This document shows positions 1-64,000 of a stretch of DNA of 64,000 nucleotides, one piece after another. The stretch comes from Heterostelium album PN500. Taxonomy: Eukaryota > Evosea > Eumycetozoa > Acytosteliales > Acytosteliaceae. The DNA lies in contig NW_008805067.1 of the NCBI RefSeq assembly GCF_000004825.1, forward strand, positions 186,001-250,000, written 5' to 3'. The number at the start of each line of letters is the position of its first letter. Positions within the stretch are counted from its first letter, which is position 1. The notes beneath the pieces are model-generated. The model saw nothing but the letters and a program-made list of their open reading frames with translations. It made no database searches and was not told the origin of the DNA. The position numbers and the translations under genes were made by a program.

Positions 1-1012
1 ACTATTGTTACTACTAGTAGTAGCAATAAAGATGAACAAGCTAATAGTGATATATTAAGTAGTTCACCAGTCGCAAAACATATTTTAAATACACACAAGA
101 CATTATCATCATTAGAAATAGTACATCAACAACAAAAAGAATATGCCAAAAATAAGAATTTAACAGTTACTTTTAGCAATTATATTAAAGATAATAACAA
201 TAACAATAATGATAGTCAAGATAACAATAATCATAATTCAGATAATAATAAAGATGAGGAAACTATTTTAATGGAGAGTATGAAGAATTTGGAACAGGAC
301 ATTGGGAAATACTATGGTCAGAGATTTCGTTTATTTTCAAAGTTTGACGATGGTATACTTTTAGATAAAGGTAACGTTGATTGGATTGATTGGATTGATT
401 TTGAATGATTATTATTAACTTTATATATATTTGTTTTTTTTTTTAGAATCATGGTTCTCCGTTACACCTGAAAAGATTGCAGAACATATTGCACAGAGAT
501 GTAAATGTTCATTTATATTGGATGCATTTTGTGGTGCCGGTGGTAATACGATTCAGTTTGCAAAGCAATGTGATCATGTTTTGTCGGTGGATATCGACAA
601 GAAGAAACTGATGATGGCGTCACACAATGCAAAGATCTATCAGTGTTTGGACCGTATCGATCTAGTCCATTCGGATTTCATGTATTTCGCCAACTCGATT
701 CAGGGCATCCAGCATGTGGATGCCGTCTTTCTCAGTCCGCCTTGGGGTGGACCTTCGTATCTTAGCAAACCAACGGTGAGTCTCGACGATATGACACCGA
801 ATGGCTTTGAAATATTCCGTCTGGCAATGAGAATCTCACCGAATATCGCATACTTTCTGCCTAGAAACATCGATCATTTCGACTTGGCAAAACTGACAAA
901 GATCTCAAAGGAGATGGGTGGATCTGAAGAATGTGAAGTCGAGGAGAACTACTTGAACAATGTACTCAAAACTATTACTGTTTATTTTGGTGATCTAATT
1001 AAAAAGAAATGA
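1..1012 (+). CDS. tgs1: Trimethylguanosine synthase TGS1 (5' end outside window)
   Basis: This enzyme transfers methyl groups from SAM to m7G caps of snRNAs and snoRNAs, giving the m2,2,7G cap. Two exons are visible, 1-370 and 447-1012; the frame is open from base 1, so the start lies upstream. The intron (371-446) has a GTAACG donor and a T-rich acceptor. Codon phase is kept across it, giving RLFSKFDDGILLDKESWFSV, which matches the TGS1 core entry. The Rossmann motif I (DAFCGAGGNTIQFA) and the catalytic SPPWGGPSY motif, with its base-stacking Trp, are intact. The visible N-terminal part is Asn/Asp-rich and probably disordered. The C-terminus ends shortly after the methyltransferase fold, as in short TGS1 forms. 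Family assignment is secure; the missing 5' part cannot be described. Confidence 0.93.
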
Positions 1013-1583
1013 TTGGCCAATCATTCAATCAATCAATCAACCACAATCTCATATTTTAAAGAGTTTAGTTTATTAGCTATTTTAGTTTGTAAAAAAGAAC
1101 ATCGATGTTTCTTTGTTTTTATTTTTTTTTGTATATTTATAATTTAAAATGTTGACTTTACCATTATTATGGAAAAGGTAATAAAATAAATGTATATTTT
1201 TGAAATTATGATTAAAATTTAACACTGAAAAGATGGAGTTGTTGGTGATGATTATAAAAAAATGGAATGTACAAAATAAGCAGAAACTAATCTAGTTGTG
1301 CAACTTTTTTGTTACATCGGTTTTGTTTGTTGGATTTTGTTGGATATATTGCTGGAATTAATTTGTTTATGCTTCACTATGACCAATAGATATTAAGAGC
1401 ATAATATATATATATAGTTGTTTGATTGATTGATAGAGTGGAGTTGAAGTTGAAGTTGAATAAATATTGAAATGTTTTGTTTTTTTTTTTTGTATGTATA
1501 AAATGATATTGACCATTTTTGTGTAGGTGTTTTGTGTTTTGTTGTTTGTTTGTTTGTTGTTAACAATTATTAATGATTATTTT
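1013..1583. other. Convergent intergenic region, TGS1 / cysteine dioxygenase
   Basis: This is AT-rich sequence between two converging genes, with T-runs and AATAAA-like signals around 1180-1195 that could serve TGS1. An open frame running into it from the right (1527-1739, +) is antisense to the dioxygenase. I see no RNA gene or other structure. Confidence 0.6.
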
Positions 1584-2393
1584 CTATTCTTGTTGGCAAA
1601 GTATTGGTTTGTTATGATTTGGACTGTGCTCTTTGTATTGTGTATAGTATCCAAGTTTCTTACGAGTGATTTTTCCTGTTGTTGGACAATAGATGTTGCA
1701 CTCGTAGATTGGTTTAGAATAGAGATGAATCGATACTGATACTGGCTCGAGTGATTGGATGACATGCAATGCGATCTCATCAGTAATATAACCAACGGAT
1801 CCTTCATCGATAGTGGTTACCTGACTCTCCAGCAGTTTTCCTTCGCCATGAGTGGACATTGTATTTTCAAATAAAAATTGTGTTTCCTGTAGTTGTCCTT
1901 TTGCACAAGCCATCCAACATCTTTGTCCCTGAAAGTAATTATTTAATTAATTAATAAAAAAAAAAAGAAAATTAATATTTATAAAATAAAAAACTAATAA
2001 ATTTTAACTTACTTCATGATTATGGATTGGACTAACTTGACCTTTAGCCCAACAAATGACCATAAGTTCGAATTGTTCACCACAGGCCACAAGATTTCTT
2101 GAGTATCCGTAGGGACAAAAGAAAGCATATTCATTCCAGTCCTTGTGTCCTTCGTTTATATAGCGATTGAGTAAATCTTCGATGGCCTGACTGTTTCCAA
2201 AGGTACCATCTGGTTGAGAGAATGTGAACTCGTGTCTGATCTGCTTGACCAACTGTTCAAATGGTTTTTCACACAACTCTGATTGGTCAGGTTGTTGATC
2301 GGCCAACTTGGAGACAGTGGCATGAACTCCTTGATTATGTTGTGAGTGTGAGTGAGAGTGGATCGATCTTGTACTATTCTCTAATGAAATCAT
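1584..2393 (-). CDS. cdo1: Cysteine dioxygenase, type I
   Basis: This non-haem iron cupin enzyme oxidises L-cysteine to cysteine sulfinate, the first step of cysteine breakdown. It has two exons (2393-2013 and 1928-1584, minus strand) joined by a GTAAGT...TTTCAG intron in phase 0, giving a 241-residue protein. The cupin motif PIHNHEGQRCW supplies two iron ligands, His124 and His126, and Cys131. In animal CDO the equivalent Cys forms a thioether with a Tyr. The third ligand is His182 (EIALHVIQ), and the Tyr partner lies in SIHLYSKP (Tyr197). The spacing of His to Cys (7) matches human CDO, and the His-Tyr spacing is close. The first 35 or so residues are a Ser/His-rich extension. The family is about 200 residues, so this one is slightly long at both ends. 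The cytosolic role is inferred. Confidence 0.93.
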
Positions 2394-5300
2394 TGTTGTT
2401 GTTGTTTATTTATTGTTTGGAATATTTGACTGACTGAAACTCTTTTTTTTTAGTTTATATATTTATATTATAATTAATGTTTGGTTATATATTATTTATA
2501 TGTTTGTATATGCCTTTTATATTATTTATTCAATGTTAATACTGTATTGGTTTATCAAATGAATAAATTAAAGAGTTGGTTAGTGAAAGTGTAAATTTAA
2601 AATTTTGCAGAGGAAATTTAGAAAATTACCAATTTGTTATTGGTGGGAAGTAAATATGGAGCTCCTAGCTAGTGGTGTTTTTGAGTGTGTGAGTGTTATT
2701 TAAATATAACAAACGAAGATGTGGTGTGCAACTCGTGTTTTTAATTTTTTGTTTGTTTGATAACAAAAGTTAACCAATACTATTACAAAACTCGTTGTTG
2801 AGCACTGGAGGGTTAGGGTAAAGGTGCAGTTTGCTAATGAGTAATGAGTGTTGTTTTTGTTGTTATGTTTGTAGTTGAATTTAATTGATCAGAAGAGATG
2901 AGCTTAATTAAATAATTTATGAATTTAATTTGATAATTATAGTAAAACGAATGCTTTTTTAGATAATAATATATTTTACTAATATATTAAAGCGTTATTA
3001 TAATTATCTGTATTTGAATAGAATATATCTATTTTTTGTTTGTATTTTAAAAATTTTTATATTACAAAGATTTTGTTTTGTTTGTTTGAAAGATGTGAGG
3101 TCAAGCTTTGGTTGATTAATATTGTTGTTGTGTTGTTGTTGTTACCAATATTTTAATAATTACAACTCTTTTTCTTTCTCTCTATCCTTAAAATGTTGGA
3201 CTGTGTTATGTTATGGAGTGATGTGGTGTGGTTGTTGGTTAAACTAATGGTGAAAGAAGATATAGACATCAAATCACCCCCTCAATGCACCAAAACCACA
3301 ACCAGCTCCACCTCTATTTTTCAATCAGCACATACAATCCAACCACACATTCATTTGATCACTTGAACAATGATGAGCGATATGGTCTATACTTTAATGA
3401 TAAATGTTGTTGGCATTTTCTTTGCCAATTGAGAAGAGAAAAGAAGAGGTGTGTGCGTGGGATCACTTTAATAAAAATAATAAATAAAAAAATATCAAAA
3501 AAACAAACCAAAAAAAACTCATTGCAATTAAAAGACCTTTGACAACGACAAGTGTGTGAATGTGGGGAGGTTACTGATTATTATGAAGAATTTTAAGAAA
3601 AGTGTCAGGATATTCTCTTGAATTATCCAATCCCTATTACCAATATATTTTTTTTTCAAAAGAATTTTGTTTTTTTGATATTTTTTTTTTATAAAGAAGA
3701 AGTTGGTGTAATTGATTGGTTGATTTAGTGATTTTTGTGTGCGAATGGTATTACTAAATTAATTTTATAAAAAATATATATGATTTTTTTAATTTAAAAT
3801 TAAAATCTTTACAAAAAAAATAACAAATATTTTTTTGATTTGAACAAATCAAACAGATTTTTTGTTTTTAGTTATTATTTTAAAAATCTTTACGACCACC
3901 AACTACCAATACTGAAAATGTAATATGTTTGTAATGTATATTTACCATGAAATAATAATTTTTGTTTCTAAACTAATCTTATCTTATCTTTTTTTTAAAA
4001 TTTAAAATTACAAATAAAAATTTAACATCTATTTAGATTGATTATTTAAGTTCTGTATATGGCTGGTTGTTTTAGTTGGTGATAGTAATGTTAATTTGTT
4101 GTTGTTGTTGTTGACCAAGTTGGTTGCTTTGTTCACTGTTATAGAAAACTCTGAATTTATATCCTGACTGACATTACACACAAAAGCAAGGTACAAATGA
4201 AAAAAAAAAAAAAAAAAAAAGTAATTTTGCAAAAAAAACAAAAAAATTTCATTACAACTGAATACACATCATTTCTCTATGACACAAATTGTTTTCCCAC
4301 CTGAAAACATAAAAAAAATTGAAAAAGTGTGGTGAAATTTCGATGTTTGTTTATTTTTGGGTAAGGACCACACTGATATCACACTAAAAGAGATATTTTG
4401 TTTTTTTTTTCAATGTGGTGTGGTTCGTTGTGGTGCTGGTAATGAAAAAGAGAGATAATTATTTGAATGTTGTCTGTGTGTCAATGTTGCATATGTTATC
4501 AGTGAAAACAATTTTAATTATGATAATCAAATTTTATAAAATTTACTTATTTGTTAAAAATGCAAAAAAGTCACTTTAGGAAAATAATAATATACAACAT
4601 ATGTTTATATATATTTATGTAGGCAGTCCCCAGAAACAAAGAATATATAAATAGGTTGTTGTTGTTGTTGTTGTTGTTGTTTAACACATTTCTAGCCTAT
4701 CATTGCGAAGCAAAATAGTATTTTTTATTTATTTATTTATTTACCAATTAATTAAACGAATCTAATCTAAAAAATCTTTATGAAGAAACGAAACTAATCT
4801 GACTGATAATAAATATGTTTTCTTATTCTATTAATATCTTATTATTATATTGTTTTATTATTATGATTTACTCTTTTTGTTATAATAACAAATAAAGATA
4901 AAATATATATTTTTTGTAACAAAAGTTGTTCAAATGAAAATATTGTTTTTTTGATTTGAACTAGCAAGAATAGATTTTCCAAAGGCACATTTGTTCACAA
5001 CAACAACAACATCGATTTCGTTGTAAGCAGGTAAATGCATTTAGTTTTATATAATGCCGTTGAGTTTTCATGGTTTTTTTACATTTTTTTTCATTTTTTT
5101 TTTTTTTTTGATCCATTATTTTGACGATGAATGATGAATGATGTGAAACACCTATGCAGTATTTCTTTAGGAGCACCCAACATTTCCCATTATGCTAGGT
5201 GAATACCTGCAAAAAACAATCAAAAGCACACATTAACTCAATACAATTAATAGTTTGATGCCTCATCATCACATATTCCATGAAATTCAAAATCACAACA

Positions 5301-5671
5301 CTAGTGGTGGTGAATTTGGAATTGCATCGGAGTGTTAAATAGTTAACAATCACGCGTTAGTGAGTATTAATTAATTCATTAAGTAGAGATTGTAAATTTA
5401 AAGAAATCCTGATGTGTTAAGACCTTTTGATTTGTTACACATTTTTATAAATCAATCGACTTTGAACATCAATATTCTCTCCTTTTTCTTCAGTTCAATG
5501 AATTCTAACACCTAAGTGTTTTTAGCTTCTTACTATATATAGAAAGTCTAATTACATTGTAATAGTCAAAAAAAAATATTCAAAATTTTTGTTTTTTTTT
5601 CTTTCTTTTTGTTGGTGATGAATGAAATAAACAAAAATATAAATACAAATATTCAATTATTATTTATTTTA
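2394..5671. other. 3.3 kb AT-rich intergenic region
   Basis: This lies upstream of the dioxygenase start and downstream of the Nup133 stop. It is dominated by A/T homopolymers, with a (GTT)n run at about 4655-4681 and short TATT repeats near 4725. A frame at 3285-3542 (+, 85 codons, ATG start) is lysine-rich and low complexity at its end and has no recognisable domain, so I do not call it. I see no tRNA, snRNA or mobile element. Its length suggests an extended promoter for the dioxygenase or an undetected non-coding gene. Confidence 0.5.
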
Positions 5672-8600
5672 TTATTCTTGTTTGCATAGCTCCAATACTC
5701 TATGAAGAATACGAGTGAATTGTCCTTTTTGTGCTTGATTTAAAATTTGTTTTTGTCTTTCTTGGTGGTATTCGTCAATGAATGATTTAATGATGCTTGT
5801 TGTCTCTGGATCTGTTGGTAAATGATGTAGCAATTGGAAAAAGTCGGTTTCATATATTAACAAATCAAATTGTGTGTCACTGATATTGATATGTTCAACT
5901 AAATTCGAACTTAATTCAACAGCACTTATTATATAAATAAAAATAACAAAAAAGTAAAGTTAATATAACATAATAATAATAATAATAATAATAAAATAAG
6001 AAGTAAAAATAAACATACCCTCCATTATCAAATGCATTCAATAGAATCAATTTAAATAGTTTAATTCTTTCTTCTGGTTTAATAATCTGAAAAAATAAAA
6101 TTAAAGAATATATTAATATAAATGTATGTATGTATGTATTTGATAAAGATTGATTTTTGAATCTTACCATATTTGATTCCTCTAATGTATTTAAACAGAT
6201 TGCATATTTATCCATTGGTCGATATCCATTGGAATTCAATATCTCCTTGATGAGTTCCGCTGGAGTGATAGGTGTCTTTTGGTCTGGAAGAAATTCTTTT
6301 TGTATTTTGATGAGTTCCAAACGTTGATTGGTGGTGTCGATAGTTTTGTCTAGCTTGGACGACGGTTCTTTCTCCTCTGCAAGTAACGAAAGCTTAGCTA
6401 AGCTCATGAGTGTCTTCTTACGTGAAAGACTTTGGTTTTCACGTTGTGATTCCTCAAGGAGTGTCTTGGCTGCTGCGTTCCATTGTTTGTGCTTGAGTGA
6501 GTTGACCCATGATATCTGTGGGTAGCTCTCAAGGTAGCGAGTAACAGACTGACTGAATTCCTCTGGTAGTTGCAATAGCTCTTGTCTTAAACCACAGTCC
6601 AACATGTATTGATACACTCTTGTGATGGATTCAGAGTAGTCATTCGATTGACTATTGCTGCTGCTGCTGTTGTTCAAGAATGTACGAAGTGATATGATAA
6701 GCATCTTGTGTTGTTGTTCACGGTTGTCGGTGTCATTGATATACACTTGAACGATGGTGTGATAGTCAGAGAAACGATGAGCAATATCCAGAGCTGCAGC
6801 GAAACGTCCACTCTGTACGAATGTTGCATTCATTTGTGTTGCCAAGTTGTGGATTGATTTGAGTTCATTGTCGGTGCTGGCACTGAACCTAACGGCATCC
6901 AAGTAGACTACAACGAGATCGTGCAGCTGCTCATACAGCGTATGTTCAGAGTGAGCCAAGCTGGCATCGGACAGCTTTGTCAAAAGGAAGTTTGCAGGAC
7001 CAGTCTTGAGATCCGTCTCTATAAAACGATTGATTGTATCGATTTGGAGTCTAACCATTAAATAGATTGGATCGGTACCAGTAGATTGTTGTTGTTGTTG
7101 TTGTTGTTGATTTACCAACATGTTTGGTGTATAGTTACTTAGTAACTTCAAAGCAATACTGTCTGCCTCTAACAATGTCTTTAGCTTGAGCAGTGAATCG
7201 GTGTAGTTGATGTCGATATCACGTAGTTCCTTGACGATGAGCAGGAGAATGTCGTCGAGCATACTGATGTTCGAGTAGAACAGCTCGTAGACATTCATTG
7301 CAGAGTTTTGCCAGTTGGCACCGAGACGTGCCGATACTGCAGCTTGAATCAGGCGAGTCAGCAGAGTTGAGCTGCCTTCCTGGAGGTTCTGGAAGTCACG
7401 GAGGTCGGCAGCTGCAGCGAGACGGCATTGATTGGCGTCGATAGCGGCTTGTGTATCTCTAGAGAGTTGCGACTTGAAGCCAAACTCCTGAAGGAATGCA
7501 GTGAATATCTGATAGCGTTTTCTCTTGTCTTCGATCTGCTGCTTCAGTTGCACCGACATATTCGAACCCAAGTGGTGAAGAACGTCTGTGCCCGACGCCC
7601 AATAGTTGGCAGCTGGTAGCTGGTCGACAATATACGCAGATACTCTTCGCGCGGCCAAATCAAAAGATTTCTTATCGATCTTGGCACAGACTTCGAGTGA
7701 CTGTTGCAAAGCATTCTGTCTCTTCATTGCATAGCTATTCAACGATCTTAACAATATATTTCTAATTGATCCAATTTGATCTTCTTCTTCTGGTATCTAA
7801 AAAGACATTATTATTATAAAATAACATAACATAACATATTAGTTTAGTTATAAATAAACAAGTTTGTTTTGATATTTTGATATTTTGATAGTTTGATAGT
7901 TTGAGTAGAGTTACACTTACATCAAAGATTATGTTCAATTCATTCGATCTATCATTTTGAGGTAAATCTACTGGCAATGGTGGAATACTTAGATTCTGAA
8001 CGGCATTGGGTCTATCGATGAAAAAGAACTCATTCTTTGTAACACCAGCAGCAATCATTGGGTATTCCAATCTGATAGTACCACTAGAGTGTGTACGTCC
8101 CTTGAATTGATACTCTGAGAAATAATAGATCGTATCCAACCAATAGATACAATGTTTCTTCATTATAGACATAACTTTTGGTTTACTATTGAATTCATAT
8201 TGCTTAATTTAACAAAAGTATATATATATATATACAATATTAGAGATTACTGTTTAATTACCTATCTTTATCAAATATAGTACTAATGATTGCTTTATAC
8301 ATACATTTTCATTACATTGATAATAAAGATTATCAATCTTCTTTGAATTGTGTACTTGATTCTGCTTTACTTGTAATGACATCAAATAGAATCTCTTTGA
8401 TTGTTGATTGATGAGATGTTGTACCAATATACTGATTGTATCGCATTCGTCTTGACTGTCTGAATCCAATGACAAGTCAACCAATTTTACATTTCCTGTC
8501 AAGTTGAACAATTGTTGTATATCTCTTTGTAATGAATACTCTAATACTATCTATAAAGGTATCAATATAAATATTATAATATATATTGTAAGTATAATGT

Positions 8601-9719
8601 ATGATTTGTTTATAAACATATTAATCAATATGTTTTGTGTGATTTACATACTCTTTCGCCATTCTCATTGATTTCATATTTGATAAGTGAATTCTCTGTC
8701 AATACATAGACTTGACGTTGTGCACTTGTTACTTGTGGAACTGATAGTACCGTTAGAACGGGTGGTTGCTTAGCCAAATAAAGATATCCCAATAGACCTT
8801 GTGATTTGTTGATCATCTTTGATGTCAGTGTATTAGTACCTTTTCCAATGCTAACAAGATGAATAGTTCCCAATGCATTAGCAATAACAACACCAAATGG
8901 CTATAATATAAATATTTAAGTTAAGTAAGTTATAATGTAATCATAGTGTTTATATAAAACTACTACTACTACTATTACTTACATCACATTCAGTAATGAA
9001 TACATTGGTATTTGTTCTATAATCTAAAGAGATATCTTGTGATTGTGAAGGTCTGTTTGTTTGTGACCAGTATCTCACAGAACCATCGTTTGTAACATAG
9101 AATGCTGTGTATGTGTCGTAGTTCTTCTTGTTTCTGGTTACACATATTTGATTTACATCCATCTGATATGGTAGTTCTAATTTATCATATGATGTTGTTT
9201 TCTAGAAATATATATATAGATAATAGCTTGTTAATATAATGTAAATATATAAATATGAGATCATTATAATATAAATATTACATCTAAACTCCAAATATAC
9301 AATTCGTTTGGTAGTATAATAAAAGCTACACCCTGATAGTTAATGAAACCAGTGATTACAATATGATCGTTGCTATCATTGTACGATTGGTCGATAGCCA
9401 ACTTTATAGAGTTGGGAATATCGAATTTAACTTGAATATCATATTCTTTAGTTGATGATCTATTAATATTGTTGTTATTGCTATTACTGTTGTTTGAAAA
9501 TGATGGTAATGGTTGTTTTTGTGTAGATGATTGTAATGATGGCGAAGATGTTGAAGGTGATGAAAGTGATGATGACGATGATGGAGTGTGATCATCGTCA
9601 TTATCCATAACAATATCCTCACTATCTATATATGTAGTTTGGTTTTCATTATCAGAAGCTGATGTTCCAACACCAAAGAATGATGTAGCTGACTTTGTCT
9701 TTCTCTTTAGATAATGCAT
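5672..9719 (-). CDS. nup133: Nucleoporin Nup133 (Y-complex scaffold)
   Basis: This is a structural subunit of the Nup107-160 Y-complex of the nuclear pore. Eight exons on the minus strand can be joined in frame: 9719-9282, 9201-8983, 8900-8652, 8550-8305, 8202-7921, 7796-6168, 6086-6019 and 5924-5672. They give 1,127 residues, close to the usual size of about 1,150. The first five exons encode the N-terminal beta-propeller, with a Ser/Asn/Asp-rich stretch near residue 60. Exon 6 carries the alpha-helical stack, including VDQLPAANYWASG and the following KRKRYQIFTAFLQEFGF segment characteristic of Nup133. The start is the first ATG in frame (9719); the nearest upstream in-frame stop is about 30 bases away. 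A poly-Gln run (8 Q) sits near residue 630. The family call rests on the helical segment and overall architecture, not on an alignment. Confidence 0.85.
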
Positions 9720-9978
9720 CTTTATAAATGATGAATGTTCCAAATTCTAAATTTTAACTGTATTCTATTTCAAAAAAATCTAAAATCTAAAATCTAAAAA
9801 CTATAAAGAAAGACAAAACTATAAATATATAAATATATATTCAAATGCAACTAAATTATTATTAAAAACGAACCGAAATTGGTTATCTTCAAGAAAATAT
9901 TTTTTTTGATCACTTTGACTTCAATCAATCAACCAATTTTAGCGCGCATTTCGAAAAATATTTAAATAGTTAATTTGT

Positions 9979-11088
9979 TTATTTTTGTTGTTGTTGTTGT
10001 TGTTGTTTCATTCTTTTAAATAGATTTACAATTGAATCAGAGATATGAGGTATCGATGGGTATAGGGATTGTAGTTTGGTGGTGTCTAGCTCACAGTTGC
10101 ATCGACCTGACTTTAAGATCTTGGATTGCTCGTCGACAGTGAAGTTTTTATATTGATAGGTTGGATCGATATACTGCTTATAGAGATCCAGTATCTCATT
10201 GTGTGAAATCGTACCTGGGTTGGTAAAGTTATAGACACCAAGACGTGACATTATACACATATCAACGGCAACTGGTAGCAAATCATAGAGTACGGTCATT
10301 GAATTCTTAACATTAATTACTTTCTCATAGCCGATTAGTTTTCTAACTAGATTACGTTCTTCATCCATTGAATCTGATATCGGTAATCTAACTCTTAGTG
10401 TCAGAACATTTGAATAGCATGATGTTAACTATTAACAAACAAAAAAAAATGAATGAATGAATGAATAAATTAAATATATTATTATATATCTTTCAAATTA
10501 AATTGTAATTGTTAAAAAAATCAAATAGTAATTCATACCTCTTCCATTATACCTTTAGTTTTAGAATAGAAAGAACCACTATAGTTGAATGGATCCTCTT
10601 CTGTAAATCCTTTGTCTGAATTTAGTGAATGTTTATCATTATCATATTGATAGAGACATCCTGTTCCAAACACCGTTAGATGTATATTATATTTATTGGC
10701 AATGTCCAAAAGGTTTAGGTGTCCAATAACATTTGTTCTATTTTTGTTGTAAAGACAATTTAAATAAATAATCATTGTTTTAATAATCATGATATAATGA
10801 TATATAGTTTGGTTATTTTAGTAGTTAGTTAGTTAGTTACCTGATAGTTTCAACTTTATGATCTTCACACCAATCTATGTTTGGTCTACCTGTAAGACCA
10901 GCACAATTTACAATTCTATTTGGTTTGGTTTCAAGTATTTCATTCTCAATGTCCTGTCTGTTTTCCAATCTTGATTTCGCATGTATAACTCTTAGTACAG
11001 CTCTGTTCGATTCGAAAAGACTGACAACTTTACTTCCTATGAATCCACTTGATCCAAAAACTAAAACAGATAGATCGCCTTGTTCCAT
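9979..11088 (-). CDS. UDP-4-keto-6-deoxyglucose 3,5-epimerase/4-reductase (UER1/NRS-ER type)
   Basis: The product is homologous to plant UER1 and the C-terminal half of RHM, which turn UDP- or dTDP-4-keto-6-deoxyglucose into the rhamnose nucleotide using NAD(P)H. Three exons (11088-10841, 10737-10539, 10428-9979) join in frame to give 298 residues, the typical length. The N-terminal nucleotide-binding GSSGFIG motif, the GLTGRPNIDWCE segment, the SDR Tyr-x-x-x-Lys pair in SFYSKTKG, the LRVRLPIS stretch and the NFTNPGTISHNEIL segment are all family landmarks. The C-terminus is a poly-Gln run that the plant enzymes lack. No 4,6-dehydratase partner is in this window, so the product sugar (rhamnose or another 6-deoxyhexose) is inferred. 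The start is the first ATG; a TTG five codons upstream is not preferred. Confidence 0.9.
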
Positions 11089-11666
11089 TTTAAATGAAAT
11101 CAATCAATCAAAAGGTAATAAATAAAAAATAATGATAACAAACAACCCCACCTTTGAAAACAAAAAAATTAAACTAAAACAAGTATCACCATTTTTTTTT
11201 CTTCATAGACTCCTCATTGATTGATCACAGCTCGATCATCGAGATAAGTTTAACTTTATTACATATTTCAATATCTAATCGATTATCTCTTAGTACTCGA
11301 TGATTTAGCTGGGATCAATAAAGGGAGTAGATTCGTTATTCTTTTTAGTATAGTAAGTTGTTATATAATGGTAGAGCTTGCCACTGTACGATTATTAATT
11401 CAATTAACATATGTTATTGTTTAGTCATACTTTAAAGAAATAAATCAACCATAGTTAAAAATATGATCAAAGTTGCGATCAGCTGAACTGACTGATTAAT
11501 CCCCAGTGGGTAATAAGAATGAAAAGATCATTTGCAGACGTGCAAGTTTATTGTTTATAGTTTATTGTTGCGGTTGGTGGATCTATCTGGATCTAGCTAA
11601 TCTGTGACTTTGATATATATTAGTCTTATCATCTGTTGTTATATGCTGTAATGGGTATAAAAGGCC

Positions 11667-11954
11667 AGGTGGACATATAATATGTTTGAACCATGTAATT
11701 AACTTAGGTAAGTGAATGTGATAAAACTAATACACTATTAAAGCTGTATATATATAATTATAAATATTAAAATATTAATATTCAACTATAAACTATTACT
11801 ATGTATTTAACGGATTTATTATTATTAAATAGTTTAAAGTTGTTAATATTTTAATATTTATTTTTCTTAAATAATAAAACAATGTGTTGCAACACTTTAT
11901 TGAATTTACTAACTCTTCATTATTAGCAATAAAAGCTTTTATAGGAGACAAATT
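11667..11954 (+). repeat. Duplicated module, copy A (with longer intron-like centre)
   Basis: This block is repeated at 12091-12268. The shared parts are its left 40 bases ending in TTAG/GTAAGTGAATG, an inner stretch around TTGCAACACTTTATTGAATT followed by a TACTAAC branch-site-like motif, and the right end around ATAGGAGACAAATT. The AT-rich centre is longer here than in copy B. The pattern of conserved splice signals and conserved flanking codons suggests exon-intron-exon (about 11669-11707 and 11936-11961). The downstream exon reaches a stop quickly, inside the palindrome. Confidence 0.65.
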
Positions 11955-11975
11955 TAGTTGATCAACTAAATTTGT
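11948..11975. repeat. Perfect 28-bp palindrome centred on GATC
   Basis: The two 14-base arms are perfect reverse complements with no loop, centred between bases 11961 and 11962 within TTGATCAA. It sits at the right end of copy A, directly before an ATG (11977) of a candidate small gene. It could be a cruciform, a dimeric factor site or a duplication junction. Copy B has no equivalent. Confidence 0.8.
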
Positions 11976-11976
11976 T

Positions 11977-12296
11977 ATGGATAAAAAACACTCATACGGT
12001 GGAGATACGATTAAAAATCGTATAATACAAAGATATAATGATCAAGTTTTACAACTGAAAGATTATTTCAAGACTATGGATTCGAAAATCAGGTGGTCAT
12101 ATTTTATGTTTGAACCATGTGATTAACTTAGGTAAGTGAATGTAATAAAAATAATACATTAGCTATTCAAGTTGTATAAAAAAATATTAATATTTTTTTA
12201 AACAAACAATTTGTTGCAATACTTCATTGAATTTATTAACCCTGATCAGCATTCATAGGTGATAAATTAACAAAATACACTATGGTTCAAATCTAA
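11977..12296 (+). CDS. Candidate three-exon mini-gene overlapping copy B
   Basis: I do not recognise this gene. A proposed structure is exon 1 at 11977-12019 (starts MDKKHSYGG), exon 2 at 12093-12131 and exon 3 at 12250-12296, giving 42 residues. Exons 2 and 3 encode GHILCLNHVINLAFIGDK, which copy A also encodes with Ile for the first Leu. Between the copies I count nine base differences in these exons; eight fall at third codon positions and seven are synonymous, which argues for protein-coding constraint. The splice between exons 2 and 3 has a conserved GTAAGTG donor and CAG acceptor. Exon 1 is less certain: its donor (GTATAA) was chosen because it restores phase. The module could instead be a fragment of a larger duplicated gene. 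Confidence 0.35.
12091..12268 (+). repeat. Duplicated module, copy B
   Basis: This is the second copy of the block at 11667-11954, direct orientation, about 420 bases downstream. It keeps the TTAG/GTAAGTGAATG junction, a TTGCAATACTTCATTGAATTTATTAAC segment split by small changes, and the ATAGGTGATAAATT end. It is about 110 bases shorter because the AT-rich centre is reduced. Confidence 0.65.
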
Positions 12297-12627
12297 GAAA
12301 TTCCAGTACCAAACGAATTAATCAGTCAGTTCATCTTTTCAAAATTTTATCATTAATAAACATTTTCAATGTTTTTTTTGAAAGTGAGCAATTTTTTTTC
12401 TCTCCATTTCTTGGAAAAAATAAACATTTTTTTATTTTAAATTAAAATTATAAAACATTTGTAACTTATTATAATTTAACATTTAATTTTATTTATTATA
12501 CAAAGTGTCGTAGACAGTTGGAAAAAATTATTGTTTAATATATATTAATTAAAAACACTATTTAATATTAATATATATTTAGAAAGGATAGTCTCAAAAA
12601 AAATTAAAAAGATTGGTCATTGGAAAA

Positions 12628-13632
12628 TTAACATTCTCCTGGTAAATGGTGTTCCTCCATTCCATAGTTGGATTCCCTGGATGTTGTTAAATTTCTGTTG
12701 TGTGAGTAATTGATATTTTGTGTTGTTGATGTTGAAAGTGAAGTTGGTTGTCTTTGTTGTTGTTGTGAATTTAAAGTTCTAATTGTTTCATTTGCTTGTT
12801 GTAATTTATCATTTAATTCAGCCTATAGTTATAGTTATTATTAAATTTAGGAAAATAGATTAATATTTTAATAACTTATCAAAAGCAATTATTTGTTTTT
12901 TCTTTTCTTTTAGAAAACATACATTTTCTTTAGTTAACTGTTGGATCTTTCTAGCTCTGATACCGTTTTGTTTGGTTACCAATGGATCAACGTGAGTTGA
13001 TTGCTCTACCATTTCCTCGAGTGCCTCCACCTGGTCGTGCAACATTTGATTTTCCTCGCGCAAACGGTGTACCAATCTTAATCTGTTATTGTTGATCAAA
13101 ACGTTTGCTGTTTGTTGGTTATAAAAGACAAAACAAACAAATGATTTGAGTTTTAGTGAATTTCAATCAATATGATCGAGTTAGTTAATATTTTATTATA
13201 ATTTAAAAGAAATTAAAAAAAAATTAAAAAAATCAAAAATGCATTGCAAAAAAAAAAATTGATCAATGGGAAAAAAAAAAAAAAAAAAAAGTCAAACTTA
13301 CCTCTTGATTGATCATGGAATGAAACTTGGGCATGCAGTTGATCATTTTCAATCTGTAGGTTCTTCATCATCTCTTCAAATTCTTTCAACTTCTTTTCCA
13401 ACTCTACGATTCTTCTTCCTTGTGATTGTTGTAGTTGACTTGGTCCATTGTTACTGACTTGTTGTGGTTGTAGGACTGATTTCTGTGACGATGAGTTGTT
13501 GTTTGGTGGTGTCAAAACCTGTGTCTTTTGTTGCTTAACAGGCTGAAGTGGTTGTCTCTTTAAATCTTGAATTCCACCTGCATGACTATTTAGCTCTGAA
13601 GCATTTAAAATATTTTCTTTATATGAGTTCAT
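12628..13632 (-). CDS. Coiled-coil protein of unknown function
   Basis: I do not recognise this gene. Three exons (13632-13302, 13107-12923, 12822-12628) join in frame to give 236 residues. The first 65 residues are Gln/Asn/Ser-rich and probably disordered. From about residue 70 to 195 the protein is a heptad-like coiled coil, rich in Leu, Glu and Lys and beginning GRRIVELEKKLKEFEEMM. The tail is Gln/Thr/Ser-rich and ends GEC. All junctions use GTAAGT/GTATGT donors and AG acceptors. The upstream gap to the next gene is 264 bases with a long A-run near 13811. A scaffold or cytoskeletal adaptor role is possible but only a guess. Confidence 0.75.
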
Positions 13633-13896
13633 TGTTTTTGTAAATTGTAAATATATTTAAAAAATTAAAATAATAATTTTTATTTTTTTTGAGAAAATTT
13701 AAATTAAATAAATATAGTAATAAAGATATATATAGGGATAAGATTTGATAAAAATAATGTGAAGATGAAAAATTGGTTTTTTTTACCGTTAATATGCAAA
13801 CCACATTTGATAAAAAAAAAAAAAAAAAAATTACAAAAAAAAAATCCTTTATTTAAATTTGTGCTATTGCAAAAAAGGCGCGGATTTCATGATTGC

Positions 13897-15840
13897 TTAT
13901 TTTTTCAGGTTGTCCAATGTCGATAATTTTGATTCGATCCGATCAATTCGCGATGATTGATCATTAATTAATATTTCTATTTTTTCAAGTTTTGCAAATA
14001 TTTTTGTTAAAAGTTCATAGTTATTTATATTATTATTATTTTGATTATTATTATTATTATTTAATAGTGAAAGTGATAAAAGTGATAAATCTTTATAATC
14101 TGATTTTAGAGAAGAGGAAATAGATATATTTGGTTTGTTGTAGTTCGATTCAGCCTTAATTGCTCGTAATATAAATATAATACCGTTATCATTGGATTGT
14201 ATACCTTTAATACGTATTGGAGAGGTGGAAGAAGATGTTGTTTGTTGTTTTGGTAGTTCATTGCTATCGTTGATAGTTATTGTCGATTGAAAAGTTATTA
14301 GATTATTATTGTTATTGTTTACATTGGCACAAGCAAAAGAATATAATGATATCTGATTTGATTGATTGGATGCTATTGCAAGTGTAGAAGTCTTTACATC
14401 AAATGTTATTAAATCAATCACTTTATAGTCAGATACCAATTCTGTTTGTAATGATAAATTATTATTATTATTATCACTGTTACTATGTCTAAATATATAA
14501 AGTTTAGATTTTAATGATTGTTGTTGTTGTTGTTGTTGTTCTTGTTCTTTTTTTGGATTATCATTATCTTTATCATCTTCATTACTATTATTATTATTTA
14601 TTATATTTAATTGTTGTGGTTGTTGATTTTGAGTATCATTGGGTATCATAAACATTGAACTAATTAGTGATGTTTGAGATTGACGATTAAAATTTGGTAT
14701 TGTTGTAATATTATTGTTATTATCTTCATTATTATTCTCTTTTAATATTGATATTAAGCTTTTATTATTATTATTATTATTATTATTACTTTTAGATAAT
14801 GATAAAGAATCTAATGATATGTTATCATTATTATTGTTGTTGTTATTTATAAATATATTTATATCATCTGTAACTATAAAATAGTCATTGCTACACCATT
14901 GTATTGTTGAAAAGGAATAGGTATCTGAATTAATTGTAGTATCATTATTATTATCACTATTATCAACTTTGTACTCTACAATCTTATAGTTATTTATATT
15001 CAGAGTGATGTCTATCCATTCAATTACTTTAATTTGATTTCTAGTAATACTATATATATAATGAGGTTTAGTAAAAAATAATATTCTAATTAGTATAGTA
15101 TAATAACAAAATTTTTAGATGTTATATATATTAACGATTATGCTTACATTAATAAACATTGATAGTTATTATGATTCCATTGAATATCTTTAATATTTGA
15201 TTCAAACTTTAATTTTAGAGGTATTTCAAGTTGATTGGTGATTGTCAAAAGATTAGCTTTAGAGTGAGCACAAACGCCACTGTAACGGTTGTTCAACCTC
15301 AGTCTTTGATTGATTACATTATCTATTGACGTTATCGTTTTTATTTGATAGGTGATATCATTGTTATTATTATTATCATTAGAGAAGAGTGATGAATCAT
15401 TATTTGATAGAAAGAATGAGAATTGTGGTGTATATCTAAAATTAATCAAAGCTTTAGTTAGTATTTAAGTTCTTTATAGAAAGACAATAATAGTACTTAA
15501 ATAATAATACATACAATTGATTGATATCAATAGGTAGAGTATTATTATTATTATTAGATTTTAATAAATCAAGTATCTCTTTGAATGATTGATTATCGAA
15601 TTTCAATTTGAATAGAGAGTATCTATTGTCAATATACCAAGGAAGATATGATATAGAAGTAGTAGATTGATCTCTATATTGTTGTTGTTGTTGTTGTTTG
15701 ACAATGTGATCTAAATAATTGATATTACAATTGAATAGATTTATTTTTGTATCATCATTATCTGATAAACTTAAAATATATTTAATTTCATTTGTTGAAG
15801 ATCTTAGATTGTCCATCATGATCACCACCTTGTTGTGCAT
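13897..15840 (-). CDS. WDCP-like protein (WD repeat and coiled-coil containing)
   Basis: Three exons (15840-15515, 15435-15148, 15049-13897) join in frame to 588 residues. The recognisable part is VIDLITFDVKTSTLAIASNQ near residue 410, which resembles the VPDLIAFNLKAHVVAVASN segment of animal WDCP. A C-terminal amphipathic coiled coil (LLTKIFAKLEKIEILINDQ) also occupies the same place as the WDCP coiled coil. The rest has beta-strand-like WQC/WCSNDYFIV pieces expected of a degenerate propeller, interrupted by many poly-Asn and one poly-Gln insertion. The first ATG in frame is at 15840, and a second at 15819 is possible. The assignment is by eye and tentative; a dictyostelid-specific propeller protein is the alternative. 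Confidence 0.5.
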
Positions 15841-15985
15841 TGAAAAAACGAATGAAGACAAAAAAAAACAAATATTATAATATATTTTTTTGTTTTAAAA
15901 TTGGTACAAAATTTGTAATATTATTATTTATTATATTGTTTACGTAGGGTAATGGTAATGGTAGTTTTATAATGTAATTACTTTA

Positions 15986-17884
15986 CTATGGTTTGTTTGG
16001 TTTGTAAATGAGATCGACAAGGAAGCTTGTTCCGTTGTTTGGTGCCGGTTTGGTAACATTCATTAGTTGTGCAATGAAATTGTATACCTCTGTATTTGGC
16101 ATATTGAAATTCTTTTTACCATTCACTATATTTGGTCCGTGTGCAACGAATATCGCTCTCATATCTACAAGTCTATAAAAACAGTTGAATATTAATAAAT
16201 ATATAATTGATTATTATTTTAATATAAATATAATAATTTGATTTGTTTAGATACATACGTATTATTATAACCATGTTCACCATAATCAACATATGATTTA
16301 GAACCATCTAAAATAATTTGATAGCCTTCATCGACAACGGCAATCAAAGGTGCAATTCTAGTTGTACTATTATATCTATAGGCATCTGGTATTTCATCTT
16401 TAAGATAAACATTCAAATGTGGTAGATTAGCTTCTTTCAATCTATTATATGTATCGATAATAGCTCTTTTTTTTTTTTTTGAGTAGAGATGAATTATAGA
16501 GTTAGTAAAGTGTGATAACTATTTAAACGTAGCAATATTGTTATGTTTTGTTATGTCGATTACTTACTGTGGTCCTCCAACTTGATTCTCATAGACAGAG
16601 AGGATTGGTGTAGTGTCAGGTACATAGGTAGCGGTCATATCGATATATTGAGTAACATCGACTGTTTCGATGATGTTTGTCATTCCATGATCGGATAGAA
16701 TGATAATGTTGGTAGTTTCGTATAGTCCATTGTCTTTTAGACCTTGTAGTAGTGTTCCAATGGCATTGTCGACCTCGACAATCGTATTGTTGACAACGAG
16801 CGATTTGACTCCACCCTTTGTCTGATGTGCAGCATTATCTACATCGTATAGATATGCCATCGTTAGATTTGGCTTTTGATTCAACTGCCAACTCAGCACC
16901 TGCGCCAGAACCGTACTGGCCGGTGTCGGCTTGAAAGGACTGACATTGTATTGCGGTACATAAGCAGCGCAACCTGGCCAGAAATAACAAGATGCATTCA
17001 AATTCTAAAAGAAAAGAAAAAGAATATTAGTAACTTTACAATTGGTAACACAATTAAAACAATCGTTAGTTATTGCTTACCGATTTTGATGCAGATTCCC
17101 AAATTGGTTCACCCCACCACCATTTTTTGTCGGTCAAACTACGTGAAAAAGTTTCGTTGAGGACCGGGTCGTAGAAGGTGTTCGATACGATACCGTGATT
17201 CTCTGGGTAGAGTCCGGTTGCTATTGAGTAGTGATTGGGGAATGTTTTCGATGGGAACTGCGGTGTCATGTAGTCCGCCCTGACGCCGGCATCGTCGCCG
17301 GTGTAAAGCGACATGATGTTCGGTGTCAGTCCCCACTCGAGATAGTCGTACCGGAAACCATCGATCGAGATGACAATGGTGGGATTGACTCTCGGTGTAT
17401 TGTAGATGGGTGGTTTTACGTGATTATCGTTGTTGTCCTTGATGTGACTCCTCAGTACAAAGAAGACACTGAAAAAGATGACAAACACGACGAGCATGAT
17501 CAGCAGCGTGTAGAGTGCCATTCGCACACGTTTCTGAGAGAGTTTGTTTAGGAGATAGGTGATCGTCGATGACTTGCGCGACGACGGTGATCGAAGGAAT
17601 TCCACCTCGATGAACGAATGATCCTCTTTGTCTTCTTCCTCGTCGTCGTAGTCGTCGAGAATGCTCGATGAATAGGTTGGCGAGAACTCGCCACCTGAAA
17701 AAAAGAATGGATTCCGACTGGCTTCGAAATCGTTCATCTCATAGCCATCTCCATTATTAATACTGTTACTATTGTTGATATTGTTATTGTTTGTACCATT
17801 ACCACCACTACTACTGTTGCTGTTGTTGTTACCATTATAATCATATGAATGGTTGTTATTGTTACTATTACTGTTATTCAACAT
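15986..17884 (-). CDS. Ectonucleotide pyrophosphatase/phosphodiesterase (NPP family), type II membrane protein
   Basis: NPP enzymes hydrolyse phosphodiester or pyrophosphate bonds of extracellular nucleotides or lipids with two zinc ions. Four exons (17884-17081, 17004-16568, 16465-16259, 16172-15986) join in frame to 544 residues. After an Asn/Ser-rich and acidic cytosolic tail, a single membrane anchor spans about residues 122-146. The catalytic domain follows with the zinc-binding SIDGFRYDYL (Asp175), the nucleophile motif PSKTFPNH (Thr214), GLYPENHGI, the SDHGM metal site, GEHGYNN and the FVAHGP segment near the end. All metal and catalytic motifs are present, so it should be active. There is no somatomedin-B or nuclease-like domain, so it resembles the short NPP4-7 type. 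The substrate cannot be told. Confidence 0.93.
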
Positions 17885-20520
<2,636 letters not shown>

Positions 20521-20686
20521 ACAAAAGTCTGTCCAACCAACTTTTTAAAACCTTTTATAAATTAATAATATATATATATAATTATTTAAAACAAAACAAA
20601 AACACATTGTGATAATTATTTCTACACAAAAACAAATTGATTGATATTTATTCCAACTCGGTATTATATTATATTTATTCGTTTTT

Positions 20687-21694
20687 TTATTCGGTATCTG
20701 ATTTAACATCACTACTCTTGGCAACTGCTTTCTTTTTTGGTGTTTTCTTTTCCTTCTCTTTTTCCTTTTCTTTCTTTTCCTTCTCTTTTTCTTCATCTTT
20801 CTTATCGTCTTTTTTCTCTGTTTTCTTTCTTGGTGTTCTCTTTTCTTCTTTCTCTTTTTCCTTTTCTTTTTCTTTCTCCTTTTCTTTCTCTTCTTCTTCC
20901 TTCTTGGTAGCTCTCTTTCTCTTTGGCTTCTCTTCTTCGGCAGCAGCTTTAGCTTCTTCCTCATCTTTTGCTGGCTCAGTTGACTTTCTCTTTGTTGATG
21001 GTCTCTTGGTGGCGGCAGCTCTCTTCTTTGGTGTCTCTGGGATGTCTGTTGGTGCTGCTACTGTTGTTGATGCTGCAACCTTTGAATCTGTAGTGCTACC
21101 ATTCAATGCTGATCCATAAGCTGGAATTGAAATTGGTGTTGTAATGCTTGATAAAATCGAACTAATGTCATTTAAAGTAACTTGATCGGCACTACAAAAG
21201 TTGTTCAATAAAAAAACAAACCAATTAATATCACTTCAATCTAAAAGTAATCTTTCTCTACTACCAAATCAATACATACGTCTTTAACTTTTCACCTAAA
21301 TAAAATAGATTCCACAATAAACACAATCAGTAAGACGGTATTGAGTGATAAATGTTAGCAAATTTGAAATATAAATAAATAACACTATTAATTTTCAACA
21401 TATTGTACCGATTACCTACATAAGTTTTCACATTGGAATCTATGACGTGAGAAGTAATCTGAAACCTCACGAGCAAACTAAAAGAAAAAAGTTATAGAAG
21501 GTTTGTAGATAGTGATTAGCAAGCAATCCAAAGTAATAATTTGAAATATATATAATGAAATGTAAAGTAATGACATGAACATCCACCAATGTTTACTGCT
21601 GTCATCATCATTATCATGATATCATGCATACCTTTGCGTTATTTTGTAAGATATCGATACAGATCTCTTTTACTGCACTATTTGATGAACTCAT
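20687..21694 (-). CDS. Lysine/glutamate-rich protein with conserved-looking N-terminus; contains a 16-nt exon
   Basis: I do not recognise this gene. Four exons (21694-21632, 21477-21420, 21295-21280, 21191-20687) give 213 residues. The in-frame solution needs a GTAGGT donor after exon 2 and a micro-exon of 16 nucleotides. The first 85 residues look like a folded helical domain (VKEICIDILQ, FAREVSDYFSRHRFQCENLC, then ITTPISIPAYGSAL). From residue 100 on it is Lys/Glu-rich with basic KRKRATKK and PKKKAVAK clusters that look like nuclear localisation signals. A chromatin or nucleolar role is plausible but inferred. Its stop is 166 bases from the adenosine kinase stop, so the two genes converge. 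Confidence 0.75.
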
Positions 21695-24435
21695 TTCCTT
21701 TTTCGTTTAGACGAATAACGGTAGTCTAATTGATAATCTACAAATGAAAAATGAAACCATTGTTCGTGGTTCGATTTGTAGTTGCGAAAAACAAAAAAAA
21801 TGTAATAATTTTAAATTTTTCCCATTCACTTGACAAATCAACTTATTACCCAAGTTTGTTTATCTTATTTCAATTGAAATTTGTAATAGACTAAATGTAT
21901 ATTAATTCTACTTATAATTTAAACCAATTTGGTTGAGATAAAGAAAAAAATATGATTTATTTGTAATTTCCTTTTTTTTTTTTTTTTTTTTTTTATTCTA
22001 TACTTTCCTTTATGTATACCTAGATCCAACAAATCTATATTGACCTTAATTATAATCGGAATAAATTGAAATAGGTACTAGTTCTCTGAATGCTATGATG
22101 CTAAGTTGAGTACACTTGAAGTTGTTGTTTGAGATATCTTTGCGCTAATTGCTACACTATGCGAATTAGTCCTAACAAAAGATACAATAAACTCCCAACT
22201 GAAAAGATCTTCTCCTCAATGTTGAATAATCCAACTAGTTGCCTGAAATTTCATCTGACTATAAGGCCTTGCTTCGCCATACTCTGAACTAGCTGATGAT
22301 CTAGTATTGAACTTGTTGAATACGCTATGCTCCTGTGACACAGCAAGGATTTGTAAGTAGATATGAATAGTCTATAAATATAGAGAGCAGAAAATATATA
22401 ACTGTGGAGTCGGTAGGTAGTAGTAGTGATGTCATCGGCCAATGACAGTAACGCTTATAGACATATGTGCAGCGATGAATAGTTGCACTCTGTTAGAATC
22501 ACACCACTTACAATATCACACTTTGAGGTTGTCTAGCCTATCGATTTGTTTGATAACTCTGACTTTAAGACTTTCTCTGTCTCTATGATTACTCGTAAGT
22601 TAACACTGAAAAAGTGAGATCTGGGATTTATTGCAACTTGACTACCACCACGTGATTTATATGAAAAATGATCTAGGATTTGAAGGAACTAATAAACATT
22701 GTAGTATGCAAAAGATAGGGATAAAAAAAAAAAATTAATCATTTTATAAATTTTGTTTTTGTTTTTGCTTCTCAAAATAAAATCAAAGTGATATGATATG
22801 ATATCGACAACTAATATTTCTTTTAACCAGGCTCATCATCTAATAATTAACTTTTTTGGATGACACAAAACTTTTTTTTTTTTTTTTTTTTTTTTAAATG
22901 AGCAAAATTTTGACAAACATAAATGAAATTGACTTTTTTTCACACCTTCCACATAATTGTGTGAATTTCACACTTTTGCTTGAAAGGGTTTTTTCTATTT
23001 TTTTTAATTTATTATTTTTTTAAAATCAATGTTTTTTGATTTTTGTTTTGGTTTTATAAAGATGAGGTATTCATAATTCAATGAATAAAAAAAATTAATC
23101 AACACAACAACATAAAATCATTATTTATTTCTACAATATTTATTTCAGATTATTTATTAACAAAGAATCTTAACTCTTTTTTTTTTATTTTTTTTTTTAT
23201 TAACTTTCTACTTTTTTATTATTAATTAAAAATTTAATTTATTTTGTTTGGTAAGCAATTATAATTAAAGGATAGAACAACTCACAATAATCAATAATCA
23301 AGATATTTAGATGAGACAGACATCAGATAGATACAATACAATGTGCAAACAAAGGAATTAAGATCTTTTTTTTAATCAGAAGAATAAATAAAATAAAATA
23401 AAAATTATTTGTTTATTTTTTTTTTTTTTATCATTTATATTTTTATAACTATACTATACTTCAAACTAACTATAGTTTAAAAATTACTGATATTGTATTA
23501 TATAAGTTATTATCTATTTTTATATATTGACATATTTATTTGTTTAAAAAGAAATGGTATTATGTATGTGTGTTTAAGATTGACCAACCACTTACACACA
23601 ATTCACTTGCACACACAACAATTCATACTTGTGTTTAAATATTATATTTTTTTTTTTTTAAATTAACAGCAGAATTTTTTATTAGTGGGTAATCAATGAT
23701 TGTTTTTATCTATCACCCACACCAGCAAGCACATCCCACCACCTTTTAATTTATTTTTTCTCACCCCATATCTTTAATGCAATTTTAAGGGTTGGGTTGA
23801 TTTGTGGTCATTATTATTCAATGATAAACTTAAAAACCAAACATTATTCTTTTTAAATTATATTGTTATATATATATTTATTACTTTTTTGTAGCAATAC
23901 CATTGGTTTGTTGTTTTGTTTGTTTGTTTTTAGTTGTGTTGTTGTATAAAACCTCAAATTAATATCTTCTCTTTTTAATTTCATTGCATTTTTTGTATAG
24001 CTTTAAATATTAATATAAATAATAATCATAATTAAATAATAAATATAATAGATAATAATAAAATTGAATAATTATTAGAAAAATCAAAAACAGAGAAAAC
24101 ATAATTTTCTTAGCAAAAAACAAAACAAAAACAAAAACAAATAAATTAAAACAAAACTAACTTTATTTTATTCTTCTTTTTTTTTTTTTTTAATTCTTTA
24201 TTTTTTATTTTACTTTACTTTGCTTTACTTTATAATTGGTTAATAATTATTAGATTTTACAATTTACAATCTTTTAATTTATTTTTACATTCTTTTTACT
24301 TTACAGGGTTTAATTATAACAGATTAAATCTTAAATAACTCCAATTTTTATCAACCTTCTATTTATTATTATTATTATTATTTTAAATTTCTACAATAAA
24401 CATTTTAAAATCAAGATTATCCATATCGGAGCAAT
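21695..24435. other. 2.7 kb divergent region, lysine-rich protein / IP6 kinase
   Basis: The right part (22720-24435) is extremely AT-rich, with T-runs of 15-20 bases near 22870, 23175 and 24180. It probably includes the IP6 kinase promoter and leader. The left part contains an unusual higher-complexity block (22020-22690), listed separately. I find no tRNA or supported coding region. Confidence 0.55.
22020..22690. other. Higher-GC, higher-complexity block in AT-rich spacer
   Basis: This stretch lacks the homopolymers of its surroundings and contains mixed-base words (for example GGCCTTGCTTCGCC near 22265 and GGAGTCGGTAGG near 22405). Frames on both strands are short; the longest is 63 codons on the minus strand (22251-22442) and has no recognisable motif. 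It could be a non-coding RNA gene, a decayed gene or element, or an enhancer. I cannot decide from the sequence. Confidence 0.35.
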
Positions 24436-26280
24436 ATGTTTAATTTGGTGAAATATCAAGGTATTTCCAGTTTGTCAAGTAGTACCAGCAGCAACAGCAG
24501 TAATATCAGTGACAGCGACAGCAATAGTAGTATCAGTAGCAGCAGCAGCAACAACAATAAAGATGAAGAGCTAATATTGGATCCTTCAGTTACACAGTTC
24601 TCCAACCAAGTCGGAGGTCACTGCGCCATTCTCTCGGTGAATGGTAAGATTTGTAAACCACTAATACAACGTGAACTTAATTTCTATTTGGCTGCCTATT
24701 TCAATGAAGCTGTGCGTCCTTTTGTCGCCGGATTCCACGGAGTTGTTGACATCCTAAAGAATCATGATTGCTCGGATCTGAACAACACCAACACCGCCAC
24801 CAGCAGCAAGCCCACCAACAACGATGCTCAACTGATGAACATCGATCGTTTCCAGCCAGAGACCAATGAGATTGTTCTAACGACCAGCACCTCACCAATC
24901 AACATCAATCGACTATCGGCACTTGCTTCGCAATGCAGCAGCAGCAACAATAACAGTGGTAATCGAAGCAGAACCAGTAGCTTTGGCAGCTTCGGAAGTA
25001 GCTTTGAGCAAGACAGCTCATTGGATAGCTATCACACCGCAGCCACAGCGTCACACGACTTCCTTGTGGTGCTGCCTTCCGTACAGAAATTCATTGCCCA
25101 GTCCAAACAAAAGAAGAAAGCTCCGAAACATCCGGTCGGCACCGTTCAACAATATATATTGCTAGAGGACCTCACCAAGGGTTACAACCATCCGTGTATC
25201 GTAGATATCAAGGTGGGAACCAGACAGAAGGGTGCGATCTGTGCCAGCACGACATCGACCTCACTGGGTATAAGAATTTGTGGAATGAAAATATTTAGTG
25301 ATAACATAGGAGGAAATATTATATATGATAGATTCTACGGAAGATCATTAACAGACGAGTCACTAGAATCTACATTATATCATTTCTTTTTCCATTCATC
25401 AACAGACACCTCACAAATCTATCTTGTTGATTGTATTTTAGATAAATTATTAAGTTTAAAAGGTAAAATATCATATCAAATGTAATTTATAAATTAATGA
25501 GAGAGATTATATTTTTCTTTATAAAGAAAAACCTAACATAACTAACCATTTATTCTCTTTTTGTAAATATATATATATTTTTTAGACTCTTTATGTGATA
25601 AAAATAATCAATTTTCATTTAAACTTTATTCAAGCAGTTTATTGATCATCTACGAAGGTTCACCGTCTAGTAGTAATAGTTCAATAGATATGTTTTCAGG
25701 TTCAACATCATCATCACAGTCTTTGGATGATGGTGAAATTAGCTATCCTTCACTCCTCGAAGAAAGTGATGCAGATTCTTGTATTTCCACGTCCTCCGAT
25801 ATAGACTCGACGATCGACTCATCGGACAATGAGGATGAAATCAACCAGAGATTGCAACCACCTTCATCGTCAGTATTGAGATCTTCATCGTCGTCGTCGT
25901 CATCGTCTTCTTCCATTAGAAACGATGTCAAGATGATTGATTTCGCTCACGCCATCAATGTTGACGACAAGCACGAAGCGTCAGAGGATGACGGTTATAT
26001 ATTTGGTTTAGACAACCTCGTCAAGATACTGGCCAACATTAAATTGGCTATATCTTCCTCCACTACAAACTCACCCACAATCACCTCTCAAAATAACAAT
26101 TCTATTATTGTCGACAGTAGTAACAACAACAGCAGCGGCAGCAGTGGTAGCCGGTTAGCATCCAAAGTCGAAACATTATCACTTCAACATCACCAATCAC
26201 CAACAACACAATCATCGCTGTACTACAACAATCACCACCACAGCAAGCAACATATTGTCCAACAACTGGAAGGTTATTAA
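24436..26280 (+). CDS. i6kA: Inositol hexakisphosphate kinase (IP6K)
   Basis: IP6K makes the pyrophosphate IP7 (5-PP-IP5) from IP6. Two exons (24436-25462, 25586-26280) join in frame to 573 residues. The IPK-family signature P-x-x-x-D-x-K-x-G is PCIVDIKVG at residues 253-261, followed by SLGIRICGMKI. The second exon carries SSSLLIIYEG, the metal-binding MIDFAH, and DDGYIFGLDNLVKIL, the standard IP6K C-terminal order. Ser/Asn-rich insertions lie near the N-terminus, before the signature and between SLLIIYEG and MIDFAH. A further low-complexity tail follows. The D. discoideum symbol is borrowed by family; IPMK/IP3K members of the family are less likely because of the SLLIIYEG and GYIFGL wording. 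Confidence 0.9.
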
Positions 26281-27007
26281 TATTGATCGACAAACAACAA
26301 ACGATTATCATACAAAATCAAATCAAACCAAATCAATATCAAAAATACGATCGATGTATATTCATATATATAATATACTATTTGTGTATATAGCAGGACT
26401 TGTAACAATTAAAATCAAATCAATTCAAATCCAATCAACATTAAAATTAATCAACAAATCGAAACAGTCAAATCCAATCAACATGTATACATCATTTAAA
26501 ATAGATAATAAAAGATGATATATTTTATGTATAAATTTATCTAGTATTGTTTTCTTTATTCTTATTCTTGCTCCACATACCATTTATTGATTAAAAGTTT
26601 CAAGAAGAACAAGACAACTTAATGAACATTTAACACTAACATAAAAAGTTGACAAAAGAAATGTACATTTCTTTCAAGATTTTATATTATATTTGTATTA
26701 GTTTACAAAAAAAAAAAAAAAGAGTAAAAAGTATTTACTTTTTATATTATTGAGTATTTGAAAAGAGTCACAATTGGAAGTTTATTTGTTCCCATTACAC
26801 GTTAATTCCGATGGAACATTTGAAAAAAAATTTGAAATTTCATTAATGATGTTTCAAAAAAATGCATGATCAATAAGTTCGCTGATAAACACAACTATTA
26901 TTTCATTTTTTTTTATTTTGTTTTATTGATTTATTTTATTTTATTATCAGTTATATCTATATATATTTTATATATTTATTTATAAAGGATATTTTAATAG
27001 ATAAAAG
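26281..27007. other. Intergenic region, IP6K to ETF-QO
   Basis: This is AT-rich spacer between two genes in tandem. It has polyadenylation-like AATAAA motifs near 26505 and an A-run near 26708. T-rich sequence directly precedes the next start. No other feature is seen. Confidence 0.55.
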
Positions 27008-29036
27008 ATGTTAGGATTTGCAAATAGAGGATTGAAGAAGTTCTTGAGTTCCACTGTAACTTCCTCGACTTTTCAATCATCTAGAACATCGTTGTTCAGA
27101 CAATCCAATGGATTGAGAGCATTTGGATCATCGCTAAGTAGATTCTACTCTAGTGAATCACAGGATTTGGGTGAGAGAGAATCGGATCAGTTCGATGTTG
27201 TCATCGTTGGTGCTGGTCCATCTGGTTTGTCAGCTGCCATCAGATTGAAGCAATTGGCGCAACAAGCAAACACTGATCTACGTGTATGTGTAGTAGAGAA
27301 AGGTGCTGAAGTCGGTTCACACATTCTCTCTGGTGCTGTCATCCAGCCAACTGCATTGAACGAGTTGATTCCAGATTGGAAAGAAAAAGGTGTAAGTATT
27401 AGTATTATTGGAAGCAATAACAAACATTGAATATCAATAGTTTGCTGTTAACACTAACTGTTATTGTTATTGTTATTGTTATGTTTTGTTATGTTTGTTT
27501 TAGGCACCATTAAATACACCGGTTACAGATGATAAATTCTATGTTCTAACAGAGAATCACTCGATTAGATTGCCAACACCTCGTTTCATGCATAACGAGG
27601 GTAACTATATTATCAGTTTGGGTAATTTCATAAAGTGGATGGGTCAGCAGGCAGAGGAATTGGGTGTGGAGATTTACCCGGGATTCGCTGCCTCTGAGGT
27701 GCTCTACGACGAGAAGGGTAACGTCAACGGTATCGCCACTAGCGATATGGGTATCGGTAAGGACGGTAAACCAACCTCACACTTTACACGTGGTATGGAA
27801 TTGCGTGCGAAATGCACTCTCTTTGCCGAAGGTTGTCGTGGATCTCTCACCAAACAACTAATGAAAAAGTTTGATTTAAATAAGAATTGTGAACCACAAA
27901 CTTATGGTCTTGGTATTAAAGAGGTAAAAATAACAATAGCCAATAACAACAATAGCAATAATATAACAACAACAACAACAATAACAACTAACCAACTTTT
28001 TCAAACATTTCCATCAAAAAAAAATACAAATTAGTTATGGCAAATCGATCCATCAAAACATAAACCAGGTTTGGCAATTCATACAGTTGGATTCCCATTG
28101 GATATGAAAACATATGGTGGTACTTTTGCCTATCATTTGGAGGATAATCTGATGGCTATTGGTTTGGTCATCGGTTTGGACTATACCAATCCATATTTGA
28201 ATCCCTACCAGGAGTTCCAGAAATTCAAGCTGCATCCACTGTTGAAGCCAATGCTGGAAGGCGCCACTTGCCTTCAGTACGGAGCGAGAACAATCAATGA
28301 AGGTGGTCTCCAGTCGATTCCCGATCTGGTGGTTCCAGGTGGTGCGCTGGTCGGTTGCTCGGCCGGCTTTGTCAACGTGCCGAAAATCAAGGGAAGTCAC
28401 AACGCCATGAAGACCGGTATGCTCGCCGCCGAGTCGGTGTTCGAAGAGTTGCAAAAGGACAAGGACGCCAGTGCAATCACCATCGCCAGCTACCCGCAAA
28501 AAGTGCGTGACTCCTGGGTGTGGAAGGATTTGTACGAGGTGAGAAACTACCGACCGGCTTTCCACTGGGGATTCATCCCCTGGTTTATTTTCGGTGCCAT
28601 CGAGATGTATATTACACGTGGCAAGCTGCCATACACCTTGAAGCACGCCGTCAAGGACAATGAGACACTGAAGCCCGCCAGCGAGAGTCCAAAGATCGCC
28701 TACCCCAAGCCCGACGGTGTCTACACCTTTGACTTGATGACCAGTGTGTCGCGATCCGGAACCAACCACGAAGAGAACCAGCCCGCTCACTTGAAAGTAC
28801 GCAACATGTCGGTGGCCGAGAAGGTCAACCGTGATAAATTCGACGGTCCCGAAGGTCGTTTCTGTCCGGCCGGTGTCTACGAGTGGATCGAGCAAGACGG
28901 TAGCGACAAGAAGAAGCTCCAGATCAACGCGCAAAACTGTCTACACTGCAAGACCTGCGACATCAAGGATCCAACTCAGAACATTGACTATACAGTTCCC
29001 GAAGGTTCTGGTGGTCCAAACTACCAAAACATGTAA
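27008..29036 (+). CDS. etfdh: Electron-transfer flavoprotein:ubiquinone oxidoreductase, mitochondrial
   Basis: This inner-membrane enzyme passes electrons from ETF (fatty-acid and amino-acid oxidation) to ubiquinone through FAD and a 4Fe-4S cluster. Three exons (27008-27391, 27504-27923, 28035-29036) join in phase 0 to 601 residues, the usual size. The first 45 or so residues are Arg/Ser-rich without acids, as in a mitochondrial presequence. The FAD-binding GAGPSG motif is at residues 68-73. The middle has [21 protein letters not shown] and [18 protein letters not shown]. The C-terminus holds the cluster ligands in [10 protein letters not shown] and [12 protein letters not shown] and ends NYQNM, as in the family. 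Codons become strongly G/C-ending in the third exon. Confidence 0.96.
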
Positions 29037-29150
29037 TCATCAACATCAACATCCTCCTCATTTTTTTCTTACAAACTAGCTAGTTGTCTCTCTCTCTCTC
29101 ATTAAATAATTTAAATTAAAACTAAAACTAAAACTCCCTCTAATCTTTAT

Positions 29151-30038
29151 TTATTTCTCATTTTCTTTATCTTCGATTGTTTTCAAGAGTTTGTCGAATG
29201 AATCGTTTAAAAGTTGATAGCTGTTGATTGAAGGTTTGTTTGAACTTGAAGATTGTGGTTTGATTTGTTGCATTAGTTGAGAGGTTTGCTCTTGATTTAG
29301 AGATGAAGCTACGATGATGTATGTGTCGAATGTCGGCTTGATCAGTGAAAGTTTCATAGTCTCCAGGGTTTGTATTACAAGATCGTTTCTTCCACACTTG
29401 ACATAGATCTCCAGTAAACTATTATAGATATCGAGATCGATTTGGAACTCTTTGATCTTTGACAATCTTACAATAGATTCAATTGATTCCAACAATAGAT
29501 TCTGACCAGACATTGCACCACCATTCTGATGATCATCAGACAATAGATCACAACAACCATTGAATGATGTAAATAACATTCTAAAGAGAGATTGACGAAT
29601 CCCATGATTATCTATATCATATCTAAATAAAAGATAAACTAAATCTATGATTCTATGATTCTTTGAGAGTGTTTTGAAAAGATATTCATATTCCTCCGTC
29701 TCCAAACTGGTTTCTATTTGTCTTAGAGATTTACTTAGTAATTGACTATCACTCCTACTATTTTCAATCAATTCCTTTAGATTTAGTCCCTTTGATTGAA
29801 AACTATTGATTATGATATCATCATCATTTGTATTTTGTTGTTGACGCTTAGATTGATTCAATCTTTCGTTGTCCAACAAAACCATTTGATCAAGATCACT
29901 TAGTTTCTTTGTACTATAATAGTTTCTAGTGGTATTGTTGTTACTAGAAACATGATAATGATAATTATAATAACAAGAAGGTTGTTGACTTAGTAACCTA
30001 TAGATTAATCTTCTACTATGTTGTGAAATCGATATCAT
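29151..30038 (-). CDS. Pentatricopeptide-repeat-like mitochondrial protein
   Basis: This single-exon gene of 295 residues starts at the first ATG (30038). The N-terminus (MISISQHSRRLIYRLLSQQ) and the following Arg/Tyr/Ser-rich stretch resemble a mitochondrial presequence. Near residues 205-245 the segment DIYNSLLEIYVKCGRNDLV and the next helix (KPTFDTYIIVASSL) match the PPR helix-turn-helix pattern; earlier helices are weaker. PPR proteins bind organelle RNA. The exact target is unknown. The gene converges on ETF-QO with only 114 bases between stops. Confidence 0.65.
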   Translation of the reverse strand: MISISQHSRRLIYRLLSQQPSCYYNYHYHVSSNNNTTRNYYSTKKLSDLDQMVLLDNERLNQSKRQQQNTNDDDIIINSFQSKGLNLKELIENSRSDSQLLSKSLRQIETSLETEEYEYLFKTLSKNHRIIDLVYLLFRYDIDNHGIRQSLFRMLFTSFNGCCDLLSDDHQNGGAMSGQNLLLESIESIVRLSKIKEFQIDLDIYNSLLEIYVKCGRNDLVIQTLETMKLSLIKPTFDTYIIVASSLNQEQTSQLMQQIKPQSSSSNKPSINSYQLLNDSFDKLLKTIEDKENEK

Positions 30039-30171
30039 TGTCTTATCAATCAAAAAAAAAAAACAAATATTTTAAAATGTAAAAATAATAACAATCATCT
30101 TTTTGTTTTTTTCTTTTTTTAATTACACAATCATCATTAGTGGATAGATAGATCTTCTCTCTTTAGGTTAG
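30039..30171. promoter_or_regulatory. Short shared divergent promoter (133 bp)
   Basis: Only 133 bases separate the starts of the PPR gene (-) and the zinc-binding-domain gene (+). The stretch holds A-runs beside the left gene and T-runs in the middle, so both core promoters must lie here or inside the genes. Confidence 0.45.
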
Positions 30172-31479
30172 ATGGATGAAGTGTTGTACAAAGATTTAGT
30201 AGTGTTTTTTAAGAGTAAAAGTGCTAGTATACCCAAGAAATATATAGAAACTGAAAATCAGAAATACTTTGAAGATTCCTTTGTCGTTGTAAGCAATGAA
30301 TTACATCTACATAATAAAAGTAATAAATAATATAAGCATATTTTAACTTTACAATGAATAATTAAATATTTACCTATCTATCTATCTATAAGAATATGGA
30401 AAAAGATTAGTTGTTAAACATTCACAGATCCAAGAGTTATTGGAATCGCACCATCTGTCCCCTAGCTCCACAAGACATCATAGAGGTGATGTAATGAGAA
30501 AAACAATAACTGGTAAATATAATATTATATACATATATATATATAATATTAAGCTAACGAGTTATTAAATTTTAAACATAAATACTTACTCTCACCTTTT
30601 TAAACATTATTAGATAAATACTATTGGCCAAATATAAAAAAAGATATTGAAAACTATGCAAAGAATTGTGCATACTGTAGTAGAGTTATCAATGGAAAGA
30701 GAAAAGATGAATCGAGCCCTAGTAACAGTAACGATTCCAAGAAATCAAAGTTATCATCATCATCATCATCATCATCAACATCATCGACGTTAAATCAAGA
30801 GATGATCATCATCGATGACGAGAGTTTAACACTCGAAGAGATACAAGCAAATCTATTTAATCATTTTCAAAGTTTAGATAGAAATACTTTAAAAGATAAT
30901 GATAATGATAATGATAATGATAATGATAATGATAATGATAATCAAGATAATATAAATAACAATAGTAAAAATAATAATCGTAGTAGTAGTAGTAATAATA
31001 ACAATATAAGTAGTATAAGTAGCGGTACGAATGGTAATGGTCAACCTAGTTTAAAAATAAAGATTAACCTTCCATTTAGATCAACTTCACCACCGACATT
31101 GTCACCACCACCAACAACTTCATTATCTTCATCACCTACATTATCTTCTGCAACTGGTTCTATATCAACTGTAATAGAACAACAACAACAACAACAAAAA
31201 ATAGAAAGAGATAGTAGCAATGATCACACAAAGTTTACAGAAGTTAAAGACAAGATGGTCGATATTGGAAGTCGTTTAAATCAACTGAAAGATAATATGC
31301 AAAATTCGGTAGCCAAAAGAATAGATACCATTGACTCGATCAACAAAACCATTCACGAGCTACACAATAGTTTCGATTGCATACTCAGCAAGTCATCAGA
31401 AAACGACGAAAAACTAGATACCATTGAATCTCTACTCTATGATATCCAACAACTACAAAATAAAACAATCAACAATTAG
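30172..31479 (+). CDS. Protein with integrase-type H2C2 zinc-binding domain, low-complexity middle and C-terminal coiled coil
   Basis: Three exons are proposed: about 30172-30288, about 30393-30512, and 30614-31479; the first junction is only approximate. The middle exon and start of the third encode HHLSPSSTRHHRGDVMRKTI and KYYWPNIKKDIENY followed by a Cys-x-x-Cys. This is the H2C2 zinc-binding module found at the N-terminus of retroelement integrases. No DDE catalytic core, reverse transcriptase or long terminal repeats are seen around it. The rest is Ser-, Asn/Asp- and Pro-rich, then a helical C-terminus with heptad spacing. The likely reading is a host gene that has taken over an integrase zinc module, possibly for DNA or chromatin binding. 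Function is unknown. Confidence 0.6.
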
Positions 31480-32313
31480 TAGTGGTACGACTACTACTGT
31501 CTGTGTATTATTTCATCACGATTCGTTTTCTTGTCGCATTTCTCTTCTTGCCACAAAAATAAAATAATTTATAATAATTCATGAATTAGAGTGAGTAAAT
31601 ATAACTAACTTCAATCAATAGTTTGGTAGATATTTTAATCTTAATCGATGTAAACATCAACAACATCTGAACAAACAAAAAGACAAATTAAAATCTGGTC
31701 ATGTTGAAGACGACCTACCCGATATTTTTAAAAACAAAAAACAAACAAACAAACAAACAAACTTGTGTACAGGCTAGTCTGATAATTATGATCTATTTGT
31801 GGAACCAAATTTGTTTTTGATCAAACAAACGCTTGAAAATTTTTTGGAACGAAAAAAAAAGTATCTTTCTTTGTTTTTGCTTGATAACTATTTTTTTTTG
31901 TTTTTGTTCAATGAACATTTTGTAACATTAAACATTGATGAGTGATGTGATCACTCAAATCAATCAAAATTAAGCAATTTCATCACGAATTGAGATTGTT
32001 TTTGGGTATGCAAAGATTAGTTTGTATGTGTTAAGAGAGGCGTTGTTGCGAAGACGAGTCAAGTCTAAACTTGTTCGTTCTGCCAATCAATAATCTCATA
32101 CTAAAAATAAATAAACATTGATGGTTGATTCATTAATCATGATTAAAGAGCGTCAATTATAATTAATTTTTATTTCAAATCAATCAAAATCTTCTACCAT
32201 CAAACAACAATATTTATCTTATCTTATTTTATTTCAATTGATATATTACATTTATTCAAATTATTTCGTTAGTTAGTTAGAATATAGATATAGATAGATT
32301 GATAATAACAATA
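31480..32313. other. Intergenic region before the giant surface-protein gene
   Basis: This is AT-rich spacer with a (CAAA)n run at about 31735-31762 and A/T homopolymers. GATGTGATCACTCAAATCAATC near 31945 is a local dyad-like stretch. No coding region or RNA is supported. Confidence 0.5.
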
Positions 32314-35300
32314 ATGGATAAATATTGTTATCTATTATTGATATTATTTTTAGTACTATGTCAACTATCATCGACTGACCAGTTGGTGCTGGCGTCGGCA
32401 CCGACTTGTTTGTCGCCGGATGGAACCAGTGTCAATTGGTGGCTAGTCCGAAAACTTCCAAATTCCAATCGTTTTATATATACCGATAGTGTAGCAACTA
32501 ATGTTGTGCTTACTTTCAGTGAGATCAACGCTACCACTTCACCGCTAGCACGTACTCTTCAACAAGCATACACAAGAAAGTACATAATGTTCAACAATGA
32601 GCCATGGCACAACGGAGGTGATTTTCCTCAGAAATATCCTGCAGTAAATCCACAGCCAACTGGAACCTCCTCAGAGGCCAAAGGTATTCTAATATTCCAG
32701 GATCAAACTGTAACCGCCGGTATCCACATTAAACACTCATTGCCAGGATTCCCTCAGCCAACTACTCCCGCCACCTCTAATTCCGGCGGAACTTTCCTCA
32801 TGCCCGGAGCCGACGGATGGTTCCCAACTGACTACCATATCACACCGCCAAACTCAATGTTACAATACGTTCCATCGTATGGACATTCGTTTATGTGTCA
32901 CAAGTACTCATCGTTGCAAGTCGTCTCACAGGCGATCCAGTCGGCACAGCCACTGATTTACGGACACAACATCGAATTCCCTACCACAAACGTCGATATT
33001 AACAATATTTTCAGTGCACCATCGACACCGAATCCACAATCCAAAGAACAGTCAGTGCTGACAACTGAAGGATTCTATTTGAGTGGTGGTACTGGAGTGA
33101 ACTTATGGACACTTATCAACTTCCAACCAACTACCTACATCAACCTACCAGAAAAGGCACCAGTTACAAAGACATCAATCAAACCAGTTTACACTACAAA
33201 GTTACCAATTGATTTCATCGATACCAATTACTATGAAACAACATACTCCACATTTGATTCCGGTTCTGATTTCAGTTTTATTGGTTTCACAACCGACACT
33301 CTATGTCTTGGTGATTATACATTATCAAATGTAAGTTTTAACAAAAAATGATAAAAATATTAGTAATGACAATCTTTTGATTAATTCTAATTAAATTTAT
33401 TGTAGGTTGCAAGAGGTGGAACATTAGTTTGTGTTCAAAGTAATACTCAACCAATCATCTCTTTGTTGACAAGAAGTATTTATACTTATGCTAATTGTGA
33501 TGTCACTGGAACATGTACTTCAGTTACAGTTCCACAAAAGACATTCAGTGGAAAGTTGGCTTATGATCAATCGGTTCCATTCAATTACAACAATGATCAA
33601 CAAGTTAGTATCAATGCCCAATACGACAATTCAATGCCACAAACCTATTTATCGATCTACACCGACAGTGTTTTGCCAATCTGTTCGAGTGAATCGTGTT
33701 GGAATTCAATCTCTGAACGTTATCAATACTCCACTGGTTCAGACTCGACCTTCTCCTTCACCAAGTCAAACGCTGGTGGTAGTTCGAGTTCCGTACATCT
33801 CAAAGTACTTCTCATGGATGCAAAGACTGGTTTGGCAGTGTTGGATAGCAACTCTCAAGTTGTATCGTTCGATGTCGTCGAAGACAATGCCTACACCTAT
33901 AAACTACCGAGAAATGACATTGTTAGCATCTTTAGAATCATGCAAAAGCTGATTGAACAAACACCAAAGTCATCGAATCCCGACTACCCAATCAGCCTCA
34001 GCAATATCAAAATCAAATTGTCTGCCGATCAATCTACTGCAACCATCCAATGGAGTCGTGCAACGATCCAACCAATTACCATTCAAATCAAACCATTCTT
34101 TTGTTATGACACTCTATTCCGTGCATATTCATACTATGTACTTGGACAATACAACATCGTTCAAACACTCCAAGGTTATCTCTACACCGATACCAGTGTT
34201 GATACAGTCTATCCAACCACCGATGAATTCACTCCATTCTTAAAGAGTTTACTCAACGTTTTTGGAATGTCATATAGAAATGTATGTTGTTTAATTGTTT
34301 AAACCATCGATCAACTACTAACCAACTTGTTGTTTATCACTTTTCTCAATAGATTCTATTCCCATCAGTTTCCAATAGATATTATGATCAAGTTTGTGGT
34401 TCAGTTGATATTTTGAATTACAATAAGGGAAGTGAAGTTTATAATAGTGCTATCTACAATGAAGGATACATCACAAAGTTCTTGTGGAATGTATTGAATG
34501 CACCATCCATTAAGAATCCAGGATTGGACCAATCATCACAATCTACTAATTCGCTATCGTTCTTGACCAGTTTGATTGACACCAATCCACAAGTTAGAAG
34601 TATTTTGGACTTCCAAGACTCAATGTATGCGCTGATGAGCGACGATTGGGATACCATCGGTAACAAAATTCAACAGGATACATTCATGGTTCCATCGTGT
34701 CCATTTTGTTCACAAGCTCCATCTCAACATTCGATTCCACTCATCAATATGTTAACACAAGCCGGTGTTTGCAATTCCGATATCACATCGATTCTCATGG
34801 ATACACTCAACAGTTCCGTCAACCTATGGTTTGCCAACGCCTACGGAGATGTCAGCACCAACGTTGCCAAAGACTATTTCTACACACTGTCGAAACCAGA
34901 TTACAATGTCTATTCTATGGTTGATTCCGACTTGTTCAATCACTGGATAGAGATGGACAGCGTTGAGAAGCGTTGTCTCTTTGGTAAGAAGAACGTTGCG
35001 CCTGTTACCCCAGCCGGTATAGTCTACTTAACTGAACTTCTCAATCGTCAAGTTGCACTTGCCACTCAAACCAAATCGTACAATCAAGTCAATACTTATT
35101 TCATACCATCGGTTCTCGACAACACCAACGGTGTAACCATCGTCAAGTATCGTTCATACTTCTGCGCTGCATTCATGAGTACTACTGCAGACTTTAACAG
35201 CGGTGCAGTACTGGCATCGTGTGATGTCGGTCCAATTGTAACTTCTCTCACTTCACCAACCGACTTCATAGGTAGTCCAGCCGGTTTCAATAAAATAACA

Positions 35301-38300
35301 ATCACCGGTCGTAATATCTTGGGAAGTAGTTTACAGGTGAAAGTTGGTAGCTTGGATGCCACCTGCCAAACTGGTTCCACCTCCAACAATGTGCAAACCA
35401 GAACTTGTACAGTTCCAAACAACTATGGTGTTCAACCAATTACAATCAAGTCAACAACAGCCACTCTCAACCAAGCCGATTCAAATCCATTGTGGCGTTT
35501 TAAATTCACTTCACCCAGCGTCCAATCGATCACACCAGCTCTTGCAGCAACAAGTGGAACATCAATGACTGTTAAAGGTACCGATTTCTATGCTATTCCA
35601 GGTGTATCTGGAAATGCTAATTACGGTCCAATTTCCAGTCAGGATTTGTCTCGTTTCAAACTCTTTGTAGCAGGTGTCCAAACACCAATTGTTAGTGGTT
35701 CACACAACTCTGATGGTGACATTATGGTATTCACCTCCAATGGTGTTGGTTTCGATCAATTCGTTCAATTCACTATTGACGACAAAGTTGTATCACTCTC
35801 TGATAGTTCCGCTGTGTTTAGTTACAATAAACCAGTTGTAAACTCAATCACTATCGATCAGAGTGTATCATCCACCAAGAGTTTCCTTCAAATCGACATT
35901 AGAGGAAGTGGATTCGGTCCATCTAATGCCGGCCCAATCTACATTGTCTTGGGAGATCTTCAATGTGGTAACTTGGTTTGGTATGACGACAGCCATCTCA
36001 GTTGTCAAATAGGTCAAGGTGCCGGAAAGGATATTGTAATCAAGGTATACGTCGGTAATCAAGAAGCAACCTACAACACTGACAACAAACTATCGTTCAA
36101 CGTTCCAGTTATTCGTCAAATCGTACATGGTCAACTCAACACTTCTTCGGAATCCTATTTCTACATTGTCGGAACCAATTTTGGAACAAAGTTGGGTGAG
36201 GTTGCCGATGTAAATGTTGACATTTTCGACATCTACTGTGTCATTCCATCACAGGATCTTTCGGACGATGACGACGGATTGGACAACGCCTGTGAATACG
36301 GCCGTGTCTATACCGATGCCAACGGTAACACCATTCCAACACCAACGACTCAACCAGCCAACTACTTTGATCCCTACATCGCAATCGATCCAACATTCCG
36401 TAGCTCCGTCGACTTTGATTGTCTCCAATGCATTTTCCCAGCGGGTGTCGGTGGTAATCTAACGGTTAACCTCACCGCCAGTGGTGTTGCATCGGCTCCA
36501 GCCACAGTCAATCTCTACTACCAACGTCCAAACATCACAGATCTTATCTACTCCAATACCAGTAGCACTACCGGTGGTCAAGTCATTACTCTTCGTGGTA
36601 CCAACTTTGTTCCCAACGAGTTTCTCATCTCTAGAGAAAGAGTTGATTACTCTCTAGCCAACTATCCAAACGAAGTAGTTTATGCACAACAAATCGATTT
36701 ATTCAACAACGGTAAACTTGATGAAGTCTCCTATTGGGAGATCTATGAAAACCCATCCAATATGACTTCAATTGATCTCGGTATTACAGTTTCTAATGTA
36801 TCAATGAATTCCACTTCCAACAATGCTATTCCACTCACCGATATCCAATGGATCAATTCAACAATGATCAGCGCCAAAGTACCACCTGGAATTGGTGCCA
36901 ATTATTCTATAGTCCTATTTGTAGGAGCTCAATTAATGTTGAATCCACTTCGTTCATTTAATTTTTCATATAACGGTATGTTCTTAATTTTGTTGTTTAA
37001 AATTGTTAGATTAATCTAATAATTCTATTATTTATAGCACCAAATATTACTGATTACGTCACCACCAATACAACTGGAGGTAAGATTACAGTGACCGGTA
37101 CCAATTTTGTTCCAGAGGGAGTTAGTCCATTAGGTTCCAATGTAACTATTGATGGTGCCAACTGTACAAACATTGTATGGACCAACGAAACTAGTTTCAC
37201 TTGTAATGTAGCCAAAGGAATTGGAAAAGATCTTCATTTCAATGTCTTTATTGATAATCAAAATCAAACAAAGAAACAATATTTCGCATATTATGGTATG
37301 TACAATCAAATCAAACTATTTTTCCTTAAATTATTTCTAACCATTCAATATAAAATTATAGCACCTGAAATTAAAAATGTTGGTAATTGTTCAACAGTTG
37401 GTGGTAGCGTTACTGCAACTGGATTCAATTTTGTTCCAGAAGGAATTGAGCCAATTCGTTCAAATGTTTCAATTGATAGCAAATTATGTGAGAATGTACA
37501 ATGGAGAGATGATAAAACAATTGTTTTTGATGCCCCACCTGGAATTGGTGTCAATATTAGTTTCACTGTTGTTGTTGGTGGCCAAACTAACAGTACAGTG
37601 TTCAGCTATTTCGCTCCAAAGGTTGATACTGTTACCAAGAGTGATACTCAAGGTACTGGTGTCACCATTAAAGGTGAAAACTTTGTACCACTGAATGTTG
37701 ATGCTGGTACCAAGTCTAATTTAACCATTAACAATCGTTTGTGTACCAATCCAACATGGACTGATGACAAGACCATCGTTTGTCAAGCACCACCAGGAAT
37801 CGGTGTAGATTTGTCACTTGAGGTTTATATCGGTGGACAAAAGGATACTGATCCAAAGAAGTTCACTTATAACAAACCAACTCTTGATAACAAACAATAT
37901 AATGGTGCAACTGCAGGAAGCACCGTCATAACAATCACTGGAGCCAACTTTGTACCGAGTTCAGCCGCTGAGGAAGTCAACAGTAAGCAACCGGATACCA
38001 ACAACACCGTGTCAATTGACGGAAAGAATTGTGAAACCGTTAGATGGGTTGACGACAAGACAGTACAATGCACCATTCCCAAAGGAACCGGTAAAGAAAA
38101 GAACATTAAAGTCATCGTTGGAACTCAAGAGACAGAAGCCAACACCTACTTCTCTTATGACGCTCCAAAGGTTGACAGCATTGAACCAAACAGAGGAAGA
38201 ACTACCGATGTTAAAAATGTCGTTATCAGAGGAAAGAACTTTGGTGAAAATACTACGCCAACCGTCAAGATTGGCGATGGAACATGTACTGTATCCACAA

Positions 38301-41300
38301 GTACAGACACTACCATCAATTGCCAAGTTCCAACTTCAACCACCGACGGTGACAAGTTGGTAAAGGTAACAGTCGACTCCCAAGATTCGACCGACCAAGT
38401 TTTCTACACCTATTATGGTCGTCCACAAATAGATTCAATTAGTCCAACTTCCGGTGCAGTCGATGGTGGATATTCATTGACAATCAATGGTAAGAACTTG
38501 GTTGAGGATAACCATCAACCAACAGTGTACTTTAACAACCAAGAAATCATTCCAAACTCTGTATCAAGCACTCAGATTATTATCCTCGTACAAAGGGGAG
38601 GTGGTCGTTCCATCCCAATATATGTCGTTGTGAACTACAGAGATAGTAATACAAACACCGACTTCTCCTATATTGCACCATCGATTCAATCTATTTCTCC
38701 TGCAAGTGGTGAAGCAGATCAGCCTCACTCGATTGTCATTCAAGGTTCCAATCTTGGTCTGACCATTGACTTACCATCTGTAACAATTGGAGGACATGAT
38801 TGTTCAGGTATACAAGTCACCAGCTCTTCATCGGTCAGTTGTACTGCTCCGGCACTTCCAGAAGGTACAATGTTTGTAGAGTTGACTTTCCATTCCCAAA
38901 AGGCAACCTCAACATTTACCTATGAAAAAGATGACAGTAGTGAAAGTAGCGCAAGTCAAGACGACACCTCTACCACATCTACCACATCTACTACATCTAC
39001 CACATCTACCACTGCCAGTCAAACAGGTGCATCTGGAACTCCATGCATAGGTGTTCCACCCACTGCAGGAACTATAGCTCCAGGTACCGGAGCACAATCA
39101 ACAGGCCCTACAAACCCTACTGCTGGAGCTACAACTGCCGGAGCTACAACTGCCGGAGCAACTGCCGGAGCAACTGCCGGAGCAACTGCCGGAGCAACTG
39201 CCGGAGCAACTGCTGGCGCTACAACAGGGCCAACTGCTGGTGCTACAACAGGTCCCACAACGGGTCCAACTGCTGGTGCTACAACAGGCCCCACAACAGG
39301 TCCTACTGCTGGTGCTACAACAGGACCTACTGCTGGTGCTACAACAGGACCTACTGCTGGTGCTACAACAGCCACTACTGTAGTGGTAACAGTTAATTCA
39401 ACCTCAACTACCTCAAATTCAACTACAGAAGGTGCAACGACAGGTCCTACTACAGGTCCAACTGCTGGTGCTACAACTGGTCCAACTGCTGGAGCAACAA
39501 CTGGTCCAACTGAAGGTGCTACAACTGGTCCTCCAACAGAAGGCGCTACAACTGGTCCAACTGCTGGCTCTACAACTGGTCCAACTGCTGGCGCTACAAC
39601 TGGTCCAACTGAAGGAGCTACAACAGATCCTACTGCAGGTGCTACAACTGGTCCAACTGAAGGTGCTACAACTGGTCCTCCAACAGAAGGCGCTACAACT
39701 GGTCCAACTGCTGGCTCTACAACTGGTCCAACTGCTGGAGCTACAACTGGTCCTCCAACAGAAAGTGCTACAACAGATCCTACTGCAGGAGCTACAACTG
39801 GTCCAACTGAAGGAGCTACAACTGGTCCTCCAACAGAAGGCGCTACAACTGGTCCAACTGCTGGCTCTACAACAGGTCCAACTGAAGGTGCTACAACTGG
39901 TCCTCCAACAGAAGGCGCTACAACTGGTCCAACTGCTGGCTCTACAACTGGTCCAACTGCTGGAGCTACAACTGGTCCAACTGAAGGTGCTACAACAGAT
40001 CCTACTGCTGGAGCTACAACAGATCCTACTGCTGGAGCTACAACTGGTCCAACTGAAGGTGCTACAACTGGTCCTCCAACAGAAGGCGCTACAACAGGTC
40101 CAACTGCTGGAGCAACAACAGGTCCAACTGAAGGTGCTACAACGGGTCCTACAGCAGGAACTACAGCAGCCACGACTTTCGTAATAACAGTTAATTCAAC
40201 TTCAACCACAGCAGGCGATACTGCCACTCCAACTACCGCAGGTAACACCGCATCTCCAACCTCTGTAGGCAACACCGCATCTCAAACCACTGAAGGTTAC
40301 ACCACAGCACTAACCTCTCTAGGTGACACCACAGCACTATCCTCTCTAGGAGATACAACATCTCCAACTACTCTAGGTGACACCACATCACCAATTACAG
40401 TAGGTGCAACTACATCACAAACAACAGTAAGCGATACCTTATCTCCAATTGGTGTAACTACATCGCAAACTACTGCAAGTTCTCCAACAACAGTAGGTGC
40501 AACCACATCACAAACAACAGTAAGCGATACTTTATCTCCAATTGGTGTGACTACCTCACAAACTACAGTGACTGTTCCAACAACAGTAGGTGCAACAACA
40601 TCACAAACGACTGTTGGTGACACCCTATCTCCAATTGGTGTGACTACCTCACAAACTACTGCAAGTTCTCCAACAACAGCAGGTGCAACCACTTCACAAA
40701 CAACAGTAAGCGATACCCTATCTCCAATTGGTGTAACAACATCACAAACTACAGTGACTGTCCCAACAACAGTAGGTGGTACAACATCACAAACAACAGT
40801 AAGTGATACCTTGTCCCCAACTGGTGTGACTACTTCACAAACTACGGTGAGTGCTCCAACAACAGCAGGTGCGACTACATCACAAACTACTGTTAGTGAC
40901 ACCTTATCTCCAATTGGTGTAACTACTTCACAAACTACTGTTACTGTTCCAACAACAGTAGGTGCAACAACATCACAAACTACTGTTAGTGATACCTTGT
41001 CCCCGACTGGTGTAACTACTTCACAAACTACTGTTACTGTTCCAACAACAGTAGGCGCAACTACATCACAAACCACTGTTAGTGACACATTATCTCCAAT
41101 TGGCGTAACTACTTCACAAACTACTTTAATTGACACCACATCACCAATTACAGTAGGTGGTACAACATCACAAACTACTGTAAGCGATACCTTGTCACCG
41201 ACCACTGCAACTACATCGCAAACCACTGTTAGTAATCCAACAACAGTAGGTGCAACAACCTCACAAACTACAGTAAGTGACACCTTATCTCCAATTGGCG

Positions 41301-41797
41301 TAACTACATCACAAACTACAGTGACTGTTCCAACAACAGTAGGTGCAACAACATCACAAACGACTGTTGGTGACACATTATCTCCAGTTGGTGTGACAAC
41401 TTCACAAACTACAGTGAGTGCTCCAACAACAGCAGGTGCAACAACATCACAGACCACTGTTAGTGATACCTTATCTCCAATTGGTGTAACTACATCACAA
41501 GCTCCTGTTACTATTATAACAACAGTAGGCGCAACAACCTCACAAACTACTGGAGATGACACGACATCTCCAATTGGTGTAACTACATCACCAACAACAC
41601 ATACTATTTCCACCGATGCACCGACAGGAGTAAACCCAACGACTACTACAACTCAGGCTAGTACAACTACTATGACTTCCCAAAGTACAATCTCAGGAGA
41701 TGCTTCGTCTTCTGGTGGTTTATTCAACGCACAAACTAATTCCGAGAACGACTCTCCAAGTGTCTTTAGCTTCTTTAAGAAATTGTTCTCCTTCTAA
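32314..41797 (+). CDS. Giant secreted protein: DNase II-like domain, about 12 IPT/TIG domains, Thr-rich mucin repeats
   Basis: Five exons (32314-33330, 33406-34281, 34353-36975, 37038-37295, 37362-41797) join in frame to 3,069 residues. A signal peptide opens the protein (first 27 residues or so). Residues 30-365 resemble DNase II: VNWWLVRKLPN, ARTLQQAYTR, KYIMFNNEPW, SEAKGILIF, IKHSLPGFP, GHSFMCHKYS, and LCLGDYTLSNVARGGTLVCV. The two catalytic His-x-Lys motifs are not there: the first reads Glu121-Ala-Lys123, and the second is replaced by Ser/Asp/Phe. Residues 365-920 are unrecognised. About twelve IPT/TIG domains follow (920-2113), many with TGTNFVPEG-type cores. Thr-rich tandem repeats fill 2115-3040. 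No membrane anchor or GPI signal is seen; the tail ends FFKKLFSF. It is probably a surface or matrix adhesion molecule rather than a nuclease (inference). Confidence 0.85.
39115..40165 (+). repeat. Coding tandem repeat arrays, GATTGPTA/GATTGPTE type
   Basis: Short units of about eight residues (GATTGPTA, GATTGPTE, GATTGPPTE, GSTTGPTA) run in two blocks, 39115-39370 and 39430-40165. Each block ends with a near-identical spacer (ATTVVVTVNSTSTT and ATTFVITVNSTSTT), so the whole array with its spacer was probably duplicated. Thr-rich units suggest dense O-glycosylation. The array should vary in length between strains. Confidence 0.9.
40370..41560 (+). repeat. Coding tandem repeat array, 31-residue period
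   Basis: The unit is about 93 bases: TTSQTTVSDTLSPIGV followed by TTSQTTVTVPTTVGA. It is itself a degenerate dimer of 15-16 residues, and is repeated about twelve times with small variation. It follows the GATTGPT arrays in the same exon and gives the second half of the mucin-like stalk. Confidence 0.9.
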
Positions 41798-41855
41798 ATA
41801 AACAATCTTCACAAATTTGGAATATTTAAAAAGAATATTTATTTGATAGATTTTA

Positions 41856-43751
41856 TTAGTCTCCCATTGCTGATCCTTCTTTTCTCGGATCGGATGCACC
41901 AATGTATGTTTTTGATTTGGTATCGTAAGTAAAACCCTGCATACCTGTTGGTGAGCCAAATTGAAATATCTTTTGTCCAAACTGTTGTTCGAGTTGAGTC
42001 AAGAATGTTTGGTTAAGGTGACCAATCTCAACTGCTGACAGTCCAAATCTATTATCCGATCCAAAGTTAACCATATTGAAACTATCTTGTAATGATATTC
42101 CCCAATTCAATGTAGCAATGATCGATTTACCTAATACCATGGGAATTAAAGGTCCACCTGCAGCACCTATTGACATTACTAACTGACTTCTATTATTATT
42201 ATCATTGTATTTTTTAAAGATTAATGTTGGTGACATTGATGATCTAGGTCGTTTGTTTGGTCTAACCTTATTTGCGAATGAACATTGAGTGTTATCGTCG
42301 TAATATATAAAATTGAAATCTGTCAATTGGTTGTTCAATAGGAATCCTTCGACCATTATGCTCGAACCAAATTCATGCTCAATCGAAGTAGTTAGAGATA
42401 TGGCATTACCATCTCGATCGACAATGGAAATATGTGAGGTACATGGAAACTCATGAGGAGGTTGGTCACCCGATTCCGACTTGTTTACCAACAATTGATC
42501 TCTTGAGAATGATCCCGCTGGTGCTTGTCCCATCGATATATCTTTGATGAGTGATGCTCTTGTCGTCAGGTAATCGGAATCCAGCAGTAAATCCCAATTC
42601 AAATCCATCTCTGCAAGATATCTATTCCGGTCGGCAAAAGCTAGTTTACATGCCTCGGCGAACAGATGCATTGCCCTGGGCGTAGGTTGATATTCGCTCG
42701 GTTGGAAATCATTGAACGCACCAAACGATACGTTGTTTGGTAATTCATTTTCAATCCTCTTGTCTTGAGGCAAACGATCCAATATTCCTAGAATCTGCAG
42801 CAAAACAATGCCTCCCGATTCCGGTGGCGTCGAACATATTTCATAGCTCTGATAGTCTCTACATAGTGGTGTTGTTGTCTTGATTTGATAGTTCTTCAAG
42901 TCATCCAGCTGCATATCTCCAGGGTTGGTAGGATGACTCCTTATTTTATTGACGATCTTGGACGCCAATTCGCCAGTGTAGAAAGCTGCATCGACTCCTC
43001 TCACCGAGATGTCTCGTAGTACTTGAGCCAGCTTGTAATTGTGTAGCGTTTCACCTTCTTTCTTGGGAGAACCATCCTCTTTGTGATAGAAGTGATCTCT
43101 AGAGTCTGGATCTTTCTTGAGATCCGGGTTGGTCTTTATGAGAAACGCTAGTCGGTGGCCAATCGGGAATCCGACCAGACACAGCCTAATAGCCGGCTGG
43201 AAGAGAACGGACCACGGCAGTTGACCATGTTTGCTATGTACGTGCTCCATCAGTTTCAACAAACCAGGTACACCAACGGAACTACCACCAACCAACGCTT
43301 CAGTAAATGACTTTGGTTGGCTAGTTGTCTTGTTGTAAAACAGTGTCTCTGTTGCTCTCCTCGGAGCTGTCTCTCTGCCATCGTAAGAAGTCAACCTCTG
43401 GCTGTAACTGTCGTAATACAATAGGAAAGCACCACCACCGATTCCAGATGATTGTGGCTCCACCAAGTTAAGAACCAATTGTACTGCAATCATAGCATCT
43501 ATTGCATTTCCACCCATATTAATAATATCATAGCCTGCCTTTGTCGCCAGAGGATGTGCAGACACCACCATAAACTCCTTCGACACAAATCTTTCCTTAT
43601 TATACCATCCACTACTCTCCTCTGGTAGCGCTGCTAATTTAGCTTCACCATTCACCTCTAAAACATAGGCAAAAACAAAAAATTGAACTTCATAACAACT
43701 ATATACAAAAAAACATAACAAAATATATATTAAACCATTAAATCGTTGCAT
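41856..43751 (-). CDS. Gamma-glutamyltransferase (glutathione hydrolase)
   Basis: The enzyme cleaves or transfers the gamma-glutamyl group of glutathione outside the cell or in a secretory compartment. It is a single exon of 631 residues from the ATG at 43751. A hydrophobic segment at residues 8-30 acts as signal anchor or signal peptide. MGGNAIDAMIAVQLVLNLVE and SSGIGGGAFLLYY are the large-subunit hallmarks, with the Arg of DGRETAP binding the substrate carboxylate. Self-cleavage should occur before Thr438 in CTSHISIVDRDGNA, producing the small subunit. SLTTSIEHEFGS and PRSSMSPT complete the active site. Its stop is 58 bases from that of the giant gene, so transcripts probably overlap in the 3' ends. 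Confidence 0.95.
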   Translation of the reverse strand: MQRFNGLIYILLCFFVYSCYEVQFFVFAYVLEVNGEAKLAALPEESSGWYNKERFVSKEFMVVSAHPLATKAGYDIINMGGNAIDAMIAVQLVLNLVEPQSSGIGGGAFLLYYDSYSQRLTSYDGRETAPRRATETLFYNKTTSQPKSFTEALVGGSSVGVPGLLKLMEHVHSKHGQLPWSVLFQPAIRLCLVGFPIGHRLAFLIKTNPDLKKDPDSRDHFYHKEDGSPKKEGETLHNYKLAQVLRDISVRGVDAAFYTGELASKIVNKIRSHPTNPGDMQLDDLKNYQIKTTTPLCRDYQSYEICSTPPESGGIVLLQILGILDRLPQDKRIENELPNNVSFGAFNDFQPSEYQPTPRAMHLFAEACKLAFADRNRYLAEMDLNWDLLLDSDYLTTRASLIKDISMGQAPAGSFSRDQLLVNKSESGDQPPHEFPCTSHISIVDRDGNAISLTTSIEHEFGSSIMVEGFLLNNQLTDFNFIYYDDNTQCSFANKVRPNKRPRSSMSPTLIFKKYNDNNNRSQLVMSIGAAGGPLIPMVLGKSIIATLNWGISLQDSFNMVNFGSDNRFGLSAVEIGHLNQTFLTQLEQQFGQKIFQFGSPTGMQGFTYDTKSKTYIGASDPRKEGSAMGD

Positions 43752-44209
43752 ATCTTAATAATGATAACTAAGTATAGCAAATACTATTATTTTTATTATT
43801 TACAAATATATATATACATTTAATAAAGTTTTATTACAAAATACTAATATCTCTCATTATCTCTCTATCTCTCTCTGTCTCTTTTTTTTTTTTTGTTCTA
43901 CTTTTCTAATGCTAATTCGAATAGCTAACTACTCTACTTTACTCTACTCTTTTTAAACACATTTCATTGGACATTAAAAGTTTAACTTAATAAAAAGGAA
44001 AAACAATTTTCAAATGTTATTACATTTTAATTAAAAATTGGGGTGATTTTTATTTTTGACTTTTACAAACCACCCAACATCCAAACACAATAAATTACCT
44101 TGTTTTGGGCAACATCTTTCTGACCAAGCTAATTACTTTGTCATGATTTTATAACTATCTAATTTTTTTTTGTGAATATATATTATATTATATTATACTA
44201 AGTTAAAAT
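43752..44209. promoter_or_regulatory. 458-bp divergent promoter, GGT / SLC35F5-like
   Basis: This AT-rich region between two divergent starts carries a CTCT(A)-repeat at about 43852-43880 followed by a T-run, and T-runs directly before the transporter start. Nothing else is seen. Confidence 0.45.
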
Positions 44210-46029
44210 ATGGATAAAAGTAATGAACAACTTTTACTGAGAGGAAATGCAAGTAATACAAGTCTGAACAATTATAGTAGTATCGATGAGAATTTGGTTG
44301 TTGGTGACGATAGTACAAATAGTAGTAATAACAAATCAAATGTAAATAAAAATCATAATAATAGATCAAGTACATTAAGTAATAGTAGTGATCCACAAGA
44401 AGATGATGACGATATAATCGAAGAGTACGATGACGATCAACAACAGATACTAGTATTCGATCAATCAAGCTCGAATAACAACAACAACAATGCTCTCACT
44501 ATCAATAACATCGGTAACTCTGAATCGAGAGCAAAGAAAGTTAGACGACATATCATCGGTGCAATATGTGTTTTAATAGTTGTATTTCTCTGGGTTTTCT
44601 CTAGTATATTAACACAGGTAACTATCTTATGTGATTACTTGATATATGTATATGTTCAAATACTAATGATTTAATTATTAGATTATATTTACAGAGGAAT
44701 CATTTGATAAACCATTCTTTTTAACATATTTCAATACATCGATATTCTCATTCTATTTATTTGGATTCGCTATCAAGTGGAAGAAATGGACATCGATTCC
44801 CATCAGTGATAACAATGGTAATCGTGTGTTGGACACCAGTGTTTTGCAATCGAGTGCATCAATGTCGCTAATTAACGACAATGATGAAGATCAGCTTAAT
44901 GCAATAGATGATCATAGTGGTAGCATTCAGAGTTCATCATCATTATCACCACCATTACAACCAACTTCATTCAGAGATTCAATCGATCAGATGCAAAATA
45001 AACAACAGATACAGGTTGACATTAACAAAAGTAGATTACGTAATTCAAACAACAGCAACACTATCAATAACAATATAAACAACAAACCACATTCTTTAAA
45101 ATCAATTATTAAAATAAGTGCAATACTCTGTCCAATTTGGTTCGCAGCCAACTACACATACAATATAAGTCTAGATATCACTAGTGTTTCTTCAAACACC
45201 ATTCTAAGTTCTCTCTCTGGCGTATTCTCATTGTTTATAAGTATATTTTTAAAAGTTGATAAATTCTCAATTGAAAAATTATTATCTACTTTGATAAGGT
45301 AAATATACGCACTCATTATCATTGTCATTATTTAAATTAAATAACTAATAACAACATATTTTTGGTATCTATATATCAATCTAGTTTATCTGGTATTGTT
45401 TTAGTTAGTTATTCAGATATTAGTAGTGAAAATGGACATGATACAGTGATTGGTGATCTTCTGGCGGTTGTTGGAGCTTTTCTCTATGGATTCTATTGTA
45501 CGATGATAAAGAAACTTGTTATATCTGAAGATCTTCTACCAATGCCAATGATGTTTGGTAAGTCGATAAATATCATTAACTATTCTATGCTATTCATTTG
45601 CAAAGCTTTATTAATTTAGTTTTTTATTACAACACAGGATTTGTTGGATTAATCAATTTATTAATATTATGGCCTGGTTTCTTAATTTTAAATGCGATTG
45701 GTTTCGAAACATTTGAACTACCCAATATAAGAGTATTCCTGTTCCTCTTGTTCAATGGTGTTTTCGGTAGTTTCATATCGGATCTGATAGAGTCTTACTC
45801 GGTGGTACTGACATCGCCAGTGATCAATACGATTGGTCTTTCACTGTCGATACCACTGGCAATGATAAGTGACTTTATCAGAAAGGGTAAAATGTTTGGT
45901 TGGATGTATATAATTGGTTCAATTCTTGTGGTGATAGGTTTCTTATTGGCAAATCTAGCCAGTTCCCTATTCGAAGAGAAATTAAAACGTATCGAAAAAA
46001 GATTATTAAGTTTAATAAAAAGAGAATAA
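44210..46029 (+). CDS. SLC35F5-like transporter (drug/metabolite transporter superfamily)
   Basis: Four exons (44210-44617, 44682-45298, 45385-45557, 45638-46029) join in frame to 529 residues. About ten hydrophobic segments are visible: two before a long Ser/Asn/Gln-rich loop (about residues 180-300) and eight after it. The last includes GWMYIIGSILVVIGFLLANL. SLSGVFSLFISIFLKVDKFS and VVGAFLYGFYCTMIKK match the SLC35F/EamA pattern. Acidic and Asn-rich stretches fill the N-terminal cytosolic tail. Yeast and animal relatives sit in vacuole or Golgi-type membranes; the substrate is unknown. The start has no competing upstream ATG. Confidence 0.85.
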
Positions 46030-46847
46030 ATAATCTTTTAATATTTTATGTAATCAATGACCTTAGAGATCCATTAATTCATTTTTGACTCAATCCTGGA
46101 AGATCTATCATTGGAAATGAATGATTTGATTAATCAATATTTTTCAGACTCAAAAGTTACCCAATATATAAGTTAGAATACCAAGATGAAATACGGTCTT
46201 CCAAAGAAGATACCGACCACTTTTTGGGTATTAGAAACATTCGTGACTGAAATAGAAACAATCGATAGATTATTAAATATCAATTGAAATTAAAATATTA
46301 AAAGTTAAAATAAAATCAAATTTGTAAAAGCATAATCAATTTATTAAGATAAAAAAATAATAAAGAGAAAAAAAAAAAAAAAAAAATAGTTTTTGTTATA
46401 AATAAGAATGTATACATTGTATTGTTATTATTACTATATGATAAATATATATATAAAATTTGGTAATATTTTTCCAACCAAGATATATAAAGAATCAACT
46501 TTGGAACAACAAAATTGATCCTGATTTCTTTGTTGGTTTGGCTGCTGCTTGGTTTCTTTTCTTTTTCTCTTTTTTTTTGTTTGTACTTTTCTTTTTTCTC
46601 TTTTTTTTTTTTTGTTTCTTTTTGGTTCACAAGGGAATTAAATCTTGGATTACCAACTGATATATATCCACTGGAGACAACAATGATTATTAATTGGTTC
46701 AACAGTCTTGGTTGGTTTGATGGTGTTTGGTTTTTTCACGTATTGAAGGAAAGTGAAGTGAAGTAAAGTGAAGGGTATCTATATCTTTGAGTTGTTAATG
46801 TTATTATTATTGTTGTGTTGTGTTGTTTGTTTGTTGTTACTGTTTAT
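46030..46847. other. Convergent intergenic region, SLC35F5-like / alpha-kinase
   Basis: Just after the transporter stop, 46088-46276 contains two short protein-like open frames (one reads MKYGLPKKIPTTFWVLETF, 46183 on) separated by a stop; they may be chance or a decayed exon. Next are A-runs (46365-46386) and T-rich low complexity (46545-46625). A minus-strand frame at 46316-46702 is Lys-rich low complexity and is not called. Confidence 0.45.
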
Positions 46848-49213
46848 CTATCTATTTTCGTCGTTATTAATTTGCTCTGAAGAAGCAACAACACTACCAA
46901 CACCAGCGTCTGCCCAAGACCAGAGTCTGATAGTTTGATCGTGTGAACAGCTGAGTAGATATCTCTTGTCCTCCCAGAGTGCCAAACACTGAACGGTAGC
47001 GTTGTGTCCCTCCAATGTAATCAAACATCGATGTGTATCTATATCCCAAATCTTGATGGTATTGTCGTCACTCGCACTGAATAGGTATCGCTCCGATATG
47101 ACCATGTGCTCGACCCATCGTTCGTGTCCACGCAGCGTCGCTACACACTCGAGATTCTTTAGTGACCACACTCTTATGGTCTTATCGTAGCTGCCCGAGT
47201 AGAGGTTGGTGCCGACAATGCAGATGGCAGTGACCCACTTGGTGTGTCCCTTCAGTGTGTAGTTGCATCGGAATGTCTTGAGATCCCAGACCTTTATCGT
47301 TTTGTCGTTGGAGCCACTAAATAGATACTGTCCGCTGACACACAGTGACTTGACAGCACGTTGATGTCCCTCCAAAGTAATTTTACACTCCAGTGTCTTT
47401 AGATCCCAAATCTTGATCGTCTTGTCCGAAGAACCACTGAATAGATATTTATCGTTGACCACTACGGTGTGTACTGGTTTATCGTGACCCTCCAACGTAA
47501 AAATACACCTTCCAAGTTTCTTCAAATCCCAAACCTTGATAGAGTGATCCGAACTGCCACTGAAAAGATATTGATCGTTATAACAAATTGACTCCACTGG
47601 TCCTTCATGTCCTTTTAGTGTCTGTGTTAATTCTAATGTTTTATTCTTATATTCAAATACCTAAGAAAATAAACAATCTAATCAATATATACACTCTATA
47701 AAGAATATAATCTTTTTTTTTTGTTTGTCTTAATCCTTACTCTTATTGAATTATCAGAATAACCTGTAAATACTTGATTATCACAAATACATAATGCTGA
47801 AGTATTATGATAACCTTTAATTGTGTCTATTAATTTTATACTATTTATATCCCACTGGAAAGTATTATTATTATTATTAATATATAATAATGAATGAAAT
47901 TAGTTAGTTTTTAATCTTTATCATCTATTCTATCGATTTCTAATTCTCTTACACTTGATTGTTCTTTCTTCTTTTCTTGTCTTTCTCTTTCGATTTCATA
48001 TGATTTTGATTTCGATCTCTCACGAGTGTCGGGAGGTTTCAAACCTCCGGAAGATGTATTTGCAGAGACTGCACTGTTTCCAGTGTTTCCGGTGTCGCTT
48101 GATGTGTCCGGTAGGAAGAGGTCCGGTCTTGGCACTGTTCCGCAGTCCGACTTTTCAGACTTGGGGTTGATCATCTGGAGGTTGAGATACTGACAGATCG
48201 CATTGCACTTGTGAGTGTCAATGAATTTCTCGAAACCCTTTTGTCCGAGATTTCCCTGGCCGTAGCCGACACCGTCGTACGTGTGGATCTGCGGGTCGGT
48301 GTAGTGGTCTCCGACGCCCTGAATGTCGATGATCAGCAACTGGTGATTCGAGTGTTCGTATGTAAAGTGCGAGAATGACTGTGGTGTGTTACGCTCGTCG
48401 TTCGACACGAAACCACTGTTGTTGTTGTACTTGCGGTACTGGCCCTCGACGTATGGCTCCACGCCACAGATCACGTCATTCGATGTGCGATCCACGAATT
48501 CCAGCACGCACGACTGCAGAAAGTCTATCTTTTTGGGTGGCTTGAACTCATTGTATTTGTCGGCCCACTTCTTGGCGATCATCTGCATCTTGACGTCCTC
48601 AAAGTAGGAGGCACGCGGCGACGGTTTCTTACCGATCTTTGCGACGTATCTTCCCTGTGCCTCTGCCCTACTCAGATCCTGCAGGTGATAAGCCTTTCTA
48701 AAGGCACCCTCTGCAAATGGCACCTGTTCCATTCTCACCAGTATGGCAGTGCACGACCACTGCGCTGTCGTTGTATATGGATTGTAATCCCACTTGATAA
48801 CTCTCTCTGAATTTTCTATTATACTTAAATTTAATGTTGGAATAGATGAATTATCTGAAACTTTACCTTAATATTGATCAAATTGAATAAATTAAGTTGA
48901 AGATTAATAAAATGTTGTTGATGTTTACGTTGGTTATTCTAATAGACAACTTACTCTTTTTAACCTTTACAAATAAAGTATCACCCATTTTATATTGAAT
49001 ATCATCTAAAGTATTTCTTGCTTTATATTTTTCGAATTTGTCACCAGACATAGTACCGATCTGAATATCGGTCTGTGATGTTCCATATGGAAAATGAAAT
49101 ATCTTTCCTTCATGAATAATCTTTCTCAGCGCTGACACTGTTGTATCCAAGTTTAAGTCATCCAACTCAACCTCTTCGTCCTCATAAGAGAACCACACTT
49201 TAAATCCCGTCAT
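46848..49213 (-). CDS. Alpha-kinase with C-terminal WD40 propeller (myosin heavy chain kinase family)
   Basis: MHCKs phosphorylate the myosin II tail and drive filament disassembly; the propeller targets the substrate. Four exons (49213-48955, about 48854-47953, 47854-47741, 47660-46848) join in frame to 695 residues, similar to MHCK-B/C. The stop at 47911 that seems to end the kinase lies inside an intron (GTAAGA...TTCCAG) and is removed. Exon 1 encodes about 86 residues with a beta-grasp/ubiquitin-like look (LDTTVSALRKII, LDDIQYKMGDTLFVKVKK). The alpha-kinase domain has PFAEGAFRKAYH, LLIIDIQGVGDHYTDPQIHT and GYGQGNLGQKGF with the zinc-site HKCNAICQYL. Seven WD repeats follow, each ending IKVWDLK-like. 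The exact acceptor of exon 2 is ambiguous by 15 bases. Which MHCK paralogue this is I cannot say. Confidence 0.9.
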
Positions 49214-52147
49214 GACTTCTCCTACTACTGTGTTGTGTTTTTATTCTTGTTTTTTTTTGTTTTTGAGATTTCTCTAAATATATATATATATATCTATCTA
49301 TCTCTGACTATTCCCAACTGTAGCTTCAGCCAGCTACTTGTCTCTCTTTTTTTATATTTAATACTGCTATATTAAAATATAGGAGGTTTGATTGATTGAT
49401 TATTTTCACTGTACAAATTTATATTACTACTTGATCTACTATTAATTACTAAATTGATTTAAATTAAAGATAAATTAATATAAAATATTTACATATGATT
49501 TTGTGTTATTATTATTAAGTTCAAAATAAACATAAATTATAATTATTATTATTTGTTGTTGGCTATTTAAATTAAATTAATTGTAAATTCTTGAAAAAAA
49601 CAAAAATAATAAATAAAAAACAAAGAATGTATGAAATTTAGATTCCGATTTGATGATCTACCTTTTTGTTGTGAGTATTATTGTTATTTTTAAATTTTCT
49701 TTACAATTATTCAAAAACTATAATTAACAAACTTTTTTTTTTTTTTTTTTTGATTTGATTTGATTAATTTGGTTAGTTGGTTTTAAGTTGTTAGTTGGTA
49801 GGTTGAATATGGAAATTGGAACGAGTGATTAAGATAAGATGAGTGAAAATGATTAGTTTGGTTTTTTTTTAAATTTATTATTATTATTATTAGATTATTA
49901 TTAATTTATGTTTTATTTTATTTTATTTCACATGTGTATGAATGGGTTCAAAGTCATCATTATAAATATAGTACAGTATGTATGTACATAAACTTTAATG
50001 ATGGTGATGATGATGTGAACAGAATGGAAATTAATTATTTGTTTGTTTTTTTTTTTGTTTTTGGTAATATTAATAAATCAAGAGAAAGAAAGAAAGAAAG
50101 AAAGGAAAGTGAAGAATTGCTATTCTATTTGTTGATGATGGCAGTAGTAAAGGTAGAGAGTGTAATTGAGTGTGTGAGTAATGATGGTAACGGTAATGGT
50201 AATTATGTTGCTGCTGCTGCTGTAGGATTTGGTGTTGTTGTTGCTGTTGCTGTTGGTGTTAGGGCACATATGTGTGTTTTTATTATTATTATTGTTATTA
50301 TTAATGTGGTGGTTAAGTGGAGTGGAATGGCGTGGGTTTGGTTGTGTGGGTAATTGATTTGATTTGATTTGATTTGATTTTGAATTGAATTGAATTGAAT
50401 TGTTGAATTTAAAAAAAATAATAATAATAGTCGTAATAGTCGTCGTACTACTACAACTACTAAGTAAAGTAGTAAAGTTACTTCAGCTTGCATGTGTTGT
50501 TCTCTATAAAGCCATTGTTTGTTTTTGGGTATCATGATATTGCAAATGATGATGTTGTTGTTGATGTTGATGTTAATAATAAATAATACAAAAGTCACAA
50601 TTCAATTGAATGCCATACCATACCATACCATACCATACCAAAACAAAGCTAAACTCATTAAAAAATAAATATTTAAAGAGAAAAGAAACAAAAGGCTGGC
50701 ATAAATATATATATTTATATATATTTGTTAAAAAAAACACATACACACACCTATACCATATATACACACATATTTGTGTGATGTGTGTGCAGCAAATTCA
50801 ATAAATCCAATAAAAAAAGCACACCGTGTGTGTTGGTGTTTTGATGAATTAAGTAATTTATAAAAGTTCGAGCTCTTATTATAATAATGACTATAATTAT
50901 GTTATTAATTAATATTTCTGATATTATTTAAATGTGTTTGCATTGTTTTGTCTTTTCTTTGATTTTGGTTATAATTGTCATGAAACATCCAAAGATTCTA
51001 TCAAATCAATCGACCTATATCAAGCTGACAACCTTTTTTACATAAAAAAAAACATAACTAATATGATTTATCTGATTAATTGTTGAAAATTGACTGATTG
51101 TTGAGCACTGACAGTTGATTGCTTGATTCAAAGTATAGTTATGGTTATCTATATCTTATTTCTACTTCTACCTTTCCTGTTGATTTTAACTAAACTCCAA
51201 ACAACTAAACTATATATCTTCCAAAATATCTAAATATCACTGTAATTAAAAATGTTTGTACTATTTTATTAAATTTGTTGATTAAAACAAAATAAAAAAA
51301 TATTTTTGTAATAGCAATTTAAAAAAAAAAATAATAAAAATAAATAAAAAAAAAAAATAGTACTACTATTTATATTTATATATCTTGTTCTTGTTTTGAG
51401 TGAAGTGAAACAATTTTAATTCAAATCTTGTGTGTTATTGTTATTGTTATTGTTATTGTTATTGTTAGTTGTTAACAACTTACTACTTCTATATATATAC
51501 TACTATTAACAAACTAATATTTTATTTAAAATATATATATATATTTTTGTTATTTTATTTTATTTTAATATTTTATATATTTATATAAATCTGATGATGA
51601 TTAAGTAATTTAATTGATTGGTTTGCTTGATATGATTATTGATTGATTTGACTGACTATTCTATACTATACTATACTGATTAACAACTAATTAACTAATT
51701 GATTTATTATTATTTTATAATTTTTGAAAGAATTTTGAATTATTTGCAAAAAAACCAATTTTATTATATTTTTTTTATTAAAAAAAAACCCCAATCAACA
51801 ACCAACTGGTTTGAATCATTTTTTATTTTTTTTAGTTTTCAAAAATGAATGAAAGATTGATCGATTCATCTAATCTCACTACCATCGATGTTTTTTCGAT
51901 TAAATTTTTTTGATTTTTTGATTAAAAGTTTTTTTTTTTTTTTTTTTTACATTTTTGTCTATTTTTTTAAAAAATCAAGGTCCAAGTTTAGTTAAACTAC
52001 GAAACGAATATTTATTTGCCTTTACAACTATAAAGAGAAAATTAAAAATAAATGTTTCAAAGCAAAAATCAAAAAAATAAATTAACCATCTTTTTTTTTT
52101 TTTTTTTAATAAATTGGTAAATTTTACATTATGAATATATTACAATA
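49214..52147. other. 2.9 kb AT-rich, microsatellite-rich region
   Basis: This lies between the alpha-kinase start and the channel stop, both on the minus strand. It contains many simple repeats: (GAAA)n at about 50084-50104, (GATTT)n near 50355-50380, (GAATT)n near 50385-50402, (CCATA)n at 50615-50640 and (TTATTG)n near 51435-51465. A frame at 49934-50353 (+) translates to Val/Ala/Ile-rich low complexity through these repeats and is not called. No RNA gene is seen. Confidence 0.55.
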
Positions 52148-55100
52148 CTACCACTCTGACGATTTTCTGAGATTTGGTTGTTGTTGTTGATATTGTTGTT
52201 GTTGTTGTTGTTGTTGAGTGTTTGGTACTTGATTACTACTGGATCGAAGTGAATTTGATGTACTGACTCCTAAAGCAGTTGAATCATGATGTCCCATATT
52301 ATTGTTATTAGTAGTAGTGGTTGTAGTTGTTGTAGTTGGTAGTTGATTTTCCAACTCGCGCGATGTTGCCAATCGCAATCTCTCTTTTTCCTTCTTTTCT
52401 TTCTTTTCTTTCTTTTCCTTCTCTTTTTGCTCACGTTTCTCTTCCTTGAGTTTCTCTTTGATTTCCTTCTTCTCTCTGATCCTCTCACGTATATCACGCG
52501 AGATGGTCGAGAGATCCTGCGGCTCTTCGTGGTAGCCGAGTCGGCTCGGCGCACGACTTCCGGTGTTCGAATCGATTGGATTGGTGGTCGCGAGGATCAT
52601 GTCCTCCATGAACTCGTTGAGATCTACATCCTCCTGATTCAGAGTCCTCAACTCCTTGCCAAACATCTTCTCCTCGAAGAAGTGTGGAACTTCGAATCCC
52701 TTGACACCCTCTTTCATTAGCGTCTCTTGAAGTTTGTCGTTGGGATACACCATTGAATCCATCTCGTTGTCGGTGGTGCCTCGCGATGTCATAGTGGTGG
52801 ATTGCGATTTCATCGATGAGGTATCGCTGTCGTGGTGATCCGTCGCCTGGTTGGTGAAAGTTGAGGTCGATCCTCGTCGACTGAGATGCGAACTGTTGAG
52901 TCCGGCTTCAGTGTTGCCGATGCCACTACCGCCATTTGTAACGGGGTCGGAAGAACTTGTATGAAGAGTCGACTCCATTCCACCGCCACTCTCTGTTTCT
53001 TCTTCTCGACGCTTCAGTGCTTCCAATTGTTTCATAAGGTAGTCTTGTGGACGCTGGAATGTCTCGTCGACGCCACTCTCCGACAAAGAGTCGCCGGCGG
53101 TAACACCATTGCCGCCACTGCCATCGGATTCTCCACCGGCATTGGCGACACTCTTCATACTGAGTGGCTGTGATCTGAATCGATTGATAAAACGCCTGCC
53201 TTTCGGAATAATCGATTCCATATGCGGAACACGTGTTCTACTGATTACAGGTGTCTTGTTTTTGTGTTTGGCACGCTTCTTTTGGTAGTAGAAATTGGTA
53301 GTAAAGTTGACTGCCTCAATCAAGAAAGCAACCACCAAGTTCAACACACAGATAACCGTTAGAAAGTAGAAGCTACAAAAGTAGAGAATCGACCATGCAC
53401 TGGTGACAGCGATCGCAGCAAGGAATGTCACCAACCAGTTGTTTACAACCATCAGATTGAACATTGTAATCATGGCAGCACCCATATCCTCGAAATTCGA
53501 AAAATCATAGTAATTACTCTGATCGTAGGTAGTTCCAATCAAGTCAGGATTGCCTCTATAGAACTTGCCATTGTAAATCCACAGCCCAATAATCGAATAA
53601 AAGTAATAAACTATAAAGATAATACCAATAAAGTTAATGAATATAAATACAATTTGTGCAAGTGATTGTAAGAAATGTCTCATTCTAAAAGTAGTAGTTT
53701 TAAACATTATTAAGTTAGTAAGCAAGCATTATCAATTTAGATTATATTAAGAACTAACTCTAACTTTACCTTCTAACTGCAGAAAACAATCTAAATACTC
53801 TTAGATATCGGAATGCACATGCAATTCTTAACATTGTAATGGGATCGCCAACACCTCGTAGTCCGTACTCAACGATTACCTTGCCGAGGAATGAAACCGA
53901 TACGATCGAAAGGTTGAATATCACCCAGAATTTCTTGACGGTACGATATGCTATGATTTTCATTGCTACCTCGACGATCGAGATCGACAGTAGAATCCAA
54001 TCGAGTACCTCTGTCCATGCGGGATAATAGAGATTTCTTGTTCCCACCATGACGTGCGATATCAAAGCGACGTTGACATAGATCGTAAGTACTACGGCTA
54101 CTTCGAACAACGGATGCTTGGTGATACGCTTCAATCTTCCACTCTTCAGGTAGTCGCGAGTATGCGAGTATGCATGTTTATAATGCTCTCGGAGTGATTC
54201 CAGTATGGTTTCATGTGCGTGAGGTTCCACCTTTAGAGTATCGATATCCGTCTCGCTCTTTGCTCGCTTGACAACCGGTGGTTGCACAGGTGTTGTATTC
54301 AAAGGAACATTTGGATGTGAACGGTGCAGTTGTTGTTGTGCTGTTGATCTATTGCTTCGCTCCATAGCAATAACAGATGGTATTCCCATATCGGTGGAAG
54401 CAGTTGATATATGTGACAACTCAATATCACCATTGTCATTATTATCGCTATCTCTATCTCTATGTTCATCTCTATCTCTATCTCTATCCTCTTGCTCATA
54501 TTCATATTCATCGTCACCATCGTAGTCATCATCTTGATATTGAGCAATGGTATGCTCGGATGGTACGGATGGTAGATTCGCCTTTGGTTCGCTTGAAGAT
54601 CGATGTCGCTTGGGTGAAGGTGGTGGAGAACTCTCTGGCGTAGCACGTGGTGTATGCGATGTTATTGCACCTGTCTTGAAGAATTTCGATGCCTTTGCGT
54701 TGTCTTCACCGCCAATAGCAAGATTCTGTAGATCCATATGCGATTCTATTGGCTGTGAAATTTCCTCCTCTAGATCATCCTCACTGTCACTGCTGCTACT
54801 GCTGTTTTCATCGCTATCATGAAACAGATGCTTCTTCGTCAAATACATCTTATTGAGATATGCACGGTTGTGTGCAGTGCTACCACCATACTCACCGGGC
54901 ACATCAAGATTATGAACCTTTGGATTTCTAAACAAATAGCGGTTGGAAACCATTGTTTTTAGATTACCAACGAAATCTTGATCGGTATTCTTAACAGGTT
55001 GTTGTTGATCTTCCTTTGATTGTTGTTGTTGCTGTTGTTGACCATCATTTTGTTGCTGCCTCTGCTGTTGTTGTTGCTGCTGTTGTTGTTGTTGTTGCTG

Positions 55101-56970
55101 TTGCTGTTGCTGTTGATCAGATGTAGATATATTTGAAGTTGGTGATTGTTCAGTTGATGAATTGGCAGCGGACGATGCTCTGATTTGTCTTTGTCTTGCT
55201 TTAAGCTTTCGCTTTGCCAAGTGTTGAACGGTTTTTCGCTCGAGAAGAAAGACGTCGCACATTGCAAAGAACTCACGAACGTTTAGATAACCATTGGCGT
55301 CGGTATCGACCAAGTCAAAAGCAGCAGATGCTTCGTCGGATGTCGATTTCGGTTCCAGTAGCTTGTAGATATGCTCCCACTGATCCAAACCAATAACACC
55401 GGTCTTATCGTGATCCATAATAATAAAAGCAGCCAAAAGCGCAGTACGACGCTTTCTAAAGTTGTTTTTTGTTTCCTTGAGAACCGCTTTTCTAAAACTA
55501 CGATAGACCAGCGCAATCATAAAGTTTATACCAATGAACAGACCCAATCCCAAGTAAACGATAAACAATACCGCATACCATCTACTCTTCCAATACGCTG
55601 GAAACATAATATCAGGAAAGTTTGCTGTTGTAATCAAGATCATTGAATTCAAAAATGATGTTAAAGTTGAATCTATAGATTACAAGTAGAGAGAAAAGAG
55701 AAAGAGAAAGAGATTTAGTATCTTTATAAATATATTTATAGTTATTTTTGTAACGTACTGTAATAATCAGGATCACTTGTTGCACCGTTTGAAAGAATGA
55801 TTGAAAATAGAACGGATCCAATGAAGATGTATGAGAAGAATACTATTGCCACTGGAAACATACGATAGAATGTGTAGATGACTTGCATTGCAAGATCACG
55901 CGTCAGTCGATCGTAGTCAATCATGTAGTAGACACGAAACAATCTAGATACTCGTACACTCACAATTCCATAGTGATTGAGTACGAATGCAACAATGATA
56001 TCGATGTAATTTAGAAACAGTAGTATACCTTTGAACCAATTCCAAGGATTCCTCGTTGCCTGCCGGCCGTATGCATAGTACTTGAAGAAGAGTTCCGCCG
56101 TCAAGATGATAATGAAAACCAGTTCCAGCGGGAGAAGAACCAGTGGTCGATAAGTATCTTTAGTTGGGTGCTCAAAGTATGCAAGTGTGAGCAGACCAAT
56201 GCAAGTGAGTAGCAACAACAATCGGATGGCAGGATAATAGTAGATCTTATATGCTTTCAGCTGTGGGATCTGCAAGAGATGATTGGGATCGCGATAGTTG
56301 ATAGCATCTTGAATCAAAACATAGGCGATAAAGTAACGTCTTGATTTCTCCTCTTCAGTCATTTCCGAAGCCTGAATCGCTTCACCCTGTGAGGTGGCTT
56401 CCAGCACGTAGTCTGCCGCATTTTGGGCTTGCTGCTTTGCTTTTCTATTGATAAACTCTAGATCTTTCTCAACCGCTTCCTTTTCGAGTACCGGAGATTC
56501 AGCCGATGCTATCTCATCACGAAACTTGACAATCTTGAGGGTTGGTGGTCGTTGCCGTCGGAAAGTGGGTGGTGGACGTGCCGGTGGTATGGGCGATGCG
56601 AAAGGCGGTGTCTGGACATTGACATCGATCACATTTTCATCGCTACCGTTTGACGATGGTGAATGATGCCCAATGTCCATATCGGATTTCGTTCGCTTCA
56701 AGTAGCGATGTCTATTGTCACTGCCAACACCACTACTCGACGACTCGATAAACTCCTCCAATCCAATCTTGGTCGGTGAATTCTCATTGTTTGAACCCGG
56801 TGTACTCAGATTGTGAATCGGGTGAAATGCAGGTAGAGTTCTTCGCATCATTGATCTTCGATTCTTCTTGAGATTCTCACGCTCCCTCTGTATCGCTAGA
56901 TCTTCTTCTTCCTCTTGATTACTTCTGGCAACATGATCCAAAGTTGGAGAACTATAAAATAATGTTCTAC

Positions 56971-57040
<70 letters not shown>

Positions 57041-57160
57041 GTTGTTATTGTTATTATTATTATTATTATTTGATGTTGAAGGTGGTGACCAAATAGTTGA
57101 AGTAGGATCCAACTCATCTGGTCTGCTCGGCAAAGAATATTTTCTATGATTCCGAGACAT
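52148..57160 (-). CDS. Two-pore cation channel (TPC) with EF-hands
   Basis: Three exons (57160-55759, 55672-53770, 53684-52148) join in frame to 1,613 residues. There are two six-helix ion-channel repeats. Repeat I starts at about residue 305 and has its pore in ITTANFPDIMFPAYW and S6 in GLFIGINFMIALVY. Between the repeats are two EF-hands (DHDKTGVIGLDQWEHIY and DTDANGYLNVREF), as in plant TPC1, then long Gln-rich and acidic stretches. Repeat II has an Arg-bearing S4 (LRIACAFRYLRVFRLFSAVRR split by the intron) and pore MFNLMVVNNWLVTF. TPCs conduct Na+ or Ca2+ in endolysosomal or vacuolar membranes. The N-terminus has a poly-Asn run of about 45 residues; the C-terminal 350 residues are charged and Gln-rich. 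At about twice the animal size, the extra length is low complexity. Confidence 0.92.
56970..57070 (-). repeat. Poly-asparagine codon run in the TPC N-terminus
   Basis: An almost uninterrupted ATT/TTA-type trinucleotide repeat on the plus strand encodes about 45 Asn (mostly AAT, few AAC) on the minus strand. The poverty of interruptions suggests recent expansion. It is intact as coding sequence. Confidence 0.9.
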
Positions 57161-58724
57161 TATTTCGATTGATTAAATTTAATAAGCCTTTAATGCCTAT
57201 TAATAATATTTCTTTCCTATTTGATTACTTTAGTCTTATTCTTGTTTTAATTCTGTGTTTAGTATAACTATTATTCTTATTATTTATATTGAACCAATCT
57301 TCCATAATTATTTTTAATTCCAGAAAATATTTATTTGGTAGTATTAATGTTGCTCTTGTTTTGTTTGATTTTGTTTGCTCAGTTGATTTGATTTCACAAT
57401 TCGATCCAATTCAAAAGTGAATGATTGATTTGATTTGATTAACTTCTTCTTCTTATGTTTCTAAAAGTCCTTCCTAGGATTGTATTTTATTAAATTAAAT
57501 TAAAACTGATTGATTTAAAAAAAAAAAAAAAAAAAAAAAATTTAATAAATATATTAATAATAGTTTGATTATTGTATTGCAATGATTGATTTTGGATAAT
57601 AATGATATGATATATGATCCACTACTATAAATTAGATTTGCTTATTTTAATATTAATCTAATATATATAAAATGTATATATTATTTCAACTTTGTATTTT
57701 AGTGATAATATTAACTTACATACAAAAAATCGATGAGAAGTGAAGAGATATTAAAAATAATATAATTTAAATTATTCGATACACAATTCACTCATTAATT
57801 AGTGCTATTATTATCTCAATTTTATTCTGAAATCTATTTACACAAAATTTCAAAAAAAAAAAAAAAAAAAATTATTGGTGTGAAAGTTAATATTTGTGTA
57901 TGTGATGTGAAGTGGGTATTGTTTTTTCAATCTATTCATCAGATTTTAACAATTAAAGCAATAAAATGATAAACAAGATGGTTGATTGATGACAACAAAC
58001 CTTTAAAGATGAATGAAAGTTCAGTTTAGTTTTTCTTTAGTTTTTTTATAAAAAACAAATGTTAGTTTGAAAATGTATTCATTGAAAGATAATCTTGTGT
58101 ATATAAGTAATAAAGTTATTTGTTGTTGAGAGAATAGTGTTTTTCGTAAAAAAAAGATTAAAATTATCAAGATCTCGCTCCACAAAACATCATAATAGGT
58201 GGTTGGGTGATTTCAACGCAGATCTAAAACAATCAAAAAAATTAAATAAAATAAAAAAACTGATTTTCAGACACGGCCTGTGTGAGAATTCTAACAATAA
58301 ATATAACCATGGTGATTGTTTTGTTTACGCAGCTGAAACATTCTCGTTCAAATAAATATAATATTTATTATGTTATCATATGAAATCATTAAAAGTAATT
58401 CTTTTGTTGTTTCAAAACTTTTTTAGACCAATAAATTCTCATTTTAGTAATACCAAAAAATACAAAAAATAAATAAAATAAAAGTTGGCAAGACCATATA
58501 ATTGCCCCATCCCAAAAAAGATGAAGATATTTTTTCAACATGATCGATTTTCATAAAATTTTAAATAAAAAAAATGATTTTTTTAATAATTTTTTTTTGG
58601 TTCCATTCCTTTCTCCTAGGAGAACCAGCACCAACCCCCACTCTTTATTATAAACACTTTAATCTATAATATTCTTTTAATTATATCTCTTTGTATAACA
58701 CATAAAAAAACAATCAAATAAAAA
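57161..58724. other. 1.6 kb divergent region, TPC / CHRD-like gene
   Basis: AT-rich spacer with A-runs at about 57518-57540 and 57852-57870. Around 58190-58290 a plus-strand frame reads RWLGDFNADLKQSKKL, faintly like the GDFN motif of LINE-type endonucleases, but it has no ATG and no other part of such an element is present. The last 200 bases before the CHRD-like start hold a T-run, a CCTAGGAG palindromic word near 58616 and a leader rich in A. Confidence 0.45.
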
Positions 58725-59496
58725 ATGAAGATTGCCACTTTAATTTTCGCTTCTTTCCTCATTGCCGCATGTTGTGGTAAGTACAGTTAATTTGTTATTC
58801 TTCTTTAACTACAATCAATGGTCGATAGAATATAATAATATTAAAATCATTTCTATATTTTTTGTATGACAATGATAAAATTTCATAGCCACTTCCTACA
58901 CTTTCAATGGAGCATTCTCAAATAGCGCCTTGACTACCGCTCAACAAAACGTTGCCGGTTACACTCCAAACTCCATCAATGGTTCAGCTTCTGTTGTAAT
59001 CAGTGGTGACGCCACCAACGGTTTCACCGTCCAATACAATCTCACTTTGGCCAACCTCGCAACACTCGTTGTCTCGAGCATCAACATTTCTGGTCCAGCC
59101 CCAGCCGGTTCACTTCCCACTACCGCTGCTTTCTCATTCCAACTCGACAACGGAACCTCAGATTCTGCCACTTACACTGTCAACAACCAACTCACTTTCG
59201 GTCCAGCCTCTGATGAGGGAAAAGTCATTGCTGCCGGTATCGGTCAATTGGTCGGCTCACCAGTTCCAGTCATCTACGTTCAAGCCAACGCCAAGAACAC
59301 CACCGACGGTACTGCCATCGCCATCTCACGTGCTCAACTCGCCTACGTCCAACCATCAACTACCGGTACCACTGGTCCATCTACCACCACTGGAAACGGT
59401 ACCACCACCGGTGACTCTACTACCACTGGATCTGCCAACGCTTTGACCGCCTCAATTGCCATGATGATCCTTTTGGTTGCTGCCCTCCTTTTCTAA
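58725..59496 (+). CDS. Small GPI-anchored surface protein with CHRD-like domain
   Basis: Two exons (58725-58776, 58889-59496) join in frame to 219 residues. An N-terminal signal peptide (MKIATLIFASFLIAACC) is cut near the intron position. Residues 20-165 form a beta-rich domain: YTFNGAFSNSALT, a TNGFTVQYNLTLANL strand, SSINISGPAPAGSLP, and IYVQANAKNTTDGTAIAIS. The order recalls the CHRD domain of chordin and of bacterial surface proteins, but the match is by eye. A Thr/Gly-rich stalk follows, and the C-terminus (SANALTASIAMMILLVAALLF) is a typical GPI-attachment signal. Codons are strongly C-ending, so the gene is probably highly expressed. Role: cell-surface or adhesion protein (inferred). 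Confidence 0.75.
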
Positions 59497-62377
59497 ATCA
59501 ATTATTATTAGTCAACCAATAAAAAACTAACTTTTATTTAAATTTAATATAATAAGTAACTGAACCGAATCACACTATTGTTATCTCCATAAAATAATAT
59601 TTAATTTCAATCAATCATTCATTTATCTATCTTGTTCAATTATCCTGACCATCCATCTTTAACAATATATAGATAATAATTAAACTTTCCTCACAAAATA
59701 ACAATGATCTTCTTTCTTTCCTTCTCTTCTCTTTGTATTATCTATTAGGATTATCGATTGTAATCAATTTAAATTCATAAATGACAATGCGATTGACAAA
59801 AAAATTGATGGCACAACTCCAGAAAAGAAAACTGATGGTTTTGTAAATTTAGAGAACCTGGTAGTATTTGCAACATCAATAAGATATAACTACTTGATAT
59901 ATTTAAATTTAAAATACTAAAAAAATTAAATTCGCACTTTAAAAGTGAACACAATCCTACACAACCATCCACCAAATCCAGCTAGTTAAATTTACCTCTT
60001 CAAACTCTGATCATCCATAAAATCTATCATCTTCATCTCTTGTTTTTACTCAATTAATACTCTATTTAAAATCTTATTTAGAATAGATAAAAGTGATTAA
60101 ATAATAATAATTAATTAGACAATTTCGAAAGTGGTGATGATAGTGGTGGTGGTTTGTATGTTTAAATGTGTGTATTTAAAGTTGATGTTACTAGTTTAAT
60201 TGGTTGTTTTCTCTCCTGGATAGGAAGAAGATTTCATTAACTATTGAATTACACTGATACTCAGAATAGTAATGGTAAGTGTCGATTTTTATAAAAGAGT
60301 TTGTAAATAAAATTTATTTTATAATTAACATCTAAATAGTTATCTTTGTTTTTTTAAATTTAATCATTCAATCCTCCGATAGTATTACTGTATAATATTT
60401 AATCCATCAATGTATTTACAATATTAGTCTAAAAATTCATATCCTTTCTCCAAATTAATTTCTAACGAACAACTACCACTCCTTTCTGAAATATAATCAA
60501 TAAATTGTTAGGAGAAACGAAGAAGAGGATAAAAAAACAAACAATTTTAAATTGATTTAGACTTACTATTAATTTAAAAATAAAAAAGGTAAAGTGTAAA
60601 TTTAGATATTTTATATCAATAGTGAATAATCCATTTTGGGTTAGTCCATACATATATTTATATCTTAATCTATCCAACTTTTAAAATAGATCACTTATTA
60701 TGATTGGTTGGAGAGGTGGTTGCTTCCTTTTAATTTTATTCTTTTCACACAACACACCACTATTTCCACATTTACTTTTATTAAAAAATAAATAAATAAA
60801 TATTTATTTATTTGTTACCGAATGTTAAAAGGTTTTTAAGTATGTATATGACAATGGTGGTTGTATTTACCGAAAGTGTTTACCATATTAATATATAATA
60901 TTTATGTGTGTATTATTTATTAAAATGATGTTATATTTTTTACCAAATTAGGGTTGTGATCTGATTGTAATTTATATACATATATTTATAAATCATACTT
61001 TGTACTTAATTTAATTTTATTCATCACCTTTTTTATCTTTTTTTTCTTTTTCCACAACCATTTGTTTGTTTTTTAATTATTTTTAGCAAAATTAATTAAT
61101 TAATTTATTTTTAAACACTGTTTGTTTGTTTAATGTTGGATGGATAGGAAGATCATTCCTCTTTCATTCTTTGAAAGTAAGAAATTAAACCAAGACAGCC
61201 AAAAAGTTAAATAAATCCAACAAACATATCTTCATTAATTTTCAAAATTTAGTAGAAAAAAAAAAAAAAACAATCAAAAAAAAGTCAAAAGTGGTTAAAA
61301 AAAAATCATTGAATAGTTTAATTAAAACAAAAAGCAAAATAAAATCAAAATCAAAGTAGCTACTAAAAAAGTAAACTAGAGAATACGAAAACCATCAAAA
61401 TAGTCTCCAATAAATTCAATCAACATTTATCCAATTTTTTTTGTTATTGTTTTGGTTCAAAATTGATTAGGATCTCTGTTCCACACCAATCTCAAATTAC
61501 AAAAAAACCCCGGAAGGAGAAACACCTTCCAAAATATTGTTTTCATTTTAACTTCACTAAAATCTATTTTTTTTATTCTAAATATGTTTAAAATATAATA
61601 TTAACTAAACTTATATAGTTTCTATATATATTATCGAAAAAGGAAAATATTTATTAATTTTTCCTTAAAAAAAACAAACACAATAGTTTACAATTCATAG
61701 TCAGGTCAATATTAATCATACATATGTTAATATAACTAATTGTAGGTAGATGTTTATTTGTTATGTTATTATTTTGTTTATGATTAAGAATCATATACCA
61801 TTAATGTTTTAAAATACATATACTTGTAACTATAAAACATAGATAGAGACTACACCAAAACAAACCAATCAATCTAAAGATACCAAAAAAAAAAACAAGA
61901 CAAAGTTTCAAAGGTGGTTGCGACATCATAATATTTGTATTTTCATATTTTTTCTTTCTATTTTAAGACATAAATTTTAAAAGGTTCAAGCAAAGTTGAT
62001 CAAACAACTTTATTTAAATTTCTTTATTAAAAAACTGGTAATATTTAAAATAATCTTCGACCACTCATCTTCATTCAAACAAATACATCAAAACAAAGCC
62101 ATCAAAAACAATCTAACAAAACACTAACCACACACACTCCATATAATGACCATCTTTAAATTGGATAATTCAATTAAAGTAACAATACCTAATTAACACT
62201 TATATTTCATTTCATTTTTCAAAAAAAAAAAAAAAAAAAAAGTTGAATTTCATTTAATTTTTTTTTAAAAATAAAACAAAACAAAAGGAAAGAATCAGAA
62301 TTTAGCTAAGCTTACATATATATATTTAAAGGTAGATAAGAAGATAGTAGATAGAAGAATATATCTATGTATATATA
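59497..62377. other. 2.9 kb AT-rich region before the FNIP gene
   Basis: Mostly A/T homopolymers and simple words. At 59750-59920 (+) a 57-codon frame with no ATG follows a TATTAG acceptor-like site and reads protein-like (DGTTPEKKTDGFVNLENLVVF); it may be a lone exon or pseudo-exon. An A-run of about 20 at 62221-62240 lies 140 bases before the FNIP start. No RNA gene is seen. Confidence 0.45.
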
Positions 62378-64000
62378 ATGACAACGTCAACAGCAACAAC
62401 ATCGACTACAACTACTGCTATCTTGACTTCTGGCTCTACTCCTTCATCGACCATTGTTGCATCTTCATCGACTTTGATGCCAACATCATCATCATCATCA
62501 AATAGCAACAGCAACAACGATAATCACCATCATTTCAACAACAACAACAGCAACAGCAACAGCAGTATTATAAATAGTAATATGAATGGAACTGGCAGTT
62601 CCACTGGTACAAGTATAACCTCTATTCTTTCACCTTGTCTGATACAATATATTATCACATTTCTCGATTCGAATGTCGATCGTCTATGTGTTGCCCTCTG
62701 TTGTCGCAAGTGGTACGAGGAGCGACAACAATACATACAATTGAAGAGCTCAGTGTTGTCGCGTGTCGATTATGTTCCGCGCGGCTTAAAGGCGGCTGTG
62801 CGCGCTGCCCTCGACGCTAAGCTCGCTGCCGATCCCAACTCGCTGTCGGGCTCTGTCGCTGCTAGCTACACGCTGGTCGGCACCGGTAATCTGCCACTGC
62901 TGCCTGGCGCCATCCCCGCCAACACAACACACCTCCGACTGGCACCGGAGTTCAACCAGATCATTCCACCCGGAATACTCCCACATACACTCACACACAT
63001 CGAGCTGGGAAATGCTTTCAACCAGACACTGCTGCTCGGAACGCTGCCCGCGTCGCTAGTGTCGCTCCGCTTCGGAGCCAACTTTAACCAGCCGATATCA
63101 CCAGCGGCTATGCCGACAGCGCTGAAATCGATCGAGTTTGGACGTCGTTTCAATCGCCAGATCAACAACGGCACCATTCCATCGGCTGTCTCCGAGTTGA
63201 AGTTTGGCGACGACTTTAACTTCCCCATTCCGCCTGGCGCCATTCCAGTGTCGGTGACCAAACTCGAGTTTGGTTCCGACTTTAATCAGACGATCTCACA
63301 GGGTGTCATTCCGTACGCAGTGACTCACCTCACTTTTGGCTCACATTTCAACCAGGAGATTGCATACTACTCGATTCCGCCCTCGGTTACGCACCTGAAA
63401 TTCGGAACATTCTTTAATCAACCGATCCAATTCGGTGCCATACCGATAGGTGTAGAGCACTTGGAGTTTGGCGAGCATTTCCAACAGGCTCTCGGCTGCG
63501 GAGTCATACCGTCGTCAGTGCGACACCTGCGATTCAACTCGCCAACACCGATTATCGACTCGACCTTTATACCGTCGTCGGTTCAACATCTCATCTTTGG
63601 AAATCGATTCAATCAAGAGATCCCTCCCGATAAAATACCACCCTCCGTAACTAACCTCGAGTTTGGCGATGACTACAACACTCAACTCCTACCGAGAACC
63701 ATTCCAGCGTCGGTGACAACACTACGAATCGGCTGGAAATTCAACCAATTCCTCAATCTATCGAATCTTCCTGCGTCTATCACCTCTCTCTCCATTAGCA
63801 ATCGAGCACTTCTCAACAATCAACTGTTAGAGTATTTCCTGGCGACGCGTATCCAGCTGTCCATCCAACTCTGTGCCAATCCTCGCTTCTACACACTGCG
63901 TATCATCGACTCCAATTGGTCACTACTCATTAGCGAAGATATGGTAGGTGGATTTGTCACCACCGCCAAACTGAGAACACTACTCACCTCACAACACCCT
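62378..64000 (+). CDS. FNIP-repeat protein with F-box-like N-terminus (3' end outside window)
   Basis: The frame is open from the ATG at 62378 to the end of the window (541 codons). The first 85 residues are Thr/Ser/Asn-rich. An F-box-like segment follows (SPCLIQYIITFLDSNVDRLC, then ALCCRKWYEER), the usual start of dictyostelid FNIP proteins. From about residue 165 there are roughly thirteen repeats of 21-24 residues of the form (G/S)xIPxSVTxLxFGxxFNQxI. The F-N-x-x-I core names the family. Such proteins are thought to use the repeat as a protein-binding solenoid, with the F-box-like part linking to ubiquitin ligases; that role is inferred. Codon use is clearly GC-richer than most neighbours, notably in the repeat part. 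Confidence 0.92.
   Translation, partial: MTTSTATTSTTTTAILTSGSTPSSTIVASSSTLMPTSSSSSNSNSNNDNHHHFNNNNSNSNSSIINSNMNGTGSSTGTSITSILSPCLIQYIITFLDSNVDRLCVALCCRKWYEERQQYIQLKSSVLSRVDYVPRGLKAAVRAALDAKLAADPNSLSGSVAASYTLVGTGNLPLLPGAIPANTTHLRLAPEFNQIIPPGILPHTLTHIELGNAFNQTLLLGTLPASLVSLRFGANFNQPISPAAMPTALKSIEFGRRFNRQINNGTIPSAVSELKFGDDFNFPIPPGAIPVSVTKLEFGSDFNQTISQGVIPYAVTHLTFGSHFNQEIAYYSIPPSVTHLKFGTFFNQPIQFGAIPIGVEHLEFGEHFQQALGCGVIPSSVRHLRFNSPTPIIDSTFIPSSVQHLIFGNRFNQEIPPDKIPPSVTNLEFGDDYNTQLLPRTIPASVTTLRIGWKFNQFLNLSNLPASITSLSISNRALLNNQLLEYFLATRIQLSIQLCANPRFYTLRIIDSNWSLLISEDMVGGFVTTAKLRTLLTSQHP

Follow-up and report, generated by a model that had tools for sequence, protein, structure and literature searches.

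A TIG-repeat protein of Heterostelium album carrying a DNase II-like domain that lacks both catalytic motifs

Introduction

The described systems closest to the gene reported here are (i) the DNase II family; (ii) the DNase II-like proteins of Trichinella spiralis; and (iii) the Tgr (Tiger) proteins of dictyostelids. In human DNase II, PLD-type His-x-Lys (HxK) pairs are requisite, according to the title of Schafer et al. (2007) as cited in PMC9208542 and PMC11430429, and the role of porcine His132 as an active-site His is given by the title of a paper cited in PMC11430429. For T. spiralis, an excerpt of PMC10249883 describes about 125 DNase II-like proteins, none of them with the classical site; TsDNase II-7, in which the His is replaced, was assayed and did not cut. 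The Tgr (Tiger) proteins mediate allorecognition in Dictyostelium discoideum (excerpts of PMC3188802 and PMC4931340).

Lineage-specific gene expansions of dictyostelids reportedly have in common an enrichment for 'deoxyribonuclease II activity' (excerpt of PMC8535579), and there are reports that dictyostelids cast traps of DNA against bacteria (excerpt of PMC4937021). No description of a TIG-DNase II fusion was found in the open-licence PMC literature.

The gene lies in a window (the whole stretch of DNA analysed) of 64,000 nucleotides from Heterostelium album PN500, corresponding to positions 186,001 to 250,000 of contig NW_008805067.1 (NCBI RefSeq assembly GCF_000004825.1), forward strand. 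All coordinates are those of the window.

Gene structure and domain order

According to the reading of open frames and splice sites, five exons on the + strand encode a protein of 3069 residues in a single frame, from an ATG at 32314 to the end of the stop codon at 41797. This is exactly the span 32314..41797 of the original prediction, with the ATG first and the stop last. The four introns measure 62-75 bp, all of them are canonical (GT..AG), and no stop interrupts the 9.2-kb spliced frame. The following features can be distinguished:

32314..33330, + strand: exon 1 (open frame, GT donor at 33331)
33406..34281, + strand: exon 2 (splice sites)
34353..36975, + strand: exon 3 (splice sites)
37038..37295, + strand: exon 4, with one TIG domain (splice sites, TIG profile)
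37362..41797, + strand: exon 5, including the stop (splice site, stop)
32314..32400, + strand: likely signal peptide, residues ~1-29 (hydrophobic run YLLLILFLVLCQL, highest 19-residue hydropathy of the protein)
32404..33330, + strand: DNase II-like domain, first part, residues 31-339 (PF03265, 5e-27 on exon 1)
33406..33498, + strand: end of the DNase II-like domain, residues 340-370 (Pfam match reaching the profile end, exon 2)
33499..35225, + strand: middle region, residues 371 to ~923, with the intron 34282-34352 inside (paralogue alignment A2)
35226..38926, + strand: 11 IPT/TIG domains (Pfam TIG and our own TIG profile)
38927..41707, + strand: Thr/Ser/Pro-rich mucin-like stalk with tandem repeats (composition, repeat analysis)
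41708..41794, + strand: short C-terminus, end SVFSFFKKLFSF (last-window hydropathy -0.6 to -0.3)

The protein thus reads, in order, as a signal peptide, a DNase II domain, a middle of about 550 residues, 11 IPT/TIG domains and a Thr-rich stalk of about 930 residues. The signal peptide was called by eye from hydropathy and is likely. The middle region is common to the paralogues of the branch described below (the exon 3 part matches at 6.7e-18); it showed no Pfam match, as searched with the copy of paralogue L010, and no PDB match, as searched with alignment A2. On the two large open frames, Pfam TIG finds four stretches (3.3e-17) and seven stretches (8e-56). With our own TIG profile, the window locus (L035) yields 12 rows, two of which are pieces of one long domain; the array proposed earlier is there, and its "about twelve" domains are 11. 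As had also been proposed, the stalk is rich in Thr (340 of 947 residues) and has tandem repeats, whose periods include 24, 48, 75 and 93 bases.

The protein contains 30 N-glycosylation sequons. By hydropathy only, no membrane segment was seen (the 19-residue maximum beyond the signal peptide is 1.55), nor a classical hydrophobic GPI tail at the C-terminus. A convergent neighbour gene ends at 41856, which leaves little space for an extra exon. At the C-terminus of the paralogue L044, 165 open residues gave no Pfam match.

The DNase II-like domain and its lost motifs

The spliced domain matches PF03265 along the full length of the profile (positions 1-326 of 326, E 1.3e-31, 110.4 bits for a cut-off of 23), and the unspliced frame of exon 1 matches the DNase_II profile at E 5e-27. 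This significant match bears out the assignment of the original prediction, whose landmarks (ARTLQQAY, FNNEPW, HSLPGFP and RGGTLVC) are all present in the spliced translation. A PDB search with exon 1 alone returned just two unrelated matches (E 1.2 and 1.9). A profile of 18 domains from the same genome can be aligned over both motif regions with 5i3e, a bacterial DNase II of known structure; since the profile contains the ordinary DNase II and intact paralogues, this alignment is no independent proof for the window domain.

An active enzyme has two HxK motifs, and neither is found in the window domain, where two alignments place the following remnants:

32674..32682, + strand: remnant of HxK motif 1, E121-A122-K123 (alignment with 60 bacterial and 27 other own-genome domains)
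33271..33279, + strand: remnant of HxK motif 2, F320-S321-F322 (alignments)

Both the loss of the two motifs and the Glu-Ala-Lys at 121-123 had been claimed beforehand. The third active-site His (porcine His132) is present as H141; in the ordinary DNase II of this genome (L009), which has both HxK motifs, the His of that column lies 17 residues past the motif-1 His. The sole H-x-K of the window domain, HIK at 138-140, aligns with W-L-L before the third active-site His and rescues neither motif, because the alignment puts it elsewhere; no alignment restoring both motifs was seen. As far as sequence can tell, the window domain is a DNase II by descent whose catalytic motifs are gone. In any case, the loss of HxK is not proof that all activity is gone.

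The gene family and its bacterial relatives

The genome holds 65 matches to PF03265, which are clustered and in many cases near TIG domains. Apart from the ordinary DNase II, 27 paralogues were read: 13 with both HxK motifs (L020-L023, L027, L028 and L037-L043) and 14, the window gene included, without the first. Among these 14, hereafter the dead branch, the second motif is also lost in all 13 that are readable there, L019 being unreadable at this place.

A tree was built from 28 amoeba and 30 bacterial domains (every second of 60) with the motif columns removed. The 27 own-genome rows form one clade (support 100/97) adjoining the ordinary DNase II, with the bacteria outside and with long-branch warnings. 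Within it, the dead branch is a single clade (100/99, motif columns removed), and the rows keeping HxK are its sister clade. On this tree of domain sequences, the motif loss happened once.

TIG repeats lie near the DNase II domain in 12 of the 13 intact rows, six as seen in the sequence and six by coordinates, and TIGs are also found upstream of the domain in all six intact loci with long flanks. L037-L043 are domain pieces of 1.3-1.5 kb, for which the TIG linkage is by coordinates only: six of the seven have a same-strand TIG within a few kb, and L038 has none among the 150 of 729 candidates scored. The original prediction had no precedent for the combination. The fusion of DNase II, TIG and mucin-like parts stands; its uniqueness does not, TIG-DNase II proteins forming a large family in this genome.

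The bacterial set comprised 68 loci, 66 of which had a DNase II frame (phmmer) and 60 of which were kept as full-length (>250 residues); 59 of these 60 keep both HxK motifs. No frame of the 68 matched our own TIG profile, tuned to the amoeba, at E 0.1. A bacterial origin of the TIG-DNase II fusion was rejected, no such fusion being found among the 68 loci with that profile. The best reading is that the window gene is a member of a pseudoenzyme branch of a TIG-DNase II family expanded in this amoeba lineage.

Divergence among duplicates

No paralogue is close to the window gene (38% identity at most), and the dead-branch lineages are 31-37% identical to it; selection was consequently read from other pairs of the branch. 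In 10 of 12 such pairs dN/dS is 0.17-0.38; the remaining two give 0.53 and 0.82, at a dS of only 0.02 and 0.01. When recent dead duplicates are compared, the variability of the DNase II domain does not exceed that of the middle/downstream TIG part (p 0.22 to 0.88, four comparisons). Three of four comparisons show the domain less diverged than the upstream part, the upstream TIG arrays being the diverging part in two of three dead sets; the parts outside the domain contain introns and flanks. The idea that conservation within the gene peaks in the dead domain was rejected, as the domain is level with the downstream part, and constraint is not special to the domain because the downstream half is equally conserved. 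The pair L020/L027, the sole recent one of the intact branch, differs at 64 of 1375 bases in the domain versus 56 of 2637 upstream (p 1.4e-5) and 73 of 3004 downstream (p 1.6e-4), with a dN/dS of ~1.05.

These figures bear on the possibility that the protein works in kin or self recognition as the Tgr proteins do, its TIG stalk presenting the DNase II-like tip as a variable self-tag. TIG repeats like those of the Tiger proteins, a large and clustered family and the excess divergence of the domain in L020/L027 agree with it, but the dead-branch domain does not exceed the downstream part in variability, upstream TIGs vary instead in two of three sets, dN/dS of dead pairs is mostly far below 1, and no transmembrane segment was seen in the window protein, whereas Tiger proteins are named as transmembrane (excerpt of PMC3188802). 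This explanation seems unlikely, and a role of the DNase II domain in kin recognition, which the original prediction had considered, is unsupported as stated. Of a conserved ligand and a hypervariable self-tag, the dead-branch pattern would suit the former better; the recent intact pair points the opposite way.

Residues kept and derived in the dead branch

Three further features of the window domain are derived in the dead branch or located by alignment:

32725..32736, + strand: H138-I-K140-H141, a derived H-x-K beside H141 (H-x-K in 12 of 14 dead rows)
32818..32841, + strand: dead-branch insert W169-F-P-T-D173-Y-H-I176 (alignment)
32884..32886, + strand: H191 in place of the DNase II Gln (alignment)

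The motif-1 Lys (Lys123) and the His132-equivalent (His141) are retained in all 14 dead rows, and the H141 column is H also in 13/13 HxK rows and 58/60 bacterial rows. These retained residues may serve folding only. No H-x-K stands at the 138-140 position in the 13 HxK rows or the 60 bacterial rows; K140 is absent from L018 and L019 (HIV instead), and His138 is shared with the intact branch, where 13/13 rows have it. W169, P171 and D173 of the insert occur in 14/14 dead rows and fall in a gap in 60/60 bacterial rows, the D173 column being D in 2/13 HxK rows. The H191 column is H in 14/14 dead rows, versus Q in 12/13 HxK rows (one gap) and in 60/60 bacterial rows. W98, a clade-specific change, is likewise conserved in 14/14 dead rows, and the core residues W42, Y56, D58 and N94 are mostly identical between the active and dead branches. 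At the motif-2 site, dead rows have K/R/F/A/H in the place of the His and Y/F/G/H in that of the Lys; L010 has the motif-2 His and not its Lys.

It is conceivable, if improbable, that the dead branch was re-tooled once HxK had gone, with a newly acquired Lys completing the H-x-K at 138-140, a new His191 and the inserted Asp173 forming a new binding or catalytic site around Lys123 and His141. If so, a single ancestral TIG-DNase II fusion would have given rise to parallel cutters and binders of extracellular DNA, for example in bacterial biofilm or in the DNA nets of amoebae. A structural relic, kept just as a folded cap with no particular binding, is a still less probable account: the shared core residues and a domain no more conserved than the downstream half speak for it, but a passive cap needs none of W98, the W169-P171-D173 insert and H191, all found in 14/14 dead rows. 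We give little credit to a remodelled enzyme in which Lys123, His138, Lys140, His141, Asp173 and His191 replace the HxK chemistry and a substrate is still processed; these residues are fixed or nearly so among proteins only 31-37% identical to the window gene and the domain is under purifying selection, but K140 is missing in L018 and L019, His138 occurs equally in the intact rows, and the second HxK has no conserved counterpart. Finally, that two adjacent genes, or a pseudogene, were taken for one gene is hardly credible, even with exon joins predicted from DNA alone: it was rejected because paralogues join DNase II, middle and TIGs in a single unbroken frame (L010, 2421 residues, 13 TIG stretches; L012, 2108 residues, 11 TIG stretches), the middle region of the window gene matches theirs, and the four introns are canonical with no stop in the spliced frame.

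Proposed function and significance

With moderate confidence, we infer that the gene product is secreted and non-nucleolytic and serves as an adhesion or matrix protein whose DNase II fold binds a ligand. In general terms, the fold at the tip of the protein would have stopped cutting and become a putative binding module for a conserved ligand, most plausibly a nucleic acid or other polyanion (extracellular DNA, or else a phosphate polymer of bacterial or matrix origin), and the TIG repeats and a Thr-rich stalk open to glycosylation would project this module from, or anchor it in, an extracellular layer. That the ligand is DNA itself is a guess, and a doubtful one.

If the pattern is general, part of the 'deoxyribonuclease II activity' annotation would be wrong, one branch being apparently dead and its sister intact. 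The split between both offers a clean natural experiment on the passage from nuclease to binding module, and the family supplies candidates for binders versus cutters of extracellular DNA in amoebae reported to cast DNA traps.

Comparison with known systems

With the DNase II family (PF03265; human DNASE2, Burkholderia thailandensis 5i3e), the window protein shares the full-length profile, a likely secretory signal, the His132-equivalent and the Lys of the first HxK; it differs in having neither HxK motif and in adding the middle region, 11 TIGs and the mucin-like stalk. The intact TIG-DNase II paralogues resemble it in their DNase II domain near TIG repeats but, unlike it, keep both HxK motifs and, in the six loci with long flanks, have TIGs ahead of the domain as well.

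The DNase II-like proteins of T. spiralis are alike by description, with no descent claimed: an expanded, secreted family with the active-site His replaced. The consulted portion of PMC10249883 mentions no TIG or stalk fusion in them, and the amoeba family, unlike the one described there, has an intact branch beside the dead one.

The Tgr (Tiger) proteins share with the window protein the IPT/TIG (E-set) repeats, of which it has 11 domains, as well as the large family and the extracellular setting. They are transmembrane by name (excerpt of PMC3188802), whereas hydropathy finds no membrane segment in the window protein, and the excerpts consulted (PMC3188802, PMC4931340) mention no DNase II domain in them.

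Gene structure and protein layout

On the plus strand, five exons run from an ATG at 32314 to a stop codon ending at 41797 and are spliced into a single frame of 3069 residues; both HxK motifs are gone, and the original prediction was right and precise for this locus. The introns (75, 71, 62 and 66 bp, in order) are all GT..AG. The following features can be differentiated:

Exon 1: 32314-33330, plus strand; GT donor, open frame
Exon 2: 33406-34281, plus strand; splice sites
Exon 3: 34353-36975, plus strand; splice sites
Exon 4: 37038-37295, plus strand; splice sites
Exon 5: 37362-41797, plus strand; splice site, stop
DNase II domain: residues 31-370, plus strand; Pfam profile on the spliced domain
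Middle region: after the DNase II domain to about residue 923, plus strand
Eleven TIG domains: to about residue 2113, plus strand; Pfam TIG and own TIG profile
Thr-rich stalk: after the TIG array, plus strand; 340 Thr in 947 residues

A convergent gamma-glutamyltranspeptidase gene (41856-43751, minus strand; PF01019 at 2.5e-129) ends at 41856, about 60 bases from the stop codon, and hence there is scant room for an extra 3' exon. The N-terminus of the protein is hydrophobic, the C-terminus is short and hydrophilic, and no membrane segment was seen by hydropathy. A signal-like N-terminus with no membrane segment points to a soluble or matrix-located protein.

Two open frames lie antisense to the Thr-rich repeats (39019-40275, 418 codons; 40297-41613, 438 codons; both minus strand) and look like by-products of in-frame tandem repeats. 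Elsewhere in the window, three neighbouring minus-strand open frames at 52148-57160 match Ion_trans, one of them also EF-hand; possibly, they are one calcium-channel-like gene split by introns.

DNase II homology and catalytic motifs

Exon 1 alone matches the DNase II profile at 95.4 bits (E 5e-27) and the spliced domain covers all 326 positions of PF03265 (E 1.3e-31), which bears out the predicted DNase II-like N-terminal domain. Plain phmmer of exon 1 against the PDB matched no related structure. The solved bacterial enzyme 5i3e is matched by L009, the genome's ordinary DNase II, at 3.2e-38, and by an 18-domain own-genome profile (window domain first; L009 and intact paralogues also included) at 6.4e-18 across the two motif regions, of which the second scores weakly by itself (0.032). 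Sequence profiles argue for a DNase II fold in the window domain.

The two HxK positions read EAK and FSF in the window vs. HSK and HSK in L009; both motifs are present in 59 of 60 full-length bacterial relatives, the remaining one having a gap at the second. The loss of both motifs, as originally claimed, is therefore upheld by the alignments, none of which restores them. The motif-1 lysine is retained in all 87 rows (14 dead-type, i.e., paralogues without the motifs; 13 HxK-type, i.e., with both intact; 60 bacterial). A paper title cited in PMC11430429 makes porcine His132 the third active-site histidine of DNase II. Its equivalent lies 17 residues past the first-motif His in L009 and is H141 in the window, the column holding His in 14/14 dead-type, 13/13 HxK-type and 58/60 bacterial rows.

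A large family in the genome

A profile search of the genome gave 65 exon-level PF03265 matches, which fall, judged by eye, into about 48 places, and at least 150 TIG matches (150 scored among 729 candidates, all 150 matching), many of them close to DNase II places. Dicty_spore_N matched this genome (32.9 Mb, 39 contigs) 9 times and 14 control genomes not at all, so that it probably belongs to a dictyostelid. The predicted fusion of DNase II, TIG and stalk was precise, but it is not singular, since the window protein belongs to a large family. With the window domain as query, 22 rows came back, 15 of which (the window domain included) look dead-type; an HxK-type domain as query gave 44, chiefly HxK-type.

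Twenty-eight domains were read in letters: (i) L009; (ii) 14 dead-type (window, L010-L019, L024-L026); and (iii) 13 HxK-type (L020-L023, L027, L028, L037-L043). Motif 1 is gone in 14/14 dead-type rows; motif 2 is gone in the 12 covered by gene models and, by a separate reading (DASH), in L018, and was not found in L019, whose contig ends shortly after. L010 retains the motif-2 His (HSH) but not the Lys. Among HxK-type rows, 12 have both motifs, and L023 has its second (DHSK) in an open frame outside the model. Around that motif (L023 6050-6440, minus strand), a near-duplicate reads NLFIQFKDHSN-stop and then NLFIQFKDHSK. In a further fragment, L033, AHSKG and a TIG lie in different frames.

The window domain shares 31-37% identity with the other dead-type rows (alignment A1). 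W98, the inserted D173 and H191, which takes the place of Gln, occur in 14/14 dead-type and 0/60 bacterial rows; in HxK-type rows, position 98 is G or D, position 191 is Q or gapped, and position 173 is usually gapped (D in 2/13). An H-x-K at 138-140, derived within the dead branch, is found in 12/14 dead-type, 0/13 HxK-type and 0/60 bacterial rows; His138 is older, being present in 13/13 HxK-type rows, and Lys140 is the new element. Such derived residues would be expected of a fold put to a new job, not of a decaying enzyme, and may also reflect a re-made site.

Architecture of the paralogues

In the eight dead-type giants (L010-L017), TIGs flank the DNase II domain: the 10 kb examined contain 7 to 19 TIG matches upstream of the domain and 6 to 9 downstream of it, and the outermost of these may belong to neighbouring genes. 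No upstream same-strand TIG was found within the flank examined in the window gene, L018 and L024-L026, which places their DNase II domain near the N-terminus; L019 lies at a small contig's edge and has no TIG on its own strand. All six HxK-type loci with long flanks have TIGs on both sides. Downstream of the dead-type domain, one order is common: about 540 residues of middle region, then three TIGs, a spacer, one long TIG and further TIGs. The L010 middle region gave no match in Pfam, nor did a middle-region alignment in the PDB; in the genome it returned 22 rows, all at or beside dead-type loci with the sole exception of C3:124675, where none of the 65 PF03265 matches lies.

Several duplications were also observed. 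C3:11109-17530 and C3:124675-128671 have equal or near-equal match scores, which suggests one dead-type locus copied at two places of that contig; the copy at C3:124675 has the middle region and TIGs. The domains of L018 and L019 (contig C23) share 97% identity. The long alignment of L011 (4708-9909) with L012 begins only at the DNase II domain start and continues downstream, runs of 97-99.6% identity being interspersed with stretches of 69-90%, a mosaic that we read as an exchange of modules, or gene conversion, close to the domain boundary. Downstream of the L024-type locus (L044, C15:506500-507000), a 165-residue open frame contains KGRLFEDKNQNMKFDGDDTPI, which may resemble Cna_B or colossin repeats; the frame had no Pfam match at E 1.

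History and constraint

A tree was built from 28 own-genome and 30 bacterial domains after three columns per HxK motif had been taken out. In it, the 27 paralogues other than L009 form one clade (support 100/97), divided into 13 HxK-type (100/96) and 14 dead-type rows (100/99); without bacteria, the same split has 98/98. The tree has several long branches (L009, the window domain, others) and a single ordinary DNase II, and the program warned of long branches and of letter composition. In the simplest reading, DNase II would have joined TIGs once and both motifs would then have been lost once.

For 12 dead-type pairs, dN/dS is 0.17-0.38 in ten, and 0.53 and 0.82 (at dS 0.02 and 0.01) in the other two; four HxK-type pairs gave 0.22, 0.23, 0.44 and 1.05. 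The domain has fewer differences than the upstream part in L016/L017, L012/L013 and L024/L025, but not in L024/L026 (the L024-pair upstream stretches being short and at least partly non-coding), and does not differ from the downstream part in four recent dead-type comparisons (p 0.79, 0.88, 0.22, 0.30). Given these dN/dS values and duplicate comparisons, the dead domain is constrained, though not beyond the downstream half of its own protein. The window gene has no close paralogue (identity at most 38% in the window-domain search of the genome); therefore, its own constraint is read from the dead branch, which suggests that it is constrained. The window protein thus belongs to a branch that has stayed conserved after losing the catalytic motifs, whereas its sister branch has kept them.

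In the single recent HxK-type pair compared, L020/L027, the domain holds 64 differences in 1375 positions vs. 56/2637 upstream and 73/3004 downstream. Over 7 kb, the pair is 97.25% identical (domain, L020 3952-5326, 64/1375 vs. 129/5641 elsewhere; dN/dS about 1.05), so this intact nuclease domain may be under diversifying selection.

Possible function and known systems

TIG arrays, like O-glycosylatable repeats, typically serve as extended spacers. We infer the function of the window protein from its sequence: the TIG array and Thr-rich stalk would form such a spacer, and the DNase II fold, constrained but no longer cutting, would be the active part of the protein, where a conserved ligand binds. 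That this ligand is DNA is a tentative guess, made because the active fold binds DNA and because Dictyostelium discoideum sentinel cells are reported, in the available text of PMC4937021, to cast DNA traps. Kin recognition via a variable tip would better fit the HxK-type pair L020/L027 than the dead branch.

In the open-licence literature, no description was found of a TIG-DNase II fusion or of a live/dead split. The accessible parts of other reports give (i) a TIG family, OG5_153020, bigger outside D. discoideum, with 9, 43, 35 and 50 members in four species (PMC4334915); (ii) 110 IPT/TIG proteins counted in Polysphondylium pallidum (PMC4931340); and (iii) "deoxyribonuclease II activity" as an enriched term common to dictyostelid lineage-specific expansions (PMC8535579). 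Trichinella, as far as the available text of PMC10249883 goes, also has dead, expanded, secreted DNase II-like proteins.
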